DNA of 58,890 nt from Candidatus Rifleibacterium amylolyticum (GTDB lineage Bacteria > Muiribacteriota > Ozemobacteria > Ozemobacterales > Ozemobacteraceae). A program made the position numbers and the translations under genes. The notes below the pieces were generated by a model. It worked only from the letters and a program-made list of their open reading frames with translations, did no database searches and had not been told where the DNA came from. Shown here piece after piece: positions 1 through 58,890 of this stretch; positions within the stretch are counted from its first letter, which is position 1; each line of letters begins with the position of its first letter. Location: the NCBI GenBank assembly GCA_009917695.1, contig JAACJG010000020.1, positions 1 to 58,890 of the forward strand, in the 5' to 3' direction.

Positions 1-72
1 ATGGAAATGAAAAAAATGAAAAAGAGCAGAAAGGAGTAAATTCTATCGTAAACGCCCTCTAACTCAACACCT

Positions 73-118
73 GGGTGGGGCCAAAAGAAAATGTCAAAAG
101 GGGCCAAATTTCATTGAC
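73..118. repeat. Tandem GGGGCCAAA repeats, possible IS21-type element end
   Basis: Two copies of a 19-bp motif beginning GGGGCCAAA and ending in G(T/A)C start at 77 and 100, a 23-bp period. Closely spaced internal repeats next to the terminus are typical of IS21-family ends. Frame 1 is open from the window edge to a TAA at 37-39, which would fit the last codons of an istB-like gene entering from the left. This is inference: no transposase is visible in the window. Positions 119-230 hold nothing else recognisable. Confidence 0.3.
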
Positions 119-230
119 GAAACCACATGGTCGATCTCACCGGCCATATATTTTTCATACAAATTTTTCTTTTTCATAAAGCCTGGTTATCAATTTTTTG
201 ATAATTAAATTTTAAAGCCCTTCGTTTTTA

Positions 231-728
231 TTAGACTGCTTTGCTTCCCGGGCAAACTTCCGACTTCTGTCTTTTCAGGTATTCATTCCAAGCATGTTTC
301 AGAAGCCTTTCGGTTAGTTTCTGGCCGGACTTGCGATTATCAGCGAACATAAAGCAGACCTTGTATCTGTTCGACCACGCGGCCAGAGTTCCAAGCACCG
401 ATTCTGGTTTTGCACGCGAACGGTATAGCCCCTTTTCGATAGCCGTCAGATTTGCCTCAATCACCACCCAGAACCTTTCGAGAGAATCAGCCCGGCTCAG
501 CTCTTTTTCAAACCGGTCGCGCCCGGCAGTTATGCAACCGACAAAATCATCAAGGCTTTTGCGCTCGATGGAAACAACCGATTCAAGCCCGGCAAGGCTA
601 TAATTACCAGTTTTTGTTTCCACGCCGTAAAGCTCTGCCAGGTCAGAATCAAGCATGACCTTCTGGCCGCGAACCTGATAGATTTTCTTTTCCAAAGATT
701 CATTGTCGATCAGAAGTTCTTTTGTCAT
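231..728 (-). CDS. ORF6N fragment fused to truncated ERCC4-type nuclease domain
   Basis: 165 residues. Residues about 13-38 (IYQVRGQKVMLDSDLAELYG) match the start of the ORF6N DNA-binding domain found in phage and island proteins. From about residue 40 the sequence switches to an ERCC4-family nuclease: YSLAGLE, then the core IERKSLDDF, then RFEKEL, VVIEA and FADNR. The part of ERCC4 that normally precedes this, with the D-x-R-E segment, is absent. The usual GDY is GNY, so one catalytic aspartate is replaced. ERCC4 nucleases of this kind cut branched DNA, but this copy may be inactive. The ATG overlaps the integrase stop by 4 nt (ATGA), so both are co-transcribed. It is probably a cargo gene produced by a deletion between two island genes. 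Confidence 0.7.
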   Translation of the reverse strand: MTKELLIDNESLEKKIYQVRGQKVMLDSDLAELYGVETKTGNYSLAGLESVVSIERKSLDDFVGCITAGRDRFEKELSRADSLERFWVVIEANLTAIEKGLYRSRAKPESVLGTLAAWSNRYKVCFMFADNRKSGQKLTERLLKHAWNEYLKRQKSEVCPGSKAV

Positions 729-1912
729 TTGTTGTCATTCCTCAGCTCATCGAGGTAATCAGCCCAGGCCTGCATCATCCTGGCGCGCTCTTCAATGTGA
801 GTGGTTCGATTGTAAGCTCTGCCAAGCGGATCTTTAACAGTGTTAGCAAGCTGATGTTCAATCAGGTGGGCTGGAAATTTCAAAACCTCTTCGAGCATAG
901 TTCGGGCCATTGCTCTGAAACCGTGACCGGTCATTACATCTTTCTCGATTCCCAATCGACGCATTGCCGCGTTGATAGTGTTATCACTCATTGGCCGGGT
1001 GTTGGTTCTGGCACTCGGAAAAACATACTGACCGTTACCAGTCAACAACTGCAAATCTTTCAAAATCTCAATAGCCTGCCTCGACAGTGGCGCAATGTGA
1101 GGAGTATCGGTTTTTGTTACCATATAGCTCCATTGAGCCTTGCAAAGGTCGATATCAGACCATTTGGCAGACCTCAATTCACCTGGCCGGACAAAAAATA
1201 AAGGAGCCAGCTTCAAAGCCGCCCTAGTTATTTCAGAGCCTTCATAGCCATAAAGATCTTTCAGAAGATTGCTCACATTTGCCGGGTCAGTCAGTGCCGG
1301 GAAGTGAGTTCTTTTTACCTGGGGCAAAGCTCCGCGCAAATCTCTTGTTGGATCTCTTTCAGCCCGGCCAGTGATAACTGCAAATCTGAAGATCTGGCCG
1401 CAAGCACCCAAAACCCTGTGAGCGGTTTCAACTGCCCCGCGCTCAATTATCCGGTTGGAAATGCTCAGTAAGTCCTTCGGCAAAATTTCGGCCGGCTGGC
1501 GATTTCCAACACAAGGAAAAACATACTTTTCCAATCGCCCTTTGACAACTTTCAGGTGCCCGGCACAGATTGAACTGCTTTCCTTAGCAAGCCACTCGAT
1601 AGCAATCTTTTCAAAGCTGTTCTCAATATGGCTTTTCTCAGTTTCGGCCTCTACTTTTCGGTGTTCGCCGGGGTCAACGCCTCTATCGAGAAGCTTTTTA
1701 AGCTCGTCTTTCTTTTCCCTGGCATCTTTGAGACTTACCCCCGGATATACCCCCAGGGATAACAACCGCTCTTTGCCGTGAAAGCGATATTTGAACCGCC
1801 ACCACTTACCCCCATTGGGGGTAACAAGCAGGAAAAGGCCGCCACCATCAAAATATTTTTTGGCTTGTGGAAGAGGCTTTATAGCCTTAATCTGAACGTC
1901 TTTTAATTTCAT
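725..1912 (-). CDS. P4-type tyrosine integrase
   Basis: 395 residues from the ATG at 1912. I prefer this start because a GGAG lies about 10 nt upstream and the protein then begins MKLKDVQIKAIKPLPQ, the usual start of the N-terminal DUF4102 domain; a longer in-frame reading to 1963 is possible. Order: DUF4102 arm-binding domain (about 1-90), SAM-like core-binding domain (about 95-190), catalytic domain. Visible catalytic residues are the Arg in RPGELR, the H-x-x-R box in GHGFRAMAR, the His of EHQLAN and the nucleophile Tyr in AYNRT. Such integrases insert islands into the 3' end of tRNA genes; tRNA-Met lies 166 bp upstream. It would catalyse excision and integration of the element extending left of the window. 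Confidence 0.93.
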   Translation of the reverse strand: MKLKDVQIKAIKPLPQAKKYFDGGGLFLLVTPNGGKWWRFKYRFHGKERLLSLGVYPGVSLKDAREKKDELKKLLDRGVDPGEHRKVEAETEKSHIENSFEKIAIEWLAKESSSICAGHLKVVKGRLEKYVFPCVGNRQPAEILPKDLLSISNRIIERGAVETAHRVLGACGQIFRFAVITGRAERDPTRDLRGALPQVKRTHFPALTDPANVSNLLKDLYGYEGSEITRAALKLAPLFFVRPGELRSAKWSDIDLCKAQWSYMVTKTDTPHIAPLSRQAIEILKDLQLLTGNGQYVFPSARTNTRPMSDNTINAAMRRLGIEKDVMTGHGFRAMARTMLEEVLKFPAHLIEHQLANTVKDPLGRAYNRTTHIEERARMMQAWADYLDELRNDNK

Positions 1913-2014
1913 GGGGGTAACTCCATTCGAGTTCAGTCTACCTACCCCCAAAGTCACCCCCAAAACGGGTAGATGTCAACGGATTTTAGCAAACCCCAAC
2001 GAACTCGCAGACAT

Positions 2015-2044
2015 AAAAAAACCCGCTTCATCAGCGGGCTTTTA
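2015..2044. terminator. Rho-independent terminator after the tRNA operon
   Basis: The hairpin AGCCCGCTGATGAAGCGGGT on the minus strand is followed by a run of T, with a T run on the other strand as well. It lies downstream of the tRNA operon on the minus strand, between tRNA-Met and the integrase, and would keep the integrase from being read from the tRNA promoter. Confidence 0.8.
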
Positions 2045-2077
2045 AACTTTATGGAACCTTGTGAGATTCCTTTACAC

Positions 2078-2120
2078 TAGCAAGGGTCGGAATCGAACCG
2101 ACGACCGCACGGGTATGAAC
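2078..2120 (-). other. Putative island attachment site (3' half of tRNA-Met)
   Basis: Integrases of the P4 type usually recombine at the anticodon or T-loop to 3' end of a tRNA. The 3' end of tRNA-Met faces the integrase gene. The partner copy of the repeat should lie left of the window, so the site cannot be confirmed here. Confidence 0.35.
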
Positions 2121-2151
2121 CGTGTGCTCTGACCAGCTGAGCTACCTTGCC
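2078..2151 (-). tRNA. tRNA-Met (CAU), elongator type
   Basis: The minus strand folds as a full cloverleaf: acceptor GGCAAGG paired with CCTTGCT (a G-U closes it), D stem GCTC/GAGC, anticodon stem CACGG/CCGTG with loop TTCATAC, T stem GTCGG/CCGAC with TTCGATT, discriminator A. CCA is not encoded. The anticodon is CAU. Elongator Met is the likely identity, but tRNA-Ile2 (lysidine-modified CAU) cannot be excluded by eye. Last gene of a three-tRNA operon. Confidence 0.93.
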
Positions 2152-2195
2152 GGGTAAAAACAAAGGCCTGAATTTGTCCAGGCCATGTTTTACGG

Positions 2196-2269
<74 letters not shown>

Positions 2270-2278
2270 TCGTATGGG

Positions 2279-2362
2279 TGCCGAGAGCCGGGCTTGAACC
2301 GGCACGGGTTTTACCCCACCGGATTTTAAGTCCGGTGCGTCTGCCAATTCCGCCATCCCGGC
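2279..2362 (-). tRNA. tRNA-Leu (UAA)
   Basis: 84 nt with the long variable arm of a class II tRNA. Acceptor GCCGGGA pairs with TCTCGGC (one G-U), anticodon stem CCGGA/TCCGG with loop CTTAAAA (anticodon TAA), T stem GCCGG/CCGGC, discriminator A. First gene of the tRNA operon, 9 bp before tRNA-fMet. Confidence 0.95.
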
Positions 2363-2374
2363 TGATCGGTCTTT

Positions 2375-2403
2375 ATTGTAACAGCCTTAAATCACAAAGT
2401 CAA
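2375..2403 (-). promoter_or_regulatory. Sigma70-type promoter of the tRNA operon
   Basis: On the minus strand TTGACT (2403-2398) and TACAAT (2380-2375) are separated by exactly 17 bp, about 12 bp upstream of the tRNA-Leu 5' end. This is a near-consensus housekeeping promoter. Confidence 0.85.
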
Positions 2404-2542
2404 GCATTTTTATCGGTTTGCCAAATAACTCATTGTAGATCTGTTAAATTATTTTTACAGGCTAATTAGCTTGTGTTCTGAGTTGGGATAAATTAAAATT
2501 GTACATGAGAAAGGTTATCTGAGCAGAACGGGGCGTTGCACA

Positions 2543-3298
2543 ATGAAACTTGCAAAACAGGGCGTGACCCTGCCTGAAATAGTTCTGGCCATGCTGATTC
2601 TGGCGGTCGCTTTTATTCCGCTCATCGGCGTAATCGGAACTTCTTCTTCAGACTCTGATGTTGCCAATTCGGTTGTGTTCGCGCAAACCGCTGTCCGTAA
2701 TATTCTCGAAACCCTTCTCGACGACGTGCCATTCTACGCGATAAGGCCGGCCGGAACCGCCGTCAGCGACGCCGATGGCAACAACCCTGAAGACAGTGTC
2801 GCCGAAATTGTCGATCTGGCAGACCCGGCTTTCGACCGCCGAACCTTCCTCACCCTTCTGGGGAACGATGCAAGCGCTGATGGTTACGCCCGCGGAATCA
2901 TCGTCGACGAACGCGGCATGCAGTACAAGACAAAGCTCTACGTTTTTCCGATACCGGTCTCGACGACAGTCAACACCGACAGCGAAATTTCATTCACTCA
3001 TCTGCCCCGGCCAATTTACGAAAACCAGGTGAATGGCGACGGGCAGAATATCTGGTACAGCTATGACAACGCCTTTATCACTGGCTCAGCCATGTCACCA
3101 TACGACACGCCAGATGACACCAACCTTGTACAGCCGCCCCTGAAAACGATGGGAGCCTATGAACTTGGCACCCCGCCGGGGCCTGATGGCAACAACCATT
3201 GCGTCATGAAAAAAATTCTGCTGCGGGTTTCCTGGCAAAGTCGCAGCGGACACGACCGTTCGATCGATATTTTCACGATGAAGGCGAATCTGAAATGA
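2543..3298 (+). CDS. Prepilin-like protein (PilV/GspI-like)
   Basis: 251 residues. The N-terminus has a class III signal: a short basic leader, then G|VTLPE followed by a long hydrophobic helix (IVLAMLILAVAFIPLIGVIG). Prepilin peptidase would cut after the Gly, and Glu+5 is present as in self-assembling pilins. The rest is a globular domain without a motif I recognise. It opens a tightly packed operon; the next gene overlaps by 4 nt (ATGA). Role inferred: minor pilin or pseudopilin of a type IV pilus or type II secretion machine in the inner membrane. No assembly ATPase, platform or secretin gene is in the window. Confidence 0.8.
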   Translation: MKLAKQGVTLPEIVLAMLILAVAFIPLIGVIGTSSSDSDVANSVVFAQTAVRNILETLLDDVPFYAIRPAGTAVSDADGNNPEDSVAEIVDLADPAFDRRTFLTLLGNDASADGYARGIIVDERGMQYKTKLYVFPIPVSTTVNTDSEISFTHLPRPIYENQVNGDGQNIWYSYDNAFITGSAMSPYDTPDDTNLVQPPLKTMGAYELGTPPGPDGNNHCVMKKILLRVSWQSRSGHDRSIDIFTMKANLK

Positions 3299-4014
3299 AA
3301 CAGACAAAGCGACACGGCATGGCAATACCTCTGGTCCTCGTCTTCGCTACCGCTCTGGGCATAGTCGCCACTTACCTGATCAAAAGCACCCAGCAGTACA
3401 ACCGTTCCAATATGACCAGCTTTGCTCAGCTGCAGGCCCATTTCACCGCCCGCGCCGGCGTCGAGCATGCGATGCTCAAAATCAAGTTCCTGCATCGCGA
3501 ATTATACGACGCTATCTGCCTCGCTCAGGGTCGCAACCCGCTGTTCGACTTCACTCAGGTTACTGATCTGAACTCGCCCGAAACCGCGATAAAGCCTTAC
3601 AATCCTGGCCCGATCTTTCTTTACCGCAGCGGCCAGTTCAGCCCGACCAACCTCTTCACGCCAGGATTTTCGATCAGCAGCGGCCAGGAGCGCAGATGGC
3701 TAGACACGTTCATGTCTGACATCAAATCTGACGCCACAGTTTTCGACGGCGTTTCGACCAATGGCGTGTTATCGATGAAACCGCTGCCGACCAATATCAA
3801 GAACCGCATGCGCGAACCCTTCAATCTTGCCGAATACGGCGTGACAAGCCTGAACATCGCCGCTCAGGAAATCGCAGAAACGGCAGGTGCAGGTGGCAGC
3901 AAAGTAAGCAACACGGCCGTAGTCGAAATTGTCGTTCGAAGTGTAGTGGAAACGGCACGCGGCGAAGCCTGGGACTACGAAATCCGCAAAACCGTGAGGA
4001 TCAATCGTGATTAA
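3295..4014 (+). CDS. PilX/GspK-like minor pilin
   Basis: 239 residues from the ATG at 3295, which overlaps the previous stop (ATGA). The N-terminus is KRHG|MAIPLVLVFATALGIV, a prepilin-type helix that lacks Glu+5 (Leu instead). That lack is characteristic of GspK and seen in PilX-like N-terminal proteins, which cap or prime the filament. A longer in-frame extension upstream overlaps the previous gene and is not needed. Followed by an 8-nt overlap with the third prepilin-like gene, indicating translational coupling. Confidence 0.75.
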   Translation: MKQTKRHGMAIPLVLVFATALGIVATYLIKSTQQYNRSNMTSFAQLQAHFTARAGVEHAMLKIKFLHRELYDAICLAQGRNPLFDFTQVTDLNSPETAIKPYNPGPIFLYRSGQFSPTNLFTPGFSISSGQERRWLDTFMSDIKSDATVFDGVSTNGVLSMKPLPTNIKNRMREPFNLAEYGVTSLNIAAQEIAETAGAGGSKVSNTAVVEIVVRSVVETARGEAWDYEIRKTVRINRD

Positions 4015-4729
4015 GCCACACAACCGACATGGCATGACGTTAATGGAGATAGCCATTGCAGCAGCAATACTGGCAGTCTTCATGGTTGGCCTGTTCAGTC
4101 TTTACCGTGGCGGCAGCAAGCTGAGCAACGCCACGCTCTGGGCACAGCAGACGATAAACAAGCTCAAACTGGCCTGCCGCGAAATAAACTCCGCGATCAA
4201 AAAGAGCACTTACCCGGCAAGCATCACCTTTCCGGGCGACATCAGTGAGAATACCGGAGCTGACTTCGGCCTGCATCATTTCAACGGCACCATGTATGCC
4301 ACCCAGACTGCCGGAATCAATGGCAGCGGCTTTGCCGGCGCAAAAGTATTTTCGCTGACCGAATCGACACCGGCCAAAATCGGCTTTGCCGCCGCTGACA
4401 ACCGCGACGCAGTGCTGGTTTATCATGTAGTTTCACTTGAAGATAACGGCGAGCTTCATTACGGCCGCTGGCAGGAAACCGTCGCCGGCACATCTGTAGC
4501 TGGCATGGCAAGGCCCTCTCTGCCCACCGGCGCCAGCACTTTCGCCACAGTCCTGGCGCGCGACGTCGAGTCGGTAACCTGTGAGCCAACCAGCGTCGGC
4601 AATGCACGCAGCCCGCTTCTGGTAAGGATCACCTGTCGTATCCCCAACGGCGAAACATCGCGCTCGGAACAGGCAATAGGTACACCAAACGTTGATCTGG
4701 TGCCACACACTAATATCGGAGGATGGTAG
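4007..4729 (+). CDS. Prepilin-like protein (PilW/GspJ-like)
   Basis: 240 residues. RHG|MTLMEIAIAAAILAVF is a canonical class III signal with Glu+5. The globular part is unassigned. It is the third prepilin-like protein in a row, overlapping both neighbours, so the three probably form one complex at a filament tip, as PilV/PilW/PilX or GspI/J/K do. The assignment to PilW/GspJ rests on position and the signal only. Confidence 0.75.
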   Translation: MIKPHNRHGMTLMEIAIAAAILAVFMVGLFSLYRGGSKLSNATLWAQQTINKLKLACREINSAIKKSTYPASITFPGDISENTGADFGLHHFNGTMYATQTAGINGSGFAGAKVFSLTESTPAKIGFAAADNRDAVLVYHVVSLEDNGELHYGRWQETVAGTSVAGMARPSLPTGASTFATVLARDVESVTCEPTSVGNARSPLLVRITCRIPNGETSRSEQAIGTPNVDLVPHTNIGGW

Positions 4730-4731
4730 CA

Positions 4732-5658
4732 ATGTTCTCAGGGAAAAGGTTTGTGTTGTTTCTGCTGGTTATCGCCGGCCTGTATAACTGCCCGGCAGTT
4801 CCAGCCCAGGATCAGGTGCAGTTTGGCTATGTCAATCTCGCAGAAGCAGTGCTGCTGCACCCATTCATGAAAGAATTCGACGCCACGCCACGCCGCTTCC
4901 GCATAACCGCATTAAAAGGCGATGCCGACAAAGCGCGCCTGGAAAATACCGCAAAAATAAAAGCCGAAATGGAAAAGGCGCAGGCGGAGCTTAAAAAGCT
5001 TGAAGAAGAACGCGTCAAAGAAGAAAATGAATATACGAAACAGCTTCAAAAACTGATAAATCAAAAAAAGACGAGCCCAAAGGCTGGCGAAATCTCCATG
5101 GAGAAGTATAATGAAGAGAGGAATTCCATCGACCTCGAATTTACCCGCAAGCTGAGAGCTTTGCGTACAGAGATAAAAAAGGTGCAGAACAGCATTGAAA
5201 AACTGAATCAGAACTCAGCCTACGTCGAGCACGCCTCGCACGAAGAGACGCGCAAGGTTTTCTCACTGATTCTCGACGAGCTTTATGAAGGCATTGACGC
5301 GGTCGCCAAGTTTTATAAAATACCCTTCGTCTTCAACAGTTCTTTTGCCTTTGAACGCAACGTCAATCAGGCGACGATCACCAATCCGATGCCCGAATTC
5401 TTCAAAGATCTCGATTATCGGCTGTCTGAAGACCCCGAGGGCAAACTCACGGTTGGAGCTGGCATCAAGGCCTGGCTCGATCTCAAGAACAACAATCTGG
5501 TCAACTGTTCAGACCCGCGCCTCACCAGTTTCGTACTTAAGGGCGGAGTTAACATGACTCCGGCCGTAGTTGATTATATTTATCAGAAGCATGGGATCAG
5601 CAAATCTCATCGCGATTTCATTCAGGAATATTTCCGCACGGTTGGTTCTGACAAGTAA
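4732..5658 (+). CDS. Exported coiled-coil protein, OmpH/Skp-like
   Basis: 308 residues from the ATG at 4732. GGAGG at 4718-4722 is correctly spaced for this start and too close for the ATG at 4723. A signal peptide (KRFVLFLLVIAGLYNCPAVPA, cleavage before QDQ) is followed by QFGYVNLAEAVLLHPFMKEF, which resembles the start of OmpH/Skp periplasmic chaperones. A charged coiled coil follows at about residues 55-155 (KAEMEKAQAELKKLEEER). The C-terminal half is globular and unassigned. Its place between prepilins and a giant secreted protein suggests a periplasmic chaperone or scaffold for that export system; this is inference. Confidence 0.65.
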   Translation: MFSGKRFVLFLLVIAGLYNCPAVPAQDQVQFGYVNLAEAVLLHPFMKEFDATPRRFRITALKGDADKARLENTAKIKAEMEKAQAELKKLEEERVKEENEYTKQLQKLINQKKTSPKAGEISMEKYNEERNSIDLEFTRKLRALRTEIKKVQNSIEKLNQNSAYVEHASHEETRKVFSLILDELYEGIDAVAKFYKIPFVFNSSFAFERNVNQATITNPMPEFFKDLDYRLSEDPEGKLTVGAGIKAWLDLKNNNLVNCSDPRLTSFVLKGGVNMTPAVVDYIYQKHGISKSHRDFIQEYFRTVGSDK

Positions 5659-5694
5659 TCTTGTAGCGCTGTTATCAGCTCGGGGGAGGCAATT

Positions 5695-8600
5695 ATGAAG
5701 AAGAAAATTATTCTGGGGCTGTGCCTGATGATGATTCTGTGCGTCGGCAGTATTGCCGTACACGCCCAGGATCTCGGAATGAACGGCGTAGCTTACGTTC
5801 TTCTCGGCAACGAATTCGATCGCCACGGTGTTTATCGTCTCAACGATTACGGCACCGATGCCGCGGTAAGGGCTGATCCCTACAAACTCTTCAACCTCAA
5901 CGCTATGCCCGGCAAAGTCAGCGGTCTGTCAGCCAACCAGCACAAGCAGGTATTTCTGCTCGCCGGCCCCCTGGCCGGAGAATGGGCTGATGCTGAAGTC
6001 GGCTGGCTGCCGACCGGCATGCGCTTCGACGATGATTCGCCGATCTACCTCAAGGTAATGCTGCCGAACGACCCCGAAGGCGGCGTCACCGGCTATAAGC
6101 GCGACGGAACTCCCCACTGGTCAAGCCCGTCATCTTCCGGTTCATACTGGCAGATCAACTATAACATCGCCGGCAAGACCTATGCTTATGGGGTCAAATT
6201 CGGTGGTCCGACAGAAGTTAAGTTTCTGAATGGAGTCAGTGGCACAATCGGAACCCCGGTCTGGCCAGGCACTTTCTCGGCAACAACAGGTCTCGCTCAC
6301 CCGACCGACCCACGCAAGGTCATTCTGCCTTCTCATTGGGCCGGCGTAGCTTATTATGCCTACGGTACTCAGAATCATCCGGAATTTCCCCGACAGGCTC
6401 TCGATGGCACAATCGGCCTCAACGGCAACGTCAAACCCGTCGTTCTCTGGTCGGCCGGTAATGCCGGACATCAGAGTCCTAATACATTTTTCTCCTGTAT
6501 CGTTAAACGTGTTTACAAAAAGCGCACCAAGTCGCTTGACCTCTATGCTGCGCTCGACAATGCGCCGCCGCCTCCTTCTGTCAGCCCAACTCTGCAGAGT
6601 GCCGGCATGCTCTCTTCGATTGACGTTAACGTAACCGAAGCCTACGGCAAATACTGCGGCGACAACTGTATCCCCGGCGGATCTATCGGTCAGAACAGTA
6701 TCATGACTCAGCTTTCGACCGTGCGCGTGGTCACTTCGACCAGAGGCGCCCGCTATGGTTTCAATCCGCAGGGTATCAGAAAGACTTCGAATACTTCTGA
6801 AATCAACGCAGCATTGCGCGTAGTCAAGCCCGGAAGCGCAGTAACCGAGGCGCTTTCGATATCGACCGACGATGCCGGCACAACTTTCGCACCGGTAATT
6901 GTAAACGGCGGTTATCTGGCCAGTATTGGCGTAACTCCTGCAAATCTGAAGACACTTGGTGCCTCTTCAGACTTTTCCAATGCGTCAGGTCTTGACTATC
7001 TGTATGGCTCTGATGCTGACAAATTCGTGGTTCAGGACTCGTGGTGGGGACGCGGCGGCGTCGCCTACGAATATTATGAAGATACCGGCGCCATCAGAAA
7101 GCTCGACTACATGGCAAATACCATACCTGCCATCGAAGAGCTCGGTGTTTTGTCTGGCAAGATCGACGACATCGGCGTTGACGGCGATGGCTATCTCTAC
7201 GTCATGCGCACTGAAAAGCTGCCAATCGATGATGAGATGTCTGGTATGATTGTTAACATCAACAATCCCTCTGCGAATCCACAGTTTTTCGATGTCAGCT
7301 CGACCTGGCTGCGCCCGCCGCCGATTGAAGGCGACGACTCTGACCCCACACCTGTTGCAGAAGGCAGCCAGATGCCCGGCGATTTCAAAGTCGTAACTCT
7401 CAAACAGGATGTTTATAAAACAGTTAAACGTTACCCGCAGGGCACCGGTGCGCTCGGTTCAGAAGAAGACCGCGGCAAAGTACTGGCAGGTTATGACCTG
7501 TGGACCCGCGCATTCGAGATTAAGCCTGACAACAGCATAGGCTGGAAGCACCTGGCCTGGAGCATCGAACCCGAAGGTGACCGTGACTCGAACTTCGCCG
7601 GCGAACTGGCTGTGGTCAACCTGGCCAAAGTTCCCGATAATCTTCCCGGCAGCGACAAGCTCAATGTCATTGCTATCGGCAATGTCGACGATGCCGGCGC
7701 CAGCACTCTGCCCAATCAGGATTACACGATAAACAACCCCAGCCAGAGTATCAAAGAACATTCAACCATGACTTTCAAGGTCGAAGGCTACAAGCCATAT
7801 ATCAATGGAGTCATGCATGACCTCAAACCAATTGGCGATATTATCAATCCAAACACTGGCGCAACCGTTCTCAGCAATGTAAAACTTAATTCAACCCCGA
7901 ACGCCAACGGAACTTACGACCACGACGAAAATAACGATGGTTCGCCGAGTGGTTTCCCCTCAAGCATGTTCGAAGCGACCGGTCGCAATACCGTTGTACA
8001 GTGGAAAATCAAACTGGTTGAAGAAAGCGATGCCTCAGCTGCCAATTTCACTGTTATCGAAACCTTCCCGGATGTCACCGGTGCTGGTCAGTTCAAAGCC
8101 CTCAGCTTCACTTTCCCGCATCCCGGCAATTACCTGATCGAAGCCAGCGTAACCTATAATCACTTCGTTTTCAGCGGCGTAACCAACAATATCAGACCTC
8201 ATGAACTGCCCTTTACCAGCAAAACTGTTACAACCGCACCTTTCATCGTGAAGGTCTACTCAGAGAACCTCAACCTCAACAAGAGCCCAAGCTACATCAC
8301 CAACATACAGATAAAACCGACAACAAGAACACGCCTGCATGGCGTCGCCAATTCGACGATAAGCGGAACTGGCCCCGTTCCTTCTCTGCTTGACTTTGAA
8401 GAAGACAAATCCCTCGGCGGCATCGAGATCACATTTGATGCCCAGTTTGTCCGCGATGCCAACCGTGTCACGAATACCGGATCGGCCCTGGCAACATTTG
8501 ATGGCATAGGCGTCTGGGATTACCGATACTATGCCAGACTCTACAATGAGATTCAGAACTATTTCCCCGGCCTGCCATACAGCGCGCCCGCAACTGTCGG

Positions 8601-10518
8601 TGACCTTACCAATGAGGCAAGCAACGCGCACGCCTACAACTACGACCCGGCCGGCAACCCTCTGGAGATCAGCACCAAGATCAAGTCTGACGTTTACAAC
8701 CCCGCCCGCCCGAAGGGCGCCGAAGTCGGCGTTGATAATGGCACCCGCGTAGACAGTGACCCAACCGGCAAGGACTGGAGCTTTATCCAGTGGGGTCTCT
8801 ACCTGCAACCGACCGGCCCCTATAATATGGCTACACCAACCACATTCCTCGATGCCGACAGCAGGCATATCCGTGGCATTCTTATCGCGCAGGGCAGTTG
8901 TAACGACCCGGAAGTCGTTACCAGCAGCCTTGGTAATCGCAAATACAGCGTAAGAATTCCGATCGATTCTTCTAAATTCTCACAGATAATCAACACGCCA
9001 AAAGATCCTGAAACTTTCAACCTGCATCTCGAAGTCCTTTACCCGCGAGTCAGCTGGCTGAGCAACGACCTGGGCGACAGCGCAACCGACGAAAGGCGCT
9101 TCAGCAGTATGATTCCGCTCAGCAATGACAGCGGCGACAAGCCATTCCATATACTTGGCCGCATGCGCCTGGCGCCAGGCAATTCGCCTGAACCGGGCAC
9201 GAACTTCCTGATCAACCAGAGCTGGAAAGATGGGGACAGCGGCGAAGAATTCTTTGTCGGTGGCAAGGAAAGCCTCGGCGCGCTGGCACGCGACTTCACG
9301 CTGCCAGAGTTTGTCGAAGCACCCAACACTAACGAAACTCCGATTATTCAGACTACCGGCGACGAAGCGACCGAAGTCAAAGTATCTTTCGGAGTTTACG
9401 ACAACAACCCGCATGCCGAAATCGGCGCGTTCTACCCGGCTTACGAGATGCTGAAAGTTGATCCAGCAACTGAAGCTCCGTTGCGGCGCTTTGACTCGAC
9501 CGACAGCAACAAGGTGTTCAAACAGGGACCGGCGATTACCGACATCGTTACCCACAAAGGACCGGAAGACATCAACTTCTTCAGCAACAATGACTGGAAA
9601 GCCGGCGCTTCCTTCACTACGATACTCACAGAATATGGCCCGGGCAGTAAATTCGATACCGGCAAAGAACTTCAGAACTGGATAGGCTCTCTCAATTACA
9701 CTGTTCTCGGCTCGATAAAAGATGGCATTGGCTCATATTCGACTATTGTCGAACACCAGTTCTATCACGAAAAAGCCTGTGCTGACATGGGTATAACCGT
9801 CGATGAAAATGCCAGAATAGTAATCAACGACACCCTGGTAAAAGCAGTAGAACGCTACGACAACGACCCGCCAAGCATCGAAGTAGAACTGATTTCGCAG
9901 GTCGATAACCGCCGCTGGGAATTCAAACTCAACGAAATGGTGAATGACCTCTGTCGCCTCCCGACCACAATCGAGAACCTTGGGAAATGCACTCTCGAAG
10001 TCACTTCTTATAATCTGCAGACCAACGCGCCGATTAACACGCTCTCCGACAACGAGATCCCCGGCTGCACAGCCTACCCGGATGACATCGGCCAGCCTGA
10101 CGTCAATGCTCTGACCGTTCTGCCGACGGCTCTGCCCGAATTCAGACGAGCCAGCCGCCTGTTGATCAACGTCAGAATCTTCGACAATACCGGCTTCAGA
10201 GAACTCAAGGAAGCCACCATCAAGGTAGTCAACCTCGATGGCGGCGAAAGCAGCCTGCTTCCTGCCAACAGTCCTAACATTCCTTTGATGGCATGGCAGA
10301 ATGTTAATGGCAACGCTATCGAAGGCGTCGCTGATAGACCACGCGCCAGCTTCGCCGTCGACATGCCGATGAAAGCTCTTACTGACCAGAACCAGGTGCT
10401 CATCGAGGTATACGCCAGCGACCTGAACAACAACAGGCGTAAGCTGATCATACCGATAAAGGTTGTAGAAAGCACTTTCGAAACCCGTGTTCTTGAAATC
10501 AAAGAAAATCGCAACTGA
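5695..10518 (+). CDS. Giant secreted protein (1607 aa), possible pilus-tip or surface protein
   Basis: A signal peptide (MKKKIILGLCLMMILC...VHA) is preceded by GGGGGAGG. I recognise no named domain. The first ~600 residues contain segments reminiscent of beta-propeller blades, for example IGVDGDGYLYVMRTEK, where DGDG could bind calcium. The middle and C-terminal parts are rich in Asn, Thr and Pro with Ig-like beta-strand patterns (FIVKVYSENL, IKVVNLDGG, VLIEVYASDL). There is no C-terminal membrane anchor or sorting signal. Directly downstream of three minor-pilin-like genes, it occupies the position of PilY1 in minor pilin operons, so a tip adhesin or mechanosensor role is plausible but unproven. 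Confidence 0.6.
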   Translation: MKKKIILGLCLMMILCVGSIAVHAQDLGMNGVAYVLLGNEFDRHGVYRLNDYGTDAAVRADPYKLFNLNAMPGKVSGLSANQHKQVFLLAGPLAGEWADAEVGWLPTGMRFDDDSPIYLKVMLPNDPEGGVTGYKRDGTPHWSSPSSSGSYWQINYNIAGKTYAYGVKFGGPTEVKFLNGVSGTIGTPVWPGTFSATTGLAHPTDPRKVILPSHWAGVAYYAYGTQNHPEFPRQALDGTIGLNGNVKPVVLWSAGNAGHQSPNTFFSCIVKRVYKKRTKSLDLYAALDNAPPPPSVSPTLQSAGMLSSIDVNVTEAYGKYCGDNCIPGGSIGQNSIMTQLSTVRVVTSTRGARYGFNPQGIRKTSNTSEINAALRVVKPGSAVTEALSISTDDAGTTFAPVIVNGGYLASIGVTPANLKTLGASSDFSNASGLDYLYGSDADKFVVQDSWWGRGGVAYEYYEDTGAIRKLDYMANTIPAIEELGVLSGKIDDIGVDGDGYLYVMRTEKLPIDDEMSGMIVNINNPSANPQFFDVSSTWLRPPPIEGDDSDPTPVAEGSQMPGDFKVVTLKQDVYKTVKRYPQGTGALGSEEDRGKVLAGYDLWTRAFEIKPDNSIGWKHLAWSIEPEGDRDSNFAGELAVVNLAKVPDNLPGSDKLNVIAIGNVDDAGASTLPNQDYTINNPSQSIKEHSTMTFKVEGYKPYINGVMHDLKPIGDIINPNTGATVLSNVKLNSTPNANGTYDHDENNDGSPSGFPSSMFEATGRNTVVQWKIKLVEESDASAANFTVIETFPDVTGAGQFKALSFTFPHPGNYLIEASVTYNHFVFSGVTNNIRPHELPFTSKTVTTAPFIVKVYSENLNLNKSPSYITNIQIKPTTRTRLHGVANSTISGTGPVPSLLDFEEDKSLGGIEITFDAQFVRDANRVTNTGSALATFDGIGVWDYRYYARLYNEIQNYFPGLPYSAPATVGDLTNEASNAHAYNYDPAGNPLEISTKIKSDVYNPARPKGAEVGVDNGTRVDSDPTGKDWSFIQWGLYLQPTGPYNMATPTTFLDADSRHIRGILIAQGSCNDPEVVTSSLGNRKYSVRIPIDSSKFSQIINTPKDPETFNLHLEVLYPRVSWLSNDLGDSATDERRFSSMIPLSNDSGDKPFHILGRMRLAPGNSPEPGTNFLINQSWKDGDSGEEFFVGGKESLGALARDFTLPEFVEAPNTNETPIIQTTGDEATEVKVSFGVYDNNPHAEIGAFYPAYEMLKVDPATEAPLRRFDSTDSNKVFKQGPAITDIVTHKGPEDINFFSNNDWKAGASFTTILTEYGPGSKFDTGKELQNWIGSLNYTVLGSIKDGIGSYSTIVEHQFYHEKACADMGITVDENARIVINDTLVKAVERYDNDPPSIEVELISQVDNRRWEFKLNEMVNDLCRLPTTIENLGKCTLEVTSYNLQTNAPINTLSDNEIPGCTAYPDDIGQPDVNALTVLPTALPEFRRASRLLINVRIFDNTGFRELKEATIKVVNLDGGESSLLPANSPNIPLMAWQNVNGNAIEGVADRPRASFAVDMPMKALTDQNQVLIEVYASDLNNNRRKLIIPIKVVESTFETRVLEIKENRN

Positions 10519-11269
10519 TAAAAAAGCAGTAAAACACGTCGGCAAGCCCCTCATCAGGGGTGTTGCCGGCGTGTTTTTCTTTACCATCGCGCTGACAATG
10601 CAGCTGGCAGCCTGCGACATGAGCGCCTTCGTTCAGTCTGAATTCGCCGAAAGATGTCAACTGCTGCTCGATCTCTGCGATAAGGCCGATCTGGCCAGAA
10701 GCCTTGCCCACCCTGATATAGCTGGCTACAACGGTGCTTTGAGCCGCGAATGGATCAGGTTTTTCCTGGCACACGGCAATCACTCCAACATACCACCAAC
10801 CCTTGCCTTCATAGCTACCGACAGCTGGAACATCGCGATGAACGAAGTCGGCAACGCCATTGCCGCGTTGATCAATACCGGCATCGATCGCGAAAATATG
10901 CATCGCCTGCGCTTCCGAGTAATGCTGATGAAGGAGCCGCAGCGAATAGAAACGCTGCAAAAAATCTTCGACGGGCGACGAAAACAACTTCTCAGCGCCA
11001 CAGAACAATGGTCAGACAGAGAAGCCTGGTTTACCCAGACACTTATTCTGCCAGCCAATGAACTGCACGCACAGGTGGGTGAAGTGCCGGAACTGCTGCA
11101 TCGCCTGCAAACAGAAGTAGACTCGCATATTGCGGCTTTTCAGCGAATTATTGAGCATGAAAAAAATGGAACCGACCCGGAAGTGGTAGCGGCACTGTTT
11201 TCAAGCCTGCAGCAGGAAATCGACCTGGATATGGCCTTCTGGGAGACTCTGTTCTTCTACAATACCTGA
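10487..11269 (+). CDS. Exported or lipoprotein-like helical protein
   Basis: Up to 260 residues from a GTG at 10487, overlapping the end of the giant gene by 32 nt. The start is uncertain, with TTG at 10493 another option. A hydrophobic segment ends in LAACDMSAF, giving either a lipobox (LAAC) or a mature protein beginning Cys-Asp. The remainder is predominantly helical with no recognised motif. The mature start C-D-x-S-x-F recurs in the gene at 22377, and both have a W-I-x-F a little later, so they may be distant paralogues. It ends convergent with ftsY, overlapping by 13 nt. Confidence 0.6.
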   Translation: MFLKSKKIATDKKAVKHVGKPLIRGVAGVFFFTIALTMQLAACDMSAFVQSEFAERCQLLLDLCDKADLARSLAHPDIAGYNGALSREWIRFFLAHGNHSNIPPTLAFIATDSWNIAMNEVGNAIAALINTGIDRENMHRLRFRVMLMKEPQRIETLQKIFDGRRKQLLSATEQWSDREAWFTQTLILPANELHAQVGEVPELLHRLQTEVDSHIAAFQRIIEHEKNGTDPEVVAALFSSLQQEIDLDMAFWETLFFYNT

Positions 11270-12684
11270 TAATCGCTCTGTTTGGTCTTTTCGCTGTCAT
11301 CCGCGAAAAGAGCCTCAAGAAACTGCTCAGGCTCGAACGGCATCAGATCATCCATCTTCTCGCCAACGCCGATAAACTTGACCGGCGCGCTTATCTGCTC
11401 TTCAACTGCGAAGAGAACGCCGCCCTTAGCGGTTCCATCGAGTTTGGTAACGACAAGACCTGAAATCGGCAGAGCCTCTTTAAATTGTTTCGCCTGCTGC
11501 ACGGCATTCTGACCGGTGGTGGCGTCGAGCACCAGCAAAATCTCATGCGGGCCGCCATCACTTTCCTTTTCGGCGATTTTCTGAACCTTTTTCAACTCGG
11601 CCATGAGATTAGCTTTTACGTGCATGCGACCAGCAGTGTCAACAATCAACAGGTCGGCTTCGCGCTTTTTTGCAGCATGAATAGCATCGAAAACCAGAGC
11701 GCCCGGGTCGCCACCTTCGCTGCCTCTGATTACTTCGACGCCGACGCGTTCGCCCCAGATTGAAATCTGATCTATCGCAGCCGCTCTAAAGGTATCGCCG
11801 GCCGCCAGAACGACTTTCTTGCCTTCTTTAACAAAGCGCCGCGCCAGTTTGGCAATAGTTGTCGTCTTACCAACACCGTTAACTCCGATAATCAGAAATA
11901 CGGTGAGACCATTGGGGTTAAAAACCGGCGTAGAAGAATATCTTGTCAGCATGCCGCGAAGTTGATCGCGCAGAATCGCATAAATTTTTTCGGGATCGGT
12001 GATGTCTTCCTCATCTACCTTTTTGTGAAGATAAGTGAGGAGTTCCTGAGTCGTTTTTACACCCACATCAGCCTCAAACAATGCCTCTTCAAGCTCGTCG
12101 AGGAGATCGTCGTTTATCTTCGTGCTGCCAAGAACAAGCTTTTTGAGCTTGCCGACGAAACCAGTCCGGGTTTTGGTCAGACCATTCTTAAGCCGCTGAA
12201 ACCACGACAATTCTGGCTCAGGCTCTTCAACCGGCTTGACCGGCACAACCGGCTCAGCAATCTTAGCCGGCTCGACCGCCTTTTCGACGACGACCGGCTC
12301 AACTGCCGGCTTTGCTTCGACAGCCGCCTTTTCAGCTACCGGAGTAGATGTGAGCTCAACCGGCCTGGTGTCAGATATTTGTGCTGTTTCGGCAGAACGC
12401 TCGCTGATCGGTGCTTTCTTATCATCAGCATCGATCGCAGTCGTATCATCGAACGCTTCAAAAGGAACAAGCCAGGCAAAGAGCAAAAGGGTTAAGCCAG
12501 CCAGACTGGTTACACCGGCAACGATTATCTGCGAAGGGCCTGCCTGATAATAAATCAGAATGCCTTCGATCAGCAGGCTGATACCGATCAGAAGAACAAT
12601 TATGCGAGATTCATCCCACTGCCGGGTATAAACGACCGGGTTACCATCGGTTGCCGCCGGGGTCTTTTGTAGTTCTTCACTCAT
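11257..12684 (-). CDS. ftsY: Signal recognition particle receptor FtsY with N-terminal membrane helices
   Basis: 475 residues. NG GTPase: N domain from about residue 165 (WFQRLKNGLTKTRTGF), P-loop GVNGVGKTTTIAKLA near 265, DTFRAAA, DTAGR, DATTGQNA and TKLDGTAKGG. It docks SRP-ribosome complexes at the membrane for co-translational insertion. Unusually, residues about 28-47 and 51-72 are two hydrophobic helices, followed by a Pro/Glu/Val-rich linker (VEPVVVEKAVEPAKIAEP). Most FtsY proteins attach by amphipathic helices instead. The ATG overlaps the smc stop (ATGA), so the two genes are co-translated; smc-ftsY pairing is common in bacteria. Confidence 0.95.
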   Translation of the reverse strand: MSEELQKTPAATDGNPVVYTRQWDESRIIVLLIGISLLIEGILIYYQAGPSQIIVAGVTSLAGLTLLLFAWLVPFEAFDDTTAIDADDKKAPISERSAETAQISDTRPVELTSTPVAEKAAVEAKPAVEPVVVEKAVEPAKIAEPVVPVKPVEEPEPELSWFQRLKNGLTKTRTGFVGKLKKLVLGSTKINDDLLDELEEALFEADVGVKTTQELLTYLHKKVDEEDITDPEKIYAILRDQLRGMLTRYSSTPVFNPNGLTVFLIIGVNGVGKTTTIAKLARRFVKEGKKVVLAAGDTFRAAAIDQISIWGERVGVEVIRGSEGGDPGALVFDAIHAAKKREADLLIVDTAGRMHVKANLMAELKKVQKIAEKESDGGPHEILLVLDATTGQNAVQQAKQFKEALPISGLVVTKLDGTAKGGVLFAVEEQISAPVKFIGVGEKMDDLMPFEPEQFLEALFADDSEKTKQSDYQVL

Positions 12685-15600
12685 TGCAGATTCTCCTCTG
12701 AGGCAGCAGCAGCCAGCGGAATATTTCTTCCGCTGACATGGCCTGATTTGCCCACAGTAAATTCCTTGATTTTGTTCTCATCTTCGAGACGTATCGAAAT
12801 TGGTCGTGAAATGCCTGATTTTTGCAGGGTAACACCATAAATGACATCGACTGCCTGCATGGTTTCCTTGTTGTGAGTAATGACGATAAATTGAGTCTTA
12901 TCGGCAAAACTGCGCAACATTCGATTAAAGCGACGCACATTCGATTCATCGAGCGCGGCCTCGACTTCGTCGAGCAGACAGAAAGCCGGTGGTTTAACCT
13001 GGAGAATCGAAAACAACAGCGCCAGGGATATCAACGACTTTTCGCCGCCCGAGAAGAGTTCAAGCGTCGACAGCTTTTTGCCGGGAAGACGGCAGGCAAT
13101 ATCGACATCGCTTTCGAGCGGATTGTCTTTGTCGCTGAGTTTGAGCATACCGCTGCCACCCGGAAACAGTATTTCAAAAATATCGTTGAAAGCAGTATTG
13201 ATCTGCGCGAAAGTTTCGAGGAAGCGCTCGGAAGAAATCTTCTCGATCTCGGCGATCACCTGTTCAAGCGAATCAGCCGCTTCGCTTAAGTCGGCTACCT
13301 GCGAATTGAGAAAATCGTAGCGCTCGCGGGTCTTTTCGTAATCTTCGATTGCCAGCGGATTCACCGGTTCGAGCAGTTCCTGTTCGAATTTGCGCTGGGT
13401 TGTGCGCCCGACCAGTTCTTCGCGACTTTCGTATTTATGCATATTGATGGTCAGGTCGGTCAGTTCGAGACCAAATTCACCGGTGAGAATGCCTTCTTTG
13501 GTGCTGATATGAGTCTTGACCTCGGCCATCTTGATATCGAGCTCAGAAAGTTTTTTGCGGGTCGAATCTTCGATGCGCACGCGGCTCTGATAGGCATGAT
13601 CGAGCTGGTCGAGTTCTTTCGACATCTTGCGATATTCGCTCTGAATATCAGCCATAGCGTTTTCTAGGGCCTCACGATGCTTTTCGAAATCATCAATCTC
13701 TTTTTGAATCGTCGCAACCTTGCCGTCGCCTTCGCTGCTCAAAGTCTTGAGACGATCGACCTCGGCCGATGCACGGTCTTTGCGTTCCTGCGCATCTTTG
13801 CGGCGCCGCGTAGCATTTTCAATTTCTTTGCGAACAGCCTTTTTGCGCTCGACGACCTGCGCCAGTTCAAGCTTGCGTTCGCCAAGCATGGCATTGAGTG
13901 AGGCCAGGCGGCTCTGAATCGATTCTTCCCGGCCGCTCAATGAATTCAGGCGGCCGCTGAGTTCGGCATCCTGAGCTTCGAAAGCAGTCAGCTCTTCTGA
14001 GGCTTTGGTGATTTCATCGCGCAGGGCGGTCAGACGTGAGGTCATCTCGCTGCGGTCACGGGCAATATTGGCATATTCTTCGTTGCGGGTGTTCAGTTCG
14101 GCCTTGAACTGGTCTGCCTGCCTGCCAAAGAAACCGATAGACTGCTCGCGCCGGCGAATCTCCTCTTCGCGCGAACGGGTCGAATTCTGCAGCTGCTGCC
14201 GTTCTTTGTGCAGATTGGCAACCAGCGTGCGCAACTTGCTTTCTTTGGCAGTAAAAGATTTGAGCTTGCTTTCGAGCTCTTCCTGTTCGCGTTTGCGGGA
14301 AAGAATGCCGACCGACTTGCGCGCTTCGCCGCCGCCGGTGAGCGCCCCGGATGAGCGCACGATCTCGCCGTCAAGTGTGACAATACGATTGAAATTGCGG
14401 TTGTTACGCGCGAATTCAACGGCATTATCGAGATTATCGAAAATAAGTATGCGGCCGAGCAGGTTGCTCATTACCGTGTAGAACTTTGCATCGAACTGAA
14501 TCAGTTCGAGAGCTACGCCGACACAGCCCTTAACCCTGGGGTTTTCTACGGTCGGCGGCGCGCTGATCATATCGAGAGGCAAAAAAGTCGCACGGCCAGA
14601 CTTGTTTTCTTTGAGTATCGCAATCGCTCTTTTCGCAGTTTCAGCGTCACGCGTGACGATATCCTGAATACTGGCGCCAAGAGCGGTTTCAAATGCCATT
14701 TCGTAGCCCTGTGGCACCTTGATGAGATCGCCGACGATGCCGTAAATATCAGGCAGACGGCCGGTTTCCTTGAGCGCCAGCGCGGCCTGAACTCCGCGGT
14801 ATATGCCGCTTTCACTGCTGTGGCGAAGTTCTTCGAGCATGTTGCTGCGGGCATTGAGCATTTTGATCTGGTCAGTGGCCGCGTTGAGCTCTTCCTCGTT
14901 TTTGCGGCATTCGCTCTCGATCTTGTTAAGGCGTGCCAGTTCTTCGTTCTGGCGGGCACTGTTTTCTTCGACTTCAGCCTTCATCGTGGCAATTTCTTTA
15001 TCGAGGCGGGCGATCTCGCCCTTGAGCTTATCGACATGTGCCTGTGCCGAAGCAACATCAGATTCACCTTTTTCGAGCTGACGCTCAAGAATCTGCACCT
15101 GCGCCTGCGCGGTTGTAATGCGGTTCTTACGATCAGCCAGTTTAACCGCGATCTGAAAGGCTGAATCTTTATCGTTGGCCTGCTCTTTGAGATGCTGTTC
15201 AAGCTCTGTGCGAACGCTGGCAATGCTGCCTTCGACTTCTGCCATGGCAGAACCCAGCTCGATTTCGCTCGCCTCTTCATTTTTAAGACGATTCTCAGCT
15301 TCAGAGATTTCCTGGCCGCCATCGAGCAGCATGGTTTCGATGCCTTCAATCTCTTCAAGGATAGCCTGACAACGCGCCTGCTGGCTGCGAATGTCTTCGC
15401 GCAGAACCCCGACCTGGCGGCGACGATCGTCGATCTGCAGGGTTACCGCCTTAACTTCGTCCTGACGTTTGTTCAAGACTTCTTCGAATTCGGCGAACCT
15501 GACACGAGCGTCAGCTTTTTTGCTGTCTACTTCGGCCAGAAACTTTTCGATTTCTTCAATTTTAGCAAGCAGACCGAGTCGCATCGAGTTGATGTTTTCC

Positions 15601-16322
15601 TGCTCGGCGTAATACTGGTTGAGGTCGAACAGAATCAGATCTATCTCAAGCTGCCTGATTTCGGAAGCCAGCGCCTGATACTTGCGGGTCTTCTCAGCCT
15701 GTTCGGCAAGCGGCCCAAGCTGGGTTTCGATTTCGCTGATAATGTCATTGAGGCGGGTAATATTGGTGCGGGTATGCCCAAGTTTGGTCAGGGTGTTCTG
15801 CTTGCGATGTTTGAACTTGGTTATGCCAGCGGCTTCTTCGATCAGTGCGCGACGCGACTGAGTGCGCTGAAACACGATATCTTCGATATCGCCCTGGCCG
15901 ATGACCGAGTAGCCATCTTTGCCAATGCCGGTATCCATGAGCATTTCCTTGATTTCGGAAAGCAGCGTGCGCCCGTTATTGACAAAATAATTGCTCTCGC
16001 CTGACCTGAACAGCTGTCTGCCAATGCTGACCTCTGAATAATCCATGGGCATGGCGCGGTCTTCGTTGTCGAGAATCAGCTTGACCTGTGAAAAGGCAGC
16101 CGGCCTGAATTCGGCCGAACCGGCAAAAATAACTTCCGACATTTTGGTGCCACGCAGGGCCTTGGCGCTCTGCTCACCGAGAACCCAGCGAATCGCATCG
16201 CAGACATTACTTTTGCCTGACCCGTTGGGCCCGATTATTGCGGTTATGCCAGGTTGAAAATCAAAAACAGTCTTGCGGCCGAAAGACTTGAAGCCCATCA
16301 GCTCAAGTGACTTGAGATACAT
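12681..16322 (-). CDS. smc: Chromosome partition protein SMC
   Basis: 1213 residues, full length for the family. Head: [15 protein letters not shown], Walker [10 protein letters not shown] (about 31-39), Q-loop region [10 protein letters not shown]. Two long coiled coils flank a hinge at about 500-650 ([20 protein letters not shown]...GATL-type region). C-terminal head: signature [17 protein letters not shown] and Walker [14 protein letters not shown]. It forms a ring-shaped ATPase that compacts and segregates chromosomes, normally with ScpA/ScpB, which are not in this window. First gene of an operon with ftsY. Confidence 0.98.
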
Positions 16323-16585
16323 GTTTGTTCGCCTGTTCCTTTGCGAAAGATAATATGATGTTTGACCAATATATATGCCACAATTCGACGCAAAATAACA
16401 GCCTTTATCACATTTTTTGCTGGCAGGCTGCTAACCTCATGCGCTCAGAATGTACGCAACGACAGCGAATTTATTGTTGCAGTGCAGGTGCATGTCATGT
16501 TAGGATGCAGGTGTGAGCCAGTGTAGCTGATTTATCGATTTAGCTGTAGAACCTCACCGAACTCATTCACAAGGACCATCAGCAC

Positions 16586-16735
16586 ATGGAATATGACCAG
16601 AACGAAAAAAACGACGAGAACCAGGAACAACAGACGCCGCAATACGATCCAGCCGGTGAAACCAAGCAGAAATTGCTTTTCTTCGTCGTTGCTGTAGTAG
16701 TTGTCGTTGCCGCCAAGTTCATTCTGGGTCTGTAA
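16586..16735 (+). CDS. Small single-pass membrane peptide (49 aa)
   Basis: ATG at 16586, TAA at 16733-16735, with AAGGA 10 nt upstream of the start. The product has an acidic, Gln/Asn-rich N-terminal half (MEYDQNEKNDENQEQQ) and one C-terminal hydrophobic helix (LLFFVVAVVVVVAAKFILGL), so it would be tail-anchored. It sits alone between the divergent smc operon and the molybdenum hydroxylase gene. Support is the SD, the clean amphiphilic layout and codon choice like the neighbours; the longer minus-strand reading over the same bases has no such support. Function unknown. Confidence 0.6.
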   Translation: MEYDQNEKNDENQEQQTPQYDPAGETKQKLLFFVVAVVVVVAAKFILGL

Positions 16736-16863
16736 CGCGCTTTTCATACCGGTTGTTTTAACGCCGGCAGCTTAATGATATTTCCCTTTTTTTGCCTGAG
16801 CGCTTCTGCGCGCCTTTCGCTTACTGCTGAAGAAAAATGTTAGCCCATCTGATGTCAGAAGTT

Positions 16864-16893
16864 TTGGAAACTGACGGTGGCATGTGCTAAACT
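16864..16893 (+). promoter_or_regulatory. Putative promoter of the molybdenum hydroxylase gene
   Basis: TTGGAA (16864-16869) and TAAACT (16888-16893) are 18 bp apart, about 37 bp before the start codon. This is a moderate match to sigma70. Confidence 0.4.
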
Positions 16894-16929
16894 GCAAAAA
16901 AACGCAGATGAACCTCAGGAGGTTTGAAG

Positions 16930-19203
16930 ATGCCCGTAGTGGGGAAACCTGTAGCGCGCAAAGACGCTCTCGACAAGCTTAGAGGGCTGGCCAGATACAT
17001 CGACGATTACAACTTTTCAGATATACTGCACATTGTTACCGTGCGCTCGCCACACGCCTACGGGCGTCTCAAGAGCATCGACAAAAGTGCCGCCGAAAGA
17101 ATGCCCGGCGTTGTTGGTGTAATCACCGCCGACCAGGTACCCGGAAAAAATGCGGTTCCACTGGTACTCGAAGACGAACCATTTCTGGCTCAGGACTACG
17201 TGCGCTTTCATGGCGAACCGGTGGCACTTGTCGTGGCAGAGAGCTACGAAGAAGCCCAGGCAGCAGCGGCGCTGGTGACCATGGATATAGAACCGCTCAA
17301 ACCATTACTCAGCATCAGAGATGCAATCGCAGAATCGGCACCAAAGATATATGGCAGCGACAACTGTTTCAGCCGCTATAATGTCGAAAAGGGTAACGCC
17401 GAAGAGGCGATGAAATCAGCAAAACATGTATTCGAACAGGAATACGAAACCCCTTACCAGGAGCACGCCTATCTCGAAACCAACGGCGTAATCGCCGTTC
17501 CCGGCATCGAAGGCACCATGACGGTCTACGGCACGATGCAGTGCCCGTTCTATGTGCATGATGCGGTTGCCCAGGCGCTTGGGCGAGAACGCAATCAGGT
17601 AAGAATAGTTCAAACTACTACCGGTGGCGGATTTGGCGGCAAGGAAGACTTTCCCTCGGTAGTTGCCGGTCAGGCCGCAATTGTGGCACAGCTGTTCAAC
17701 CGACCGGCCAAGCTCATCTACAAACGCGAAGAAGACATCATCGCCAGTTCCAAAAGACATCCCGGCCTGATCAAAATGAAGATCGGCACCGATGACAACG
17801 GCAAGATAACCGCAGCCCTGATCGACTATTACGTTGATGGCGGCGCCTATTCGACACTTACCCCGATCGTGCTCTGGCGCGGTACCGTGCATGCTCTCGG
17901 CCCCTATGAATGCGATCATGTTCATATCAGGTCGTGGGGCGTTGCGACAAATAAGGTGCCTTGTGGTGCGTATCGCGGTTTCGGCTCACCACAGGTAATA
18001 TTTGCAGGTGAATCGATGATCGACGAAATTGCCGTTGCCCTGAACATTGACCCGATAGAAATACGGCGGATCAACGGTTACAAGGTCGGATCGAGCACAG
18101 CTACCAGTCAGATAATCGACCAGTCATGCGGCCTGATGGAAACCATCGAAAAGGCCAGTGCCAAAGCCGACTGGAAAGGCAAATGGCAGAAACCCGAGCA
18201 GCGCGCAGGCATTCTGCGCAAGGGCGTCGGCGTGTCCACGGTGTATTACGGCGTCGGTCTCGGCGCTGGCGGCAAACATCTCGATCGCGCCGGCACCAGC
18301 ATAACCATTATGAAAGATGGTTCGGTTCACTGCGCCATCGGTAACGTAGAAATGGGTCAGGGCGCGCGCACTGTGCTGGCACAGATCGCTGCCGATGCTC
18401 TCGGAGCGCCTTACGATCTGGTAAACGTCGTCGAAACCGACACCAACCTGGTGCCAGATTCTGGCCCGACGGTGGCCAGTCGCACCACCTTCATGTCGGG
18501 CAATTCGTTGATGCTGGCAGCAGAGCAACTTCGCCCGCGTCTGCTGCAGGCGGCCGCCGAACTGCTTGGCGCACCCGGCACCGATGCAGTAGAACTTATC
18601 GACGGCAAAGCCTTCCTGAAAGCTGATCCGAACGGCAAACAGTTTGGTTTCAGAGAACTCGCGGCAAAGCTTTATGCCATTCGGCTCATGCCCAGCGCTT
18701 TTGGCTGGTTCATCGCGCCCGACTCGTCTTATGACAAGGATACCGGCCAGGGCAACGCCTATTTCGTCTACAGTTACTGCACCAACATCGCTGAAGTCGA
18801 AGTCGATATGGAGACCGGCGAATTCAGGGTAACCCGCATCACTTCAGCTCATGACATGGGCAAGGCGATAAATCCGCAGCAGGTTGAAGGTCAGATCGAG
18901 GGCGGCACCCTGCAGGGCATGGGTTATGCAACCATGGAAGAGATACGCCACGACGCGAATGGGCGCATGCTCAACAATGCTTTCGCCACCTACATTCTGC
19001 CGACAACCGAAGACACGCCCGAACTGGACCCGATCATCGTCGAACACGCTTATGACCGCGGACCTTACGGCGCCAAGGGCTTTGGTGAGGTCCCGCTTAT
19101 GGGCATCGCTCCGGCGATTTCGAATGCCATTTACAACGCCACCGGCATCAGAATTCGCAAACTGCCAATCAAGCCCGAAAAAATTCTTGGACTCGATGAA
19201 TAA
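16930..19203 (+). CDS. Molybdenum hydroxylase large subunit (xanthine dehydrogenase/aldehyde oxidase family)
   Basis: 757 residues; ATG 16930 chosen because AGGAGG at 16917-16922 is 7 nt upstream (an in-frame TTG at 16924 is closer). N-terminal a/b hammerhead domain (KPVARKDALDKLRGLARY), then the molybdopterin-cytosine-dinucleotide domain: GGGFGGKEDFPS near 232, PCGAYRGFGSPQ near 346, NVEMGQGART near 475, and the catalytic base Glu in AKGFGEVP near 718. It would hydroxylate an aromatic heterocycle or aldehyde using water. The [2Fe-2S] and FAD subunits normally encoded alongside are absent here, so they must be elsewhere or the protein uses another electron acceptor. A MoaC-MOSC gene for cofactor synthesis lies 18 kb away. 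Confidence 0.92.
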   Translation: MPVVGKPVARKDALDKLRGLARYIDDYNFSDILHIVTVRSPHAYGRLKSIDKSAAERMPGVVGVITADQVPGKNAVPLVLEDEPFLAQDYVRFHGEPVALVVAESYEEAQAAAALVTMDIEPLKPLLSIRDAIAESAPKIYGSDNCFSRYNVEKGNAEEAMKSAKHVFEQEYETPYQEHAYLETNGVIAVPGIEGTMTVYGTMQCPFYVHDAVAQALGRERNQVRIVQTTTGGGFGGKEDFPSVVAGQAAIVAQLFNRPAKLIYKREEDIIASSKRHPGLIKMKIGTDDNGKITAALIDYYVDGGAYSTLTPIVLWRGTVHALGPYECDHVHIRSWGVATNKVPCGAYRGFGSPQVIFAGESMIDEIAVALNIDPIEIRRINGYKVGSSTATSQIIDQSCGLMETIEKASAKADWKGKWQKPEQRAGILRKGVGVSTVYYGVGLGAGGKHLDRAGTSITIMKDGSVHCAIGNVEMGQGARTVLAQIAADALGAPYDLVNVVETDTNLVPDSGPTVASRTTFMSGNSLMLAAEQLRPRLLQAAAELLGAPGTDAVELIDGKAFLKADPNGKQFGFRELAAKLYAIRLMPSAFGWFIAPDSSYDKDTGQGNAYFVYSYCTNIAEVEVDMETGEFRVTRITSAHDMGKAINPQQVEGQIEGGTLQGMGYATMEEIRHDANGRMLNNAFATYILPTTEDTPELDPIIVEHAYDRGPYGAKGFGEVPLMGIAPAISNAIYNATGIRIRKLPIKPEKILGLDE

Positions 19204-19214
19204 AGCCGAAAAAG

Positions 19215-20459
19215 ATGGATGATAGCAACCGCACAGAAGATCTGCAGCAGGGCCATGGGCTGCCAATAGAGTGGAACCGCATCGCCGCGCTGGTGGCAAC
19301 GGTAGCTGTTCTCTTCTTTTTCACTCGGTCAGCGCCATTTCCTGCCTCGACATTCTGGGATCTGGCGCTGGCCAGAGATTTCGATCTACAGATCGGCTGG
19401 GTCTTTCTGCCTGAAACACTGGCGCTGACAATTGCTGATTCGACCGCTTCTCTGCTTGGCCTGAAGGCGGTTTTTCACATCGCCTTCTTTCTGCTCTGCT
19501 GCCTGATCTGCACCTGGGTATTCAAAAGCCGCGAGATAATGCCGGGTGTTCTGCTGCTGGCGGTATTTTCGTTGTCGATGCAATCATATCTAAGTCTGCG
19601 CATGCTTTTGCAGCTGATTTTTGTAGCAGGCACCCTGACCATACTGGATAACAACCGGCTCAGGAATAATTTCGGGGTGATTCTGATTCCGATAACTGCA
19701 GCCGCCAGCGGCTTGAGTCTCAACAGCTGGCTGCTGGTAATTCTCGTCGCCTGCCATGCTTTCTATAACGACAAATACAGTCCGACTCTGGTGTTGTGCG
19801 CACTGACCGGACTGCTGTTCTTTCCAGAAGGCGCGGCGACAGCGGTTGATCGCACTTCGGTGCTGGCCTGGCAGTTCATGCCGGAAACCGATGTGCGTAT
19901 CATGTATCTGCTGGCGGGCATATTTCTGCTGATCAACCTGATTTCTCTGCACCGGCTCGGGCACGAAGACATGCCGAACCTGTTTTTTTACGCGATTACC
20001 GGTTTTATGGCGGTAATAAACCCAGCCTCGGTACCGATTTTCATACTTATGGGGCTGACCATGCTGCTCAAGTGTTTCAGCGAGGTCGAGCCTTTGCCGC
20101 TAAACTACCATCTTGCCGGAATCATCGTGTTAACCGCGATTATTCACCTGTTTCTTTTCGTCAACCCGTTTGGCTTCAAGCTCAACCCGACAGTGCGCGG
20201 GCAGCTCGGCAAAGATCTCTCGCCGTTGCTCGAAGGCTATATCAGCGAACAGACAGTCTACAACCACGAAATCGGCGAACTGGTCTGGAAAGGTCTGATA
20301 AGCCTTAAACAGGAAGACCTGCCAGTCATCGCCAGCCGCCGCGAATGGAAGATAGTACGTCTCGGCAACGGCGAATTCGAACTGACGCAGCAGCAGAAAT
20401 ATTTCGAAAAGATTACCGCTCCGCTACTGCCAGAGGATCTCCCGAAAGACACCGACTAG
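19215..20459 (+). CDS. Multi-pass membrane protein of unknown function
   Basis: 414 residues with roughly nine to ten hydrophobic segments (from AALVATVAVLFFFT to AGIIVLTAIIHLFLFV) and a soluble C-terminal tail of about 90 residues. I recognise no family; the layout resembles O-antigen polymerase or GT-C-like membrane enzymes, but no motif supports that. It begins 11 bp after the molybdenum hydroxylase stop and is probably co-transcribed. The TAG stop lies in the CTAG that forms the left end of a repeat element (20456-20606), so the C-terminus (PKDTD) may have been set by that insertion. Confidence 0.7.
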   Translation: MDDSNRTEDLQQGHGLPIEWNRIAALVATVAVLFFFTRSAPFPASTFWDLALARDFDLQIGWVFLPETLALTIADSTASLLGLKAVFHIAFFLLCCLICTWVFKSREIMPGVLLLAVFSLSMQSYLSLRMLLQLIFVAGTLTILDNNRLRNNFGVILIPITAAASGLSLNSWLLVILVACHAFYNDKYSPTLVLCALTGLLFFPEGAATAVDRTSVLAWQFMPETDVRIMYLLAGIFLLINLISLHRLGHEDMPNLFFYAITGFMAVINPASVPIFILMGLTMLLKCFSEVEPLPLNYHLAGIIVLTAIIHLFLFVNPFGFKLNPTVRGQLGKDLSPLLEGYISEQTVYNHEIGELVWKGLISLKQEDLPVIASRREWKIVRLGNGEFELTQQQKYFEKITAPLLPEDLPKDTD

Positions 20460-20606
20460 ACCTCTTACATAAGAGTTCAAGTATTAAATGTCATTGCGAG
20501 GAGCGTAGCGACGAAGCAATCTCTTTGACCATGAGATTGCTTCGTCGGGCTGACGCCCTCCTCGCAATGACGATAACACCAAGATTCAATGTTGACAAAG
20601 GACTAG
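20456..20606. mobile_element. MITE-like palindromic element, copy A
   Basis: 151 bp bounded by CTAG on both sides. The right terminal repeat reads, from the outside in, CTAGTCCTTTGTCAACATTG. The left one is a diverged version (CTAGACCTCTTACAT). The core is a long hairpin: TCATTGCGAGGAGCG ... GAAGCAATCTC / GAGATTGCTTCGTCG ... CTCGCAATGA. It belongs to the same family as copies at 28918, 35149 and 58625. CTAG ends with a TA target match an IS630/Tc1-type mechanism. Confidence 0.75.
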
Positions 20607-20655
20607 TACATAATGCTTTCGGCGGGCTCTCGGCAGGATCAGGATTTACTCTAAT

Positions 20656-20694
20656 TAAAAGCCCCCGCACCGTGGAATCCGGTGCGGGGGTTTT
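20656..20694. terminator. Bidirectional rho-independent terminator
   Basis: CCCCCGCACC (20662-20671), 9-nt loop, GGTGCGGGGG (20681-20690), then TTTT; A-rich on the other side. It terminates the minus-strand phospholipase-D-like gene and any plus-strand read-through from the membrane protein gene. Confidence 0.9.
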
Positions 20695-20716
20695 ACTGTG
20701 TGAGCTGAGGTTTGTC

Positions 20717-22237
20717 TCAGATCAGGGGGCGCAGCCACTGGAGCTTGCGCATAAAGTTCATCTTTTTCAGAGTCTTTTCATTAACGTGATCTTCAGGGCC
20801 ATAAGCCTTGATTATTCTACCCGCAGAATCGACTTCGATGCGATACTCGATGTTTTTCTTTTCGATCAGTCTGAGAATGCGCAACCTCGTCATCTGCGCA
20901 AAAGGCTTGTCGTAAATGGCGGCGACCACTTCTGAATTGATGTCTTCACTGAGCGGGTCCATGTTGTATGAACCGACAACCGCGATGGTTCCGTCAAACA
21001 CGAACATTTTGGCATGCAGGCGCTCATTCTGGCTTGGCGCAACAAAGATGCGTGCGGTCGGCATAGTTTGCAGCAGCCTTTTCCAGTCGTTCATCAAAAA
21101 GGCCTGCGGAAAAAGCGAATCGGTAGATTCAGCGCTGTTAGTATGGAAAATAATGCTTACACCACGATCAGCAGCACGTTTAAGAGCGGCTTCGGCGGCT
21201 TCGGTGATTACCAGGTAAGGATTCTGGATGATAATTTCGTGTTTGCTGGCATCGATCATGCGGATGAGAGCCGGTGTAATCCCGTTGAGAGGGCCGGTGC
21301 GTGAATGTTTGTCGAGAATCTTGACCTGTTTTTCGCGCTCACCCCGGAACATCTGAAACGAAGAGTATGATCTGATATCCTTGAATGCGCTGATTTCTTT
21401 ATTCATCGCTACGAGCTCATCCTTGAGCTTTCCGGCAGTCATTTTTTCGGGGTCATGCAGGCCGCGGCCCTGCATATAGCGGGTCATTACACGATAAGCG
21501 AGTTCGACTTTCGACATCTGATCTTTAAAATTGATCGCATCGGCCTTGACCACCAGATTGCGATTGAACTTCCATTCGTCGTCGAAAGCCATTTTGAGCT
21601 GGCCGGCCACATGGCGACCCTGCATGAGAACGTCTGAGTCGTTGTAGACAATGTCGTTTTCGCCGTTCTGGGCAAAATAATCGGCACCGATGTTGCGGCC
21701 GCCGATAATAGAAAGCATGCCATCACAGATGATGATCTTGTCATGATTCGAGGCTGCAATCTTCTTGAAGTCGTTAAAAACCGAGACAAGAGATTTACGG
21801 ATCGAGTTGTAGAGCTTGATCTGAACGTTGGGGAAAGCTGCAAGCTCTTCGACCTTGTCAGGCATCTTGCTCATGTAAGGCATGCGATAGACACGCCCGT
21901 CGATCATCAGACGAATGCGAACTCCCTGGCGCGCCTTTTTGAGAAGCAGACCAAGAAAGGCCTGGCCAAAAATATCTTTGTCGATGATAAAATAAGTGCA
22001 GTCTATGGTTTCGCGAGCTTCTTCGACCATTTTCCAGCGGCTGTACCAGGCTTCGTCGTTGGCGGTAATCAGCCTGATGCGGGTCTGAGCGTAAGAACGG
22101 TCGACCTTGATTGCATTGAACACATCGCTGAGGCTGCTGTTGTCAGGAAACGGGCGGTATGCGACCGCAAAACCCGTGCTGGCAAGCATACAAAAGATAG
22201 CAAGAACACAAATCAGAGATCTGATACTCTTTATCAT
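20717..22237 (-). CDS. Secreted phospholipase D-like protein with two HKD motifs
   Basis: 506 residues; AAGGAG 6 nt before the ATG. A signal peptide (about 1-26) is followed by two PLDc domains. HKD 1 is NHDKIIICDG near residue 161 followed by GGRNIG; HKD 2 is LHAKMFVFDG near 408 followed by GSYNMDPLSEDINSE. This layout matches cardiolipin synthase/PLD-superfamily phosphodiesterases, including periplasmic or outer-membrane-associated forms, which transfer phosphatidyl groups or hydrolyse phosphodiesters. No N-terminal pair of membrane helices as in ClsA, so it is probably a periplasmic lipid enzyme. Confidence 0.88.
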   Translation of the reverse strand: MIKSIRSLICVLAIFCMLASTGFAVAYRPFPDNSSLSDVFNAIKVDRSYAQTRIRLITANDEAWYSRWKMVEEARETIDCTYFIIDKDIFGQAFLGLLLKKARQGVRIRLMIDGRVYRMPYMSKMPDKVEELAAFPNVQIKLYNSIRKSLVSVFNDFKKIAASNHDKIIICDGMLSIIGGRNIGADYFAQNGENDIVYNDSDVLMQGRHVAGQLKMAFDDEWKFNRNLVVKADAINFKDQMSKVELAYRVMTRYMQGRGLHDPEKMTAGKLKDELVAMNKEISAFKDIRSYSSFQMFRGEREKQVKILDKHSRTGPLNGITPALIRMIDASKHEIIIQNPYLVITEAAEAALKRAADRGVSIIFHTNSAESTDSLFPQAFLMNDWKRLLQTMPTARIFVAPSQNERLHAKMFVFDGTIAVVGSYNMDPLSEDINSEVVAAIYDKPFAQMTRLRILRLIEKKNIEYRIEVDSAGRIIKAYGPEDHVNEKTLKKMNFMRKLQWLRPLI

Positions 22238-22313
22238 ATTAACTCCTTATCGAGTTTATCTTTTTAATTTTAGTTATTTTATCGCCATCTGTAAAGATGT
22301 ATTCTTGCAAAGC

Positions 22314-22342
22314 TTGTTATCAAAGAGTGAGCGATGTACAAT
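22314..22342 (+). promoter_or_regulatory. Promoter upstream of the 22377 gene
   Basis: TTGTTA (22314-22319) and TACAAT (22337-22342) with a 17-bp spacer, about 35 bp before the GTG start. Confidence 0.5.
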
Positions 22343-22376
22343 AGGTTAAGAGAATTCATAACCAGGGGGATTTTGC

Positions 22377-23126
22377 GTGCGCAAATTTCTGATTGTATTC
22401 TGTCTGTTGCTGATATGTCTGTCGCCAGCCAATGCCTGCGATGTAAGCCTTTTTGCCCTGGTCTCAGGGAACAGTCCCAACAAAGCGTTTGCCGAAAAGT
22501 TGACCAGTCTGGTCGGCCGCGCCAGAGCTGTGGCCAACAATTCCGAGAATCACGAAACACTGCCGACGCACCTGCAGCAGTTGATGAGCGGCTGGATCGA
22601 ATTTTCCAATACTTATCAGATAAATCCGCCGGAGTGGGCAAAAAAAGACGCAGCCTGGAAGGATAAGCTGAATGAACAGGCCGACCTCATCGGCAGCATC
22701 AGAAAAAATCTGGCGAGTCAGGAACCCGACCAGGCAAAGGCGCACAGAGAGCTGCAAAAATTCACCCGCCAGCTGACCCGTTTATATGAAAGTCTGGAGA
22801 TGGACGAACTGTCGCGTCTGCTTCTCGATATAAGCATGCACATCGATCACGTCTGGGATGCCTGGTGGGCGCAGAATGGCGCCGAGCTTATCGAAACCAC
22901 CGCAACATTCAGCGCGGCCTGCCAAAAGCTTTCAGAAAAGCTCGATGAAGAGAGCGCAAAGACCTTTGAAGATCTGGCACACCGGGCCGGAGAACTGCAT
23001 AAAATGGCAGGCAGACCTGATGTTTTTGCCGGCAAATCCTTTGAATTCATGTTGAATATGACCGAAAACGACTTTGCCAGATTCAACGACGCCCGCAAAG
23101 AAAAATCAGCTGAAGAGACGAAATAG
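22377..23126 (+). CDS. Exported helical protein with mature N-terminus Cys-Asp
   Basis: 249 residues from a GTG with AGGGGGA 7 nt upstream. A signal peptide MRKFLIVFCLLLICLSPANA is followed by CDVSLFALVSG. The remainder is charged and helical (WIEFSNTYQ, LQKFTRQLTRLYESLEMDEL) with no motif I know. The mature start C-D-x-S-x-F resembles that of the 10487 protein. LSPANAC is not a good lipobox, so ordinary signal peptidase I cleavage is more likely. It precedes the glycan gene cluster by 50 bp but need not belong to it. Confidence 0.65.
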   Translation: MRKFLIVFCLLLICLSPANACDVSLFALVSGNSPNKAFAEKLTSLVGRARAVANNSENHETLPTHLQQLMSGWIEFSNTYQINPPEWAKKDAAWKDKLNEQADLIGSIRKNLASQEPDQAKAHRELQKFTRQLTRLYESLEMDELSRLLLDISMHIDHVWDAWWAQNGAELIETTATFSAACQKLSEKLDEESAKTFEDLAHRAGELHKMAGRPDVFAGKSFEFMLNMTENDFARFNDARKEKSAEETK

Positions 23127-23175
23127 ATTGCTTGCCTTTTGCCTGGCTCCCTCATAGAATAACGCATTCAGGCTT

Positions 23176-25263
23176 ATGCGCATACTTCAGATCATCAACG
23201 CTTTGACGCTGGGCGGCGCCCAGTTTATACTGCTCGACCTCGCCCGGCATGCCCGCAGAGAAGGTTGTGAAGTTGAAGTTGCCTGTTTTCGCGATGGCCC
23301 GATTGGCGGCATCCTTCGCCAGGAAGGTTTTACCGTGTATGTGCTTGGCGAAAGCCATCTTGACATCCCTGCATTTCTGCGCCTCGTCGGCATACTGACA
23401 AAATTTCGGCCCGACATCGTGCATTCGCATCTATTCCGGGCCACCTTCTGGGCGCGCATCTGCTGCTGGCTGCCATCACACATCAAGTTGATCACCTCGA
23501 TACATGGCTGTGAAAGCACCCCTTTTCATTACCTCGAGCGTTTACTAAGCCGCTTTTCCAATTTTCTGATTTTTCCCAGCCGATCATTGCGCGACTGGTA
23601 TGTCAAACGAATTAAAGCGCGCAAAGGCGAAGAATGCCGCGTCATTTACCCTGGTGTAGATATTTGCAGTCCAACCATAACCCACCAGGCATCAGCAAAG
23701 GTGCGAATCGGCACGTTGTCGCGGCTGCACCCGGTCAAAGGCATCGATCGTCTTATCAATGCCTGTAAGCAACTCAAGCAAATGCAGATCGACTTTGAGC
23801 TGATTATTGGCGGCGATGGGCGCCATCGCCATGAATTGAACGAGCTCGCAAGCAAACTTGAAATAGCAGACTGCTGCCGTTTCTGCGGCGAAATTTCGGA
23901 TCGTCAGAGTTTTCTCGATGAGCTCGACATCTTTGTTGCGCCCTCGCGTCAGGAAGCTTTCGGCATTCATATCTGCGAAGCGATGGAACGAAGTCTGCCG
24001 GTTGTCGGAGCGCGCGTCGGCGGCATACCTGAACTGATAGAACATGGAAAAACCGGTATCTTATTCGATCCCGAGAGACCTGACGAACTTGCCGATGCGC
24101 TTGCAAAGCTGGCAAAAGACCGGCAGTTAAGGAGCACACTTGGCATCAATGCCCGCAATCGTGTCGAGAAACTTTTTAACCGCGAGAGCGCTGTAGCCAG
24201 GCATCTTGAGCTATTCAAGCGGATTTGCGAGGTCAGCTGCCACGTTCATTTTGCCGTTTCTTCCGGTGAACTGGGTGGTGGTGAACGGGTGGCTCTTGGC
24301 CTGATCAGGTCATTGCTGGCGCGAGGCTGGCGGGTCAGCGCAACCTGTTGTGGCGAACCTCTGGCAGCTGCAATTGCCAGGGCAGGCGCCGAGGTATCAG
24401 TCAGCAACATGCGCGGTGGCGGCTTTTTCTTCGCACTAAAACTTATGGCAGATTTGTGCAGGCTTCGCCCAGGCATTATCAGCTCACATCTCAACCGCGC
24501 CAGTCTCGCAGCCGGCCTGCTTGGCCGGCTTTGCCGCGTTCCAAGCATCGCACACATTCACGGTTTGAACAATCAGAGCTACTACCGTTTCAGCGACTGC
24601 CTGATCGCCGTTTCAAAAGCGGTTAAAGAACATGTCGTCTCACAAAACGCTGCCCATAAGGATATCAGAGTCATCGCCAACCGTATCGACAAACCGCCAC
24701 TTTCACCGAGGAATACAGTGGGCGAACCATTGCGGCTGGTTATCACTGCCAAACTCCACAAAAACAAGGGACATCTCTGGGCACTCGAAGCCATCAGCCG
24801 CAATATTGAACGAATCGGCGATATTCATATAGACATACTCGGCGAAGGCCCCGAACGCGCTAGGCTCGAAGAATACTGCCGCAACAGCAATCTTAAGAAT
24901 CGGGTAATGTTTCATGGTTTTGTCAACGACCCCGAAGCCTTCTATCACGACATCGACATCGCCATGCTGCCATCTCTGGGAGAAGGAATACCGCTCAGTC
25001 TGCTCGAAGCAATGCGCTGGGGTATTCCCTGCATAGCAACCAGAATCGGCGGCATACCCGAAATTGTCGAAAATGACCAGAATGGCATACTGGTAGAACC
25101 CGGCAACGAAGACGCTCTTATCGAAGCGATTAAAAAGGTTCGCGACGATTACACAAGGTTCAGCACGGCTGCTGTCGAGCATTTTAAAAGAATCAACGAC
25201 TATTCGGCAATGATCGACAAGTTCGAAGATCTGCTGTTACAGACGATGAGAGAAAACCAGTGA
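23176..25263 (+). CDS. Tandem fusion of two GT4-type glycosyltransferases
   Basis: 695 residues made of two complete GT-B enzymes. Unit 1 (about 1-352): MRILQIINALTLGGAQ, HSHLFRA, IGTLSRLHPVKGIDRLI, and the donor-binding EX7E region in PSRQEAFGIHICEAM. Unit 2 (about 355-690): VSSGELGGGERVALG, SSHLNRASL, ITAKLHKNKGH, and PSLGEGIPLSLLEAM. GT4 enzymes transfer sugars from nucleotide-sugars with retention. The ORF is continuous with no internal start at the junction (RICEVSCHVHFAVSSG), so this is a true fusion likely adding two successive sugars to an envelope glycan. It starts an operon with 25260, csaB-like and lpxK genes. Confidence 0.9.
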   Translation: MRILQIINALTLGGAQFILLDLARHARREGCEVEVACFRDGPIGGILRQEGFTVYVLGESHLDIPAFLRLVGILTKFRPDIVHSHLFRATFWARICCWLPSHIKLITSIHGCESTPFHYLERLLSRFSNFLIFPSRSLRDWYVKRIKARKGEECRVIYPGVDICSPTITHQASAKVRIGTLSRLHPVKGIDRLINACKQLKQMQIDFELIIGGDGRHRHELNELASKLEIADCCRFCGEISDRQSFLDELDIFVAPSRQEAFGIHICEAMERSLPVVGARVGGIPELIEHGKTGILFDPERPDELADALAKLAKDRQLRSTLGINARNRVEKLFNRESAVARHLELFKRICEVSCHVHFAVSSGELGGGERVALGLIRSLLARGWRVSATCCGEPLAAAIARAGAEVSVSNMRGGGFFFALKLMADLCRLRPGIISSHLNRASLAAGLLGRLCRVPSIAHIHGLNNQSYYRFSDCLIAVSKAVKEHVVSQNAAHKDIRVIANRIDKPPLSPRNTVGEPLRLVITAKLHKNKGHLWALEAISRNIERIGDIHIDILGEGPERARLEEYCRNSNLKNRVMFHGFVNDPEAFYHDIDIAMLPSLGEGIPLSLLEAMRWGIPCIATRIGGIPEIVENDQNGILVEPGNEDALIEAIKKVRDDYTRFSTAAVEHFKRINDYSAMIDKFEDLLLQTMRENQ

Positions 25264-26315
25264 GCCAGATTCTGTTTGTGTCGCCGGCAGCGTTCGATGC
25301 TCTGCACCAGCGCCATCAGTCGCTGGCAATCGAGCTGACGAAGCGTGATCAGTCTGTGATATTTTTAGACCCGGTTAGAACTGGCGGCTACAGACGTAAA
25401 ACCAGAAAGGTTGCAGATAATCTCGAAGTCGTACAGTTGCAGGTGCCTTTTAAAAGCGTTTCGCACCCTGCGATACAGAAGCTGACCGTCAGGTTCGCGA
25501 TGCTGCTGCTCAGAGAAAAATGCAAAATCATACCGGCCAGCACAATACTTTGGATAAGCGAACCCTCGCTGGCCTGGCTGACCAGACATCGCTGGCAGAC
25601 AATCATCTACGACCGCTGCGACCTGCACGGCTCATTTCCCGGGCAACGCAAGGAAGCCTGGCAAAAGTATGAAAAGCTGCTTTTCGCAAGAGCCGGACTG
25701 ATCAGCTGTTCGCATCCCCATCTGCAAAACACGCTGCCGGAAAGCGCCCGCAACAAAAGCGTGCTGGCCGGCAACGCCAGCGCTGATCTGTTTTTCGGCA
25801 AAATCCGGGACACTGCGGTTGGTGATGGCAGGCTCAAGCTGGTTTCAGCCGGCGCGCACCATGAATGGGTCGATACCAGCTGGCTGAAAATGCTGGCGAC
25901 GCATGCAGGCGTCGAACTGCATCTCGCCGGAACCGGCCGTGGCAAAGGCTACGAAGATCTCAAACAGCAGCCTGGAATAATTGACCATGGTCGTCTCAAC
26001 CAGTCAGAACTGGCCAGACTGCTGAAGACCTGTGACATTGGCCTGGTACCATTTTGCGATATCGAGCTGATCCGTGGGGTCGATCCGGTAAAAGTTTATG
26101 AATATGCCGCCAGCGGTCTGGAAGTGTGGGCTCCCCCAGTTGCTTCGTTGCGCACCAATACTCTTATTAACAGATTCATAGCGACACCCGACGACCTCGA
26201 TCTCGCCATCGCTGACAGCGCGACGCAAAAACGGCAGCCAGCCCCGGCGGTCGCCAGGTGGTCAGAAAGGTTGCAGACAATTCTTGACAGACTCGACGAT
26301 TTGCAGTCAGATTAG
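25260..26315 (+). CDS. GT-B fold glycosyltransferase
   Basis: 351 residues from a GTG overlapping the previous stop (GTGA). MSQILFVSPAAFDALHQRHQ at the N-terminus and GVDPVKVYEYAASGLEVWAP near the C-terminus resemble TuaH/GT1-like enzymes in which P-x-K-x-x-E-Y-x-A-x-G contacts the nucleotide-sugar. It is probably the third sugar transferase of the pathway encoded by this operon. Confidence 0.8.
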   Translation: MSQILFVSPAAFDALHQRHQSLAIELTKRDQSVIFLDPVRTGGYRRKTRKVADNLEVVQLQVPFKSVSHPAIQKLTVRFAMLLLREKCKIIPASTILWISEPSLAWLTRHRWQTIIYDRCDLHGSFPGQRKEAWQKYEKLLFARAGLISCSHPHLQNTLPESARNKSVLAGNASADLFFGKIRDTAVGDGRLKLVSAGAHHEWVDTSWLKMLATHAGVELHLAGTGRGKGYEDLKQQPGIIDHGRLNQSELARLLKTCDIGLVPFCDIELIRGVDPVKVYEYAASGLEVWAPPVASLRTNTLINRFIATPDDLDLAIADSATQKRQPAPAVARWSERLQTILDRLDDLQSD

Positions 26316-26318
26316 ATT

Positions 26319-27287
26319 ATGAAAATTTTACTCTGCGGTTTTTTTGGCGAAGGCAATCTTGGCGATGAAACCATTCTCGCGGCCATACGCGAGCAGTTGC
26401 CAGACAGCTACAGTCTGACCGTTACCAGCGGCCGACAGATGCTTTATGGCGGCCTCGCCATACGTCGTCGCGGCCTGCTCTCATGGCCGGCCTTTTTACA
26501 GGCCGCGTTCGAAAACGACCTCGCGATATTTTCCGGTGGCCTGCTCCAGGACTGGTCATTCGAAGGTGTAACCTTTTTTGCTCTGCGCATGATTGCCGCC
26601 AGCACCTTGCGCTGTGAACCCGCACTATGGGGCGCCGGCATCGGCCCATTACGCAGTCCGGGCAGCAGGAAACTGGCCGCGCGTGCTTTAAAGCGCGTAA
26701 AGACAGCCTGGCTGCGCGACAATAGTTCACTGCAACTTTTCAACGAACTGACCGGAACACCAGCAGCCGACGGAACCGACTGGAGCTGGAACTTTCCGGT
26801 CACCGCAAGTCCTGAACGCGAAAACGCCCCGCTGGCCATCAATCTGCGCCAATGGAACAGCGATGAATGGCGTGACCAGGTAGCCCATCAACTACGCCAC
26901 AGCCAGCGACAGATAGTTGGTATGGCGGCACGGCGCAGTGACATGGATGTCATCCGCGAACTCGCACCAACAGCCTCGATTATGCACCCTGCAACTTTCA
27001 GTGAATTTGCCGGCAGCTGTCGCAATTTCTCTCTCGGCCTGGCAATGCGATATCATGCTGCCCTGGCCATGTTGCGCGCCGGCTTGCCGGTTAAGCTGGT
27101 TGCTTATGACGACAAGGTTGCCGAGCTTGCACGACTGGCTGGAGTTCCTACTATTGCGGAGAATCAGATAAGCGGCTTCAAGACCGCTGCCCCCAGGTTC
27201 ATCTCCTGCCAGCAACAGAAGTTTATCGCCATGCAAAGTGCTTTCACTGCATGGATACAGGGTTTTAGCACCAGCCGTCGGCTATGA
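26319..27287 (+). CDS. csaB: Polysaccharide pyruvyl transferase, CsaB-like
   Basis: 322 residues. N-terminal GFFGEGNLGDETIL is the family signature; C-terminal RYHAALAMLRAGLPVKLVAY and DDKVAEL match the RxH...YDxKV segment. CsaB attaches a pyruvate ketal from phosphoenolpyruvate to a cell-wall glycan, and the ketal is the ligand for SLH domains. A protein with SLH repeats is encoded at 49496. The gene is flanked by glycosyltransferases and lpxK, with the next ATG overlapping its stop (ATGA). Confidence 0.88.
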   Translation: MKILLCGFFGEGNLGDETILAAIREQLPDSYSLTVTSGRQMLYGGLAIRRRGLLSWPAFLQAAFENDLAIFSGGLLQDWSFEGVTFFALRMIAASTLRCEPALWGAGIGPLRSPGSRKLAARALKRVKTAWLRDNSSLQLFNELTGTPAADGTDWSWNFPVTASPERENAPLAINLRQWNSDEWRDQVAHQLRHSQRQIVGMAARRSDMDVIRELAPTASIMHPATFSEFAGSCRNFSLGLAMRYHAALAMLRAGLPVKLVAYDDKVAELARLAGVPTIAENQISGFKTAAPRFISCQQQKFIAMQSAFTAWIQGFSTSRRL

Positions 27288-28294
27288 AACAACTTTTACA
27301 AAAGGTCTATCTGGCTCTGACAACTTGTGAGCGTCGATTTTTCGAAATATTCAGCTTTCTGGTCTATCGCCCGCGGGCCAGAGTAATCTCGGTGGGCAAC
27401 CTCAGCATGGGAGGAACGGGCAAAACCCCGGTGCTGTTCGAACTGATCGAAGAATTGAGACATAGCCAAAAGCTCTGTGTCTTGAGCCGCGGTTATCGAA
27501 GTCGGTGGGAACGCAGCTTCTATCAACTGCAGGGTGACGGCCCGCATCCGGCTGGACTGACAGACGAGGCACTGCTGCTCAATCGCAGGTTTCCCAGTAT
27601 TCCAGTGCTGCTAGGCAAGAATCGTCACCACGCCGCGATAATTGGTGAACAGCGCCTGAAACCCGATATTTTTCTGCTCGATGACGGCTTTCAATATCGT
27701 CGTCTGCGCAAAGACATCGAAATCCTGCTCTGGGATGCAATGTCAGAACCGGAAGAGGCTCAATTACTGCCGGCCGGCCGCCTGCGCGAGCCCATTTCGC
27801 GGCTGCTTTCAGCCGACGCGATTCTGCTCACACGCTGCGAGACAGTGAGCGAAGACAAGATTGTTTTCTGGCAGAAATGGTTGAATGAGCGGGCTCCTGG
27901 ATTACCGGTAATCAGAGTAAGCACCAGAAGTGAAGGTCTGTTCGATCATCTGGGCAGACGATTGTCTGTAACCGCCGACACTGCCGAATTTCTTGCATTT
28001 TCCGCCATCGGCCGGCCGGCTGCATTTTACGCGCAGCTTGAGCACGCAGGCTGCCGCATCGGCGAGCGAGTCGAATTCAGAGACCATCACTGCTTCAGCG
28101 AAGCTGAACTGGATGAATTAGGGCGTAAAGCCTCAGAAAAAAATCTGCGCCTTGTCTGCACCGAAAAGGATTTTTGCAAAATCAGCCCGGAAACCGCTGA
28201 AAAACTTGGTTTGAGCGTCTTGCGAATTCGCACCTTGCCGGCATCGCAACGAAGCTTTACGACTGAGCTGGCGGCGGCAGGGATTCGTCTGTAA
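27284..28294 (+). CDS. lpxK: Tetraacyldisaccharide 4'-kinase LpxK
   Basis: 336 residues. SVGNLSMGGTGKTPVLFEL contains the Walker A motif, followed by LSRGYRSR, DEALLLNRRFPSIPV and LLDDGFQYRRLRKD, all family hallmarks. It phosphorylates the lipid A precursor at the 4' position at the inner membrane, which implies an LPS-bearing outer membrane. Its 3' end overlaps the convergent PAP2 gene by 38 nt. Confidence 0.96.
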   Translation: MKQLLQKVYLALTTCERRFFEIFSFLVYRPRARVISVGNLSMGGTGKTPVLFELIEELRHSQKLCVLSRGYRSRWERSFYQLQGDGPHPAGLTDEALLLNRRFPSIPVLLGKNRHHAAIIGEQRLKPDIFLLDDGFQYRRLRKDIEILLWDAMSEPEEAQLLPAGRLREPISRLLSADAILLTRCETVSEDKIVFWQKWLNERAPGLPVIRVSTRSEGLFDHLGRRLSVTADTAEFLAFSAIGRPAAFYAQLEHAGCRIGERVEFRDHHCFSEAELDELGRKASEKNLRLVCTEKDFCKISPETAEKLGLSVLRIRTLPASQRSFTTELAAAGIRL

Positions 28295-28853
28295 CCGGCG
28301 GCGTTTCCGGCCATTTATAGCTGATAAGGCGGCACACCGCCAGCGCGAAAAGCGAGCCGATAAGCCAGCCAACAGCGACATCGAGAGGAAAATGAACTCC
28401 GACATAAATACGAGAATAACCGACAAGAAAAGCGATGATTACGAAAGGCCAGCCGGCTTTAAAACCACACATGGCGATCATGGCGGCAGCAAAAGCTGCT
28501 GTGTTGGCAGCATGATTCGATGGAAAGGATTTACTGGTCTTCAATGGCAGCAGCAGTCGGCATTTAATACCGCCTTCCTGTGCGAGAGCACAGGGTCGCA
28601 GTCGCCCCACAGTCTTTTTGATGACCTTGCCGCAAACAAGATCGGTGAATCCGACTGAGACAAGCAACGCCAGCGCCAGCACTCTTAAGCGCGACCGGCC
28701 TGAACAGATCATCGCCAGCCAGACAATCGCTATCAGCGGCATCCAGTTCTTAGCATCAGTAATAAATGGCATGAACCAGTCTAAAAAGCTGCTGGTAAGG
28801 CTGCCATTAAGCAACTGAAACAGACTATGATCAAGGCTCAATATAAAGTTCAT
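28257..28853 (-). CDS. PAP2-family membrane phosphatase
   Basis: 198 residues with about five membrane helices. The three catalytic motifs are present: KKTVGRLRP, PSNHAANT and SRIYVGVHFPLDV. Such enzymes remove phosphate from undecaprenyl-diphosphate or from lipid A (LpxE-like). Its convergent overlap with lpxK makes a lipid A role attractive, but substrate cannot be told from sequence. It lies downstream of dnaB on the same strand, separated by repeat element copy B. Confidence 0.9.
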   Translation of the reverse strand: MNFILSLDHSLFQLLNGSLTSSFLDWFMPFITDAKNWMPLIAIVWLAMICSGRSRLRVLALALLVSVGFTDLVCGKVIKKTVGRLRPCALAQEGGIKCRLLLPLKTSKSFPSNHAANTAAFAAAMIAMCGFKAGWPFVIIAFLVGYSRIYVGVHFPLDVAVGWLIGSLFALAVCRLISYKWPETPPVTDESLPPPAQS

Positions 28854-28917
28854 GTTCTATATGCCTGGTAAAAATTGCCGGCCTGCGCCCTTGAATGCTT
28901 TTGCCATCAGCAATTGG

Positions 28918-29037
28918 CCGTCTTTGCGAGAAGGGCGCCAGCCCAACGCGGCAATCTTACAGTCAGAAAGATTGCTTCGTCGCTACGCTCCTCGCAATGA
29001 CAGATAGCTCGAAGATTCAATGTTGACAAACCTTTAG
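28918..29037. mobile_element. MITE-like palindromic element, copy B
   Basis: Hairpin core CTTTGCGAGAAGGGCGCCAG ... GGCAATCTT / AAAGATTGCTTCGTCG ... CTCGCAATGA, then the right terminal repeat ATTCAATGTTGACAAA ending TTTAG beside the dnaB stop codon. The left terminal repeat is not recognisable. Its left arm matches that of copy C, so B and C form a subfamily. Confidence 0.6.
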
Positions 29038-30383
29038 TAATCTTCTTTGTAGATGGTTTCGAGATTTTCGAAACGCGCAAAGTTCGGATTGAAAGCGAGT
29101 TCTACGCTGCCAACCGGGCCATTGCGCTGCTTGGCGATGATGACTTCGCCAACGCCTTTTTTATCGCCCTTGGGGTTGTAGTATTCATCGCGATAGAGAA
29201 AAAGAACGACGTCGGCATCCTGTTCGATGGCGCCTGATTCGCGCAGGTCGGAAAGCATCGGGCGTTTGTCGGTGCGGCCTTCTACCGCGCGCGAAAGCTG
29301 CGACAGGCAGATAACCGGCACATTGAGCTCGCGCGCGAGACCTTTGAGACTACGCGATATCGCCGAGACTTCCTGCTGGCGGCTCTCAGGCTTTTCGGTG
29401 CCTGACCACGAAATCAGCTGCAGATAATCGATGATGACCATGCCGATTTTGTCCTGGGCAAAGGCGCGGCGGGCCTTGCCGCGAATGTCGAGCAGACTGG
29501 CGTTGGCGGTATCGTCGATCAGCATTGGAGTTTCTTCAATACGCCCGGCAGTGATCGTCAGCTTCATCCAGTCTTCATCGCCAAGATAACCGCGGCGCAC
29601 TTTCTGGCCGTCGATGCGCGCTTCCGAACAGAGCAGACGTGTCACCAGCTGAGTATGCGACATTTCGAGCGAAAACAGCATTACCGGTTTTTTGGTCTGA
29701 TAGGCGGCGTATTGTGCGACATTCAAGCAGAATGCTGTTTTACCCATCGAGGGGCGCGCCGCCAGAATGATGAGATCTGAATTCTGAAATCCGGCAGTAT
29801 ATTCATCGAGACGGGTAAAGCCGCTGGGAATACCTGTTACCGCCTGTTTATTCTCATACAGGCTTTCGAGATAACTGAAAGTCGGCCGCACCAGATCTTT
29901 TACCCGCATGTAAGGGCGGGTAAGTTTGAACTGGCTGAGCTGCAGCACTTTCTGCTCGGCCTGGTCGATAAGCTGCTCGGCAACTGACTGCGGATCGTAG
30001 GCACTGTTCGAAATTTCGCCGGAAAGCAGAATCAAGCGGCGCAGCATCGACTTTTCCTTGACGATTTTGGCGTAGTGCTCGGCATTTCGCGCGGTCGGCA
30101 CAACATTGAGCAGCTGCGAAAGGTAACTGACACCCCCGACTTCGGCCAGGCGGTCTTTCAGTTTGAGTTCTTCCTGGAGGGTTATCAGGTCACATGGGCG
30201 CTGAGCGGCAAAAAGATCGACAAGCGCCTGAAAAATGTGGCGATGCGAGCTCTGGTAAAAATCTACCGACTCGATGATTTCCATGGCGGTAACCACCGCA
30301 TCTTCGCTAAGCATCATCGAGCCTAGAACGCTCTGTTCAGCCTCCAGACTATGTGGTGGAACCTTCTGAAAACCCTCGGTCAT
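29034..30383 (-). CDS. dnaB: Replicative DNA helicase DnaB
   Basis: 449 residues from the ATG at 30383 (GGAGAG upstream; an in-frame codon at 30401 is less likely). The N-terminal domain (PPHSLEAEQSVLGSMM) is followed by a RecA-like motor: Walker A AARPSMGKTAF, VMLFSLEMS, MVIIDYLQLI (Walker B), LSQLSRAVEGR. Hexameric 5'-3' helicase of the replication fork. It has the usual place after rplI, but a terminator (30473-30508) separates them. The stop codon borders a repeat element. Confidence 0.98.
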   Translation of the reverse strand: MTEGFQKVPPHSLEAEQSVLGSMMLSEDAVVTAMEIIESVDFYQSSHRHIFQALVDLFAAQRPCDLITLQEELKLKDRLAEVGGVSYLSQLLNVVPTARNAEHYAKIVKEKSMLRRLILLSGEISNSAYDPQSVAEQLIDQAEQKVLQLSQFKLTRPYMRVKDLVRPTFSYLESLYENKQAVTGIPSGFTRLDEYTAGFQNSDLIILAARPSMGKTAFCLNVAQYAAYQTKKPVMLFSLEMSHTQLVTRLLCSEARIDGQKVRRGYLGDEDWMKLTITAGRIEETPMLIDDTANASLLDIRGKARRAFAQDKIGMVIIDYLQLISWSGTEKPESRQQEVSAISRSLKGLARELNVPVICLSQLSRAVEGRTDKRPMLSDLRESGAIEQDADVVLFLYRDEYYNPKGDKKGVGEVIIAKQRNGPVGSVELAFNPNFARFENLETIYKEDY

Positions 30384-30418
30384 GAACTCTCTCCATTGCA
30401 AAGTAAGGGCTGGAGCTC

Positions 30419-30451
30419 GATTACGAGCACGATTACGATTACGAGCACGAC
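30419..30451. repeat. Hexamer tract CGATTA/CGAGCA
   Basis: About five and a half units of a 6-bp repeat alternating CGATTA and CGAGCA, between dnaB and the rplI terminator. Related tracts occur at 33221, 36873, 43469, 44298, 45812, 46036 and 51393, with weaker ones elsewhere. Confidence 0.8.
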
Positions 30452-30472
30452 ATAAAGACAGGTGGCTTCAAG

Positions 30473-30508
30473 AAAAAGGTAGTGAACGGCGCAAAGCCGC
30501 TCACTACC
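30473..30508 (-). terminator. Terminator of the rpsF-rplI operon
   Basis: On the minus strand a 13-bp stem, GGTAGTGAGCGGC with GCCGTTCACTACC (one G-T), has a 5-nt loop and is followed by TTTTT. It lies 17 bp after the rplI stop. Confidence 0.9.
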
Positions 30509-30524
30509 CTGCTTTAAGCTGCAA

Positions 30525-30983
30525 TTAGTCCTGCTGTTTTTCTTCGGGAACAACGACCACTTTCATGTGGGCCTTTACATCACCGGTGAATCTGATGGTA
30601 ACGGCATGTTCGCCAACTTCTTTGATGTGGTCAGCAACAACGAGCTTCTTGTCGATGTCGACATTGGCGCTTTTGCTGATTTCAGAAGCCAGTTCGGCGC
30701 TGGTGACCGAACCGAACAGGCGGCCCTTGTCGCCGGCCTTGCGGGTAATCTTAACAACAAGACCTTCGATTTTGCTGGCCATATCGAGATAAGCCTGCTT
30801 TTCGCGCACTGCCTGCTTCTCCCATGAGGTTTTCATGAGATCCAGATGCTTTTTGGCACCTTCAGTAGCGGGGATGGCGAAATTTCTCGGGAACAGGAAA
30901 TTGCGGGCATAACCTTCGGCGACGTTTTTGAATTCGCCTTTTCTTCCTACCCGGGGGACGTTATTGATCATTAGGACTTCCAT
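30525..30983 (-). CDS. rplI: 50S ribosomal protein bL9
   Basis: 152 residues, usual length. N-terminal rRNA-binding domain MEVLMINNVPRVGRKGEFKN with GYARNFLFPRNFAIPAT is diagnostic; a long helix then leads to the C-terminal domain (RLFGSVTSAELA). AGGAGGAAG precedes the ATG. Last gene of the ribosomal operon. Confidence 0.98.
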   Translation of the reverse strand: MEVLMINNVPRVGRKGEFKNVAEGYARNFLFPRNFAIPATEGAKKHLDLMKTSWEKQAVREKQAYLDMASKIEGLVVKITRKAGDKGRLFGSVTSAELASEISKSANVDIDKKLVVADHIKEVGEHAVTIRFTGDVKAHMKVVVVPEEKQQD

Positions 30984-31011
30984 TATCTTCCTCCTGGTTA
31001 ATTATCAATGA

Positions 31012-32016
31012 TTAAAAGTCTTCGTCAGAATCGCCCGACGAAAACAGCGCGGGTTTTGGCGTTCTGAAGTCAGCCCAGACATCGATGATGCCGAACCAGA
31101 CGACAGCCTGCGTAAACACGAGCGCGAGACATGAAAAACCGACTCTGGCAACCGCACCGATCTTGTATTTGTCGAACATGAAGAACAACAGAGACAGACC
31201 GGCGATGAAGTAGATAATACTGCTGATTGCCAGACAGTTGGCACCTATATTGAGGGCCAGCGAGCTGATAGTTGCACTTTCGACTGAGCCAAGCACATGA
31301 TAGAGAGTCCATCCGCCGATGAACAGCCAGATCAGATTCCAGTCGAAACGCCATTGGGAAAATGGCGGAACCGGATCGACTGCCAGTCCCATCTGCCCGG
31401 CAAATCTCTGCGCCGCGCCATAAAAGACGGCAAGCGTGATCAGATGCCAGACAAACAGAAAAGTTGCCGGAATCAGCAGCAGAGTATAGTCATACACCTG
31501 CCTCAGATTTTCTCGTGCAACTTCGAAAGCCTCAGCCGACTCACCACCTTTTTCCTCGATCTTGGCGAGCTGCTCTTCAGCCGCTGCGATCTGTCGCGAA
31601 AACTCTTCGCGCACCGGAACCAGTGACGGACTGTCACTGCCGAATCCGTTGGTCACTCCCCACAATCCTGTCGAAAACAAGGTCGCCGACAGCACAGTCA
31701 GGGTGATGGCACGCAGAGGATCGAGGCCAAGGCGCACGGCTGCCGAAAGCAGCGCGGCCGGCATGAGAATCAGTGGCACCAGCGTCATAGCGGTAGCCGG
31801 GCTCGACAGGATTCCTGCCAGAGTGAGGGTCAGAGCTGAATAGCCAAGAAACCACATGCCACCCCAGGCGAGAATTATGACGAAAGCCGGAATACCGGCC
31901 AGCGACAACATGAATGCTCCGAGCAGCGGAATCTGGGTTGCGGCAAGCAGACCTGCCATGGTGATTAAAGCCATGACAGCCATGCCGAGAGTTCTGCTGG
32001 CGGTAGAATTGGTCAT
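31012..32016 (-). CDS. DUF2232 (YybS-like) membrane protein
   Basis: 334 residues with about eight hydrophobic helices and a charged loop at about 138-170 (FSRQIAAAEEQLAKIEEKGG). The family is identified by topology and by its place between rpsR and rplI, where yybS-type genes sit in Firmicutes and other phyla. Function unknown in the family. It follows rpsR by 38 bp. Confidence 0.75.
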   Translation of the reverse strand: MTNSTASRTLGMAVMALITMAGLLAATQIPLLGAFMLSLAGIPAFVIILAWGGMWFLGYSALTLTLAGILSSPATAMTLVPLILMPAALLSAAVRLGLDPLRAITLTVLSATLFSTGLWGVTNGFGSDSPSLVPVREEFSRQIAAAEEQLAKIEEKGGESAEAFEVARENLRQVYDYTLLLIPATFLFVWHLITLAVFYGAAQRFAGQMGLAVDPVPPFSQWRFDWNLIWLFIGGWTLYHVLGSVESATISSLALNIGANCLAISSIIYFIAGLSLLFFMFDKYKIGAVARVGFSCLALVFTQAVVWFGIIDVWADFRTPKPALFSSGDSDEDF

Positions 32017-32054
32017 TGCGCTGGTTATTGTGCTTTCACTCGGTCAGAAACCGA

Positions 32055-32282
32055 TCAGACGTTGGCGAACGGCAGCAGGGCCATATTGCGGGCGCGCTTG
32101 ATAGCAGTGGTGAGGTGCTTCTGATGCGCGGTGCAGGTGCCGGTCGATCTGCGGCTGGTGATCTTGCCGCGGTCATTGATATATCTTCTCAGGCGGGATA
32201 CATCTTTATAATCGATGAAAGTTACTTTATCCTTGCAGAAATGACACACTTTTCTGTGTCTGTGTCTTTTGAATTCAGCCAT
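32055..32282 (-). CDS. rpsR: 30S ribosomal protein bS18
   Basis: 75 residues. [24 protein letters not shown] and [19 protein letters not shown] are family signatures. The cysteines (CHFC and TGTC) mark a zinc-binding (C+) form. GGAGG precedes the ATG. Confidence 0.98.
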
Positions 32283-32327
32283 TTTTTATTCCTCCGAATA
32301 ATTTTAAAAAAGTGACCGGCTCTCCGT

Positions 32328-32753
32328 TTAGAACGGAACAGCGTCGTCGTCACTACCATCGGCGTAACTGCCGTAATCACCGCCGCCCGAAGCTTCGCCG
32401 CCTTCGTCCTGGCTGTCGCCACGACCGCCGAGGAACTGCACGTTATCGGCAACGATTTCGGTGATGGTGCGCTTTTGACCATCCTGGGTCTCATAACTGC
32501 GATTGGCCAGACGGCCTTCGACCAGCACTGATCTGCCCTTGGAAAGATACTTCGAGCAGTTTTCGCCGGTTTTTCCCCAGACAACTATGTTGAAATAGCT
32601 TACTTCCTTTTTGAAATCACCGTCGTTGCCTTTGTATGAGCGATTTACCGCAATACTGAAGTTGGCGACAGAGGTTCCCTGGGCAGTGTGTCTGAGTTCG
32701 GGATCGCGGGTCAGATTACCCACCAGAAAGACTTTATTGAGATTTCCAGCCAT
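32328..32753 (-). CDS. ssb: Single-stranded DNA-binding protein
   Basis: 141 residues. OB-fold start NKVFLVGNLTRDPELRHT and core FNIVVWGKTGENCSKYLSKG are typical; a Gly/Asp-rich linker leads to the acidic tip DDDAVPF, which binds partner replication proteins. It sits between rpsF and rpsR as in many bacteria. Confidence 0.98.
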   Translation of the reverse strand: MAGNLNKVFLVGNLTRDPELRHTAQGTSVANFSIAVNRSYKGNDGDFKKEVSYFNIVVWGKTGENCSKYLSKGRSVLVEGRLANRSYETQDGQKRTITEIVADNVQFLGGRGDSQDEGGEASGGGDYGSYADGSDDDAVPF

Positions 32754-32759
32754 ATTACA

Positions 32760-33047
32760 TTACTGACCGCGAACGGTAGTCATGAAGCGAAGAATGGTCT
32801 GGTTGATCAGATAAGTTCTTTCGAGTTCTTTGAGGGCTTCGCCGGTGGCCTGAAAATTAACCAGGACATACTGGCCTTCAGTGTGCTTTTCGACCATGTA
32901 AGCCAGGGGTTTTTTGCCCCATTTGTCGATCTTTTCGATCTGGCCACCATTTTTGGTGATTGCATTTTCGACTTTGCCGATGAGCGTGTCAAGGGCGGTG
33001 TCTTCGATGCCGGGTTCGGTGAAGAACAAAGTTTCGTAAGGTTTCAC
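32760..33047 (-). CDS. rpsF: 30S ribosomal protein bS6
   Basis: 95 residues from a GTG start with GGGAGG about 9 nt upstream. MKPYETLFFTEPGIED, WGKKPLAYMVEKHTEGQYVLVNF and ILRFMT are characteristic. First gene of the rpsF-ssb-rpsR-DUF2232-rplI operon. Confidence 0.97.
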   Translation of the reverse strand: MKPYETLFFTEPGIEDTALDTLIGKVENAITKNGGQIEKIDKWGKKPLAYMVEKHTEGQYVLVNFQATGEALKELERTYLINQTILRFMTTVRGQ

Positions 33048-33074
33048 TAAGAAAACCTCCCTTCGGATAAGTTT

Positions 33075-33145
33075 CAGCCTCTGCCACTTTTGGGCAGAAG
33101 CAGGGACGTACCCCGCAGTATATCACGAAACTATCTTCAAAACAA
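33075..33145 (-). promoter_or_regulatory. rpsF promoter and structured leader
   Basis: TTGTTT (33145-33140) and TATACT (33122-33117) have a 17-bp spacer. The leader has two small hairpins, one around GCGGGGTACGTCCCTGC and one CTGCCCAAAAGTGGCAG. rpsF leaders often carry an S6:S18 binding element with a CCG; a CCGA lies near the SD here, but I cannot establish the fold. Confidence 0.5.
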
Positions 33146-33220
33146 CAGCAAAAAAAGATTATAGCAATTCAAGCTTCACCATAAACAGAAGAGCTATTCG
33201 TGCTCGCGCTCAGCGAAGCG

Positions 33221-33274
33221 GTGCTCGTAATCGAAAAACGAAATCGATTACGAGCACGATTACGATTGCGCGCA
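33221..33274. repeat. Hexamer tract with perfect 14-bp inverted repeat
   Basis: GTGCTCGTAATCGA (33221-33234) and its exact reverse complement (33244-33257) flank a 9-nt loop, then the tract continues with CGATTA and CGCGCA units. Two hexamer tracts in opposite orientation appear to have been joined. Confidence 0.75.
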
Positions 33275-33335
33275 CGATGGAGACAAACAGCGACTCCCAA
33301 AAGAGACGTCGATCAATAGAGATTCTTGTTGGGGT

Positions 33336-35126
33336 TCAATCCTCGGCGAAAATCGGTGGAATCGGCATAATCTGCGGATTATTGCTCTTCTGCATTTCGT
33401 TGTACTGTGGTTCGTACACTGAGATGCGGATAAGCTTTTCGGGGCTGAGCTGAGAGTGATACAGAGGTTTGAGAGTGAAGCGTGCGGGCATTTCTGAGCC
33501 GGCGACAGGCTGGCCGGTGGCGATATTTATTTTCTGTACAACAAGAAGGCGCTGCCAGGTCCCTTTTTCAAGACTGCGGGCAACTTCGTCGGAATTAAGC
33601 TCAACCCATGAAGGGCTCACCGAGCTGTATCTGAAAGGGAGATACAGATTACTGATGTCTGAAACCAGAATATAGCCTTTTTGGTTCGGGTAGTACTGAT
33701 GTAGAAACTCGCGCACTGTTTTGAACTCGCGAAAATAGAAAATGTCACGTACAGCCATGTTCTGCCCGGCCACCGGCCAACCGTTGATCATCAGCAGCAC
33801 AGCCAGCAACGGCGCCCAATTGCGGCTAAAACCCGCGACGTTGGCGAGTTGTCGCAACAGATAGATTGAAAGACATGCAAGCAGAGGCAAAAAAATTACG
33901 CCTAGCCGTGAAGTATACTGCAGGCGCAGATCACCCCAGAAATAGGCAAAACGCGCGGCCGCGTGCAGTGCAAAAAAAGCTGCAGCAAAGCCAGCAAAAA
34001 CACGAAACTTGCGCTCAGCAGTGCGGAAACTGAAAAGATCTGAAAGCAGCCATATCAGGCCGGCGATAGCCATTACTGCAAGGAGTGGCACCATGCCATA
34101 AGCTTTCTCGCTGCCGACAAAGAATGGAAGAGCATTCCGCAGGTTCGCCCACAAATGGTTGAATCCAAAGGCCTGATCGATACTCTCTACCTGAAAAGCC
34201 TGCTGCGAATAGGTGATTACACGAAGCCAGGCAACCGGAAGAAACAGCACAGGAATCAGCGGAGTGCGCCAGCTAAGTCGATCATATTCTTCTTTTGGCA
34301 GACAGATTATCACCAGTGGGATCACGCAGAAGACCGCCAACACCGATTCATAACGCGTCTGCGCCAGAAGCGGCAGTGTCAGAAACATAAACTCGGCACC
34401 GCCAGCCTGCGGGCGCGCGATAAACCGCCAGGCAATTGACAGCAGAATCATGGCAAACAGAAGATTTACCGTTTCAAAGCCGGCCGAAGTCATATAAAGC
34501 ACAAACAGTGGAAAAGACGCAAGCAGCAGCATGGCTGCAATGCCCCAGAAGCGCCCATACCAGTAATGAACCAGCAGGTAAAGCAGAAAAAGAATACCAA
34601 AACCGGCAAGAGCATTAACCAGAAAAGCGTTTTCAGGGCGATAACCGGTCAGCGCATGCGCAGCCGCTGTCAGAAACGGATAAAATGCCGGGCGCATGTC
34701 AACGACGCTGCTGATAGTGCGCTTAATGCCGTGGTAAAAATTCAGCGCCTGGGTCGGGTTATGGCATGAACGCTCTTCGTAAAAAGCCTGCGCCATGCCC
34801 AGCAGATTTGTTTCGTCGGCAAGTATGCGATAATCAGGGGGGGACGCAAAGAACGCCAACAGCACCAGCAAAAGCGCAGTGGCAGCTGCCGGCCAGTGGC
34901 GGCACCAGGCGGCGCGCGCATTTTCCAGCGTCGGCATGAAAGTGGTCAGCTTTTGCAACCAGAGCAGAAGGGCTACCAGTAGAAAATACCAGGTTCCTGA
35001 GCGATACAGGTCTTCCATGCGGTCACGTTCGAGGCCCCAGAAGCCGAAGTAAACCGCCAGCAAAGACAAAACCAGCGTAGAACCGATAACGATCTGAGCT
35101 CTACGCTGGTCTGTCATAACTTTCAT
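33336..35126 (-). CDS. GT39/PMT-like membrane glycosyltransferase
   Basis: 596 residues with about ten to twelve membrane helices. After the second or third helix comes ILADETNLLGMAQAFYEE; an acidic pair at the start of the first large loop is the GT-C/GT39 catalytic feature, used with a polyprenyl-phosphate sugar donor. The C-terminal ~130 residues are soluble (GYILVSDISNLYLPF). It lies downstream of the metallopeptidase gene, separated by repeat copy C, which begins just upstream of the ATG. There is no obvious SD. Target glycan unknown. Confidence 0.75.
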   Translation of the reverse strand: MKVMTDQRRAQIVIGSTLVLSLLAVYFGFWGLERDRMEDLYRSGTWYFLLVALLLWLQKLTTFMPTLENARAAWCRHWPAAATALLLVLLAFFASPPDYRILADETNLLGMAQAFYEERSCHNPTQALNFYHGIKRTISSVVDMRPAFYPFLTAAAHALTGYRPENAFLVNALAGFGILFLLYLLVHYWYGRFWGIAAMLLLASFPLFVLYMTSAGFETVNLLFAMILLSIAWRFIARPQAGGAEFMFLTLPLLAQTRYESVLAVFCVIPLVIICLPKEEYDRLSWRTPLIPVLFLPVAWLRVITYSQQAFQVESIDQAFGFNHLWANLRNALPFFVGSEKAYGMVPLLAVMAIAGLIWLLSDLFSFRTAERKFRVFAGFAAAFFALHAAARFAYFWGDLRLQYTSRLGVIFLPLLACLSIYLLRQLANVAGFSRNWAPLLAVLLMINGWPVAGQNMAVRDIFYFREFKTVREFLHQYYPNQKGYILVSDISNLYLPFRYSSVSPSWVELNSDEVARSLEKGTWQRLLVVQKINIATGQPVAGSEMPARFTLKPLYHSQLSPEKLIRISVYEPQYNEMQKSNNPQIMPIPPIFAED

Positions 35127-35148
35127 AAGTGCCGCGAACTATCGTTCT

Positions 35149-35268
35149 GTCATTGCGAGGAGAGCGCCAGCTCGACGCGGCAATCCCATTGGCAGAAGGA
35201 TTGCTTCGTCGCTACGCTCCTCGCAATGACCAGTTTTACCATGCGATTCAACTTTAACAGAGGACTAG
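35149..35268. mobile_element. MITE-like palindromic element, copy C
   Basis: Hairpin core TCATTGCGAGGAGAGCGCCA ... GGCAATC / GGATTGCTTCGTCGCT ... CTCGCAATGA, then right terminal repeat ATTCAACTTTAACAGAGGACTAG. The terminal CTAG holds the TAG stop of the 36857-35265 gene. The left terminal repeat is missing or degraded. Confidence 0.65.
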
Positions 35269-36857
35269 TCCTTGCGCAGCTGGTAGAGGGCGGTGCCGGC
35301 GGGCAGATTGGCGGCCAGCCAGACGTCGCTGCCGTCACCGGTGACCACTTTAACATAGACTGCGGCGCGGGGAGCAATGGTCGGACGGGCAAGACTTTCG
35401 ACCGTTGCACTTACGCTGTCAAAAGCAGGGCCATCTAAATCCACGCTTTTGAGGCCATAATCAAACGGATAGGTGGCTGTCAGATCAAGGTTATCGATAC
35501 CATAACCATCGTTGTTGGCATTGGCATTATTGATTATCAGTGCAAGCATGAACTTTGAATAAATCTCACCGAAATTTTTGCCGGTGAAGGCTTCGACTGC
35601 TGCGATATCAGTCGTTTTATTCTTGAGCAGAGATGCTACCGAGCCATTGCTGCCATAATTCTGCGCCAGCCAGATGCCGAACAGAAAAACCTTGCCGTAA
35701 TGCGAGTTAACCACATCTGAGCTGTCGGCGCTGCCGTGCCAGGCATCGAGCTGAAGTTCGCTGACCCGGTCGAAGTAAAGATCGACCTGCAACGCCTTCG
35801 ACTGGTTGTTTTTGGCTTCAATGCGATAGCCATTGGCATATTCGGCATAGCCAGACATGGCCTCTTCAAGCCAGATATCGCTGTTGCCGCCGCGCTGCCA
35901 GAAATGTATCATGTGCTGAAATTCATGCGCCATGGTGGCCGAAAGAGTTGTGGCAACACGATCTCTCTCGACATCTGTAGTCATGTTTTCGAGCTGGAGA
36001 AAGAACACTTTCTTCTGATTTGAAGTTGGCGTGACAGAGGTCAGATTAAGATCGCCGGTAAAGAAATAGCCGGCGGTAAATACTTTCGGAGAAATAACAA
36101 TATAAAAGTCTGTGGCATCGACGCCGTTGTCAAGAACGCCGGTCGGCTCTTCGCCGAAAACTTCGCGGTTTTTGACGTAGATTTTTGCCCAGTTATCAGC
36201 AAGTTTTACGATCAGGTCATCAACATAAGACTTGCTGGCACTGCTCTTTTCGACGAAAATATGAAACTTCTTACCGGCACCGACCAGCTCTTTTGTCTCT
36301 TTGCAAACAGCTGTAATCGTCTCTGTCTGCTCGGTACTGGTATAAAGAGTAAAACTCTGCTCATCATTCACAGCAACGGCACGCGTGCTGCCACGAAGCG
36401 TCGACGAGCTCTGAGCAAAGCGCTGCTGGCGCTGCGCCTGCTGCCTCAGCATGAGGTGAAATGAATGTTCCGGCGAAACCGGGCCTGAATTATCAACCAG
36501 GCTCTTTTTGAGCTGCTCGTTTCCGCGCATGCTGGCAGCGGCCGCCAGTTTATCTACGTTCCAGCTCAGTTGCTGCGTGCTGCCGGTCATATTTACGAAT
36601 ACCATAAGAGCTTGTGAGGTATTGGTAAAATTGTTCAACGTCAGCTCAACATTCGGCCCGATTGTCGGGAAAGCACCGGTTTCTGACGTATACAGTGCCG
36701 GCACCGCAAATTGATTTGAAGTTGGTATAGTCAAAGAGTTTGCGGCAGGATTAACCACAGCGCCACCACCGCCACCGCCGCCACCACCACAGCCAATCAA
36801 TGCCGTGGTTGCAAGCAAAGCCACTATCAACAGATATCTAAAATGAACTTTTTTCAT
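35265..36857 (-). CDS. Lipoprotein zinc metallopeptidase (M30/peptidase-MA-like)
   Basis: 530 residues from ATG 36857, with AGGAGA just upstream. Lipoprotein signal ending LIGC, directly followed by a run of ten Gly as a flexible spacer from the membrane. Zinc site: AHEFQHMIH near residue 310 with a downstream Glu in IWLEEAMSGYAEYANGY, as in hyicolysin-type peptidases. The N-terminal ~200 residues (beta-rich, then a QRQQRFAQSSS stretch) may act as a prodomain. Probably anchored in the outer membrane or periplasm. The last codons (QLRKD-stop) end inside the CTAG border of repeat copy C. Confidence 0.82.
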   Translation of the reverse strand: MKKVHFRYLLIVALLATTALIGCGGGGGGGGGAVVNPAANSLTIPTSNQFAVPALYTSETGAFPTIGPNVELTLNNFTNTSQALMVFVNMTGSTQQLSWNVDKLAAAASMRGNEQLKKSLVDNSGPVSPEHSFHLMLRQQAQRQQRFAQSSSTLRGSTRAVAVNDEQSFTLYTSTEQTETITAVCKETKELVGAGKKFHIFVEKSSASKSYVDDLIVKLADNWAKIYVKNREVFGEEPTGVLDNGVDATDFYIVISPKVFTAGYFFTGDLNLTSVTPTSNQKKVFFLQLENMTTDVERDRVATTLSATMAHEFQHMIHFWQRGGNSDIWLEEAMSGYAEYANGYRIEAKNNQSKALQVDLYFDRVSELQLDAWHGSADSSDVVNSHYGKVFLFGIWLAQNYGSNGSVASLLKNKTTDIAAVEAFTGKNFGEIYSKFMLALIINNANANNDGYGIDNLDLTATYPFDYGLKSVDLDGPAFDSVSATVESLARPTIAPRAAVYVKVVTGDGSDVWLAANLPAGTALYQLRKD

Positions 36858-36872
36858 GTTCTTCTCCTGCAA

Positions 36873-36917
36873 ATCGGTATCGGAATCGATATCGATATCG
36901 GTATCGGTATCGAAATC
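36873..36917. repeat. Hexamer tract CGATAT/CGGTAT
   Basis: Seven or so 6-bp units (TCGGTA, TCGATA variants) immediately upstream of the SD of the metallopeptidase gene. Same 6-bp period as the CGATTA/CGAGCA tracts. Confidence 0.75.
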
Positions 36918-36976
36918 ATTCTCTTAATCTTAATGAATCAACGCCACAGTTTAACACAATTACTCCTGCCGTCAAA

Positions 36977-37438
36977 TCAAGGCTTGCCGGGCTCAGCAGC
37001 GCCCTGTTCCACCAGCTTATTCTCGACCAGAAACTTTTCGCCAATCAGAAGAGCAGCGTAGTCATCGACCGGGCAAGGCGGCATCTGCAGGCCAATCGGA
37101 ACGATGCGCCAGAAACCGGTTGGCGGGTGATCCTGAAAATATCTGGCTCGCGCCTTGTAAGTCGTATTCTTTTCTTCGGCAAACTGCACTTTTATGTCGA
37201 TTTCAAGCGAGTTATAAAGCCGACAGACAGCTGCCGCCGCCGTGCCGTTGCCAATGACTATCGCCTGTGGTGCGGCTTCTGATGGCACATTGCACATTCG
37301 CTTAAAAAGCCGGTGCAGCTCAGAAAGATAGACAATTCCCTTTTCGCCATGGGTCAAATCGTAGTTGACCACGGCAAAACCAACCTTATCAGATCCCGGG
37401 TCAATAGCCAGAATCCACTTTTTGGATATATCATTCAT
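36977..37438 (-). CDS. RNase H-fold nuclease, YqgF/RuvC-like
   Basis: 153 residues. ILAIDPGSDKVGFAVV is the first strand with its catalytic Asp; AIVIGNGTAA and VQFAEEKNTTYKARARYF carry the next acidic residues, and PPCPVDDYAALLIGE the last. This matches the YqgF/RuvC-like family present in cyanobacteria and others, thought to process rRNA or branched DNA. No SD is evident. Confidence 0.75.
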   Translation of the reverse strand: MNDISKKWILAIDPGSDKVGFAVVNYDLTHGEKGIVYLSELHRLFKRMCNVPSEAAPQAIVIGNGTAAAAVCRLYNSLEIDIKVQFAEEKNTTYKARARYFQDHPPTGFWRIVPIGLQMPPCPVDDYAALLIGEKFLVENKLVEQGAAEPGKP

Positions 37439-37459
37439 CAGCTGATCTCATGCTCAAAA

Positions 37460-37492
37460 AGATTGCTTCAGGGCTTTGCCCTTCGCAATGAC
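37460..37492. repeat. Shortened relative of the MITE hairpin
   Basis: AGATTGCTTCAGGGCTTTGC followed by CCTTCGCAATGAC resembles one half of the palindromic core of copies A-D, without terminal repeats. Upstream of the YqgF-like gene. Confidence 0.4.
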
Positions 37493-37537
37493 AACTTCTG
37501 CCCGGGTATCGCTGATCAGTCATGTTGCCTCTGCAAG

Positions 37538-38458
37538 TCAAACCTGTAAAGTGATGAAACGTTCGCCGGCAGCGATGCGGCCACCGGCAAGAACTATGGT
37601 AAAAATGCCTTCGCGCGGCATGACACAGTCACCGGCGCGGTAGTAGACGGCGCATTTCGTATGACATTCCTTGCCGATCTGTGTGACCTGCATGACCGGC
37701 CCGGCTTCGCACCACATCAGGGTTCCAATCGGCAATTCATAAAGGCAGACTCCAGAAGTTGCTATGTTCTCGGCAAAAGAGCCAAAATCAACATCGAGGC
37801 CTTTGCTGCGCATTTTTTCGATACTTTCAACCCCGAGCAGGGAAACCTGACGATGCCAGTCGCCGCCATGCGCGTCGCTTTCGAGACCAAAGCGAACTTT
37901 AAGCAACGCCTCGTCGCAGGGGTCTTTGGGAGTGCCCTTACCCTTGCTGGTAGCCAACTTTTCGATTCGACCGGTCTGCGCTGCCGGGCTAAGCCAGTCG
38001 CCGCTCTTACCACCAGTTTTGTAAACCAGCCTGGTCTGCTCGATATAAGCGCCTTTATCGACGCCCTTAACCATGTCATACATGTTCAGCATGGCAGTTG
38101 CGGCTGCCATCATCGCTTCCATTTCGACGCCGGTACGGTCGAAGCCGGCAGCCGACGCAAAGCAGCCAATACGATCTTTTCCCCAGGCGAAAAGATCGAC
38201 CCGCACCGAATCCAGTCTTATCGGGTGTGTCAAAGGAATCAGCTCAGAAGTTTTCTTGGCTGCCATAATGGCGGCCACGCGCGAAGCAGCCCAGGCATCG
38301 CCCTTGGCAAGTTCGCCGGCGGTCAGCAGTGCGAGGGCCTTTTCACCGGCATACAGCGACGAAAAAGCAAGAGCCATACGCGATGTCGGGCTTTTCTGGC
38401 CAACATCGACCATTTTAACACGGCCTTCGCCGTCCTGATGAGTCAAAGTCTCAGTCAT
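37538..38458 (-). CDS. moaC: MoaC-MOSC fusion for molybdenum cofactor synthesis
   Basis: 306 residues in two parts. Residues 1-160 are MoaC, cyclic pyranopterin monophosphate synthase: KMVDVGQKSPTSR, AAKKTSELIPLTHPI, DRTGVEMEAMMAA and NMYDMVKGVDKG include the active-site Lys, His and acidic residues. Residues about 180-306 are a MOSC domain: GLESDAHGGDWHRQVSLL, FGSFAENIATSG, QVTQIGKECHTKC. MOSC domains bind or transfer the sulfurated cofactor. The fusion links an early step to a late handling domain. No other moa/moe genes are nearby; the molybdenum hydroxylase at 16930 is a potential consumer. Confidence 0.93.
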   Translation of the reverse strand: MTETLTHQDGEGRVKMVDVGQKSPTSRMALAFSSLYAGEKALALLTAGELAKGDAWAASRVAAIMAAKKTSELIPLTHPIRLDSVRVDLFAWGKDRIGCFASAAGFDRTGVEMEAMMAAATAMLNMYDMVKGVDKGAYIEQTRLVYKTGGKSGDWLSPAAQTGRIEKLATSKGKGTPKDPCDEALLKVRFGLESDAHGGDWHRQVSLLGVESIEKMRSKGLDVDFGSFAENIATSGVCLYELPIGTLMWCEAGPVMQVTQIGKECHTKCAVYYRAGDCVMPREGIFTIVLAGGRIAAGERFITLQV

Positions 38459-38484
38459 AACAGCCTCCCTGTGCGCTGTTGCGC

Positions 38485-39429
38485 TCAGTTCTGCGGCACC
38501 GCCATGCGGTATATATCGCAGCCAAGCTGTCTGATTACCTGAAAATCTTCAAGCTGGGCAAACCACTTTTCGGGTATGGCACCAAGGCCAAACCATGCGC
38601 CAAACATGGCGCCGGCCATAGCAGCAATCGCATCCGCGTCGCCACCGGCATTGGCGGCGCCGGTGATCATTTCGTCGAAACGGCCTTCTGACTTGAGAAA
38701 CCAGTAAAGCGAGGCCGCGAATGAATCGAGGCAGTAACCGCTGTTGCCAATGTTTTCGATGGCAACTCTTGTCTCGAGTTTGAGAGAGTCTTTTACTGCC
38801 TTCATCTTTTTGACCATTTCGGCAGCAAAAGGCTGGGACTTTTCAATAGCGCGGTTCATGATGTAATCAGGCGAGAACTCAGCGCCTTCAAGGCCGAGAC
38901 CGATGACCGAAGCCAGCGCCAACGAGGTTCCGACTACTTTCTGATCGGTGTGAGTCAGCCGGCATGATTTATCGACCGCATTCTTAAGCAAGGGCTGCGA
39001 TCTGAAGAAGGCAAGCGCATAAGGAACCGTGCGGCAAACTGCATTAACACCAGCAGAGAGATGACCGGCCTGCGCCCACGGCACTCCGGACGCCAGCTTG
39101 CGACATGACTTTATCAGAGTATTCCCGGGAAATCGCCATTCAGCGCGTTTCTTCTGAGTATGAAACCAGTCAACCAGCTTGGTTATCAGGTCGTCAACGG
39201 CAAAGCCACCCTTTTCGACAAGACTTCTGGCAATCAGCAGCATTATCTGGGTCTCGTCTGAATACTGGCCAGGCCTGAGATGACTGACCGGGTGTGATGG
39301 AAACGCCTTTATATAAAAAGTGACCGGCTCATCGCCTTCCTCGGGAGATCGGAAAACATCTTCTATCGGAGCCGCCAATGCATCTCCTATAGCGTATCCG
39401 AGCAGGCTTGCCTGAAATTTATCGATCAT
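38485..39429 (-). CDS. ADP-ribosylglycohydrolase family protein
   Basis: 314 residues. LLGYAIGDALAAPIE, GQYSDETQIMLLIAR, RLTHTDQKVVGTSLA and NAGGDADAIAAMAGAMFGAW correspond to the DraG-type metal-binding motifs; the usual T-D-D is S-D-E and GGDTDTIA is GGDADAIA, conservative changes. It would remove ADP-ribose from protein or other substrates using two Mg ions. It lies 27 bp upstream of moaC-MOSC on the same strand. Confidence 0.88.
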   Translation of the reverse strand: MIDKFQASLLGYAIGDALAAPIEDVFRSPEEGDEPVTFYIKAFPSHPVSHLRPGQYSDETQIMLLIARSLVEKGGFAVDDLITKLVDWFHTQKKRAEWRFPGNTLIKSCRKLASGVPWAQAGHLSAGVNAVCRTVPYALAFFRSQPLLKNAVDKSCRLTHTDQKVVGTSLALASVIGLGLEGAEFSPDYIMNRAIEKSQPFAAEMVKKMKAVKDSLKLETRVAIENIGNSGYCLDSFAASLYWFLKSEGRFDEMITGAANAGGDADAIAAMAGAMFGAWFGLGAIPEKWFAQLEDFQVIRQLGCDIYRMAVPQN

Positions 39430-39477
39430 CTGATCATCCTTGTCTTCTTATTCCGCCCCATGCGCCAATACGTGAAT

Positions 39478-41646
39478 TCAGGCATTCTGGACGGTGTCTC
39501 TGATTCGGGCTTCTCGCAGAGACAGGAACACACCTGGGTTCTTCTCGAGAAACCGGTAAAATTCCATAGTGTCGATAGAATAAATCACCGATTCTTCCTG
39601 GGCCACGATCGAGAAGCGATGCACACCGCGGCGCGGCGTCGCATAAATCTTGGCGAGGAAGCTGCCGCGACCGGCTTTCAGGATCTGCTTCTGCGAGCGC
39701 TCGATCGAAATCAGGCCGCTGTCAACAATGTAAAAAGTCTCGCGTGTCGTTCCCTGCGCCGCGATTACGTCGCCCTTCTTAACCCTGACACGGGCCATTA
39801 TACCCTGCAACTGCGTACGTTGAGTCGCCGACAGCGCCTTGAACAATGGTGCATCGTCGAACAGGCTCCAGGTGTCATATTCGCGGTTCTGGGCGATAAT
39901 CTTCATCTGACGTGCAATTTCTGAGCCGCGAATGAAGTAGAGAAAATCATACTTGTCCATAACCAGAATCTTCATGTCGCTCTCGGCGATTACATCGGCA
40001 TTACGCGGCATATTGAGAATCATCGAGGTTTCACCAATATAATCGTTATTAGTGTAACTCTTGATGACAACGCCATCACGCTCAACCCGCGCGCGCCCGT
40101 GAACTATCATGAAGAAGCGGTCGCCTACCGTGTTTTTCTTGATGACAAAGTCGCCGGCCTTGAAGTTCTCGACCTTGACCAGAGTCAGAAATTCTCGCGC
40201 CTTTTCGATCGGCAGTCCGGAAAACAGATCGATATGATTGAGAACGTTCAGATATTCGAGCGCCTCGTTGCTTTCGGGCGGCGTTACATCGATCAGAATC
40301 GACTCTTCGCGTCCGTTTGGCGCCTTGCGCAAACCCGAACCCTCCGGGATCGACTTTTCAGCAACATGAATCAGGTAAATTCGTTTTTTAACCGGCTCAG
40401 GCAGTTCGTTAAGCGTCTGCATCGGTGTGTGCAGCGGTGGAATCCCGGCTTCATGGAAAATTACTGAATGATGCCAGGGAAAGTTAGTCAGTTCAATCAT
40501 GCGATAACGGTTAACATCACCGCGTTCGAAAAGTTTCTTAAATGTGTCGGGGCAATAAAGCGAGTCCGATGAATAGACAAAACTCTTACCCTGATAATAA
40601 ATTTCAAAACCGATGGTCGGAATCGAATGCAGGGTATAAAAGAACCTGAACTCGCCGCCATTTATGCGTATCGGAACCTGCAATGTAACCGGATGAAAAT
40701 GAAACAGGCTCATGAAAGCTTTGTAATTGAGGCCGGTCAACGACTGATACTTGCGCACGAAGCTTTCCATGATGGTTTCGGTGGTATATAGATTGATCTT
40801 CTTTTCTTCGAGAAGTTTCTGTAGAATACCCGAATCATGATCGGCGTGGCAGTGTGTGAGAATACAGTCATCGATCAGGCGGGGGTTGATATCCATCGAT
40901 TTGAGCCAGTAGGTCGAATCAACAGGCGGATCGACAAGAATGCCGCGACGGTTGATCCAGATGATAAAACCGCTTGTCATTTCCTTGGGGTCAAAACCTG
41001 AGCCAGAACCAATTACGGTTATACCGAACAGTGGCGGCTCAAAAGGTCCGCCGGCTTTGTCGTTGTAGGGAATTCCGCCAAAACTCACATCGAGCGAGAC
41101 TTCTGCCAGCACATCTTTGCCGCTGACCACCCGCAAACAGTCTTTGTGTCGTTCGAGCGCCATATCTCCAAAGGGCACGCGGTTGTCAGGGCCCCATGGA
41201 AGGCCAATCGCCATGTCATTGAGTTCCGCTTTGCGTTTACCAGAGAGGCTGAACGGTCTTAAGAATTCCATTTCAGCGCGCAGATTTGGAATCAGGTCGC
41301 GGTTGATGCCATAAGGATATTCGCGCACAAGCTGAATATTATCCGGGCCAAGAACAGCCTCACGCAGCACGCGCAGAATGGTATCTATCTGATGACTCAT
41401 GCCGATTACACGAATCGAGCGGCGTTTGATAAAGAAGTTATAGTAAGCCGGAAACTCGATGTCGGCCAGCGAAACGCCGCGCTCTGCCGAAAACATGCGA
41501 TTGGGAATGACGAATGTGTCTGGCACATCGCCGAGAATCCTCATGGTATCCTTGATCGTCTCGGGTGGCGCACCAACCTGCAGCGAACCCGAAGGAGTCT
41601 TGATCAGGGTTCCCCCTCGTTCAAGCTGAATTACCTCTACTGTCAT
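39478..41646 (-). CDS. Metallo-beta-lactamase-fold enzyme with two cyclic-nucleotide-binding domains
   Basis: 722 residues. The N-terminal ~230 residues are unassigned. MBL motif THCHADHDSG near 265 with SDSLYCPD and further His ligands downstream (TNFPWHHS, YLIHVAEKS). First cNMP domain about 465-575 (FKAGDFVIKKNTVGDRFFMI, IGETSMILNMPRNADVIA); second about 590-700, whose phosphate-binding cassette looks degenerate (AKIYATPRRGVHRFSIVA). A hydrolase, perhaps a phosphodiesterase, gated by cAMP or cGMP is plausible. The operon context (upstream of the ADP-ribosylglycohydrolase) does not reveal a substrate. Confidence 0.82.
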   Translation of the reverse strand: MTVEVIQLERGGTLIKTPSGSLQVGAPPETIKDTMRILGDVPDTFVIPNRMFSAERGVSLADIEFPAYYNFFIKRRSIRVIGMSHQIDTILRVLREAVLGPDNIQLVREYPYGINRDLIPNLRAEMEFLRPFSLSGKRKAELNDMAIGLPWGPDNRVPFGDMALERHKDCLRVVSGKDVLAEVSLDVSFGGIPYNDKAGGPFEPPLFGITVIGSGSGFDPKEMTSGFIIWINRRGILVDPPVDSTYWLKSMDINPRLIDDCILTHCHADHDSGILQKLLEEKKINLYTTETIMESFVRKYQSLTGLNYKAFMSLFHFHPVTLQVPIRINGGEFRFFYTLHSIPTIGFEIYYQGKSFVYSSDSLYCPDTFKKLFERGDVNRYRMIELTNFPWHHSVIFHEAGIPPLHTPMQTLNELPEPVKKRIYLIHVAEKSIPEGSGLRKAPNGREESILIDVTPPESNEALEYLNVLNHIDLFSGLPIEKAREFLTLVKVENFKAGDFVIKKNTVGDRFFMIVHGRARVERDGVVIKSYTNNDYIGETSMILNMPRNADVIAESDMKILVMDKYDFLYFIRGSEIARQMKIIAQNREYDTWSLFDDAPLFKALSATQRTQLQGIMARVRVKKGDVIAAQGTTRETFYIVDSGLISIERSQKQILKAGRGSFLAKIYATPRRGVHRFSIVAQEESVIYSIDTMEFYRFLEKNPGVFLSLREARIRDTVQNA

Positions 41647-41850
41647 GGCTTATCTACCTGTTGCAAGATCATATTAACAGAAAAGAATAATCAATCCGGT
41701 ACATTTTTGCAACAGAATTTAACCAGCAAAATATAAGGAAAAGACAATCCACAGATTTATCAGATTCCACAGATTTTCTGCAAAACCCCTCTCGTGCTCT
41801 CAATCGGCATCGGTATCGAAAACGAAATTGCCGGCTGTGTTTCAAAAAAG

Positions 41851-41880
41851 TTGACAGAACCACAAATGCCCCTCTAGAAT
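41851..41880 (+). promoter_or_regulatory. Promoter of the 41959 lipoprotein gene
   Basis: Consensus TTGACA (41851-41856), 18-bp spacer, TAGAAT (41875-41880). The leader to the ATG is about 70 nt. The rest of the gene-free stretch 41647-41958 contains only AT-rich sequence and a weak hexamer tract (about 41800-41829). Confidence 0.7.
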
Positions 41881-41958
41881 AGCCCCGTTCTGCTTGCTGT
41901 TGTCGCATGCTGTTCGTGGCACCCGGCACCTGAACAAAATAAATAGGGAGGATTTAGA

Positions 41959-43134
41959 ATGAAATCCAGGTTTTTAGTTCTTTTCATCTGTTTGCTCGCG
42001 ACCGTTTCCATGATCGGCTGCGACTTCTTTGACAGTGACGACGGCGACAGCGTCGTGACAAGCACAGGCACGGTACAAGGCTACGTTAAAGCCGCAGTGG
42101 ATGGCACGATCATAGCAAATGCAACCGTTACAACCTCCGCCGGCACAGCCACGACAGATGCAAATGGCTACTTTACAGTTACCGCCCCGGCTGGACGCGC
42201 AAAACTTACCGCGAAAGCCACAGGCAAAATAACAACATCCGTGTTCATCGACGTATCAGGCACCGTTGCAGCAAATATCAACATGCGCAATAGCGCTGAT
42301 ATGGCAACCGTTGACCTGACCAATGCCGATACTGCAGACAAAACTGTAACCAACACTAGAGCCGCGAACAATGCCACTGTAGAATTCCCCGCTGGAAGCA
42401 TTGTAGATGCAAATGGAAATGCCGTAGAAAAAGCTAAAGTTGAAATAGCCAACTCTGTAACTTCAGACGCAGGTTATGCCAATGCATTCCCTGGGTATTT
42501 CCTGGGATCAACTGATGGCGCCGCAGCAGAGCCGATTGAAAGCTTTGGATACCTCGATGTTAATCTCTATGCTGAAGATGGAGTGACTCCTCTGAAGCTT
42601 GGTGCCGGCAAGGTAGCCACAATAACTATTCCCGTAAATCCGGATCCCGGTCTTGGCGTTACTACTATTCCTCTCTGGAGACTTGATGAAACCACCGGCG
42701 TATGGGAAAACAAAGGCACCGCAAAAAGAGTTGGTGTAACGAATTTCTTTGAAGCATCCGTAACCACCTTCTCAACCTACAACCTCGACAAGCCGCTTAC
42801 AACGACCATCCCGTTAACTGTAACGGTATATGATGGCACTCCAGTTGAAGGCCACCACGCTCCATTGGAAGGCGAAGCAACTACTCCTTCAACTCCAGTT
42901 GTTGGAGCTGAAGTAAGAGTTAACATTACTGATACAACAACCGGACTTACTGCTAACTCTACCTGGCAGGGCAGAGGCGTCACCGATGCCAATGGCCAGT
43001 TAAAGTTCACAGCTGTCCCTCCAGGAAATCTTTCGGTAACTGCTACCAAAGGCACGAAAGAATACACTGCCTGGTCATATGATGTAGACAGCGCTTCCGC
43101 CTCGACCTCTCTCTATTACTGGGGAGAAGAATAA
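41959..43134 (+). CDS. Lipoprotein with carboxypeptidase-regulatory-like beta domains
   Basis: 391 residues; GGGAGG before the ATG. A lipoprotein signal ends SMIGC, followed by an acidic spacer DFFDSDDGD. First beta domain about 34-100: GYVKAAVDGTIIANATVTTS, TDANGYFTVTAPAGRAKLTA. A middle region (VEFPAGSIVDANGN) resembles the FAM171/CILP type. The last ~90 residues form a second regulatory-like domain: VVGAEVRVNITD, TDANGQLKFTAVPPG. Such domains are usually surface structural or binding modules. Codons in the second half are noticeably more AT-rich than in neighbouring genes. Confidence 0.8.
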   Translation: MKSRFLVLFICLLATVSMIGCDFFDSDDGDSVVTSTGTVQGYVKAAVDGTIIANATVTTSAGTATTDANGYFTVTAPAGRAKLTAKATGKITTSVFIDVSGTVAANINMRNSADMATVDLTNADTADKTVTNTRAANNATVEFPAGSIVDANGNAVEKAKVEIANSVTSDAGYANAFPGYFLGSTDGAAAEPIESFGYLDVNLYAEDGVTPLKLGAGKVATITIPVNPDPGLGVTTIPLWRLDETTGVWENKGTAKRVGVTNFFEASVTTFSTYNLDKPLTTTIPLTVTVYDGTPVEGHHAPLEGEATTPSTPVVGAEVRVNITDTTTGLTANSTWQGRGVTDANGQLKFTAVPPGNLSVTATKGTKEYTAWSYDVDSASASTSLYYWGEE

Positions 43135-43156
43135 TTCTCAAAACCTGTTTGTTTTG

Positions 43157-43181
43157 CCGCCCCGGAAACGGGGCGGTTTTT
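43157..43181 (+). terminator. Rho-independent terminator
   Basis: CCGCCCC (43157-43163), loop GGAAAC, GGGGCGG (43170-43176), then TTTTTA. It follows the 41959 gene by 22 bp. The remaining gene-free DNA to 43602 holds a short CCTGCGA...CGCGCA repeat (about 43211-43240) and hexamer tracts. Confidence 0.92.
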
Positions 43182-43468
43182 ATTTGGGCGAGTAATACTA
43201 ATTCTGTGAAATCCTGCGAATTCGCGCAAAATGAGGGTTGCGGACTGTTCTTTGAAGCCCTCCCCACAACAAATCTTCACCATCTGTGTAATCTGAGTAA
43301 TCTGCGAATGCTCTTCTCTTCCATGGTTTTGCAAATTTACACAAGTTTCTGCTTCATTCGCCTGTTAGAATTATTGCAGCGGCGGAAAGGTGAATGTATA
43401 ATGACGGCAGGTTCTGAGATTGCCGAAGGGCGAAGGTGATCGATTTATCGGCGTAATCGGTAGATCAA

Positions 43469-43570
43469 GAAGAGCACGAGAACGAGCACGAGCACGATTA
43501 CGACGCAGGGCAGGGATGGCCAAGTGTCGAGGCGCCGCCGGATGGCAAGCACATCGACTCACGATTACGA
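43469..43570. repeat. Hexamer tracts interrupted by a GC-rich segment
   Basis: GAGCACGAGAACGAGCACGA and CGATTACGA units at about 43469-43505 and again at 43549-43569, separated by a GC-rich insert (CGAGGCGCCGCCGGATGGCA). Upstream of the 43603 gene. Confidence 0.65.
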
Positions 43571-43602
43571 GAATAACAGAAGTGAAAGACGGAGAGTGAA
43601 AA

Positions 43603-44280
43603 ATGGAAGAAATGATCCCGTTCTTTATGTTCGGCGGAATGATTATGTTCGTCGTCATGATACTGGCTTATTCGTATTATGCCGCAAAAAAGCGGGCGGA
43701 AGCGATGGAGGCGGTCGCGCCGCGCATGGGTTTCACATACCAGGCAAAAGCCAACAACATTAAAAGCGAATATAACCACCTCAACCTGTTTTCGCGCGGG
43801 CACTCGCATCGGGTAATCAATTGCCTGCAGGGCGAACGAAACGGCATTGAAGTCAGCATGGCCGACTATTATTACACCGTCGGACATGGCAAAGGCGCCA
43901 CACATTATTCTCAAACAATCTGTATCATCAAAGACCCGTCGTTCGACCTGCCGAATTTCTTTGTGCGCCACGAAAACAAGCTTTTCGACTATCTCGGCAA
44001 GATTTTCGGCGGCCAGGACATAAACTTTCCTGAAGACGAAAGATTTTCTTCGGCTTTTGTACTGCAGGGAAAAGTGGAAGCGGAAACCCGCTACCTGTTC
44101 AACCAGCGCGTGCGCGATGCTTTTCTCAAGTTTGCCGGAACAAACTCTCAGATAGAAGGCCAGGGCAACACGATCATCCTGCACAAGGGCGTGATAGTAA
44201 AACCCGAAGAGCTTTCGCTGCTGCTCAAAGACACCTTCGACGTCTACAATGCCATCAAGGCCCGCGACACTGATTATTAA
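43603..44280 (+). CDS. Membrane-anchored protein of unknown function
   Basis: 225 residues. One N-terminal membrane helix (MIPFFMFGGMIMFVVMILAYSYYA) precedes a cytosolic or periplasmic domain with the pattern LFSRGHSHRVINCLQG, EVSMADYYYTVGHGKGATHY and PNFFVRHENKLFDYLGK. I know similar unnamed proteins in many bacteria (DUF3137-like) but cannot give a function. Confidence 0.65.
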   Translation: MEEMIPFFMFGGMIMFVVMILAYSYYAAKKRAEAMEAVAPRMGFTYQAKANNIKSEYNHLNLFSRGHSHRVINCLQGERNGIEVSMADYYYTVGHGKGATHYSQTICIIKDPSFDLPNFFVRHENKLFDYLGKIFGGQDINFPEDERFSSAFVLQGKVEAETRYLFNQRVRDAFLKFAGTNSQIEGQGNTIILHKGVIVKPEELSLLLKDTFDVYNAIKARDTDY

Positions 44281-44297
44281 TGGGCATTTGCTGCCGC

Positions 44298-44332
44298 GAT
44301 TACGAGAACGATTACGATTACGCGCACAAGAG
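44298..44332. repeat. Hexamer tract CGATTA/CGAGAA
   Basis: CGATTACGAGAACGATTACGA and following CGCGCA units, ending 8 bp before the putative -10 box of the 44352 gene, so it would cover the -35 region. Confidence 0.75.
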
Positions 44333-44339
44333 AATGTGA

Positions 44340-44345
44340 TATATT
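44340..44345 (+). promoter_or_regulatory. Putative -10 box giving a leaderless mRNA
   Basis: TATATT lies 6 nt before the ATG at 44352; no SD is visible. The -35 region falls in the hexamer tract and is weak (TTACGC at 17 bp). Confidence 0.35.
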
Positions 44346-44351
44346 CACGCC

Positions 44352-45017
44352 ATGGCTGAAGAAAATAAAAATACGGTGACAGCTGAGACTGCCGCTGAAA
44401 CCGACGACAACAAGGCTGAAAAGCAACCGGAAGCGCCACCGCCTTCGCTGGCCGACGATTTTCTCAAACTCGAACAGCTCAATCTGATAAGGGCCGTCAC
44501 CATACGCATGCAGGGGGGCCGCCATCCAAGTCGCGAAATTGAAGGACTGCTGCAACGGCGCATGAATTTTCCGCGAGAAGAATTGCAGGGACCCTATGTT
44601 GTCAGACTGATCTGCACAATCATGATGGTCTTCGTCGCAGCAACGATCTGCTGGGGAATTCTCTGGGCATTCAGCAACATACTCGAGCTCAGTTATTTCC
44701 AGAGACTTGTTTCTACTGGAATTGCCACTCTATTTGCAGCTCTTGCCGGAGTCGCCATATTCCATCCGTCTTCAATTCCTGATGATAAAACACTGGCAGA
44801 CGCAATCGAAGCGCGCATGAACGAACTGCGCAAAGAGCTCGGCAAAAACGAGCAGCCGACAACCAATCAGGCAAATACAGACAAAGAGAGCCCGGACAAC
44901 AAGGAAAACACCGAAACGCAAGTTTCTGAACAGCCAGTTGCTACCAATGACAAGGCTGCTGAAACCGACACCGGCGCACAAGCCGAAACAACAGAAAACA
45001 CAGAACAACAAAGTTAA
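44352..45017 (+). CDS. Two-helix membrane protein with acidic low-complexity tails
   Basis: 221 residues. The N-terminal ~30 and C-terminal ~60 residues are Glu/Thr/Asn-rich and probably disordered. The middle has a helical segment (LKLEQLNLIRAVTIRMQGGR) and two membrane helices (LICTIMMVFVAATICWGILW, STGIATLFAALAGVAIF). No family recognised. It precedes nth by 12 bp, so the two are probably co-transcribed. Confidence 0.65.
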   Translation: MAEENKNTVTAETAAETDDNKAEKQPEAPPPSLADDFLKLEQLNLIRAVTIRMQGGRHPSREIEGLLQRRMNFPREELQGPYVVRLICTIMMVFVAATICWGILWAFSNILELSYFQRLVSTGIATLFAALAGVAIFHPSSIPDDKTLADAIEARMNELRKELGKNEQPTTNQANTDKESPDNKENTETQVSEQPVATNDKAAETDTGAQAETTENTEQQS

Positions 45018-45029
45018 ACAAAGCTGACA

Positions 45030-45659
45030 ATGACTCCAAAACAGATCGCCGGCAAAATCATTGCTGAACTCAAAAAAAAGTATCCGGCACCAGAATGCGC
45101 TCTGGTTCACCAGAATCCATGGCAGCTGCTGGTAGCCACGATACTGTCAGCACAATGCACTGACAAGCGCGTCAATATGGTTACGCCGGCGCTATTCAAG
45201 AAGTACGTCTCTCCTGCTGCATTCGCCACCGCGAAGCAGGCCGACCTCGAAAAAGCCATTCATTCGACCGGCTTCTTTCGCAACAAGGCAAAAAACATCA
45301 TAGCCTGCGCGCAAACCCTCATTGATAAATACGACGGCGAGATCCCGCAGAATTTAGAAGATCTCACCGGCCTGCCTGGCGTTGGTCGCAAGACCGCCAG
45401 CGTGATTCTCGGCACGGCTTTCGGCAAAGCCGAAGGAATAGTCGTTGACACACACGTTACCCGTCTGTCGAACCGTATGGGCCTTACCGAACAAAGCGAT
45501 GCCACACGCATCGAAAAGGATCTGATGCTGATTATCCCAAAGAAGCACTGGATAGATTTCTCGCACCTTCTCATTTTACATGGCCGCGAACGTTGCAGCG
45601 CCCGCAAACCAGACTGCGAAAACTGCGAAATCAGCCACCTCTGCGCCCAAAGGCTCTGA
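45030..45659 (+). CDS. nth: Endonuclease III
   Basis: 209 residues, the usual length. HhH motif LPGVGRKTASVIL near 115 with the catalytic Lys, catalytic Asp in VVDTHVTRLSNRMG near 138, and the C-terminal iron-sulfur ligands C-x6-C-x2-C-x5-C (CSARKPDCENCEISHLC). It removes oxidised pyrimidines and cuts the abasic site in base excision repair. Confidence 0.98.
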   Translation: MTPKQIAGKIIAELKKKYPAPECALVHQNPWQLLVATILSAQCTDKRVNMVTPALFKKYVSPAAFATAKQADLEKAIHSTGFFRNKAKNIIACAQTLIDKYDGEIPQNLEDLTGLPGVGRKTASVILGTAFGKAEGIVVDTHVTRLSNRMGLTEQSDATRIEKDLMLIIPKKHWIDFSHLLILHGRERCSARKPDCENCEISHLCAQRL

Positions 45660-45729
45660 CCAATATTTCATGTAATCGGCGCCAAACCTTCATCCTGCGC
45701 ACGTAGCAGGATCAAGAAAAGGAAGAAAG

Positions 45730-45812
45730 ACATGGATTCTGCGACTTCGCTTCGCCCCTGCTTCGCTGAAGCTACGCAGGGCTTCGAAGAACAGGTCGCG
45801 CGGAATGACGAA
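45730..45812. repeat. Palindromic intergenic repeat (TTCTGCGA...TCGCGCGGAATGA)
   Basis: ATTCTGCGACTTCGCTTCG ... CCCTGC / GCAGGGCTTCGAAG ... GTCGCGCGGAAT forms an imperfect palindrome. Shortened relatives are near 43211-43240 and 49368-49396. The apparent reading frame across it is repeat-derived. Confidence 0.5.
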
Positions 45813-45856
45813 GATTCGATTACGATAGCGATACCGATTACGAGCACGATTATAAT
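45812..45856. repeat. Hexamer tract CGATTA/CGATAC/CGAGCA
   Basis: About six 6-bp units in the gene-free region 45660-46353. A second tract follows at 46036. Confidence 0.7.
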
Positions 45857-46035
45857 AGTGATATACAAAAGCTCATTTAAAGCTGCAAGGCCTGAAGACG
45901 GGCTTGCTTTTTCGTAAGCTTGTGAGCGAAGCGAATCGCTGGAGAAAAAGCAACCCGGCTGAAGGCCGAAGCTGAAGAAAACAAATGAAACAATGAACCA
46001 TTACATAAAAGAGTTAGAAAGTAATGGAATGACGG

Positions 46036-46070
46036 AGATTCGATTACGATTACGATTACGAGCACGATAC
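46036..46070. repeat. Hexamer tract CGATTA/CGAGCA
   Basis: Five to six units (CGATTACGATTACGATTACG, then AGCACGA) about 35 bp upstream of the DEAD-box gene promoter. Confidence 0.75.
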
Positions 46071-46102
46071 AACGGGGGTTGAGTGAAACGGTAATTTAGT
46101 TG

Positions 46103-46131
46103 TTGCGCTTGAAACGGATACGTGCTATCCT
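46103..46131 (+). promoter_or_regulatory. Putative promoter of the DEAD-box helicase gene
   Basis: TTGCGC (46103-46108), 17-bp spacer, TATCCT (46126-46131). This would give a leader of about 215 nt, long as in other cold-shock DEAD-box genes. Confidence 0.45.
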
Positions 46132-46170
46132 TATTGGTACCCTTTTGCGTATGTCCGGGGGTTCGGATAA

Positions 46171-46233
46171 CATGCACAAGGTTTTCTGCCGGAGTTTCCG
46201 GTTTACTGTCGTGAGTTTCACGACCTGTGCATG
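46171..46233 (+). ncRNA. Predicted three-way-junction RNA in the helicase leader
   Basis: Outer stem CATGCAC (46171-46177) with GTGCATG (46227-46233), extended by A-T and G-C pairs. Inside are two perfect hairpins: CCGGA-GTT-TCCGG (46189-46201) and GTCGTGA-GTT-TCACGAC (46208-46224), both with a GTT triloop closed by A-U. The string ACGACCTGT from the second arm recurs at 46246-46254, allowing an alternative pairing with GTCGTGA. This looks like a regulatory or autoregulatory leader, not a known riboswitch class. Confidence 0.6.
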
Positions 46234-46353
46234 AAAAAATCTGTGACGACCTGTCCGGGCACCCGCGCCAATCCAGTCTGATAGCGCGTAACCTCCTGCA
46301 TGTCTGAGAGTTTTCCGGTTTTTTCGGCTATAACATGTAAGGACACACATCAA

Positions 46354-48234
46354 ATGACAACAACAGACACCCAGGTTACCGGTTTCGACAATCTCGAACT
46401 TTCTTCGCAGCTCATGCAGGCTCTCAACGATGCCGGCTACGAGACCCCCACCCCGATCCAGGAACAGATGATTCCGGCGGTTCTTTCAGGCCGCGACGTG
46501 GTTGGCCAGGCGCAGACCGGAACCGGCAAAACGGCAGCTTTTGCCCTGCCGATTCTCGAAAAAATCGAACTCGACCAGCACGAACCGCAGGCTTTGATTC
46601 TGGCCCCGACCCGCGAACTCGCGATTCAGGTAACCGAATCCTTCAAAAAGTATGCAAAGCACCTCAAAGACTTCAAAACCATAGCAGTTTATGGCGGCTC
46701 CGAATACGGCGGACAGCTGCGCGCTCTCAGCCGCGGCGCCCACGTCGTCGTCGGCACCCCTGGCCGTGTCATGGATCACATCGAACGTGGCACCCTCAAC
46801 CTCGACGCACTCAAAGTCATGGTTCTCGACGAAGCCGACGAAATGCTGCGCATGGGTTTCAAGGAAGACGTCGAATGGATCCTCGAGCGCACACCCGAAC
46901 ACCGACAGATCGCACTGTTTTCCGCCACCATGCCACCTGATATCAGAGCAATTTCGCGCCGTTTTCTCAACAACCCACAGGAAATTTCGATTAGACAACG
47001 CACCAGCACAGTCGAAGCCACCCGCCAGCGCTACTGGCCGGTAAGTGGCATGCACAAACTCGACGCCCTGTCGCGTATTCTCGAAGCCGAACCGTTCGAA
47101 GCCATACTGATCTTCGTAAAAACCAAGATCGACACACTCGAAGTGGCTGAACAGCTGCAGCATCGTGGCTTTGCCGCTGCCGCGCTCAATGGCGACATTC
47201 CGCAGAATCAGCGCGAACGAATCATCGACCAGCTCAAGAACGGCAAACTCAATATTATCGTCGCCACCGACGTAGCCGCACGCGGCCTCGATGTTGAACG
47301 CATCAGCCACGTCATCAACTACGACGCCCCACACGATCCCGAAAGCTATGTGCATCGCATTGGCCGTACCGGCCGGGCCGGGCGCAGCGGCGAAGCCATT
47401 CTCTTCATTTCACCGCGCGAACGCCGCATTCTTCAGATCATCGAAAAATCGACCCGCCAGCAGATCACCCAGATGACCCTGCCGACTGCAGAATTCATCA
47501 ATAACAAGCGCATTGCCTCTTTCAAGCAGACGATCAAAGACACCATCGAAAATAACGACCTGACAATTTTCAGAACACTTGTCGAAGAATATTGCGCCGA
47601 ACATCAGGCCGACCCGATCGAAGTTGCAGCCGCTACTGCGCGCATGTTTCAGGGCGAAAAGCCTCTGCTGCTGCCGGTTAAGCCCGAACGCATCTCAGCT
47701 CCGACTATCAATCTGCGTGACTACGGGGATTTCGATCAGGCTCCAGCCAGACGAAAGCGCAGAGCTGACAACGAAAAAGAAGAAGGCATGGAAACCTACC
47801 GCATCGAAGTCGGCCGCGACCATGGCGTTCAGCCCGGCCACATCGTCGGCGCCATCGCCGGCGAAACCGGCATGGCCAGTAAACATATCGGCCGCATCAA
47901 GCTTTTCAACGAATTCAGCCTCGTCGATCTGCCGGAAGGCATGGACCCGGGACTGCTCGCCAAGCTCAAAACCGCCTGGATCTGCAAACGTCAGTTAGAG
48001 ATCACTCTCGACCGTGGACCGCAGAGTAATGACAGGCCCCAGCCCGCGACCCGACCGGTCAGACCGGCACCATTTGCCAGCAAACCTTTCAAAACCAGAA
48101 CGGTAGAGAGAGTTGAACGCAAGGTCAGCCGCAAAGCTTCTGAACGGCCAACAAAAAAGGTCGCTGGCAAACAACCGCCAACAAAGCGCAGCCGCCGCGA
48201 CAGCCGCGAAGCTACCGTCAGTCACCGCCGCTGA
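46354..48234 (+). CDS. deaD: DEAD-box RNA helicase, DeaD/CsdA type
   Basis: 626 residues from the ATG at 46354, with AAGGA about 10 nt upstream; a longer in-frame reading to 46300 runs through the leader and lacks support. Motifs: Q (ETPTPIQEQMIP), I (AQTGTGKTAAF), Ia (PTRELA), Ib (TPGRVMD), II (VLDEADEM), III (SATMP), IV (LIFVKTK), V (ATDVAARGLD), VI (HRIGRTGRAGR). A DbpA/CsdA RNA-binding fold follows at about 475-550 (YRIEVGRDHGVQPGHIVGAI), then a basic Arg/Lys tail. Role: ribosome assembly and mRNA unwinding, often at low temperature. Confidence 0.97.
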   Translation: MTTTDTQVTGFDNLELSSQLMQALNDAGYETPTPIQEQMIPAVLSGRDVVGQAQTGTGKTAAFALPILEKIELDQHEPQALILAPTRELAIQVTESFKKYAKHLKDFKTIAVYGGSEYGGQLRALSRGAHVVVGTPGRVMDHIERGTLNLDALKVMVLDEADEMLRMGFKEDVEWILERTPEHRQIALFSATMPPDIRAISRRFLNNPQEISIRQRTSTVEATRQRYWPVSGMHKLDALSRILEAEPFEAILIFVKTKIDTLEVAEQLQHRGFAAAALNGDIPQNQRERIIDQLKNGKLNIIVATDVAARGLDVERISHVINYDAPHDPESYVHRIGRTGRAGRSGEAILFISPRERRILQIIEKSTRQQITQMTLPTAEFINNKRIASFKQTIKDTIENNDLTIFRTLVEEYCAEHQADPIEVAAATARMFQGEKPLLLPVKPERISAPTINLRDYGDFDQAPARRKRRADNEKEEGMETYRIEVGRDHGVQPGHIVGAIAGETGMASKHIGRIKLFNEFSLVDLPEGMDPGLLAKLKTAWICKRQLEITLDRGPQSNDRPQPATRPVRPAPFASKPFKTRTVERVERKVSRKASERPTKKVAGKQPPTKRSRRDSREATVSHRR

Positions 48235-48247
48235 TTAAGCCAACCCA

Positions 48248-48284
48248 CGCCCGACTGCCTGCCTGGCAGTCGGGCGATAATTTT
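48248..48284 (+). terminator. Terminator of the DEAD-box gene
   Basis: CGCCCGACTGCC (48248-48259), loop TGCCT, GGCAGTCGGGCG (48265-48276), then ATAATTTT. Confidence 0.88.
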
Positions 48285-48287
48285 GCC

Positions 48288-48317
48288 TTGCTGAAGCTGG
48301 CTGATCAGAAGTATCAT
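48288..48317 (+). promoter_or_regulatory. Promoter giving a leaderless zinc-PLC/nuclease mRNA
   Basis: TTGCTG (48288-48293), 18-bp spacer, TATCAT (48312-48317), then 7 nt to the ATG. The same geometry and -10 sequence occur before the STAS gene at 51481. No clear SD. Confidence 0.5.
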
Positions 48318-48324
48318 AGAAGAA

Positions 48325-49272
48325 ATGATCAAGAAGACCCTGCTAATACTGCTTTTGTTAATGCTTTGCCTGGCAGATACGCCGGCGCAGGCCTGGTCGT
48401 ATCATACGCATCGAAAAATCACCTCTGATGCGGTAAGGCTTATGCCCGAGAGCTTCCGGCGCGAGTTTGCCGGCAAAAAAAGTCACTTTCTCAAGGGCTC
48501 GACCGACCCTGACACGCTGATAAAAGACTTTACCAGCCACGTATATCATCCCGACGGATCAGCAACAGATGGTCTGTATCGTATTCAACAATTGTTCGAC
48601 AAGGCTGTAGAGCTGGTGCGCAACGGTCAGGACCCAGATGGCACTGCTTATGTTCTCGGCCTGATGTCACATTATATCGCCGATATCAACCAACCACTGC
48701 ACACAGCCGGCCGCGATTATGATGCCAATGAATCTGAATATCACACACAGTTCGAGCGCGACCTCAACCCTTTCCTGAAAGAGATCAAACTGCCGACAGT
48801 CGAATATCAGCCGGTAACTTCGGTCGAAGAGCGAGTAAAGGCCATGGCAAAAGAAGCCAACCGCCATTATGACGAGATTGGCATTGCTTATCGCGATGGC
48901 AGGGGCTTGGCTCCGCTCAGAGAAATGGCCGAACGGCAGATTGCCGTTGCGACACAGCAGATAATAGATTTCTGGCTGGGCGTCTATCTGGCTGCCGGCA
49001 GAACCTTTGACCAGACTGCCGAAAGCGCAAGAAACGACCAGAGCGACGAAAACTGGAGCGCAAGCAAAGCAGTCGCCTCCGAAAGCAGCAACAAAATCAA
49101 CATCAACAATGCCAGCATCGATGACCTCGCGACATTTTTTAACATTTCGCAGGGCAAAGCCGCCAGAATAGCCGAGGGTCGACCCTTCAACAGCGTTTAT
49201 GATCTGGCGAAGGTTGACGGTTTCAACGTTCATTTCGTCAGGCGCCACAAAGATCGCATCAGACTGAGATAA
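48325..49272 (+). CDS. Secreted zinc phospholipase C/S1-P1-type nuclease fused to a ComEA-like HhH domain
   Basis: 315 residues. The signal peptide is cut after AQA, leaving Trp24 as mature residue 1, which ligates zinc in this superfamily; further ligands are in YHTHRKIT, GSTDPD, FTSHVYHPDG, MSHYIADINQPLHT and EYHTQFE. These fit the zinc-dependent phospholipase C family (PF00882), which shares its fold with S1/P1 nucleases. Residues about 255-315 (KININNASIDDLATFFNISQ, GKAARIAEGRPFNSVYDLAK) are the ComEA-type helix-hairpin-helix DNA-binding module. The fusion argues for a secreted nuclease over a lipase. Transcription looks leaderless. Confidence 0.85.
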   Translation: MIKKTLLILLLLMLCLADTPAQAWSYHTHRKITSDAVRLMPESFRREFAGKKSHFLKGSTDPDTLIKDFTSHVYHPDGSATDGLYRIQQLFDKAVELVRNGQDPDGTAYVLGLMSHYIADINQPLHTAGRDYDANESEYHTQFERDLNPFLKEIKLPTVEYQPVTSVEERVKAMAKEANRHYDEIGIAYRDGRGLAPLREMAERQIAVATQQIIDFWLGVYLAAGRTFDQTAESARNDQSDENWSASKAVASESSNKININNASIDDLATFFNISQGKAARIAEGRPFNSVYDLAKVDGFNVHFVRRHKDRIRLR

Positions 49273-49495
49273 ACAAAGACGAACCTCAGCAAACACGTTC
49301 GGGTCGTGCCCGATTTTCCTGCACAACAACGAATGAAGCAGCAATTCCAGGCGAGAAACCAGGCCTGGATCCTGCGACTGCGCGCAGAATGAGCAAAATC
49401 TGCGAAGGTCTGCCTGATGATTTTGCACGGTAAAATACTTCCGTGATGTTGCCGATATCTGGGGTGAACTATATCAGTTTTCTTCGGAGGCACTT

Positions 49496-50710
49496 ATGTT
49501 ATCAGGCAAAAAAACTTTTATTGCCGGGTTTCTGGCAGCCGCAATTGCCGGAACCATCGCGATCGACCCATTGTCAATTCAGGCTTCGACAAAGTCGGCG
49601 TTATCGCCAGAAATCGCCTTTTCACGACAGCTCGGGCTCTTCGACCAACAGGAATTCAACAGCCGCGACCTTAATCGAGCTATCAGCGAAGTTGCTTTTC
49701 AGAACAGTTTGAGCAGAGTTCTCGCCGAGACCGGAGTATTGAACAGTTATGCCCGCGACGAAATGATAAACAACGGGATCGTTGACTCAGACGGACGACA
49801 GCGGACAATTACCCGTCAGCAGGCATGTGAAACCATACTGCGCAGCATAATGTATGGCTGGATCAACAACAGTCTGCCGCGCCCGGAAGAAGTCAGAGCA
49901 GATGCCAGATTCAAGGACTGGCGACCTGACACAAAATATGGTCCGGCACTTGATTACGCTCTGAAAACCGGAGTGATCCAGGGCAGTCCTGACGGCTCTT
50001 TCAGACCAGACGATCGCCTGAAACTGAAAGAGGCACTCTGGCTACTGAAAAGACTGCACGACCTGATCGTCGCCAACGGCAACGTTCAAAGATTTGCACT
50101 GTTTTCCGATGTGCCGCAGGATCACTACATGACCCGACCACTGATAAACCTGCGCAACGCCGGAGCTTTTGATCTGACCAATCTGGGCCGCCGCCTCAAT
50201 GGAACCGGCAACATCAGCGTGCGCGATCTTGGGCTGGTCATCAAAGGCATTCTGGTTCGCAACAACAAGGTTCAACACATAAACCACATCGACCATATCA
50301 TCAAGCAATACGGCCTGGCGCGAAATGCCAACCGAACTATGCTGGCGCGCATGACCGCTGTTCTTACCAGCTCCATACCACATTATGAATCAGATCAGCA
50401 AATTCTCTATTCAGATGTAACAGAGGGCAGCGGGGCAGCAGATGCTCTGAAGATTCTTGCGCGGGCAGGTATCAGACTTGGCTACAACAACAATGTATTT
50501 GCCGGACACGAAAGCGTCAGCAGATTCGAAGCATTCGGCGTCATCAATCGCATAATCAGCGAACTTGAAGCACTTTCCCCGCAAGAGCCCGATAAGTCAG
50601 CATTGACAACAGAAAAATCAGCAAGCGCAACCAATACCGACATGGAAGCTTTCATCAATCGCCTGCGCAGCAAACGTGAGCGCGTGCGGCGCATACTTAA
50701 CCGCGAATAA
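49496..50710 (+). CDS. SLH-domain envelope protein
   Basis: 404 residues. Signal peptide about 1-30 (GFLAAAIAGTIAIDPLSIQA); GGAGG upstream. The clearest S-layer homology repeat is about 135-185 (KYGPALDYALKTGVIQGSPD, GSFRPDDRLKLKEAL), with weaker ones around residues 200-250 and 300-350 (LYSDVTEGSGAADALKILA, FAGHESVSRFEAF). A basic C-terminal tail (LRSKRERVRRILNRE) ends it. SLH domains bind pyruvylated wall glycans, and a CsaB-like pyruvyl transferase is encoded at 26319, so this protein could tie the outer envelope to the wall. Confidence 0.8.
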   Translation: MLSGKKTFIAGFLAAAIAGTIAIDPLSIQASTKSALSPEIAFSRQLGLFDQQEFNSRDLNRAISEVAFQNSLSRVLAETGVLNSYARDEMINNGIVDSDGRQRTITRQQACETILRSIMYGWINNSLPRPEEVRADARFKDWRPDTKYGPALDYALKTGVIQGSPDGSFRPDDRLKLKEALWLLKRLHDLIVANGNVQRFALFSDVPQDHYMTRPLINLRNAGAFDLTNLGRRLNGTGNISVRDLGLVIKGILVRNNKVQHINHIDHIIKQYGLARNANRTMLARMTAVLTSSIPHYESDQQILYSDVTEGSGAADALKILARAGIRLGYNNNVFAGHESVSRFEAFGVINRIISELEALSPQEPDKSALTTEKSASATNTDMEAFINRLRSKRERVRRILNRE

Positions 50711-50720
50711 AATCTTCAAC

Positions 50721-50764
50721 AAAAACTGGCAGCAGTCGAAACAGACCGACTGCTGCCAGTTTTT
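50721..50764. terminator. Bidirectional terminator between SLH gene and tpx
   Basis: An 18-bp near-perfect stem, AAAAACTGGCAGCAGTCG with its complement, and an 8-nt loop; T-rich on both strands, serving two convergent genes. Confidence 0.93.
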
Positions 50765-50778
50765 CTTATCAGACTGAA

Positions 50779-51288
50779 TCAGGCCGCCGAAGCAACCGCA
50801 GCCAGAGCCGCTTCATAGTTCGGCTCGCTGGTTATTTCAGGCACGATCTCGCGATAGACGATCTTGCCGGCAGAATCAACAACGAATACAGTTCTTGCCA
50901 GCAGCCGCAGCTCTTTAACATGAACGCCGAGAGCATCAGCAAGAGCCATCTGGGCATGATCAGAAAGCGTCATGACGTTTTTGATGCCGGCGGCGCCGCA
51001 CCAGCGCGCCTGGGCAAAAGGCAGATCAGCAGAAACCGCAAAAACTTTTGCGGCAAGACCAGCAGCCTTTTCGTTGAATTTGCGCACCTGTGTATCGCAA
51101 ACCGGCGTATCAAGCGACGGTACGGTAGTGACAACTTTAACGCCAGCGGCATCGCTGAGATTGAAAGGCTTCAGATCGTTGCCAGAAAGCACTATTCCGG
51201 CAGGAAAGCGGTCTCCGACCTTCGCTTCATTGCCGATAAGAGTCAGCGGGTTTCCCATAAATGTGACTTTTCCAGTTACAGCAGTCAT
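50779..51288 (-). CDS. tpx: Thiol peroxidase Tpx
   Basis: 169 residues from ATG 51288 (GAGGA just upstream; an in-frame codon at 51300 is less likely). Atypical two-Cys peroxiredoxin: peroxidatic Cys64 in PSLDTPVCDTQVRKF and resolving Cys97 in ARWCGAAGIKN. It reduces hydroperoxides in the periplasm or cytoplasm using thioredoxin. No signal peptide is seen here. Confidence 0.96.
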   Translation of the reverse strand: MTAVTGKVTFMGNPLTLIGNEAKVGDRFPAGIVLSGNDLKPFNLSDAAGVKVVTTVPSLDTPVCDTQVRKFNEKAAGLAAKVFAVSADLPFAQARWCGAAGIKNVMTLSDHAQMALADALGVHVKELRLLARTVFVVDSAGKIVYREIVPEITSEPNYEAALAAVASAA

Positions 51289-51392
51289 AAAGTTCCTCAT
51301 TTCTATAATTTATAAAGTTAAACACAAACAAACTTAAACAAAGACAAATATTAGTCAAGCACAATCAACATACAGCAGAAGTGATCGGGTCA

Positions 51393-51412
51393 GACGATTA
51401 CGATTATGAGCT
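51393..51412. repeat. Short hexamer tract
   Basis: CGATTACGATTATGAGC, three units of the family, about 30 bp upstream of the STAS gene promoter. Confidence 0.5.
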
Positions 51413-51443
51413 GAACACGAAAATCTGACAGTGCAACTTTAAC

Positions 51444-51473
51444 TTGACAATATGCCGGATGTCTACCTATCAT
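51444..51473 (+). promoter_or_regulatory. Consensus promoter giving a leaderless STAS mRNA
   Basis: TTGACA (51444-51449), 18-bp spacer, TATCAT (51468-51473), 7 nt, then the ATG at 51481. Transcription would start at or next to the A of ATG. There is no SD. Confidence 0.7.
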
Positions 51474-51480
51474 CGCAGAT

Positions 51481-51840
51481 ATGAGCGAATTCAATGTGGA
51501 AATAATTCAGAACGGCAAGGTTACCGTTGTCAGAACGCAGGGCTACCTCGATGACTGCGGCGGAAAAGTCTTCAGAGACCGTTGCAACGAGATGATCACC
51601 AAGGGGCAGTTTTTTTTCGTGTTCAACCTCGAAAAAACCCCGGTCATCAATTCTACCGGCCTCTCGACCCTGCTCGACATCATGGTGCAGATCATAGATT
51701 ACAATGAGGGCGAAGTCGCCATTACCGGTCTGTCGAAACTGACGCAGACCGCGTTGCAGATGACTGGCGTCATGACCCTCTGCGAAGCCTACCCCTCAGA
51801 AGAAGAAGCTGTAGCAGCGATTTCGGAAGCGGCCGGCTGA
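51481..51840 (+). CDS. STAS-domain anti-sigma-factor antagonist
   Basis: 119 residues, a single STAS domain. The loop VINSTGLSTLLDIM carries Ser58, equivalent to the phosphorylated Ser of SpoIIAA/RsbV proteins; GEVAITGLSKLTQTALQMTG is the next conserved helix. It would release a sigma factor from a kinase anti-sigma partner in its unphosphorylated state. No partner kinase or sigma gene is in the window. Confidence 0.9.
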   Translation: MSEFNVEIIQNGKVTVVRTQGYLDDCGGKVFRDRCNEMITKGQFFFVFNLEKTPVINSTGLSTLLDIMVQIIDYNEGEVAITGLSKLTQTALQMTGVMTLCEAYPSEEEAVAAISEAAG

Positions 51841-51889
51841 GTCTTGCGCCTTTTCGCTGCCGACTGCGCATAGATGGCGGAGAGAATCT

Positions 51890-53026
51890 GTGAGTCGACA
51901 ACCTTGCCAGGACAAATCGGTTTTTCTTGCAAAACTTTGTTTTGCAATCTGGTGCTGTACCCTGGTAATCACAGTTTCAGCCGCCGATATCGACTGGAAA
52001 AAGCTCGAAGAAAAAGCGAAGGAATACCAGAACAAGCAGTCTGGCGGCAAAAACATCGAGGTTGGCGGCAAATCGGTCAACATTACGATGCCGTCACAGC
52101 CGACCGGCCGGAACATCGACAACTCTGAACTTGTTCTTTCAGATGCTGATCAGCGTTATATCTCAGTGCATATGAAACTTGCCAACCGGCATTTTTCCCG
52201 CAAGAATTATCCGCGTGCAATCGAAGAGGTCGAGCTTGTATTCGAGCGCCAGCCCGATCATCCGGGTGGACGCTTCATGCGGGCGGTCATCGCGGCACGT
52301 CTCAAAGATCATGTTACCGCCTGGCACAATATCACTATCGCCCGCGATAAAGACCCCGAAAACGCAAAGATCAAAAGCTTCGTCGAAAAGCTGAAAACCG
52401 TGTCACCAGAGCCACAAAAAACAATTGGCGTTCCCGGTATCTTTCGTCCAATTCCTGTGTCTGCCAGCGAAAAGACGTTCGACATCATCGAGAGGCTTCT
52501 CAAAGACCCGTCCAGTCATAATATAACTTCCATAGATTTCGACGACTTCAAGATCGAAGGCAATTCTGTCTGGGTACAGATGCGAATAAACTGCTCTTCT
52601 ATCGTTCAAAAAGCCAACATAGCCGCTGCGCTCGAAAAAGCCAGCAGCGGGCGCTGCGAAATTCTCTCGGGCCCGCCCCCACAAGGCGAAGAAAAACTTC
52701 TCGAAGTCAAGTTTGAGATACCCGAAATGGCAGTAGAAAACAAAGATGTCAAACCAGCTGCCGATCTTCGTGAATTCATCAAACTCATAGCAGAAGAAAC
52801 TGACGTTGCAATAAGTGACTCAGAAGAGCGCGATGCCGAAAACAAGACTCTCGAAACTTCCTATGAAATAGCTTCACGCGATTTCAAAACACTGAATGAC
52901 TTTTTAAGAAAATTGTCGCCTTATGCGATCAAATTCAGACTGATCAACATGAAACTGGCCTATCTGGCAGGCTCACAAGATCTTATCTGGCGCTGCCGCA
53001 TACAGGTTTTTTATCAGCTGAGCTGA
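51890..53026 (+). CDS. Exported TPR-like protein of unknown function
   Basis: 378 residues from a GTG with GGAGAG upstream. Signal anchor or signal peptide (VFLAKLCFAIWCCTLVITVSA). A TPR-like pair at about 88-150 (HMKLANRHFSRKNYPRAIEE, VELVFERQPDHPGGRFMRAV). The C-terminal 200 residues contain two repeated alpha-beta segments reminiscent of FlpD/PilM-like minor domains, but I cannot name them. It lies 49 bp after the STAS gene. Confidence 0.65.
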   Translation: MSRQPCQDKSVFLAKLCFAIWCCTLVITVSAADIDWKKLEEKAKEYQNKQSGGKNIEVGGKSVNITMPSQPTGRNIDNSELVLSDADQRYISVHMKLANRHFSRKNYPRAIEEVELVFERQPDHPGGRFMRAVIAARLKDHVTAWHNITIARDKDPENAKIKSFVEKLKTVSPEPQKTIGVPGIFRPIPVSASEKTFDIIERLLKDPSSHNITSIDFDDFKIEGNSVWVQMRINCSSIVQKANIAAALEKASSGRCEILSGPPPQGEEKLLEVKFEIPEMAVENKDVKPAADLREFIKLIAEETDVAISDSEERDAENKTLETSYEIASRDFKTLNDFLRKLSPYAIKFRLINMKLAYLAGSQDLIWRCRIQVFYQLS

Positions 53027-53105
53027 ACCTGTAAGATTTTTGTTTTTCTTAGTTTAAAAATCTGGCACCCGTTCCGACAGGTAAAAAAAAGTTTGAGGTC
53101 GAACC

Positions 53106-53945
53106 GTGCCATCTGTTTCCACAGTGCGCAGAATATCGCTACTGCTGATTTTGACTCTGGTTGCCCTGAACTGCTCGACAAACAAAGTCAGAGCATTCAA
53201 CGAGCGTGATGTGCTTATGCTCAACGTCGCTCTACCCGCGGCATTTGCGGCCATAAGGGCATACCACAACGGAGAGGATCCGGAAAAAGCAGCTCTGCAG
53301 GCCGCCTTTGGCGGCTACCTCATGCACCAGGGCTTCAAGATGGCGCCTAAAATGCAGGAGCAATCAGCGGCAAAAGCCTGGCAGGCCAAGTGCATGGTTA
53401 ATCTCGGCGCCTCGATAGCCGAGTCAGCCGGCAAAGAGTTTGTATTCAGAATGGATATCGGGCCAGTGTGGCTGATAGCGAAAAATGGCGACGTAAAGAT
53501 TCGGCCAGGCCTCAATTCGGTAATTGCACCGGCAATTCACCTGCTCGAAGGCTCGACTCTTGATTTTGAACGCAGCCTTCGCTACGGCACCATGGCTTTC
53601 AAGCGCAGCTCCGATAAAGATGGCACTCTTGACGGCTCGAGCGCTCTGGCCTACAGCAACGCCAACACTTTCACCACCAACGGAACCGGTGCCCATGCCG
53701 GACACGAACTGGTACACACTTTTCAATACCGCCGTGATGCCATGTATCCTCTGCGCGTCGGCAACTTCATCAAGGGCTTCGACGAATATCTTGGCGACCG
53801 CTGGGTCGATGATACCGCCTGGAGCATAAACTGGGGTCTGCAGTGCGCATGGGCCGATGCCACCGGCCGCAGCAAAGATTTTGACATTCCCATGGAAAAA
53901 GAAGCATACTACCTTGAGAAGCGTTATCGCGAACCATGGCGCTGA
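53106..53945 (+). CDS. Exported protein with HExxH-like motif
   Basis: 279 residues from a GTG. Signal peptide or lipoprotein signal (ISLLLILTLVALNCS, with Cys as a possible lipid site). Near residue 200, AGHELVHTFQYRRD has the HExxH pattern of zinc peptidases, and FDEYLGDRWVDDTAWS follows, but a third ligand is uncertain. Several large membrane-less enzymes and DUFs share AHELxHTxQ motifs without being proteases. Starts 80 bp after the previous gene. Confidence 0.6.
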   Translation: MPSVSTVRRISLLLILTLVALNCSTNKVRAFNERDVLMLNVALPAAFAAIRAYHNGEDPEKAALQAAFGGYLMHQGFKMAPKMQEQSAAKAWQAKCMVNLGASIAESAGKEFVFRMDIGPVWLIAKNGDVKIRPGLNSVIAPAIHLLEGSTLDFERSLRYGTMAFKRSSDKDGTLDGSSALAYSNANTFTTNGTGAHAGHELVHTFQYRRDAMYPLRVGNFIKGFDEYLGDRWVDDTAWSINWGLQCAWADATGRSKDFDIPMEKEAYYLEKRYREPWR

Positions 53946-53987
53946 TTCAGATCTGATAAATTCGAGGCAGAGACTGCAAAAGTCAGT

Positions 53988-56192
53988 ATGAACGACTCTT
54001 TTATAGCTACGGCTGTTCCGCTCTGCAAAGTTAAGCTCAGACTATTCATCAATACTCTGAAGGTCAAAGCCACCGGAAAAAAAGCGGCAATGTTTTTCTG
54101 CGCCGCTGTTATTCTAATGTTCATTATTGGCACGGCAGTATCTGATCTTTTCAGCATGGTTGACGCTGCCGCCAGCGGGCCAAGAGCAGTTTTGATCGAA
54201 TGGATCATCGGTTTTATCATCTTATATGGAATCATGATAGTGTTCGTCAGCGACCTGCTCACCGGACACACAATCAATGCCGGTCAGATGAGTTCTGATT
54301 TCGACTATCTGACGACACTGCCGGTGTCGCCGGCCAGTCTGTTCTGTGTCAAAACATTTGAACGGGTGGCCAGTGATTACATCGGCGTAATGTTTCTTTT
54401 AACCGGCTTCCTAACTGCGACCTGTCGCAACGGCATCAGCCTGACCGCCATAACCCTGTCATTACTCCTGTTTGCCCAGATCAGCATATTGATCGGCACC
54501 GTCATCAATCTCACCATGCTCTTTCTCCGTCGCTATCTGCCGGTCAGCTCGATAAACAATTTCTTCTCTATTTTTGGTTACCTGGCCGGCTTTGCCATTT
54601 TTATTCCATATATGCTGATCGATCAGGCAGATGGCCCGGTCGGCCATTATCTTACGAGCTTTATCATCGAGAACCAGGAATTGATATTTGCTCTCAAACC
54701 TTTGCGCTGGCTTGGTGCCATTCTCTACAAGGCTGGCTTTGTTACCGAATTCTGGCAGTTCAGCGGCCTCTGGCTTGCGGCCATGTTGTTCTTTGGTCTG
54801 CTGCTTTATCGCTCCCTCGATGCTGGCGCACTGGCAATCAGAAAAACCCGGACAAACAAACAACCGCGCAAGACCGGCTACTTTTCAGGACTTGCACAAA
54901 AAGACTACCTGCTGCTGCAGAGTGATTACAACATAAGAGTAAACGCTCTGCTGACACCAGTTTCGCTGATACTGATAAATGTGCTGATAACCAGAGAAGC
55001 ATTTGAACTGATGTCGTTCAACTCCGGTCTTAACATGATTTACGCCGGCATCATCTATTTCTGCATGTTCGGCGCGACCAATGCCATCGGCAGCGAAGGG
55101 CGCACAATAGCTCTGCTCGAGACTCTGCCACTGCACCCGCAAGAAATTCTTAAACGCAAATTCACTTTCTGGCTGGCAGTTTCATCGGTAATTTTTCTTC
55201 CGCTTGCTGCCGGCACGAGCTGGTATATGGAATTCGAACTGACCACAGCATTGCGCGTGGTGTTGATGACCTTTCTATTCACCTGCGCCAGCGTCTGGGC
55301 GGCACTGCAATTTTCAGCAATCTTTCCGAAATTCGACAGCAAAATGCTGCAACAGAGTTCAAGCATCTGGGCCAAGGCCGGGGGCTTCTTGCTGCTGTTG
55401 ATGCTGATACCCATAAAGGAACTCAGTCTGCTGAATTTTTACAGCCTGCTGATATTCGTATTGATTGTGGTTTTTCTCAACATGAAAGCGCGAGTTCTGC
55501 TGTTCTACCGCACAGAAGAAAGCCAGCACGAGGGGCCGCGGCAGGAATGGTTCAACTTCATGCTGCTCATGCTGGCTTTTATCGGCAGTGAAGTCACTGT
55601 CAGACAATTGTTTATGGCTATAGCTCCTACGGTCAATACCGGTTTCTGGTCATGGGTGTTGCCTCTGCTGTTCTTCCTGCCGGTCATGCTCGTAACCACC
55701 ATATCAGGACGACAATCCAGGGAAATAAGCAAAGATGCCGCTCAGCTAAGCCCGGTCTGGCAGTCTGCGGCCGTCATACTTTTATCCAGCCTGCTTCTCG
55801 CACTGCTCAACTGGAGTTTCATTACCCGCACACCTGAATTCAGATTGCTGCTGCACCGCGAATTCGTATATTTCGCTGAATTGATCGAGAAAACCGGTCT
55901 AAGCTTCGATATCTCGGCCTTCATGATCGGAGCCATACTGACCCTGTTCGCCGGCCTGACAACGCTGCTTGCCACAAGAACCGCGGGCAGATTAAATGAC
56001 GACGACCATCATCTGCGCACGATCTCTGTTTTTGCGATTCTGCCGGCGATAGCCCCTTCCCAGCTCATGATTCCGGCGACAGCAGCCACGATAGTTGCTG
56101 CCATCTGCTACCGCTTATTCAAATGCCCGGTTAGTGCAGCTTTAACAATTGCCATCAGTGTCGCAATTCCTGCCATATTGCTGCTTAACTGA
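53988..56192 (+). CDS. Large ABC-2-like permease or exporter subunit
   Basis: 734 residues with roughly sixteen hydrophobic segments. The motif SSDFDYLTTLPVSPASLFCVK and later ALLETLPLHPQEILKRKF are the 'lowered' cytoplasmic loops seen in ABC-2 type permeases after helix 2 or 3, here present twice, suggesting an internal duplication. No ABC ATPase gene lies next to it in the window. The C-terminal ~200 residues look like a separate membrane block. Substrate unknown. Confidence 0.65.
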   Translation: MNDSFIATAVPLCKVKLRLFINTLKVKATGKKAAMFFCAAVILMFIIGTAVSDLFSMVDAAASGPRAVLIEWIIGFIILYGIMIVFVSDLLTGHTINAGQMSSDFDYLTTLPVSPASLFCVKTFERVASDYIGVMFLLTGFLTATCRNGISLTAITLSLLLFAQISILIGTVINLTMLFLRRYLPVSSINNFFSIFGYLAGFAIFIPYMLIDQADGPVGHYLTSFIIENQELIFALKPLRWLGAILYKAGFVTEFWQFSGLWLAAMLFFGLLLYRSLDAGALAIRKTRTNKQPRKTGYFSGLAQKDYLLLQSDYNIRVNALLTPVSLILINVLITREAFELMSFNSGLNMIYAGIIYFCMFGATNAIGSEGRTIALLETLPLHPQEILKRKFTFWLAVSSVIFLPLAAGTSWYMEFELTTALRVVLMTFLFTCASVWAALQFSAIFPKFDSKMLQQSSSIWAKAGGFLLLLMLIPIKELSLLNFYSLLIFVLIVVFLNMKARVLLFYRTEESQHEGPRQEWFNFMLLMLAFIGSEVTVRQLFMAIAPTVNTGFWSWVLPLLFFLPVMLVTTISGRQSREISKDAAQLSPVWQSAAVILLSSLLLALLNWSFITRTPEFRLLLHREFVYFAELIEKTGLSFDISAFMIGAILTLFAGLTTLLATRTAGRLNDDDHHLRTISVFAILPAIAPSQLMIPATAATIVAAICYRLFKCPVSAALTIAISVAIPAILLLN

Positions 56193-56289
56193 GAACATTT
56201 TCACGAAATTCTACCGCACAAAAAAATCTGCTTGCGTTAACCTGCAATTTTTATACTTTCTCTGACCATGCCTTGACATGGAGGTTTTT

Positions 56290-56844
56290 ATGTTTAATCG
56301 CAAGCCGGTATTAGTGTTTGCCCTGCTGCTCGTCGCCATGGCAATAGTGGCGTCGCAGGTAATGGCGAACCTGAACGAATGGGAATCCGCTGAAAACTAT
56401 GTCTCGATGAATCCTGATATGGCCTATGCTCATTCCAATCGCTACCTGCAGACGGCAGGACAGTATGACAGAAATGGCGACGGCCGTGTCGATCTTATCA
56501 TCGCCGATCGCAACGGTGACGGGCGCGCCGATTACTGGGCGACCGACCGCAATTTCGACAGCAAGTTCAATGACTATCAGTATGACCGCAATTTTGACAG
56601 TCGTATCGACCAGTGGGAATACGACCTGAACGGCAACGGCATATCTGACAAAATCTACGTAGATGCTGACGGCGACGGGCGCGCCGAGCTCTACGCCATG
56701 CTCAATCCGATTACCCGCACCTATACCTGGTATGGCAACATGAATTCGGTTCAGGCCTCAGGCCAGATGGCATTCCCGGCCATGCCAAGCCGAAGCACCT
56801 ACCAGAAAAGCTACAAAGGCGGCCGAGTCGGCGATTCTGACTAA
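56290..56844 (+). CDS. Exported calcium-binding repeat protein
   Basis: 184 residues from ATG 56290 (GGAGG 5 nt upstream; an in-frame ATG at 56278 overlaps the SD). A signal peptide (VLVFALLLVAMAIVASQVMA) is followed by six Asp-rich loops: DRNGDGRVD, DRNGDGRAD, DRNFDSKFN, DRNFDSRID, DLNGNGISD, DADGDGRAE. These match the dockerin/EF-hand-like DxDxDG loops that bind calcium. Possibly an outer-surface protein stabilised by calcium. Confidence 0.8.
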   Translation: MFNRKPVLVFALLLVAMAIVASQVMANLNEWESAENYVSMNPDMAYAHSNRYLQTAGQYDRNGDGRVDLIIADRNGDGRADYWATDRNFDSKFNDYQYDRNFDSRIDQWEYDLNGNGISDKIYVDADGDGRAELYAMLNPITRTYTWYGNMNSVQASGQMAFPAMPSRSTYQKSYKGGRVGDSD

Positions 56845-56886
56845 TATCTCCCCATAGCGGACTGATTACGCGCACCCGCTTGCGCA

Positions 56887-56916
56887 GCGACCCGGTCGAA
56901 CAGCCGGGTTGCTTTT
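56887..56916 (+). terminator. Terminator after the calcium-binding protein gene
   Basis: GCGACCCGG (56887-56895) pairs with CCGGGTTGC (56904-56912, one G-T), 8-nt loop, then TTTT. Confidence 0.85.
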
Positions 56917-57017
56917 GTCTGCAGATTTTGCAACAACTTCGACCTTGTTTTCTGGGGCTTGTAGTTGGCTGGCCGGGAGCTTATAATCATTAAAAAAACG
57001 GCCGGAGGCTGCGAGCG

Positions 57018-58607
57018 ATGAAAAGAAGTTATGGGCTGACAGTACTGCTGCTGACAGCTTTTTTGTATTTTAATCTACAGGTGAGCGGAGAAAGTCTGCC
57101 AGAACTGGAAAACGCCAGCGAAACGACACAGGTTCAAGCGGTTGCGAATGCGACAGTGGTGCCTGAGATTGGACCAGAGACAACAGAAGATATCCCAGAT
57201 TCGGAGGTCAGCGAAGACTCCCCGGATGAATCGGCTGACAGCAAAGAGAACAGTGAAATTGACACCGCAGAAGAACCCGGCGAAGGCTATGCAGAAACGA
57301 ATGAAAAAGCTGACTCAGACACAGGTGCGCTGACAGAACCTGATGTCGAGACCGACATCAAGGTGCAGTCTGCAAGTGAGGCTGGCGATGCTGATATTAA
57401 GCTTACTGATGATACTGGCGACACCGAGGTCGACACTGCAACAGAAACAGAACCTGAGGCTGAACTCGAAGCTCCCGACCCTTTCGCTGCCGAGCCTTAC
57501 GCGCAAAGCTCGCTCAAAGATATCGAAGAATACTTTATCAGCAATCATGAGCTGGCCGAAAAATCGGCAGAATTCAGCGAACGCGCTCTTGCCATAATTG
57601 CCGGCAGCAGCGAAGACCGCAACTTTCGCCGGCAATGCGAGTTTCTCACCCGGGCCGCCAATCACAACGTCTACGCTGCCGGACTGGCTCTTATCGTTAT
57701 GCCTCGACTTCTCGAAGTAAGTAACCTCGTCGTCGAAAACTCGATCAAGACCTTGATGAACACATTTACCGATGAGCTGATCAGCGAACCACTGGCGCGC
57801 GGAATCCGGCTGAGTGAGCTTGGCAATCATCTTAACAGCCAGGCAGAACTGGCAAAGCTGCTAAGGCAGCTTTCTGTAAAGATCGATGATTTCTGCGATC
57901 AGACTGAGTTGCAGAACTCGCGACGGCATGTTCAGGGCAGAATTCCAGAGTTTCTGCGCGCAGTCAACCGCGACATGGTCGTCCTGATAAGACAACAGAG
58001 AGAACAACTTGACCGTTTACTGAATCAGCTCGACCAGCATCTTAAATTCTGTCAGATTAACCTCGAGTATTTTCTGGCAGTAAGCGATCATGCTCCGGCA
58101 GTAATGCAGGGATCACAGATCGGGCGCATACTGCGCAGCTGTCTCGATTTCGCAGTCAGTCTGCGCAACTATCGCAAAGAATACGAAGCCTTCGCATACA
58201 GATATTCCGCTTTAATCAAAGCTCGCCTGACTGATATCGAAAAGCTCGTCGGCAGCAATTCACGTCGCAACGCCCGTATCGCGGCCTTCACCGGTAACTT
58301 CCCGGTGCGCGACCGCGACGAAATGCCAGAAAAGGACTTTTCAGCGGTCGAAACATTACAACAGACACTGAGATTGCTTGATGCGATGCGCGAGCAATCA
58401 GACCGGCTTATGCGTGACGAGTCTTCTTCCATCAGCGCAGACAATCCGATTGCCCCGGAAGCCTTTGAACAGCTCAAAAGCGAACTGAGCCGACACCTCA
58501 ACTCAACCAGCTGGCCAATTAAAAAGCTTATAGAGCTGAAAGAGCCGGTTTATTACGAAAGCGAAAGTCCTCTCGCAACCGATGTCGCCGACGTTGAAAA
58601 CAATTAG
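57018..58607 (+). CDS. Exported protein with acidic linker and helical domain
   Basis: 529 residues; GGAGG upstream. Signal peptide (YGLTVLLLTAFLYFNLQVSG); residues about 28-160 are a highly acidic Glu/Asp/Thr/Ser linker; residues about 165-525 are helical (RQQREQLDRLLNQLDQHLKF), likely coiled coil. No family recognised. The acidic part could bind calcium or cell-wall material; this is speculation. A MITE begins 18 bp after the stop. Confidence 0.65.
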   Translation: MKRSYGLTVLLLTAFLYFNLQVSGESLPELENASETTQVQAVANATVVPEIGPETTEDIPDSEVSEDSPDESADSKENSEIDTAEEPGEGYAETNEKADSDTGALTEPDVETDIKVQSASEAGDADIKLTDDTGDTEVDTATETEPEAELEAPDPFAAEPYAQSSLKDIEEYFISNHELAEKSAEFSERALAIIAGSSEDRNFRRQCEFLTRAANHNVYAAGLALIVMPRLLEVSNLVVENSIKTLMNTFTDELISEPLARGIRLSELGNHLNSQAELAKLLRQLSVKIDDFCDQTELQNSRRHVQGRIPEFLRAVNRDMVVLIRQQREQLDRLLNQLDQHLKFCQINLEYFLAVSDHAPAVMQGSQIGRILRSCLDFAVSLRNYRKEYEAFAYRYSALIKARLTDIEKLVGSNSRRNARIAAFTGNFPVRDRDEMPEKDFSAVETLQQTLRLLDAMREQSDRLMRDESSSISADNPIAPEAFEQLKSELSRHLNSTSWPIKKLIELKEPVYYESESPLATDVADVENN

Positions 58608-58624
58608 AGGGTATAAAACAAACT

Positions 58625-58769
58625 CTAGTCGTCTGTCAACATTGAATCTGCGAGTTATATGTCATTGCGAGCGAAGCGAAGCAATCTCATGGTCAGAGAG
58701 ATTGCTTCGTCGCTGCGCTCCTCGCAATGACTGTTTTTAAACCTATATTCAAATGTGACAGAGGACTAG
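58625..58769. mobile_element. MITE-like palindromic element, copy D (complete)
   Basis: 145 bp, CTAG at both ends. Terminal repeats: left CTAGTCGTCTGTCAACATTG..., right (read outward-in) CTAGTCCTCTGTCACATTTG. Core hairpin TCATTGCGAGCGAAGCGAAG ... GCAATCTC / GAGATTGCTTCGTCGCTGCG ... CTCGCAATGA. Its right CTAG is shared with the end of the neighbouring IS630-type element. Confidence 0.85.
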
Positions 58770-58890
58770 TGCTTTGTCAAAGTTGAGTTTGCGGATAAAG
58801 TGATTTCAGTTTAATCCTGGCGTCTTCAGTTGAGAACTGCCAGTCTACGGTTTTCTGGGTTTTGTTTCGACAATCAGTCCATGCCGTCAC
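58767..58890 (-). mobile_element. IS630-type insertion sequence, 3' end (partial)
   Basis: The terminal sequence, from the TA inward, is TAGTGCTTTGTCAAAGTTGA, closely like the MITE terminal repeats. It contains the end of a transposase gene and continues past the window edge. Confidence 0.8.
58777..58890 (-). CDS. IS630-family transposase, C-terminal fragment
   Basis: 37 codons plus TGA, open to the window edge. The translation ends WQFSTEDARIKLKSLYP followed by QTQL, which matches the C-terminus typical of IS630-family transposases (W-x-F-T-x-x-D-A-R-I-K-L-K-x-L-Y-P). IS630 elements use a DDE transposase and duplicate a TA target. The gene begins beyond the window. Confidence 0.85.
   Translation of the reverse strand: MTAWTDCRNKTQKTVDWQFSTEDARIKLKSLYPQTQL

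Follow-up and report, generated by a model that had tools for sequence, protein, structure and literature searches.

A conserved leader RNA with two mutually exclusive folds precedes a DEAD-box helicase gene in Riflebacteria: a candidate translational switch

Introduction

Leaders that act in cis on their own messages by way of alternative folds are a known kind of regulator, represented by cspA, attenuators and riboswitches. The 5′ UTR of cspA in Escherichia coli is a cold-shock leader in which the mRNA refolds, and trp-like attenuators employ strands of the 1:2, 2:3 and 3:4 type. How bacteria gauge and set the levels of their RNA helicases is poorly understood. Feedback through the rne 5′ UTR operates by mRNA decay. 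According to the abstract of PMC10989929, this is feedback in cis, exerted on RNase E through its own leader; in the abstract of PMC3485376, CrhR, a DEAD-box helicase of Synechocystis, is autoregulated, partly at the post-transcriptional level and with temperature effects.

Here, we describe a structured leader that precedes a DEAD-box helicase gene in a window of 58,890 nucleotides (the whole stretch of DNA that was analyzed). The window derives from a 5.39-Mb genome of the Riflebacteria, related to Ozemobacter.

Results

The helicase gene and its orthologues

The gene at 46354..48234 (+ strand) encodes a deaD/csdA-type DEAD-box RNA helicase of 626 aa. Pfam assigns to it DEAD, Helicase_C, DeaD_dimer and DbpA RNA-binding domains; the nearest model for the protein is CsdA/DeaD, with a score under that model's cut-off. 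Seven species were compared: that of the window, L003, L004, L049, L006 and L007 from the same genus, and L036 from a neighboring one. The helicase is 67–82% identical across the six further orthologues, and the orthologous proteins share their start position (MTTTDTQ or MTSTDTQ). A Shine-Dalgarno sequence, AAGGA, can be read at 46339..46343 (+ strand), 10 nt upstream of the ATG.

On the same strand, upstream of the leader, an endonuclease III-like protein is encoded, by reading, at 45030-45659, and a G+C-rich stretch resembling an inverted repeat follows that gene (45735-45800). Arrays of the hexamer GATTAC (GATTACGATTACGAGCACGAT) lie upstream of the promoter at 46041-46070 and also at 45815-45850; a 20-mer of GATTAC units is matched 52 times in the genome and forms arrays in two relatives, whereas two other species of the genus lack it altogether.

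Promoter and transcript start

About 215 nt upstream of the helicase start codon is a promoter-like element (46103..46131, + strand), read in the sequence as TTGCGC-17-TGcTATCCT: a −35 box (TTGCGC), a 17-nt spacer with a TG, and a −10 box (TATCCT). The element was not listed by a strict consensus promoter scan. The −10 box and its distance to the conserved block that follows (about 6-7 nt) are kept in 7/7 relatives. Because the onset of conservation is fixed relative to the −10 box, the transcript probably starts there; the same regularity argues that the selected unit is an RNA. An earlier note on this DNA had held that a promoter downstream of the structure would refute its proposal; the promoter-like element lies upstream instead, at a conserved spacing.

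A conserved RNA domain

The conserved RNA domain spans nt 1-126 of the predicted transcript (46138..46263, + strand). Searched with a covariance model of the domain, 7 Riflebacteria genomes each yielded a single copy (E 7e-27 to 9e-36), every time before deaD; in 7/7, the leader RNA sits between a promoter and the helicase start codon. Of the 39 genomes of the phylum that were searched, the remaining 32 gave no credible hit; a match in G020 (E 0.049) covers only 56 bases and was set aside as chance. Searches of limited reach did not find the RNA in 14 genomes carrying the nearest helicases outside the phylum, in 185 genomes from a single additional class or, with an exact pattern, in viral contigs.

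Neither Rfam nor the publications searched yielded this RNA family, its arrangement of four strands or its association with a helicase gene. The leader has no family match in Rfam 15 at the gathering score or at E 5, the latter yielding only asX4 on the minus strand at chance level (12.1 bits vs. a cut-off of 100); this bears out the earlier remark that no named RNA family has such a layout. A literature search returned no publication describing such a helicase leader, and the main text of two catalogues of new bacterial RNAs contains no deaD-linked motif.

The 126-nt domain folds better than its dinucleotide shuffles in 7/7 species (z −2.3 to −4.3); the window's whole 223-nt leader is unremarkable by this measure (z −1.38). 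The conserved stretches of the junction and loops are ACCCUUU, GGGGG, GGGUUUCUGCC and GAAAAAAUC. We regard it as nearly certain that the leader RNA is a conserved family. It would be new for the Riflebacteria, a phylum that has received little study and is represented here solely by metagenome-assembled genomes; further members could be sought with the covariance model. A possible regulon-wide element, GGTTTTTTCGGCT, was rejected: the genome holds 38 sites with at most one mismatch, compared with 35 for a control pattern, and the element is not enriched.

The three-way junction

It had been proposed from the window alone that the helicase leader contains a three-way-junction RNA whose outer stem encloses two perfect GTT-triloop hairpins. 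This architecture proved to be conserved, with covariation. Both hairpins are exactly as described, P4 being CCGGA-GTT-TCCGG (46189..46201) and P5 GTCGTGA-GTT-TCACGAC (46208..46224), and both are enclosed by P3 (CATGCACA/TGTGCATG, 46171-46178 / 46226-46233); all helices of the leader are on the + strand. The arm reaches beyond the earlier description, first through P2 (TCGGAT/ATCTG, the 5′ strand at 46164..46168 pairing with 46239-46243) and then through P1 (TGTCCGG/CCGGGCA, the 5′ strand at 46152..46158 pairing with 46255-46261). The 3′ halves of P3, P2 and P1 constitute strand 3 (46226..46261), which carries the conserved GAAAAAATC at 46233-46241. The GTT triloops themselves are absent from most relatives.

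In the junction alignment, 93% of cells are paired and 4 pairs are changed on both sides, as against 0-1 in slid controls; these counts refer to a junction structure drawn by hand and to seven sequences from two genera, which are not independent. RNAalifold arrives at the same junction fold unaided. The compensatory changes in relatives for which the earlier note had called are present in P3, P4 and P5, as would be expected of a structured cis-regulatory leader in the general sense. Three pairs of P5 are changed on both sides, P4 has a G-C to A-U change, and an extension pair at the inner end of P3 goes from G-C to A-U in two species (RNAalifold), 96% of the cells of P3 being paired. P2 has 88% of its cells paired and no double changes; in P1, one position appears as U-G, U-A and C-G, and only one-sided changes were counted. 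An insert of ~54 nt with its own hairpins, seen in the alignment in L004 and L049, is confined to P4. Downstream of the domain, the hairpin P6 (46264..46288) keeps its position with different bases in L006, L007 and L036, its variants being CGCGC/GCGCG (that of the window), CUGC/GCAG and CUUCUCAAA/UUUGAGAAG.

A competing 5′ hairpin

Strands 1 and 2 of the leader can also form a 5′ hairpin, EH, at nt 2-45 (46139..46182, + strand). It takes the form ACCCU.UGCGU.UGUCCGG-GGGG-UCGGAUA.AUGCA.AGGGU, with a GGGG loop, has 16 bp in the window and 16-18 bp in the relatives, and is present in 7/7 species. This 5′ part is strongly conserved even though the junction divides it among P1, P2 and P3. Since EH and P1/P2/P3 use the same strands, they are mutually exclusive. 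EH is the predicted fold of 40-88-nt transcripts in 7/7 species; base-pair probabilities for growing transcripts place its upper stem at p~1 in prefixes of nt 48-88 (7/7 species) and have P1-P3 take its place with the addition of nt 96-128, a transition that comes later in L004 and L049, whose P4 bears the insert. All substitutions within nt 1-45 preserve the pairing of EH, and L007 has a compensatory double change in it (U17-A30 to C-G). For every one of the 7 species, 0/400 shuffles gave a 5′ hairpin of equal stability that disappears entirely when the full sequence folds.

The energy parameters at 37 °C favor the junction over the hairpin state by 2.6-10.4 kcal/mol. On the direct path from hairpin to junction, the predicted barrier at this temperature amounts to 13-21 kcal/mol, rising to 17-34 kcal/mol at 10 °C, both being rough energy-model values. 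The case for a two-fold RNA, with mutually exclusive folds that are both conserved and beyond chance, is strong, and bistability is quite probably a selected feature. The earlier note had likewise envisaged an alternative fold, but one based on a repeat of ACGACCTGT. An alternative fold does exist, in the form of EH; the repeat (46219-46227 and 46246-46254 in the window) is dismissed as its basis because it is not conserved, being absent from the relatives.

The ribosome-binding site region

In the predicted fold, P7 (TCCTGCATGT paired with ACATGTAAGGA, 46294..46343) partly masks the Shine-Dalgarno sequence; its apical part is U-rich, with an apical module GCTGA..CCGGTTTTTTCGGCT. Strand 4 (GGTTTTTTC, 46317..46325, + strand) is by inspection complementary to GAAAAAATC. 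The resulting helix, P8, comprises 9-10 pairs in six species and 7 in L004, and it appears in folds constrained to EH, in which strand 3 (GAAAAAAUC) can pair with GGUUUUUUC before the Shine-Dalgarno sequence. As a stand-alone helix, P8 is not significant, ~10% of shuffles being equally good. No intrinsic terminator was found on the + strand in 46138-46353, and an attenuator of the intrinsic-terminator type was rejected: U6 sits in a hairpin loop and is followed by CGGC, with no stem directly before the U run.

Holding EH renders the Shine-Dalgarno sequence more open in 7/7 species at 37 °C in the energy model (three examples, free vs. EH held:.06 to.58,.14 to.66 and.17 to.57). L006, L007 and L036 show a strong opening, whereas at 37 °C that of the window's clade is slight; for the window species, openness passes from.32 to.35 at 37 °C and from.29 to.71 at 10 °C. 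The Shine-Dalgarno openness of these leaders falls within the range of other genes. In the free fold, the masking partner is P7, via its UCCU, in the window's clade and the 5′ end of the transcript in L006, L007 and L036. Masking by the 5′ end was discarded as a general mechanism: L007 and L036 show it strongly and L006 to a fair degree, but in the window's clade it does not exceed controls.

The GCTGA..CCGGTTTTTTCGGCT module before the Shine-Dalgarno sequence is common to the window's leader and to the helicase leaders of L011, L012, L014 and L015 (more loosely in L015), which belong to other genera; control of the translation start may therefore be older than the switch proposed below.

Other deaD leaders were also observed. 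Those of L011, L012, L014 and L015 represent a second type with a different 5′ part, in which a U-rich hairpin (CTGAG..CCGGTTTTTTCGGCTTTTCAG) runs into the Shine-Dalgarno sequence and is predicted to mask it. Near the 5′ end of the L012 and L014 leaders, GCCGAAA(A) is complementary to UUUUCGGC upstream of the Shine-Dalgarno sequence, a possible counterpart of P8. In G013 (L010/L038), the helicase orthologue is preceded, at a distance of about 200 nt, by yet another kind of leader, which is GC-rich and apparently structured (GGGAAGCATGAGAGCAGACCGGAGGGTGCAAAGCCCCCGGCTGC).

Discussion

How might two such folds act on the gene that follows them? Because the Shine-Dalgarno sequence is predicted to open when EH is held and to be masked in the free fold, we read the leader as a translational switch of the helicase mRNA that has two states and folds during transcription, a reading that we place a little short of an even chance. 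As the leader emerges, nt 2-45 would fold first into the strong EH. With EH formed, strand 3 would be available for pairing with the U6 element that precedes the Shine-Dalgarno sequence (P8), and this pairing would open the latter (ON). A thermodynamically better fold would break EH, and its two strands would join strand 3 in building P1-P2-P3 and the junction; the U6 element would then be released and the Shine-Dalgarno sequence masked (OFF), by P7 in the window's clade and by the transcript 5′ end in more distant species. Since EH must be unwound for refolding, RNA-unwinding capacity, most simply DeaD itself, would set the fraction of the mRNA turned OFF. When helicase is scarce or the cell is cold, the message would be trapped ON, which would amount to negative autoregulation with cold induction.

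The components of this proposal differ in strength. Comparison of the genomes supports conservation of the junction fold, the competing hairpin and the promoter position, and a single copy per genome before deaD; folding order, barrier and Shine-Dalgarno exposure are predicted from modeling. Whether the hairpin corresponds to ON and the junction to OFF is, to us, evenly poised. That the helicase triggers refolding is put forward tentatively, and we infer the direction of control in the cell. It is somewhat doubtful that the RNA is self-reporting, in the sense that the leader would be a kinetic trap and that its resolution would gauge how much RNA-unwinding capacity the cell has; if so, a substrate of the helicase would double as the sensor that sets helicase synthesis. 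With folds fairly close in energy and a large barrier between them, this simple feedback idea is directly testable.

Under classical autogenous repression, a protein bound to the junction would block translation, be it the helicase, acting via its DbpA domain, or some other RNA-binding protein, and EH would be no more than a folding intermediate. The highly conserved junction and loops, the RNA-binding DbpA domain of the helicase and the placement of the single RNA copy before the helicase's own gene all suit this explanation, but it leaves a near-perfect competing hairpin in all seven species unexplained. Moreover, the known target of DbpA-type domains is 23S rRNA, and the leader aligned to its own 23S rRNA (L066) no better than shuffles did; the idea that the leader mimics rRNA and is recognized as such by the DbpA domain was rejected for want of this similarity, and the RNA motif is far narrower in distribution than the domain. 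We consider autogenous repression of this kind unlikely.

Alternatively, the leader could be a protein-free sensor of temperature or of folding in general: cold would slow the passage from hairpin to junction, and more of the message would be translatable. DeaD-type helicases are involved in cold adaptation, and the predicted barrier does rise from 37 to 10 °C (13-21 to 17-34 kcal/mol), although barriers from an energy model are rough. A simple melting thermometer is in any case unlikely, because in the energy model both folds become more stable in the cold, with the junction remaining the favored one throughout 10-37 °C. Protein-free sensing strikes us as rather improbable.

Two exclusive folds, conserved unpaired stretches and an insert-tolerant peripheral helix are typical of a metabolite riboswitch, in which the junction would be the aptamer and the four-strand exchange the expression platform. 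Yet the sole downstream gene is always an RNA helicase, with no metabolic partner; the gene context offers no candidate ligand, the distribution is very narrow, and no Rfam class matches even at E 5, which together make a riboswitch distinctly improbable. Control by an upstream ORF from the AUG in GCGUAUG can be given hardly any weight: this AUG is found at nt 13-14 in 7/7 species and MSGGSD is common to six, but the frame diverges by indels (16 to 52 codons) with stops that are not conserved, the AUG lacks a preceding Shine-Dalgarno sequence, and EH and P1-P3 account for the base conservation around it.

The proposed two-state switch resembles trp-like attenuators in its sequential strands and exclusive pairings; it differs from them in that no + strand terminator was found in the leader and no leader peptide is conserved, and its output is predicted at translation. 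With cspA-type leaders it shares a cold-adaptation gene for RNA remodeling and a pair of alternative folds by which the translation start would become more or less accessible. No sequence or Rfam match links them; the present leader belongs to a helicase gene, and its alternatives are a 5′ hairpin and a three-way junction. Like rne, it would place an enzyme of RNA metabolism under control of its own leader, although enzyme and structure are unrelated and rne acts by mRNA decay. The control of CrhR concerns transcript and protein accumulation and half-life, and the abstract of PMC3485376 mentions no such RNA element. The two systems nonetheless have in common a DEAD-box helicase gene and an autoregulation that, on the evidence of that abstract, is known for CrhR (PMC3485376) and is here proposed.

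Follow-up and report, generated by a model that had tools for sequence, protein, structure and literature searches.

Putative IS630-type MITE frames around a CGTC-type REP dimer in Candidatus Rifleibacterium amylolyticum

Links between bacterial MITEs and insertion sequences have been described for RUP of Streptococcus pneumoniae, an element of about 107 bp whose proposed mover is IS630-Spn1, and for the Nezha MITEs of cyanobacteria, for which ISNpu3-like elements have been proposed (PMC3049150). IS630 itself prefers the TA within CTAG (Tenzen and Ohtsubo, 1991, cited in PMC2170065). A further class of small repeats, the CGTC REPs, carry the tag CGTC, often changed to TGTC (CCTC is allowed), and form head-to-head dimers with AT at the first stem positions and mostly CCA tails; they are abundant in alphaproteobacteria (PMC3733652). 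In the cited sections of that survey they are described without terminal inverted repeats (TIRs) and without a dedicated transposase, associations with transposases being only fortuitous, and REPs within palindromes are reported from other species, such as A. variabilis GTAG-15 and H. neapolitanus CGTC-1 (PMC3733652).

The window, meaning the whole stretch of 58,890 nucleotides analysed here, corresponds to the entire contig C20 in a draft genome of 5.39 Mb and 35 contigs. The original prediction held that palindromic repeats in it are MITEs of a neighbouring IS630-type element. Two layers can be separated in this claim, a TIR-bounded MITE, for which it is supported, and a separate and widespread REP dimer that appears to be the cargo of this MITE in the genus. 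For the TCATTGCGAGGAG hairpin itself the claim was not supported as stated, since it occurs elsewhere with no IS630-like end beside it.

Copy D and the adjoining insertion sequence

The features of the window are given below.

20456-20606, unstranded: copy A of the composite MITE, with an intact right TIR and a degenerate left TIR (CTAGACCTCTTACA)
28919-29037, unstranded: copy B; hairpin and decayed right TIR, left TIR lost
35149-35268, unstranded: copy C; hairpin and right TIR (1 mismatch, CTAG kept), left TIR unrecognisable
58625-58769, unstranded: composite MITE copy D, 145 bp, an IS630-type TIR frame with a putative CGTC-type REP dimer inside (TIR scan, 0 mismatches at both ends)
58625-58648, plus strand: left TIR of copy D, CTAGTCGTCTGTCAACATTGAATC, which matches the resident IS630 left end at 19/22 positions
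58626-58627, unstranded: TA target dinucleotide on the left side of copy D, inside CTAG (from the sequence; TA duplication was seen at other loci)
58661-58731, unstranded: hairpin core GTCATTGCGAG...CTCGCAATGAC, a head-to-head REP dimer of the CGTC/TGTC-tagged kind as described in PMC3733652
58745-58769, minus strand: right TIR of copy D, minus-strand reading CTAGTCCTCTGTCACATTTGAATAT, 24/25 identical to an IS630 end (L266) of the congener G003
58766-58890, minus strand: IS630-family insertion sequence, right end, truncated by the contig end (127-mer common to contig ends)
58767-58768, unstranded: TA common to the right ends of copy D and the IS630, inside CTAG
58777-58890, minus strand: final 37 codons of the IS630 transposase, with the stop codon (ORF reading and protein matches)
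30399-30450, 33226-33277, 43464-43509, 44284-44329, 45816-45867 and 46034-46067: arrays of a six-base-like motif

Copy D was aligned with 17 other copies from the same genome and two from the congener G002. Its predicted length of 145 bp and its terminal repeats were confirmed, the inverted repeats reading CTAGT(C/G)(C/G)TCTGTCA; folded as DNA, the complete element reaches -39.9 kcal/mol (z -8.45). The best Rfam match, a SAH riboswitch at 26.4 bits against a cut-off of 37, was taken as chance. The arrays listed last consist of a motif (CGATTACGATTACGAGCACGA) dispersed in the window in 11 copies, and a similar motif stands at the start of contig C30.

An identical 127-mer, beginning CTAGTGCTTTGTCAAAGTTG, occurs at the ends of contigs C1, C10, C19 and C29, and 125 bases of it close C20, so that the right end of the insertion sequence, CTAGTGCTTTGTCAAAGTTGAGT, is seen at five contig ends. 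Its left end, CTAGTGGTCTGTCAAAGTTGAAG, lies at six (C9, C11, C14, C16, C21 and C23); these have in common a 127-mer that encodes MGRKKQFVVKLSDSQRKFLKKALRGGRGSALEFR, and CTAGTGGTCTGTCAAAGTTGAAGC lies upstream of its ATG by about 110 bp. A 127-mer common to contig ends is what a k=127 assembler usually leaves where it has collapsed a repeat, and the interior of the insertion sequence is missing because the assembly broke at these 127-base overlaps. The start of the window (positions 1-130, CTCAACACCTGGGTGGGGCCAAAAG...) recurs almost unchanged at the end of C15, so that repeat-induced assembly breaks lie at both ends of the window. The six-contig left end and the five-contig right end very probably belong to one insertion sequence, given that their terminal repeats match, that their coding directions agree and that they occur in similar numbers of copies, a pairing that spans the unrecovered interior. 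Terminal inverted repeats are present at both ends (CTAGTGGTCTGTCAAAGTTGA / CTAGTGCTTTGTCAAAGTTGA); the shared repeat that the original prediction called for at the other end was thus found, at six contig ends. All 11 of the 11 IS ends carry CTAG, in agreement with the predicted preference of IS630 for this tetranucleotide.

The assignment of the adjoining element to IS630 was borne out by its coding end. The minus-strand reading frame from 58890 to 58777 terminates in ...VTAWTDCRNKTQKTVDWQFSTEDARIKLKSLYPQTQL (also read ...WTDCRNKTQKTVDWQFSTEDARIKLKSLYPQTQL), with its stop codon within the terminal repeat, and its C-terminal 37 amino acids are 50-65% identical to annotated IS630 family transposases (best E 5e-7). 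The joined N- and C-terminal transposase fragment of 72 amino acids, which is short, gave no Pfam or NCBIfam match. The DDE/DDD catalytic domain PF13358 had no match in this genome, whose assembly misses the IS interior; this reflects the collapsed interior rather than an absence of IS630. A complete copy is absent from the assembly, so the element is known from its ends alone. Searches for a full IS630 in 96 relatives at the DNA level and 40 at the protein level returned end fragments only, in G003 and G005, and a 1.1-kb candidate suggested by TIR spacing (L402 in G009) was rejected as it sits within an unrelated long ORF.

The terminal-repeat family, its target and its junctions

The TIR consensus has 40 zero-mismatch sites in the genome and, at up to three mismatches, 79 and 88 matches on the two strands against 21 and 21 in the reversed control; a slightly shifted pattern at up to one mismatch gives 67 matches against none. 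The zero-mismatch sites and the counts above the reversed control show that the repeat is not due to chance. About 40 short paired elements are bounded by IS630-type ends, and these are of two kinds, one of roughly 130-220 bp with the GTCATTGCGAG hairpin and one of roughly 250-475 bp without it. Being short and non-coding with IS-matching TIRs, they are MITEs of the IS630 type. The second kind (L118, L119, L121, L122, L125, L130, L132, L137 and L139) has the same TIRs around another core, with motifs such as CTCGTCTGGTGAGAGTTGTAGCG and CCGAGAGCCCGGCATAAG, and part of this core seemingly follows copy A near 20630. A REP-free TIR pair of only 67 bp is also present (L126).

The resemblance between the MITEs and the insertion sequences is close at the extreme ends. 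Between the right end of L002 and the resident IS left end 21/22 positions agree, and the G003 IS630 end that resembles the right end of copy D also overlaps a transposase stop codon. Similarity between the MITEs and the resident insertion sequence is limited to the outer ~21 bp, which marks the MITEs as TIR-sharing elements; their derivation by simple internal deletion of the resident copy was rejected for the same reason. As the TIR subtypes differ (AACATTGA, ACATTTGA and AAAGTTGA), the mobilising enzyme may be a lost relative.

The predicted duplication of a TA target could be followed at a nested insertion and at orthologous sites. At L132 a 250-bp element, itself a REP-free family member, is nested in a hairpin as GATTGCTTCGTCAC-TA[element]TA-TGTTCCTCGCAATGAC, and removal of the element and one TA restores the hairpin arm, gapless across the junction when compared with dozens of intact copies. 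The G002 locus orthologous to the element-bearing L024 reads ATGAAAAACTAGTC, with a single CTAG, and the G005 locus orthologous to L103 has a single TTAG. At the L024 site only the left flank is clear, at the L103 site the flanks have diverged, and the other congeners show CTGA or similar at the site, with CTAG absent and right flanks often diverged. The orthologous evidence for a TA target is therefore good but not perfect, and TA as a target duplicated on insertion is supported by one nested insertion together with the orthologous single CTAG. These traces, like the TIRs common to both IS ends, can be read directly from the nucleotide sequence.

At the end of the window CTAGTGCTTTGTCAAAGTTG begins at 58766, and the CTAG at 58766-58769 is common to copy D and the IS630 end, so that the two abut over one tetranucleotide as had been claimed. 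About eleven junctions of this kind, with a tetranucleotide common to two elements, were found, the criterion being one that a random position satisfies 0.34% of the time. Such abutment could in principle mark a single joint composite of insertion sequence and MITE that moves together, instead of independent insertions at a common CTAG. The number of junctions lends this some weight, since four IS ends adjoin a full MITE (C14, C19, C20 and C21, with a short remnant at C9), a modest excess over the expectation from the CTAG share (binomial P ~0.001-0.01, from rough CTAG totals). However, the partners differ, being of the hairpin type at C19 and C20 and of the non-hairpin type at C14 and C21, no full MITE adjoins that end in the remaining IS copies, and MITEs abut one another with no insertion sequence involved (L007, L100, L135, L139 and others), which makes a joint composite very improbable. 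CTAG is scarce in this genome, with 15 occurrences in the window and 59 in 188 kb, and element ends account for a fair share of them; independent elements landing on each other's ends are therefore to be expected.

The hairpin inside and outside its frame

The hairpin was searched as GTCATTGCGAG-N30-60-CTCGCAATGAC and its wide occurrence in bacteria, part of the original prediction, was upheld: the pattern occurs in 18 of 287 genomes from many families (reversed control, 0 matches), and the matches listed from a GTDB scan include alphaproteobacteria, Bacteroidota, Chloroflexi, Nitrospirae, planctomycetes and candidate phyla. Literature searches with the hairpin sequence returned nothing or unrelated papers only, probably through primers, and its match came from the REP literature. 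Hairpins of the GTCATTGCGAG type also stand directly upstream of the 16S rRNA gene start in several rRNA operon copies (C15_s, C16_e, C19_s and C22_s).

A rival reading is that the hairpin itself is the IS630 MITE, so that the whole pan-bacterial TCATTGCGAGGAG family would consist of IS630 derivatives. Hairpins do lie inside IS630-type TIRs in the window and in the congeners G001, G002 and G004. To score this, 60 bases on each side of each hairpin were compared with the TIR consensus at up to five mismatches, a level reached by 0.75% of random 60-mers of this genome. Of the 27 complete hairpins here, 23 are flanked by at least one TIR, and 19 by one on each side, almost always at a distance of 35-40 bp. 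In the other sampled lineages homology stops at GTCATTGCGAG/CTCGCAATGAC: a TIR was scored in 5 of 110 hairpin flanks from other assemblies, all with exactly five mismatches, and in 1 of 162 flanks among the GTDB matches listed, and no TIR at four mismatches or fewer was found in either set. The family also matches CGTC REPs, which the cited sections of the survey describe with no TIRs (PMC3733652). The flank statistics largely refute this reading, which is left with a very small probability. The fixed geometry of the frame and its absence around the same hairpin elsewhere are likewise seen directly in the sequence. Frame and hairpin also occur apart in the same family, where one genome of another genus (G013) has 63 hairpins with no TIRs found and another (G017) has 20 TIRs and no hairpin of the GTCATTGCGAG type.

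The features of the TCATTGCGAGGAG hairpin fit those of a head-to-head CGTC-tagged REP dimer (Di Nocera, 2013), a match made on described features and not on a published consensus. The base before GTC is C or T at 41 of 58 ends here and at 156 of 164 among the GTDB matches listed, an ATTGC...GCAAT stem is present, and the tail is mostly CTC or CCT here, with CCA dominant among the GTDB matches listed.

Within the genus and family the same frame encloses other palindromes. In G001 and G002 it contains dimers of the GTCATTGCGA type, and in G004 a different REP dimer, GTCATTCCCGC...GGGGATGAC, was found in 14 copies, 13 of them measurable on both sides. At up to five mismatches, 11 of these 13 are flanked by TIRs on each side and the remaining two on a single side (one with a partner at six mismatches, the other with a single TIR at four mismatches), at distances of mostly 36 and 44-46 bp. 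In G017 the frame (L401 and L418) surrounds a third palindrome, TTTCGACTCCGCTCA...TGAGCGGAGTCGAAA, which looks like another dispersed hairpin. The other palindromes of G004 and G017 mark the frame as the stable part and the hairpin as the exchangeable one, and the cargo may have been exchanged through gene conversion, through recombination between palindromes or through insertion into the centre of the frame. A wider generalisation, that IS630-type MITE frames are recurrent vehicles for REP-like palindromes, with at least three unrelated hairpins (GTCATTGCGAG, GTCATTCCCGC and TTTCGACTCCGCTCA types) taken up in species of this family while the frame was kept, is offered tentatively, with somewhat less than even confidence.

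Different REP families in the same frame, species by species, are also what would be seen if REP dimers were moved by an agent of their own, for instance a RAYT-like Y1 transposase, and repeatedly inserted into MITE centres, the frame being their preferred target. The REP-free 67-bp TIR pair of this genome and the palindrome-nested REPs of A. variabilis (GTAG-15) and H. neapolitanus (CGTC-1) noted above (PMC3733652) agree with such insertion. On the other side, a full hairpin is nearby at only one of 30 fetched Y1 loci, and the genome G101, despite 54 hairpins on one 3.9-Mb contig, where CGTC REP dimers occur with clustered single arms, has no Y1 transposase at E 0.001. On the same counts a link to a REP/RAYT system (REPtron), in which repeats flank a Y1 tyrosine transposase gene, is not supported. 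Moreover, the fixed spacing and homologous spacers fit amplified framed units better than many separate insertions. Movement by an agent of their own is thus an unlikely account of the present copies, but it could still explain the original capture.

Proposed explanation and described systems

The reading that best accommodates these observations, and that is held with high confidence, is that the copy D family consists of an IS630-type frame around a CGTC REP dimer, moved in trans into TA with the REP as a passenger. The unit would comprise two IS630-type terminal repeats of ~21-25 bp and short spacers, framing the dimer. The resident insertion sequence, or a close relative with another TIR subtype, would provide in trans an IS630-family transposase that recognises the outer repeats, cuts the element out and pastes it into a TA, preferably in CTAG, which would duplicate the TA, and the REP dimer would be copied along inside. 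With CTAG scarce and present at the ends of every element, insertion sequences and MITEs would often land on each other's ends, as at 58766. Both the trans-mobilisation and the passive carriage of the dimer are what we infer from these patterns, and in this genome CGTC REPs seem to be carried along by an IS630-type MITE.

CGTC REPs span many phyla, and the main survey concluded that there is apparently no transposase dedicated to them (PMC3733652). This genus offers a concrete link, namely REP dimers framed by the ends of a transposase's element, with ends and target visible in the same genome, and a likely explanation of how the hairpin spread within the genus. Composite units can arise when REP repeats merge with IS-derived MITEs, and a widespread hairpin should not be called a MITE from one genome. 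If true, riding in frames could be a general route of spread for transposase-less CGTC REPs and would also explain the REP dimers reported inside palindromes in other bacteria.

Both components are already known, IS630-linked MITEs such as RUP (PMC3049150) and CGTC REPs, and here they are combined; the literature searched contained no description of a family of REP dimers enclosed in the ends of an identified IS family. Like IS630 and ISY100 of the IS630/Tc1/mariner family, the resident element has TIRs of ~24 bp and a TA target with a 2-bp duplication, but it differs in being known from its ends only. RUP is similar as a small hairpin element with TIRs like those of a resident IS630 and with target duplication, although the account cited does not present it as framing a REP dimer that is widespread in other bacteria (PMC3049150). 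Nezha shares the link between MITE and insertion sequence through common TIRs, but no REP-dimer cargo is described for it in the same account (PMC3049150). The hairpin resembles the CGTC-tagged REPs in its GTC tag mainly after C or T, the head-to-head dimers and the shared host groups (Bradyrhizobium, sphingomonads and Bacteroidetes), and probably in the AT at the first stem positions and the CCA tails of alphaproteobacterial copies; it differs in that no dedicated transposase is reported there, whereas the dimers here lie in an IS630-type frame (PMC3733652). The CGTC-1 dimers of H. neapolitanus, carried in 41-bp palindromes, are the nearest described parallel (PMC3733652).
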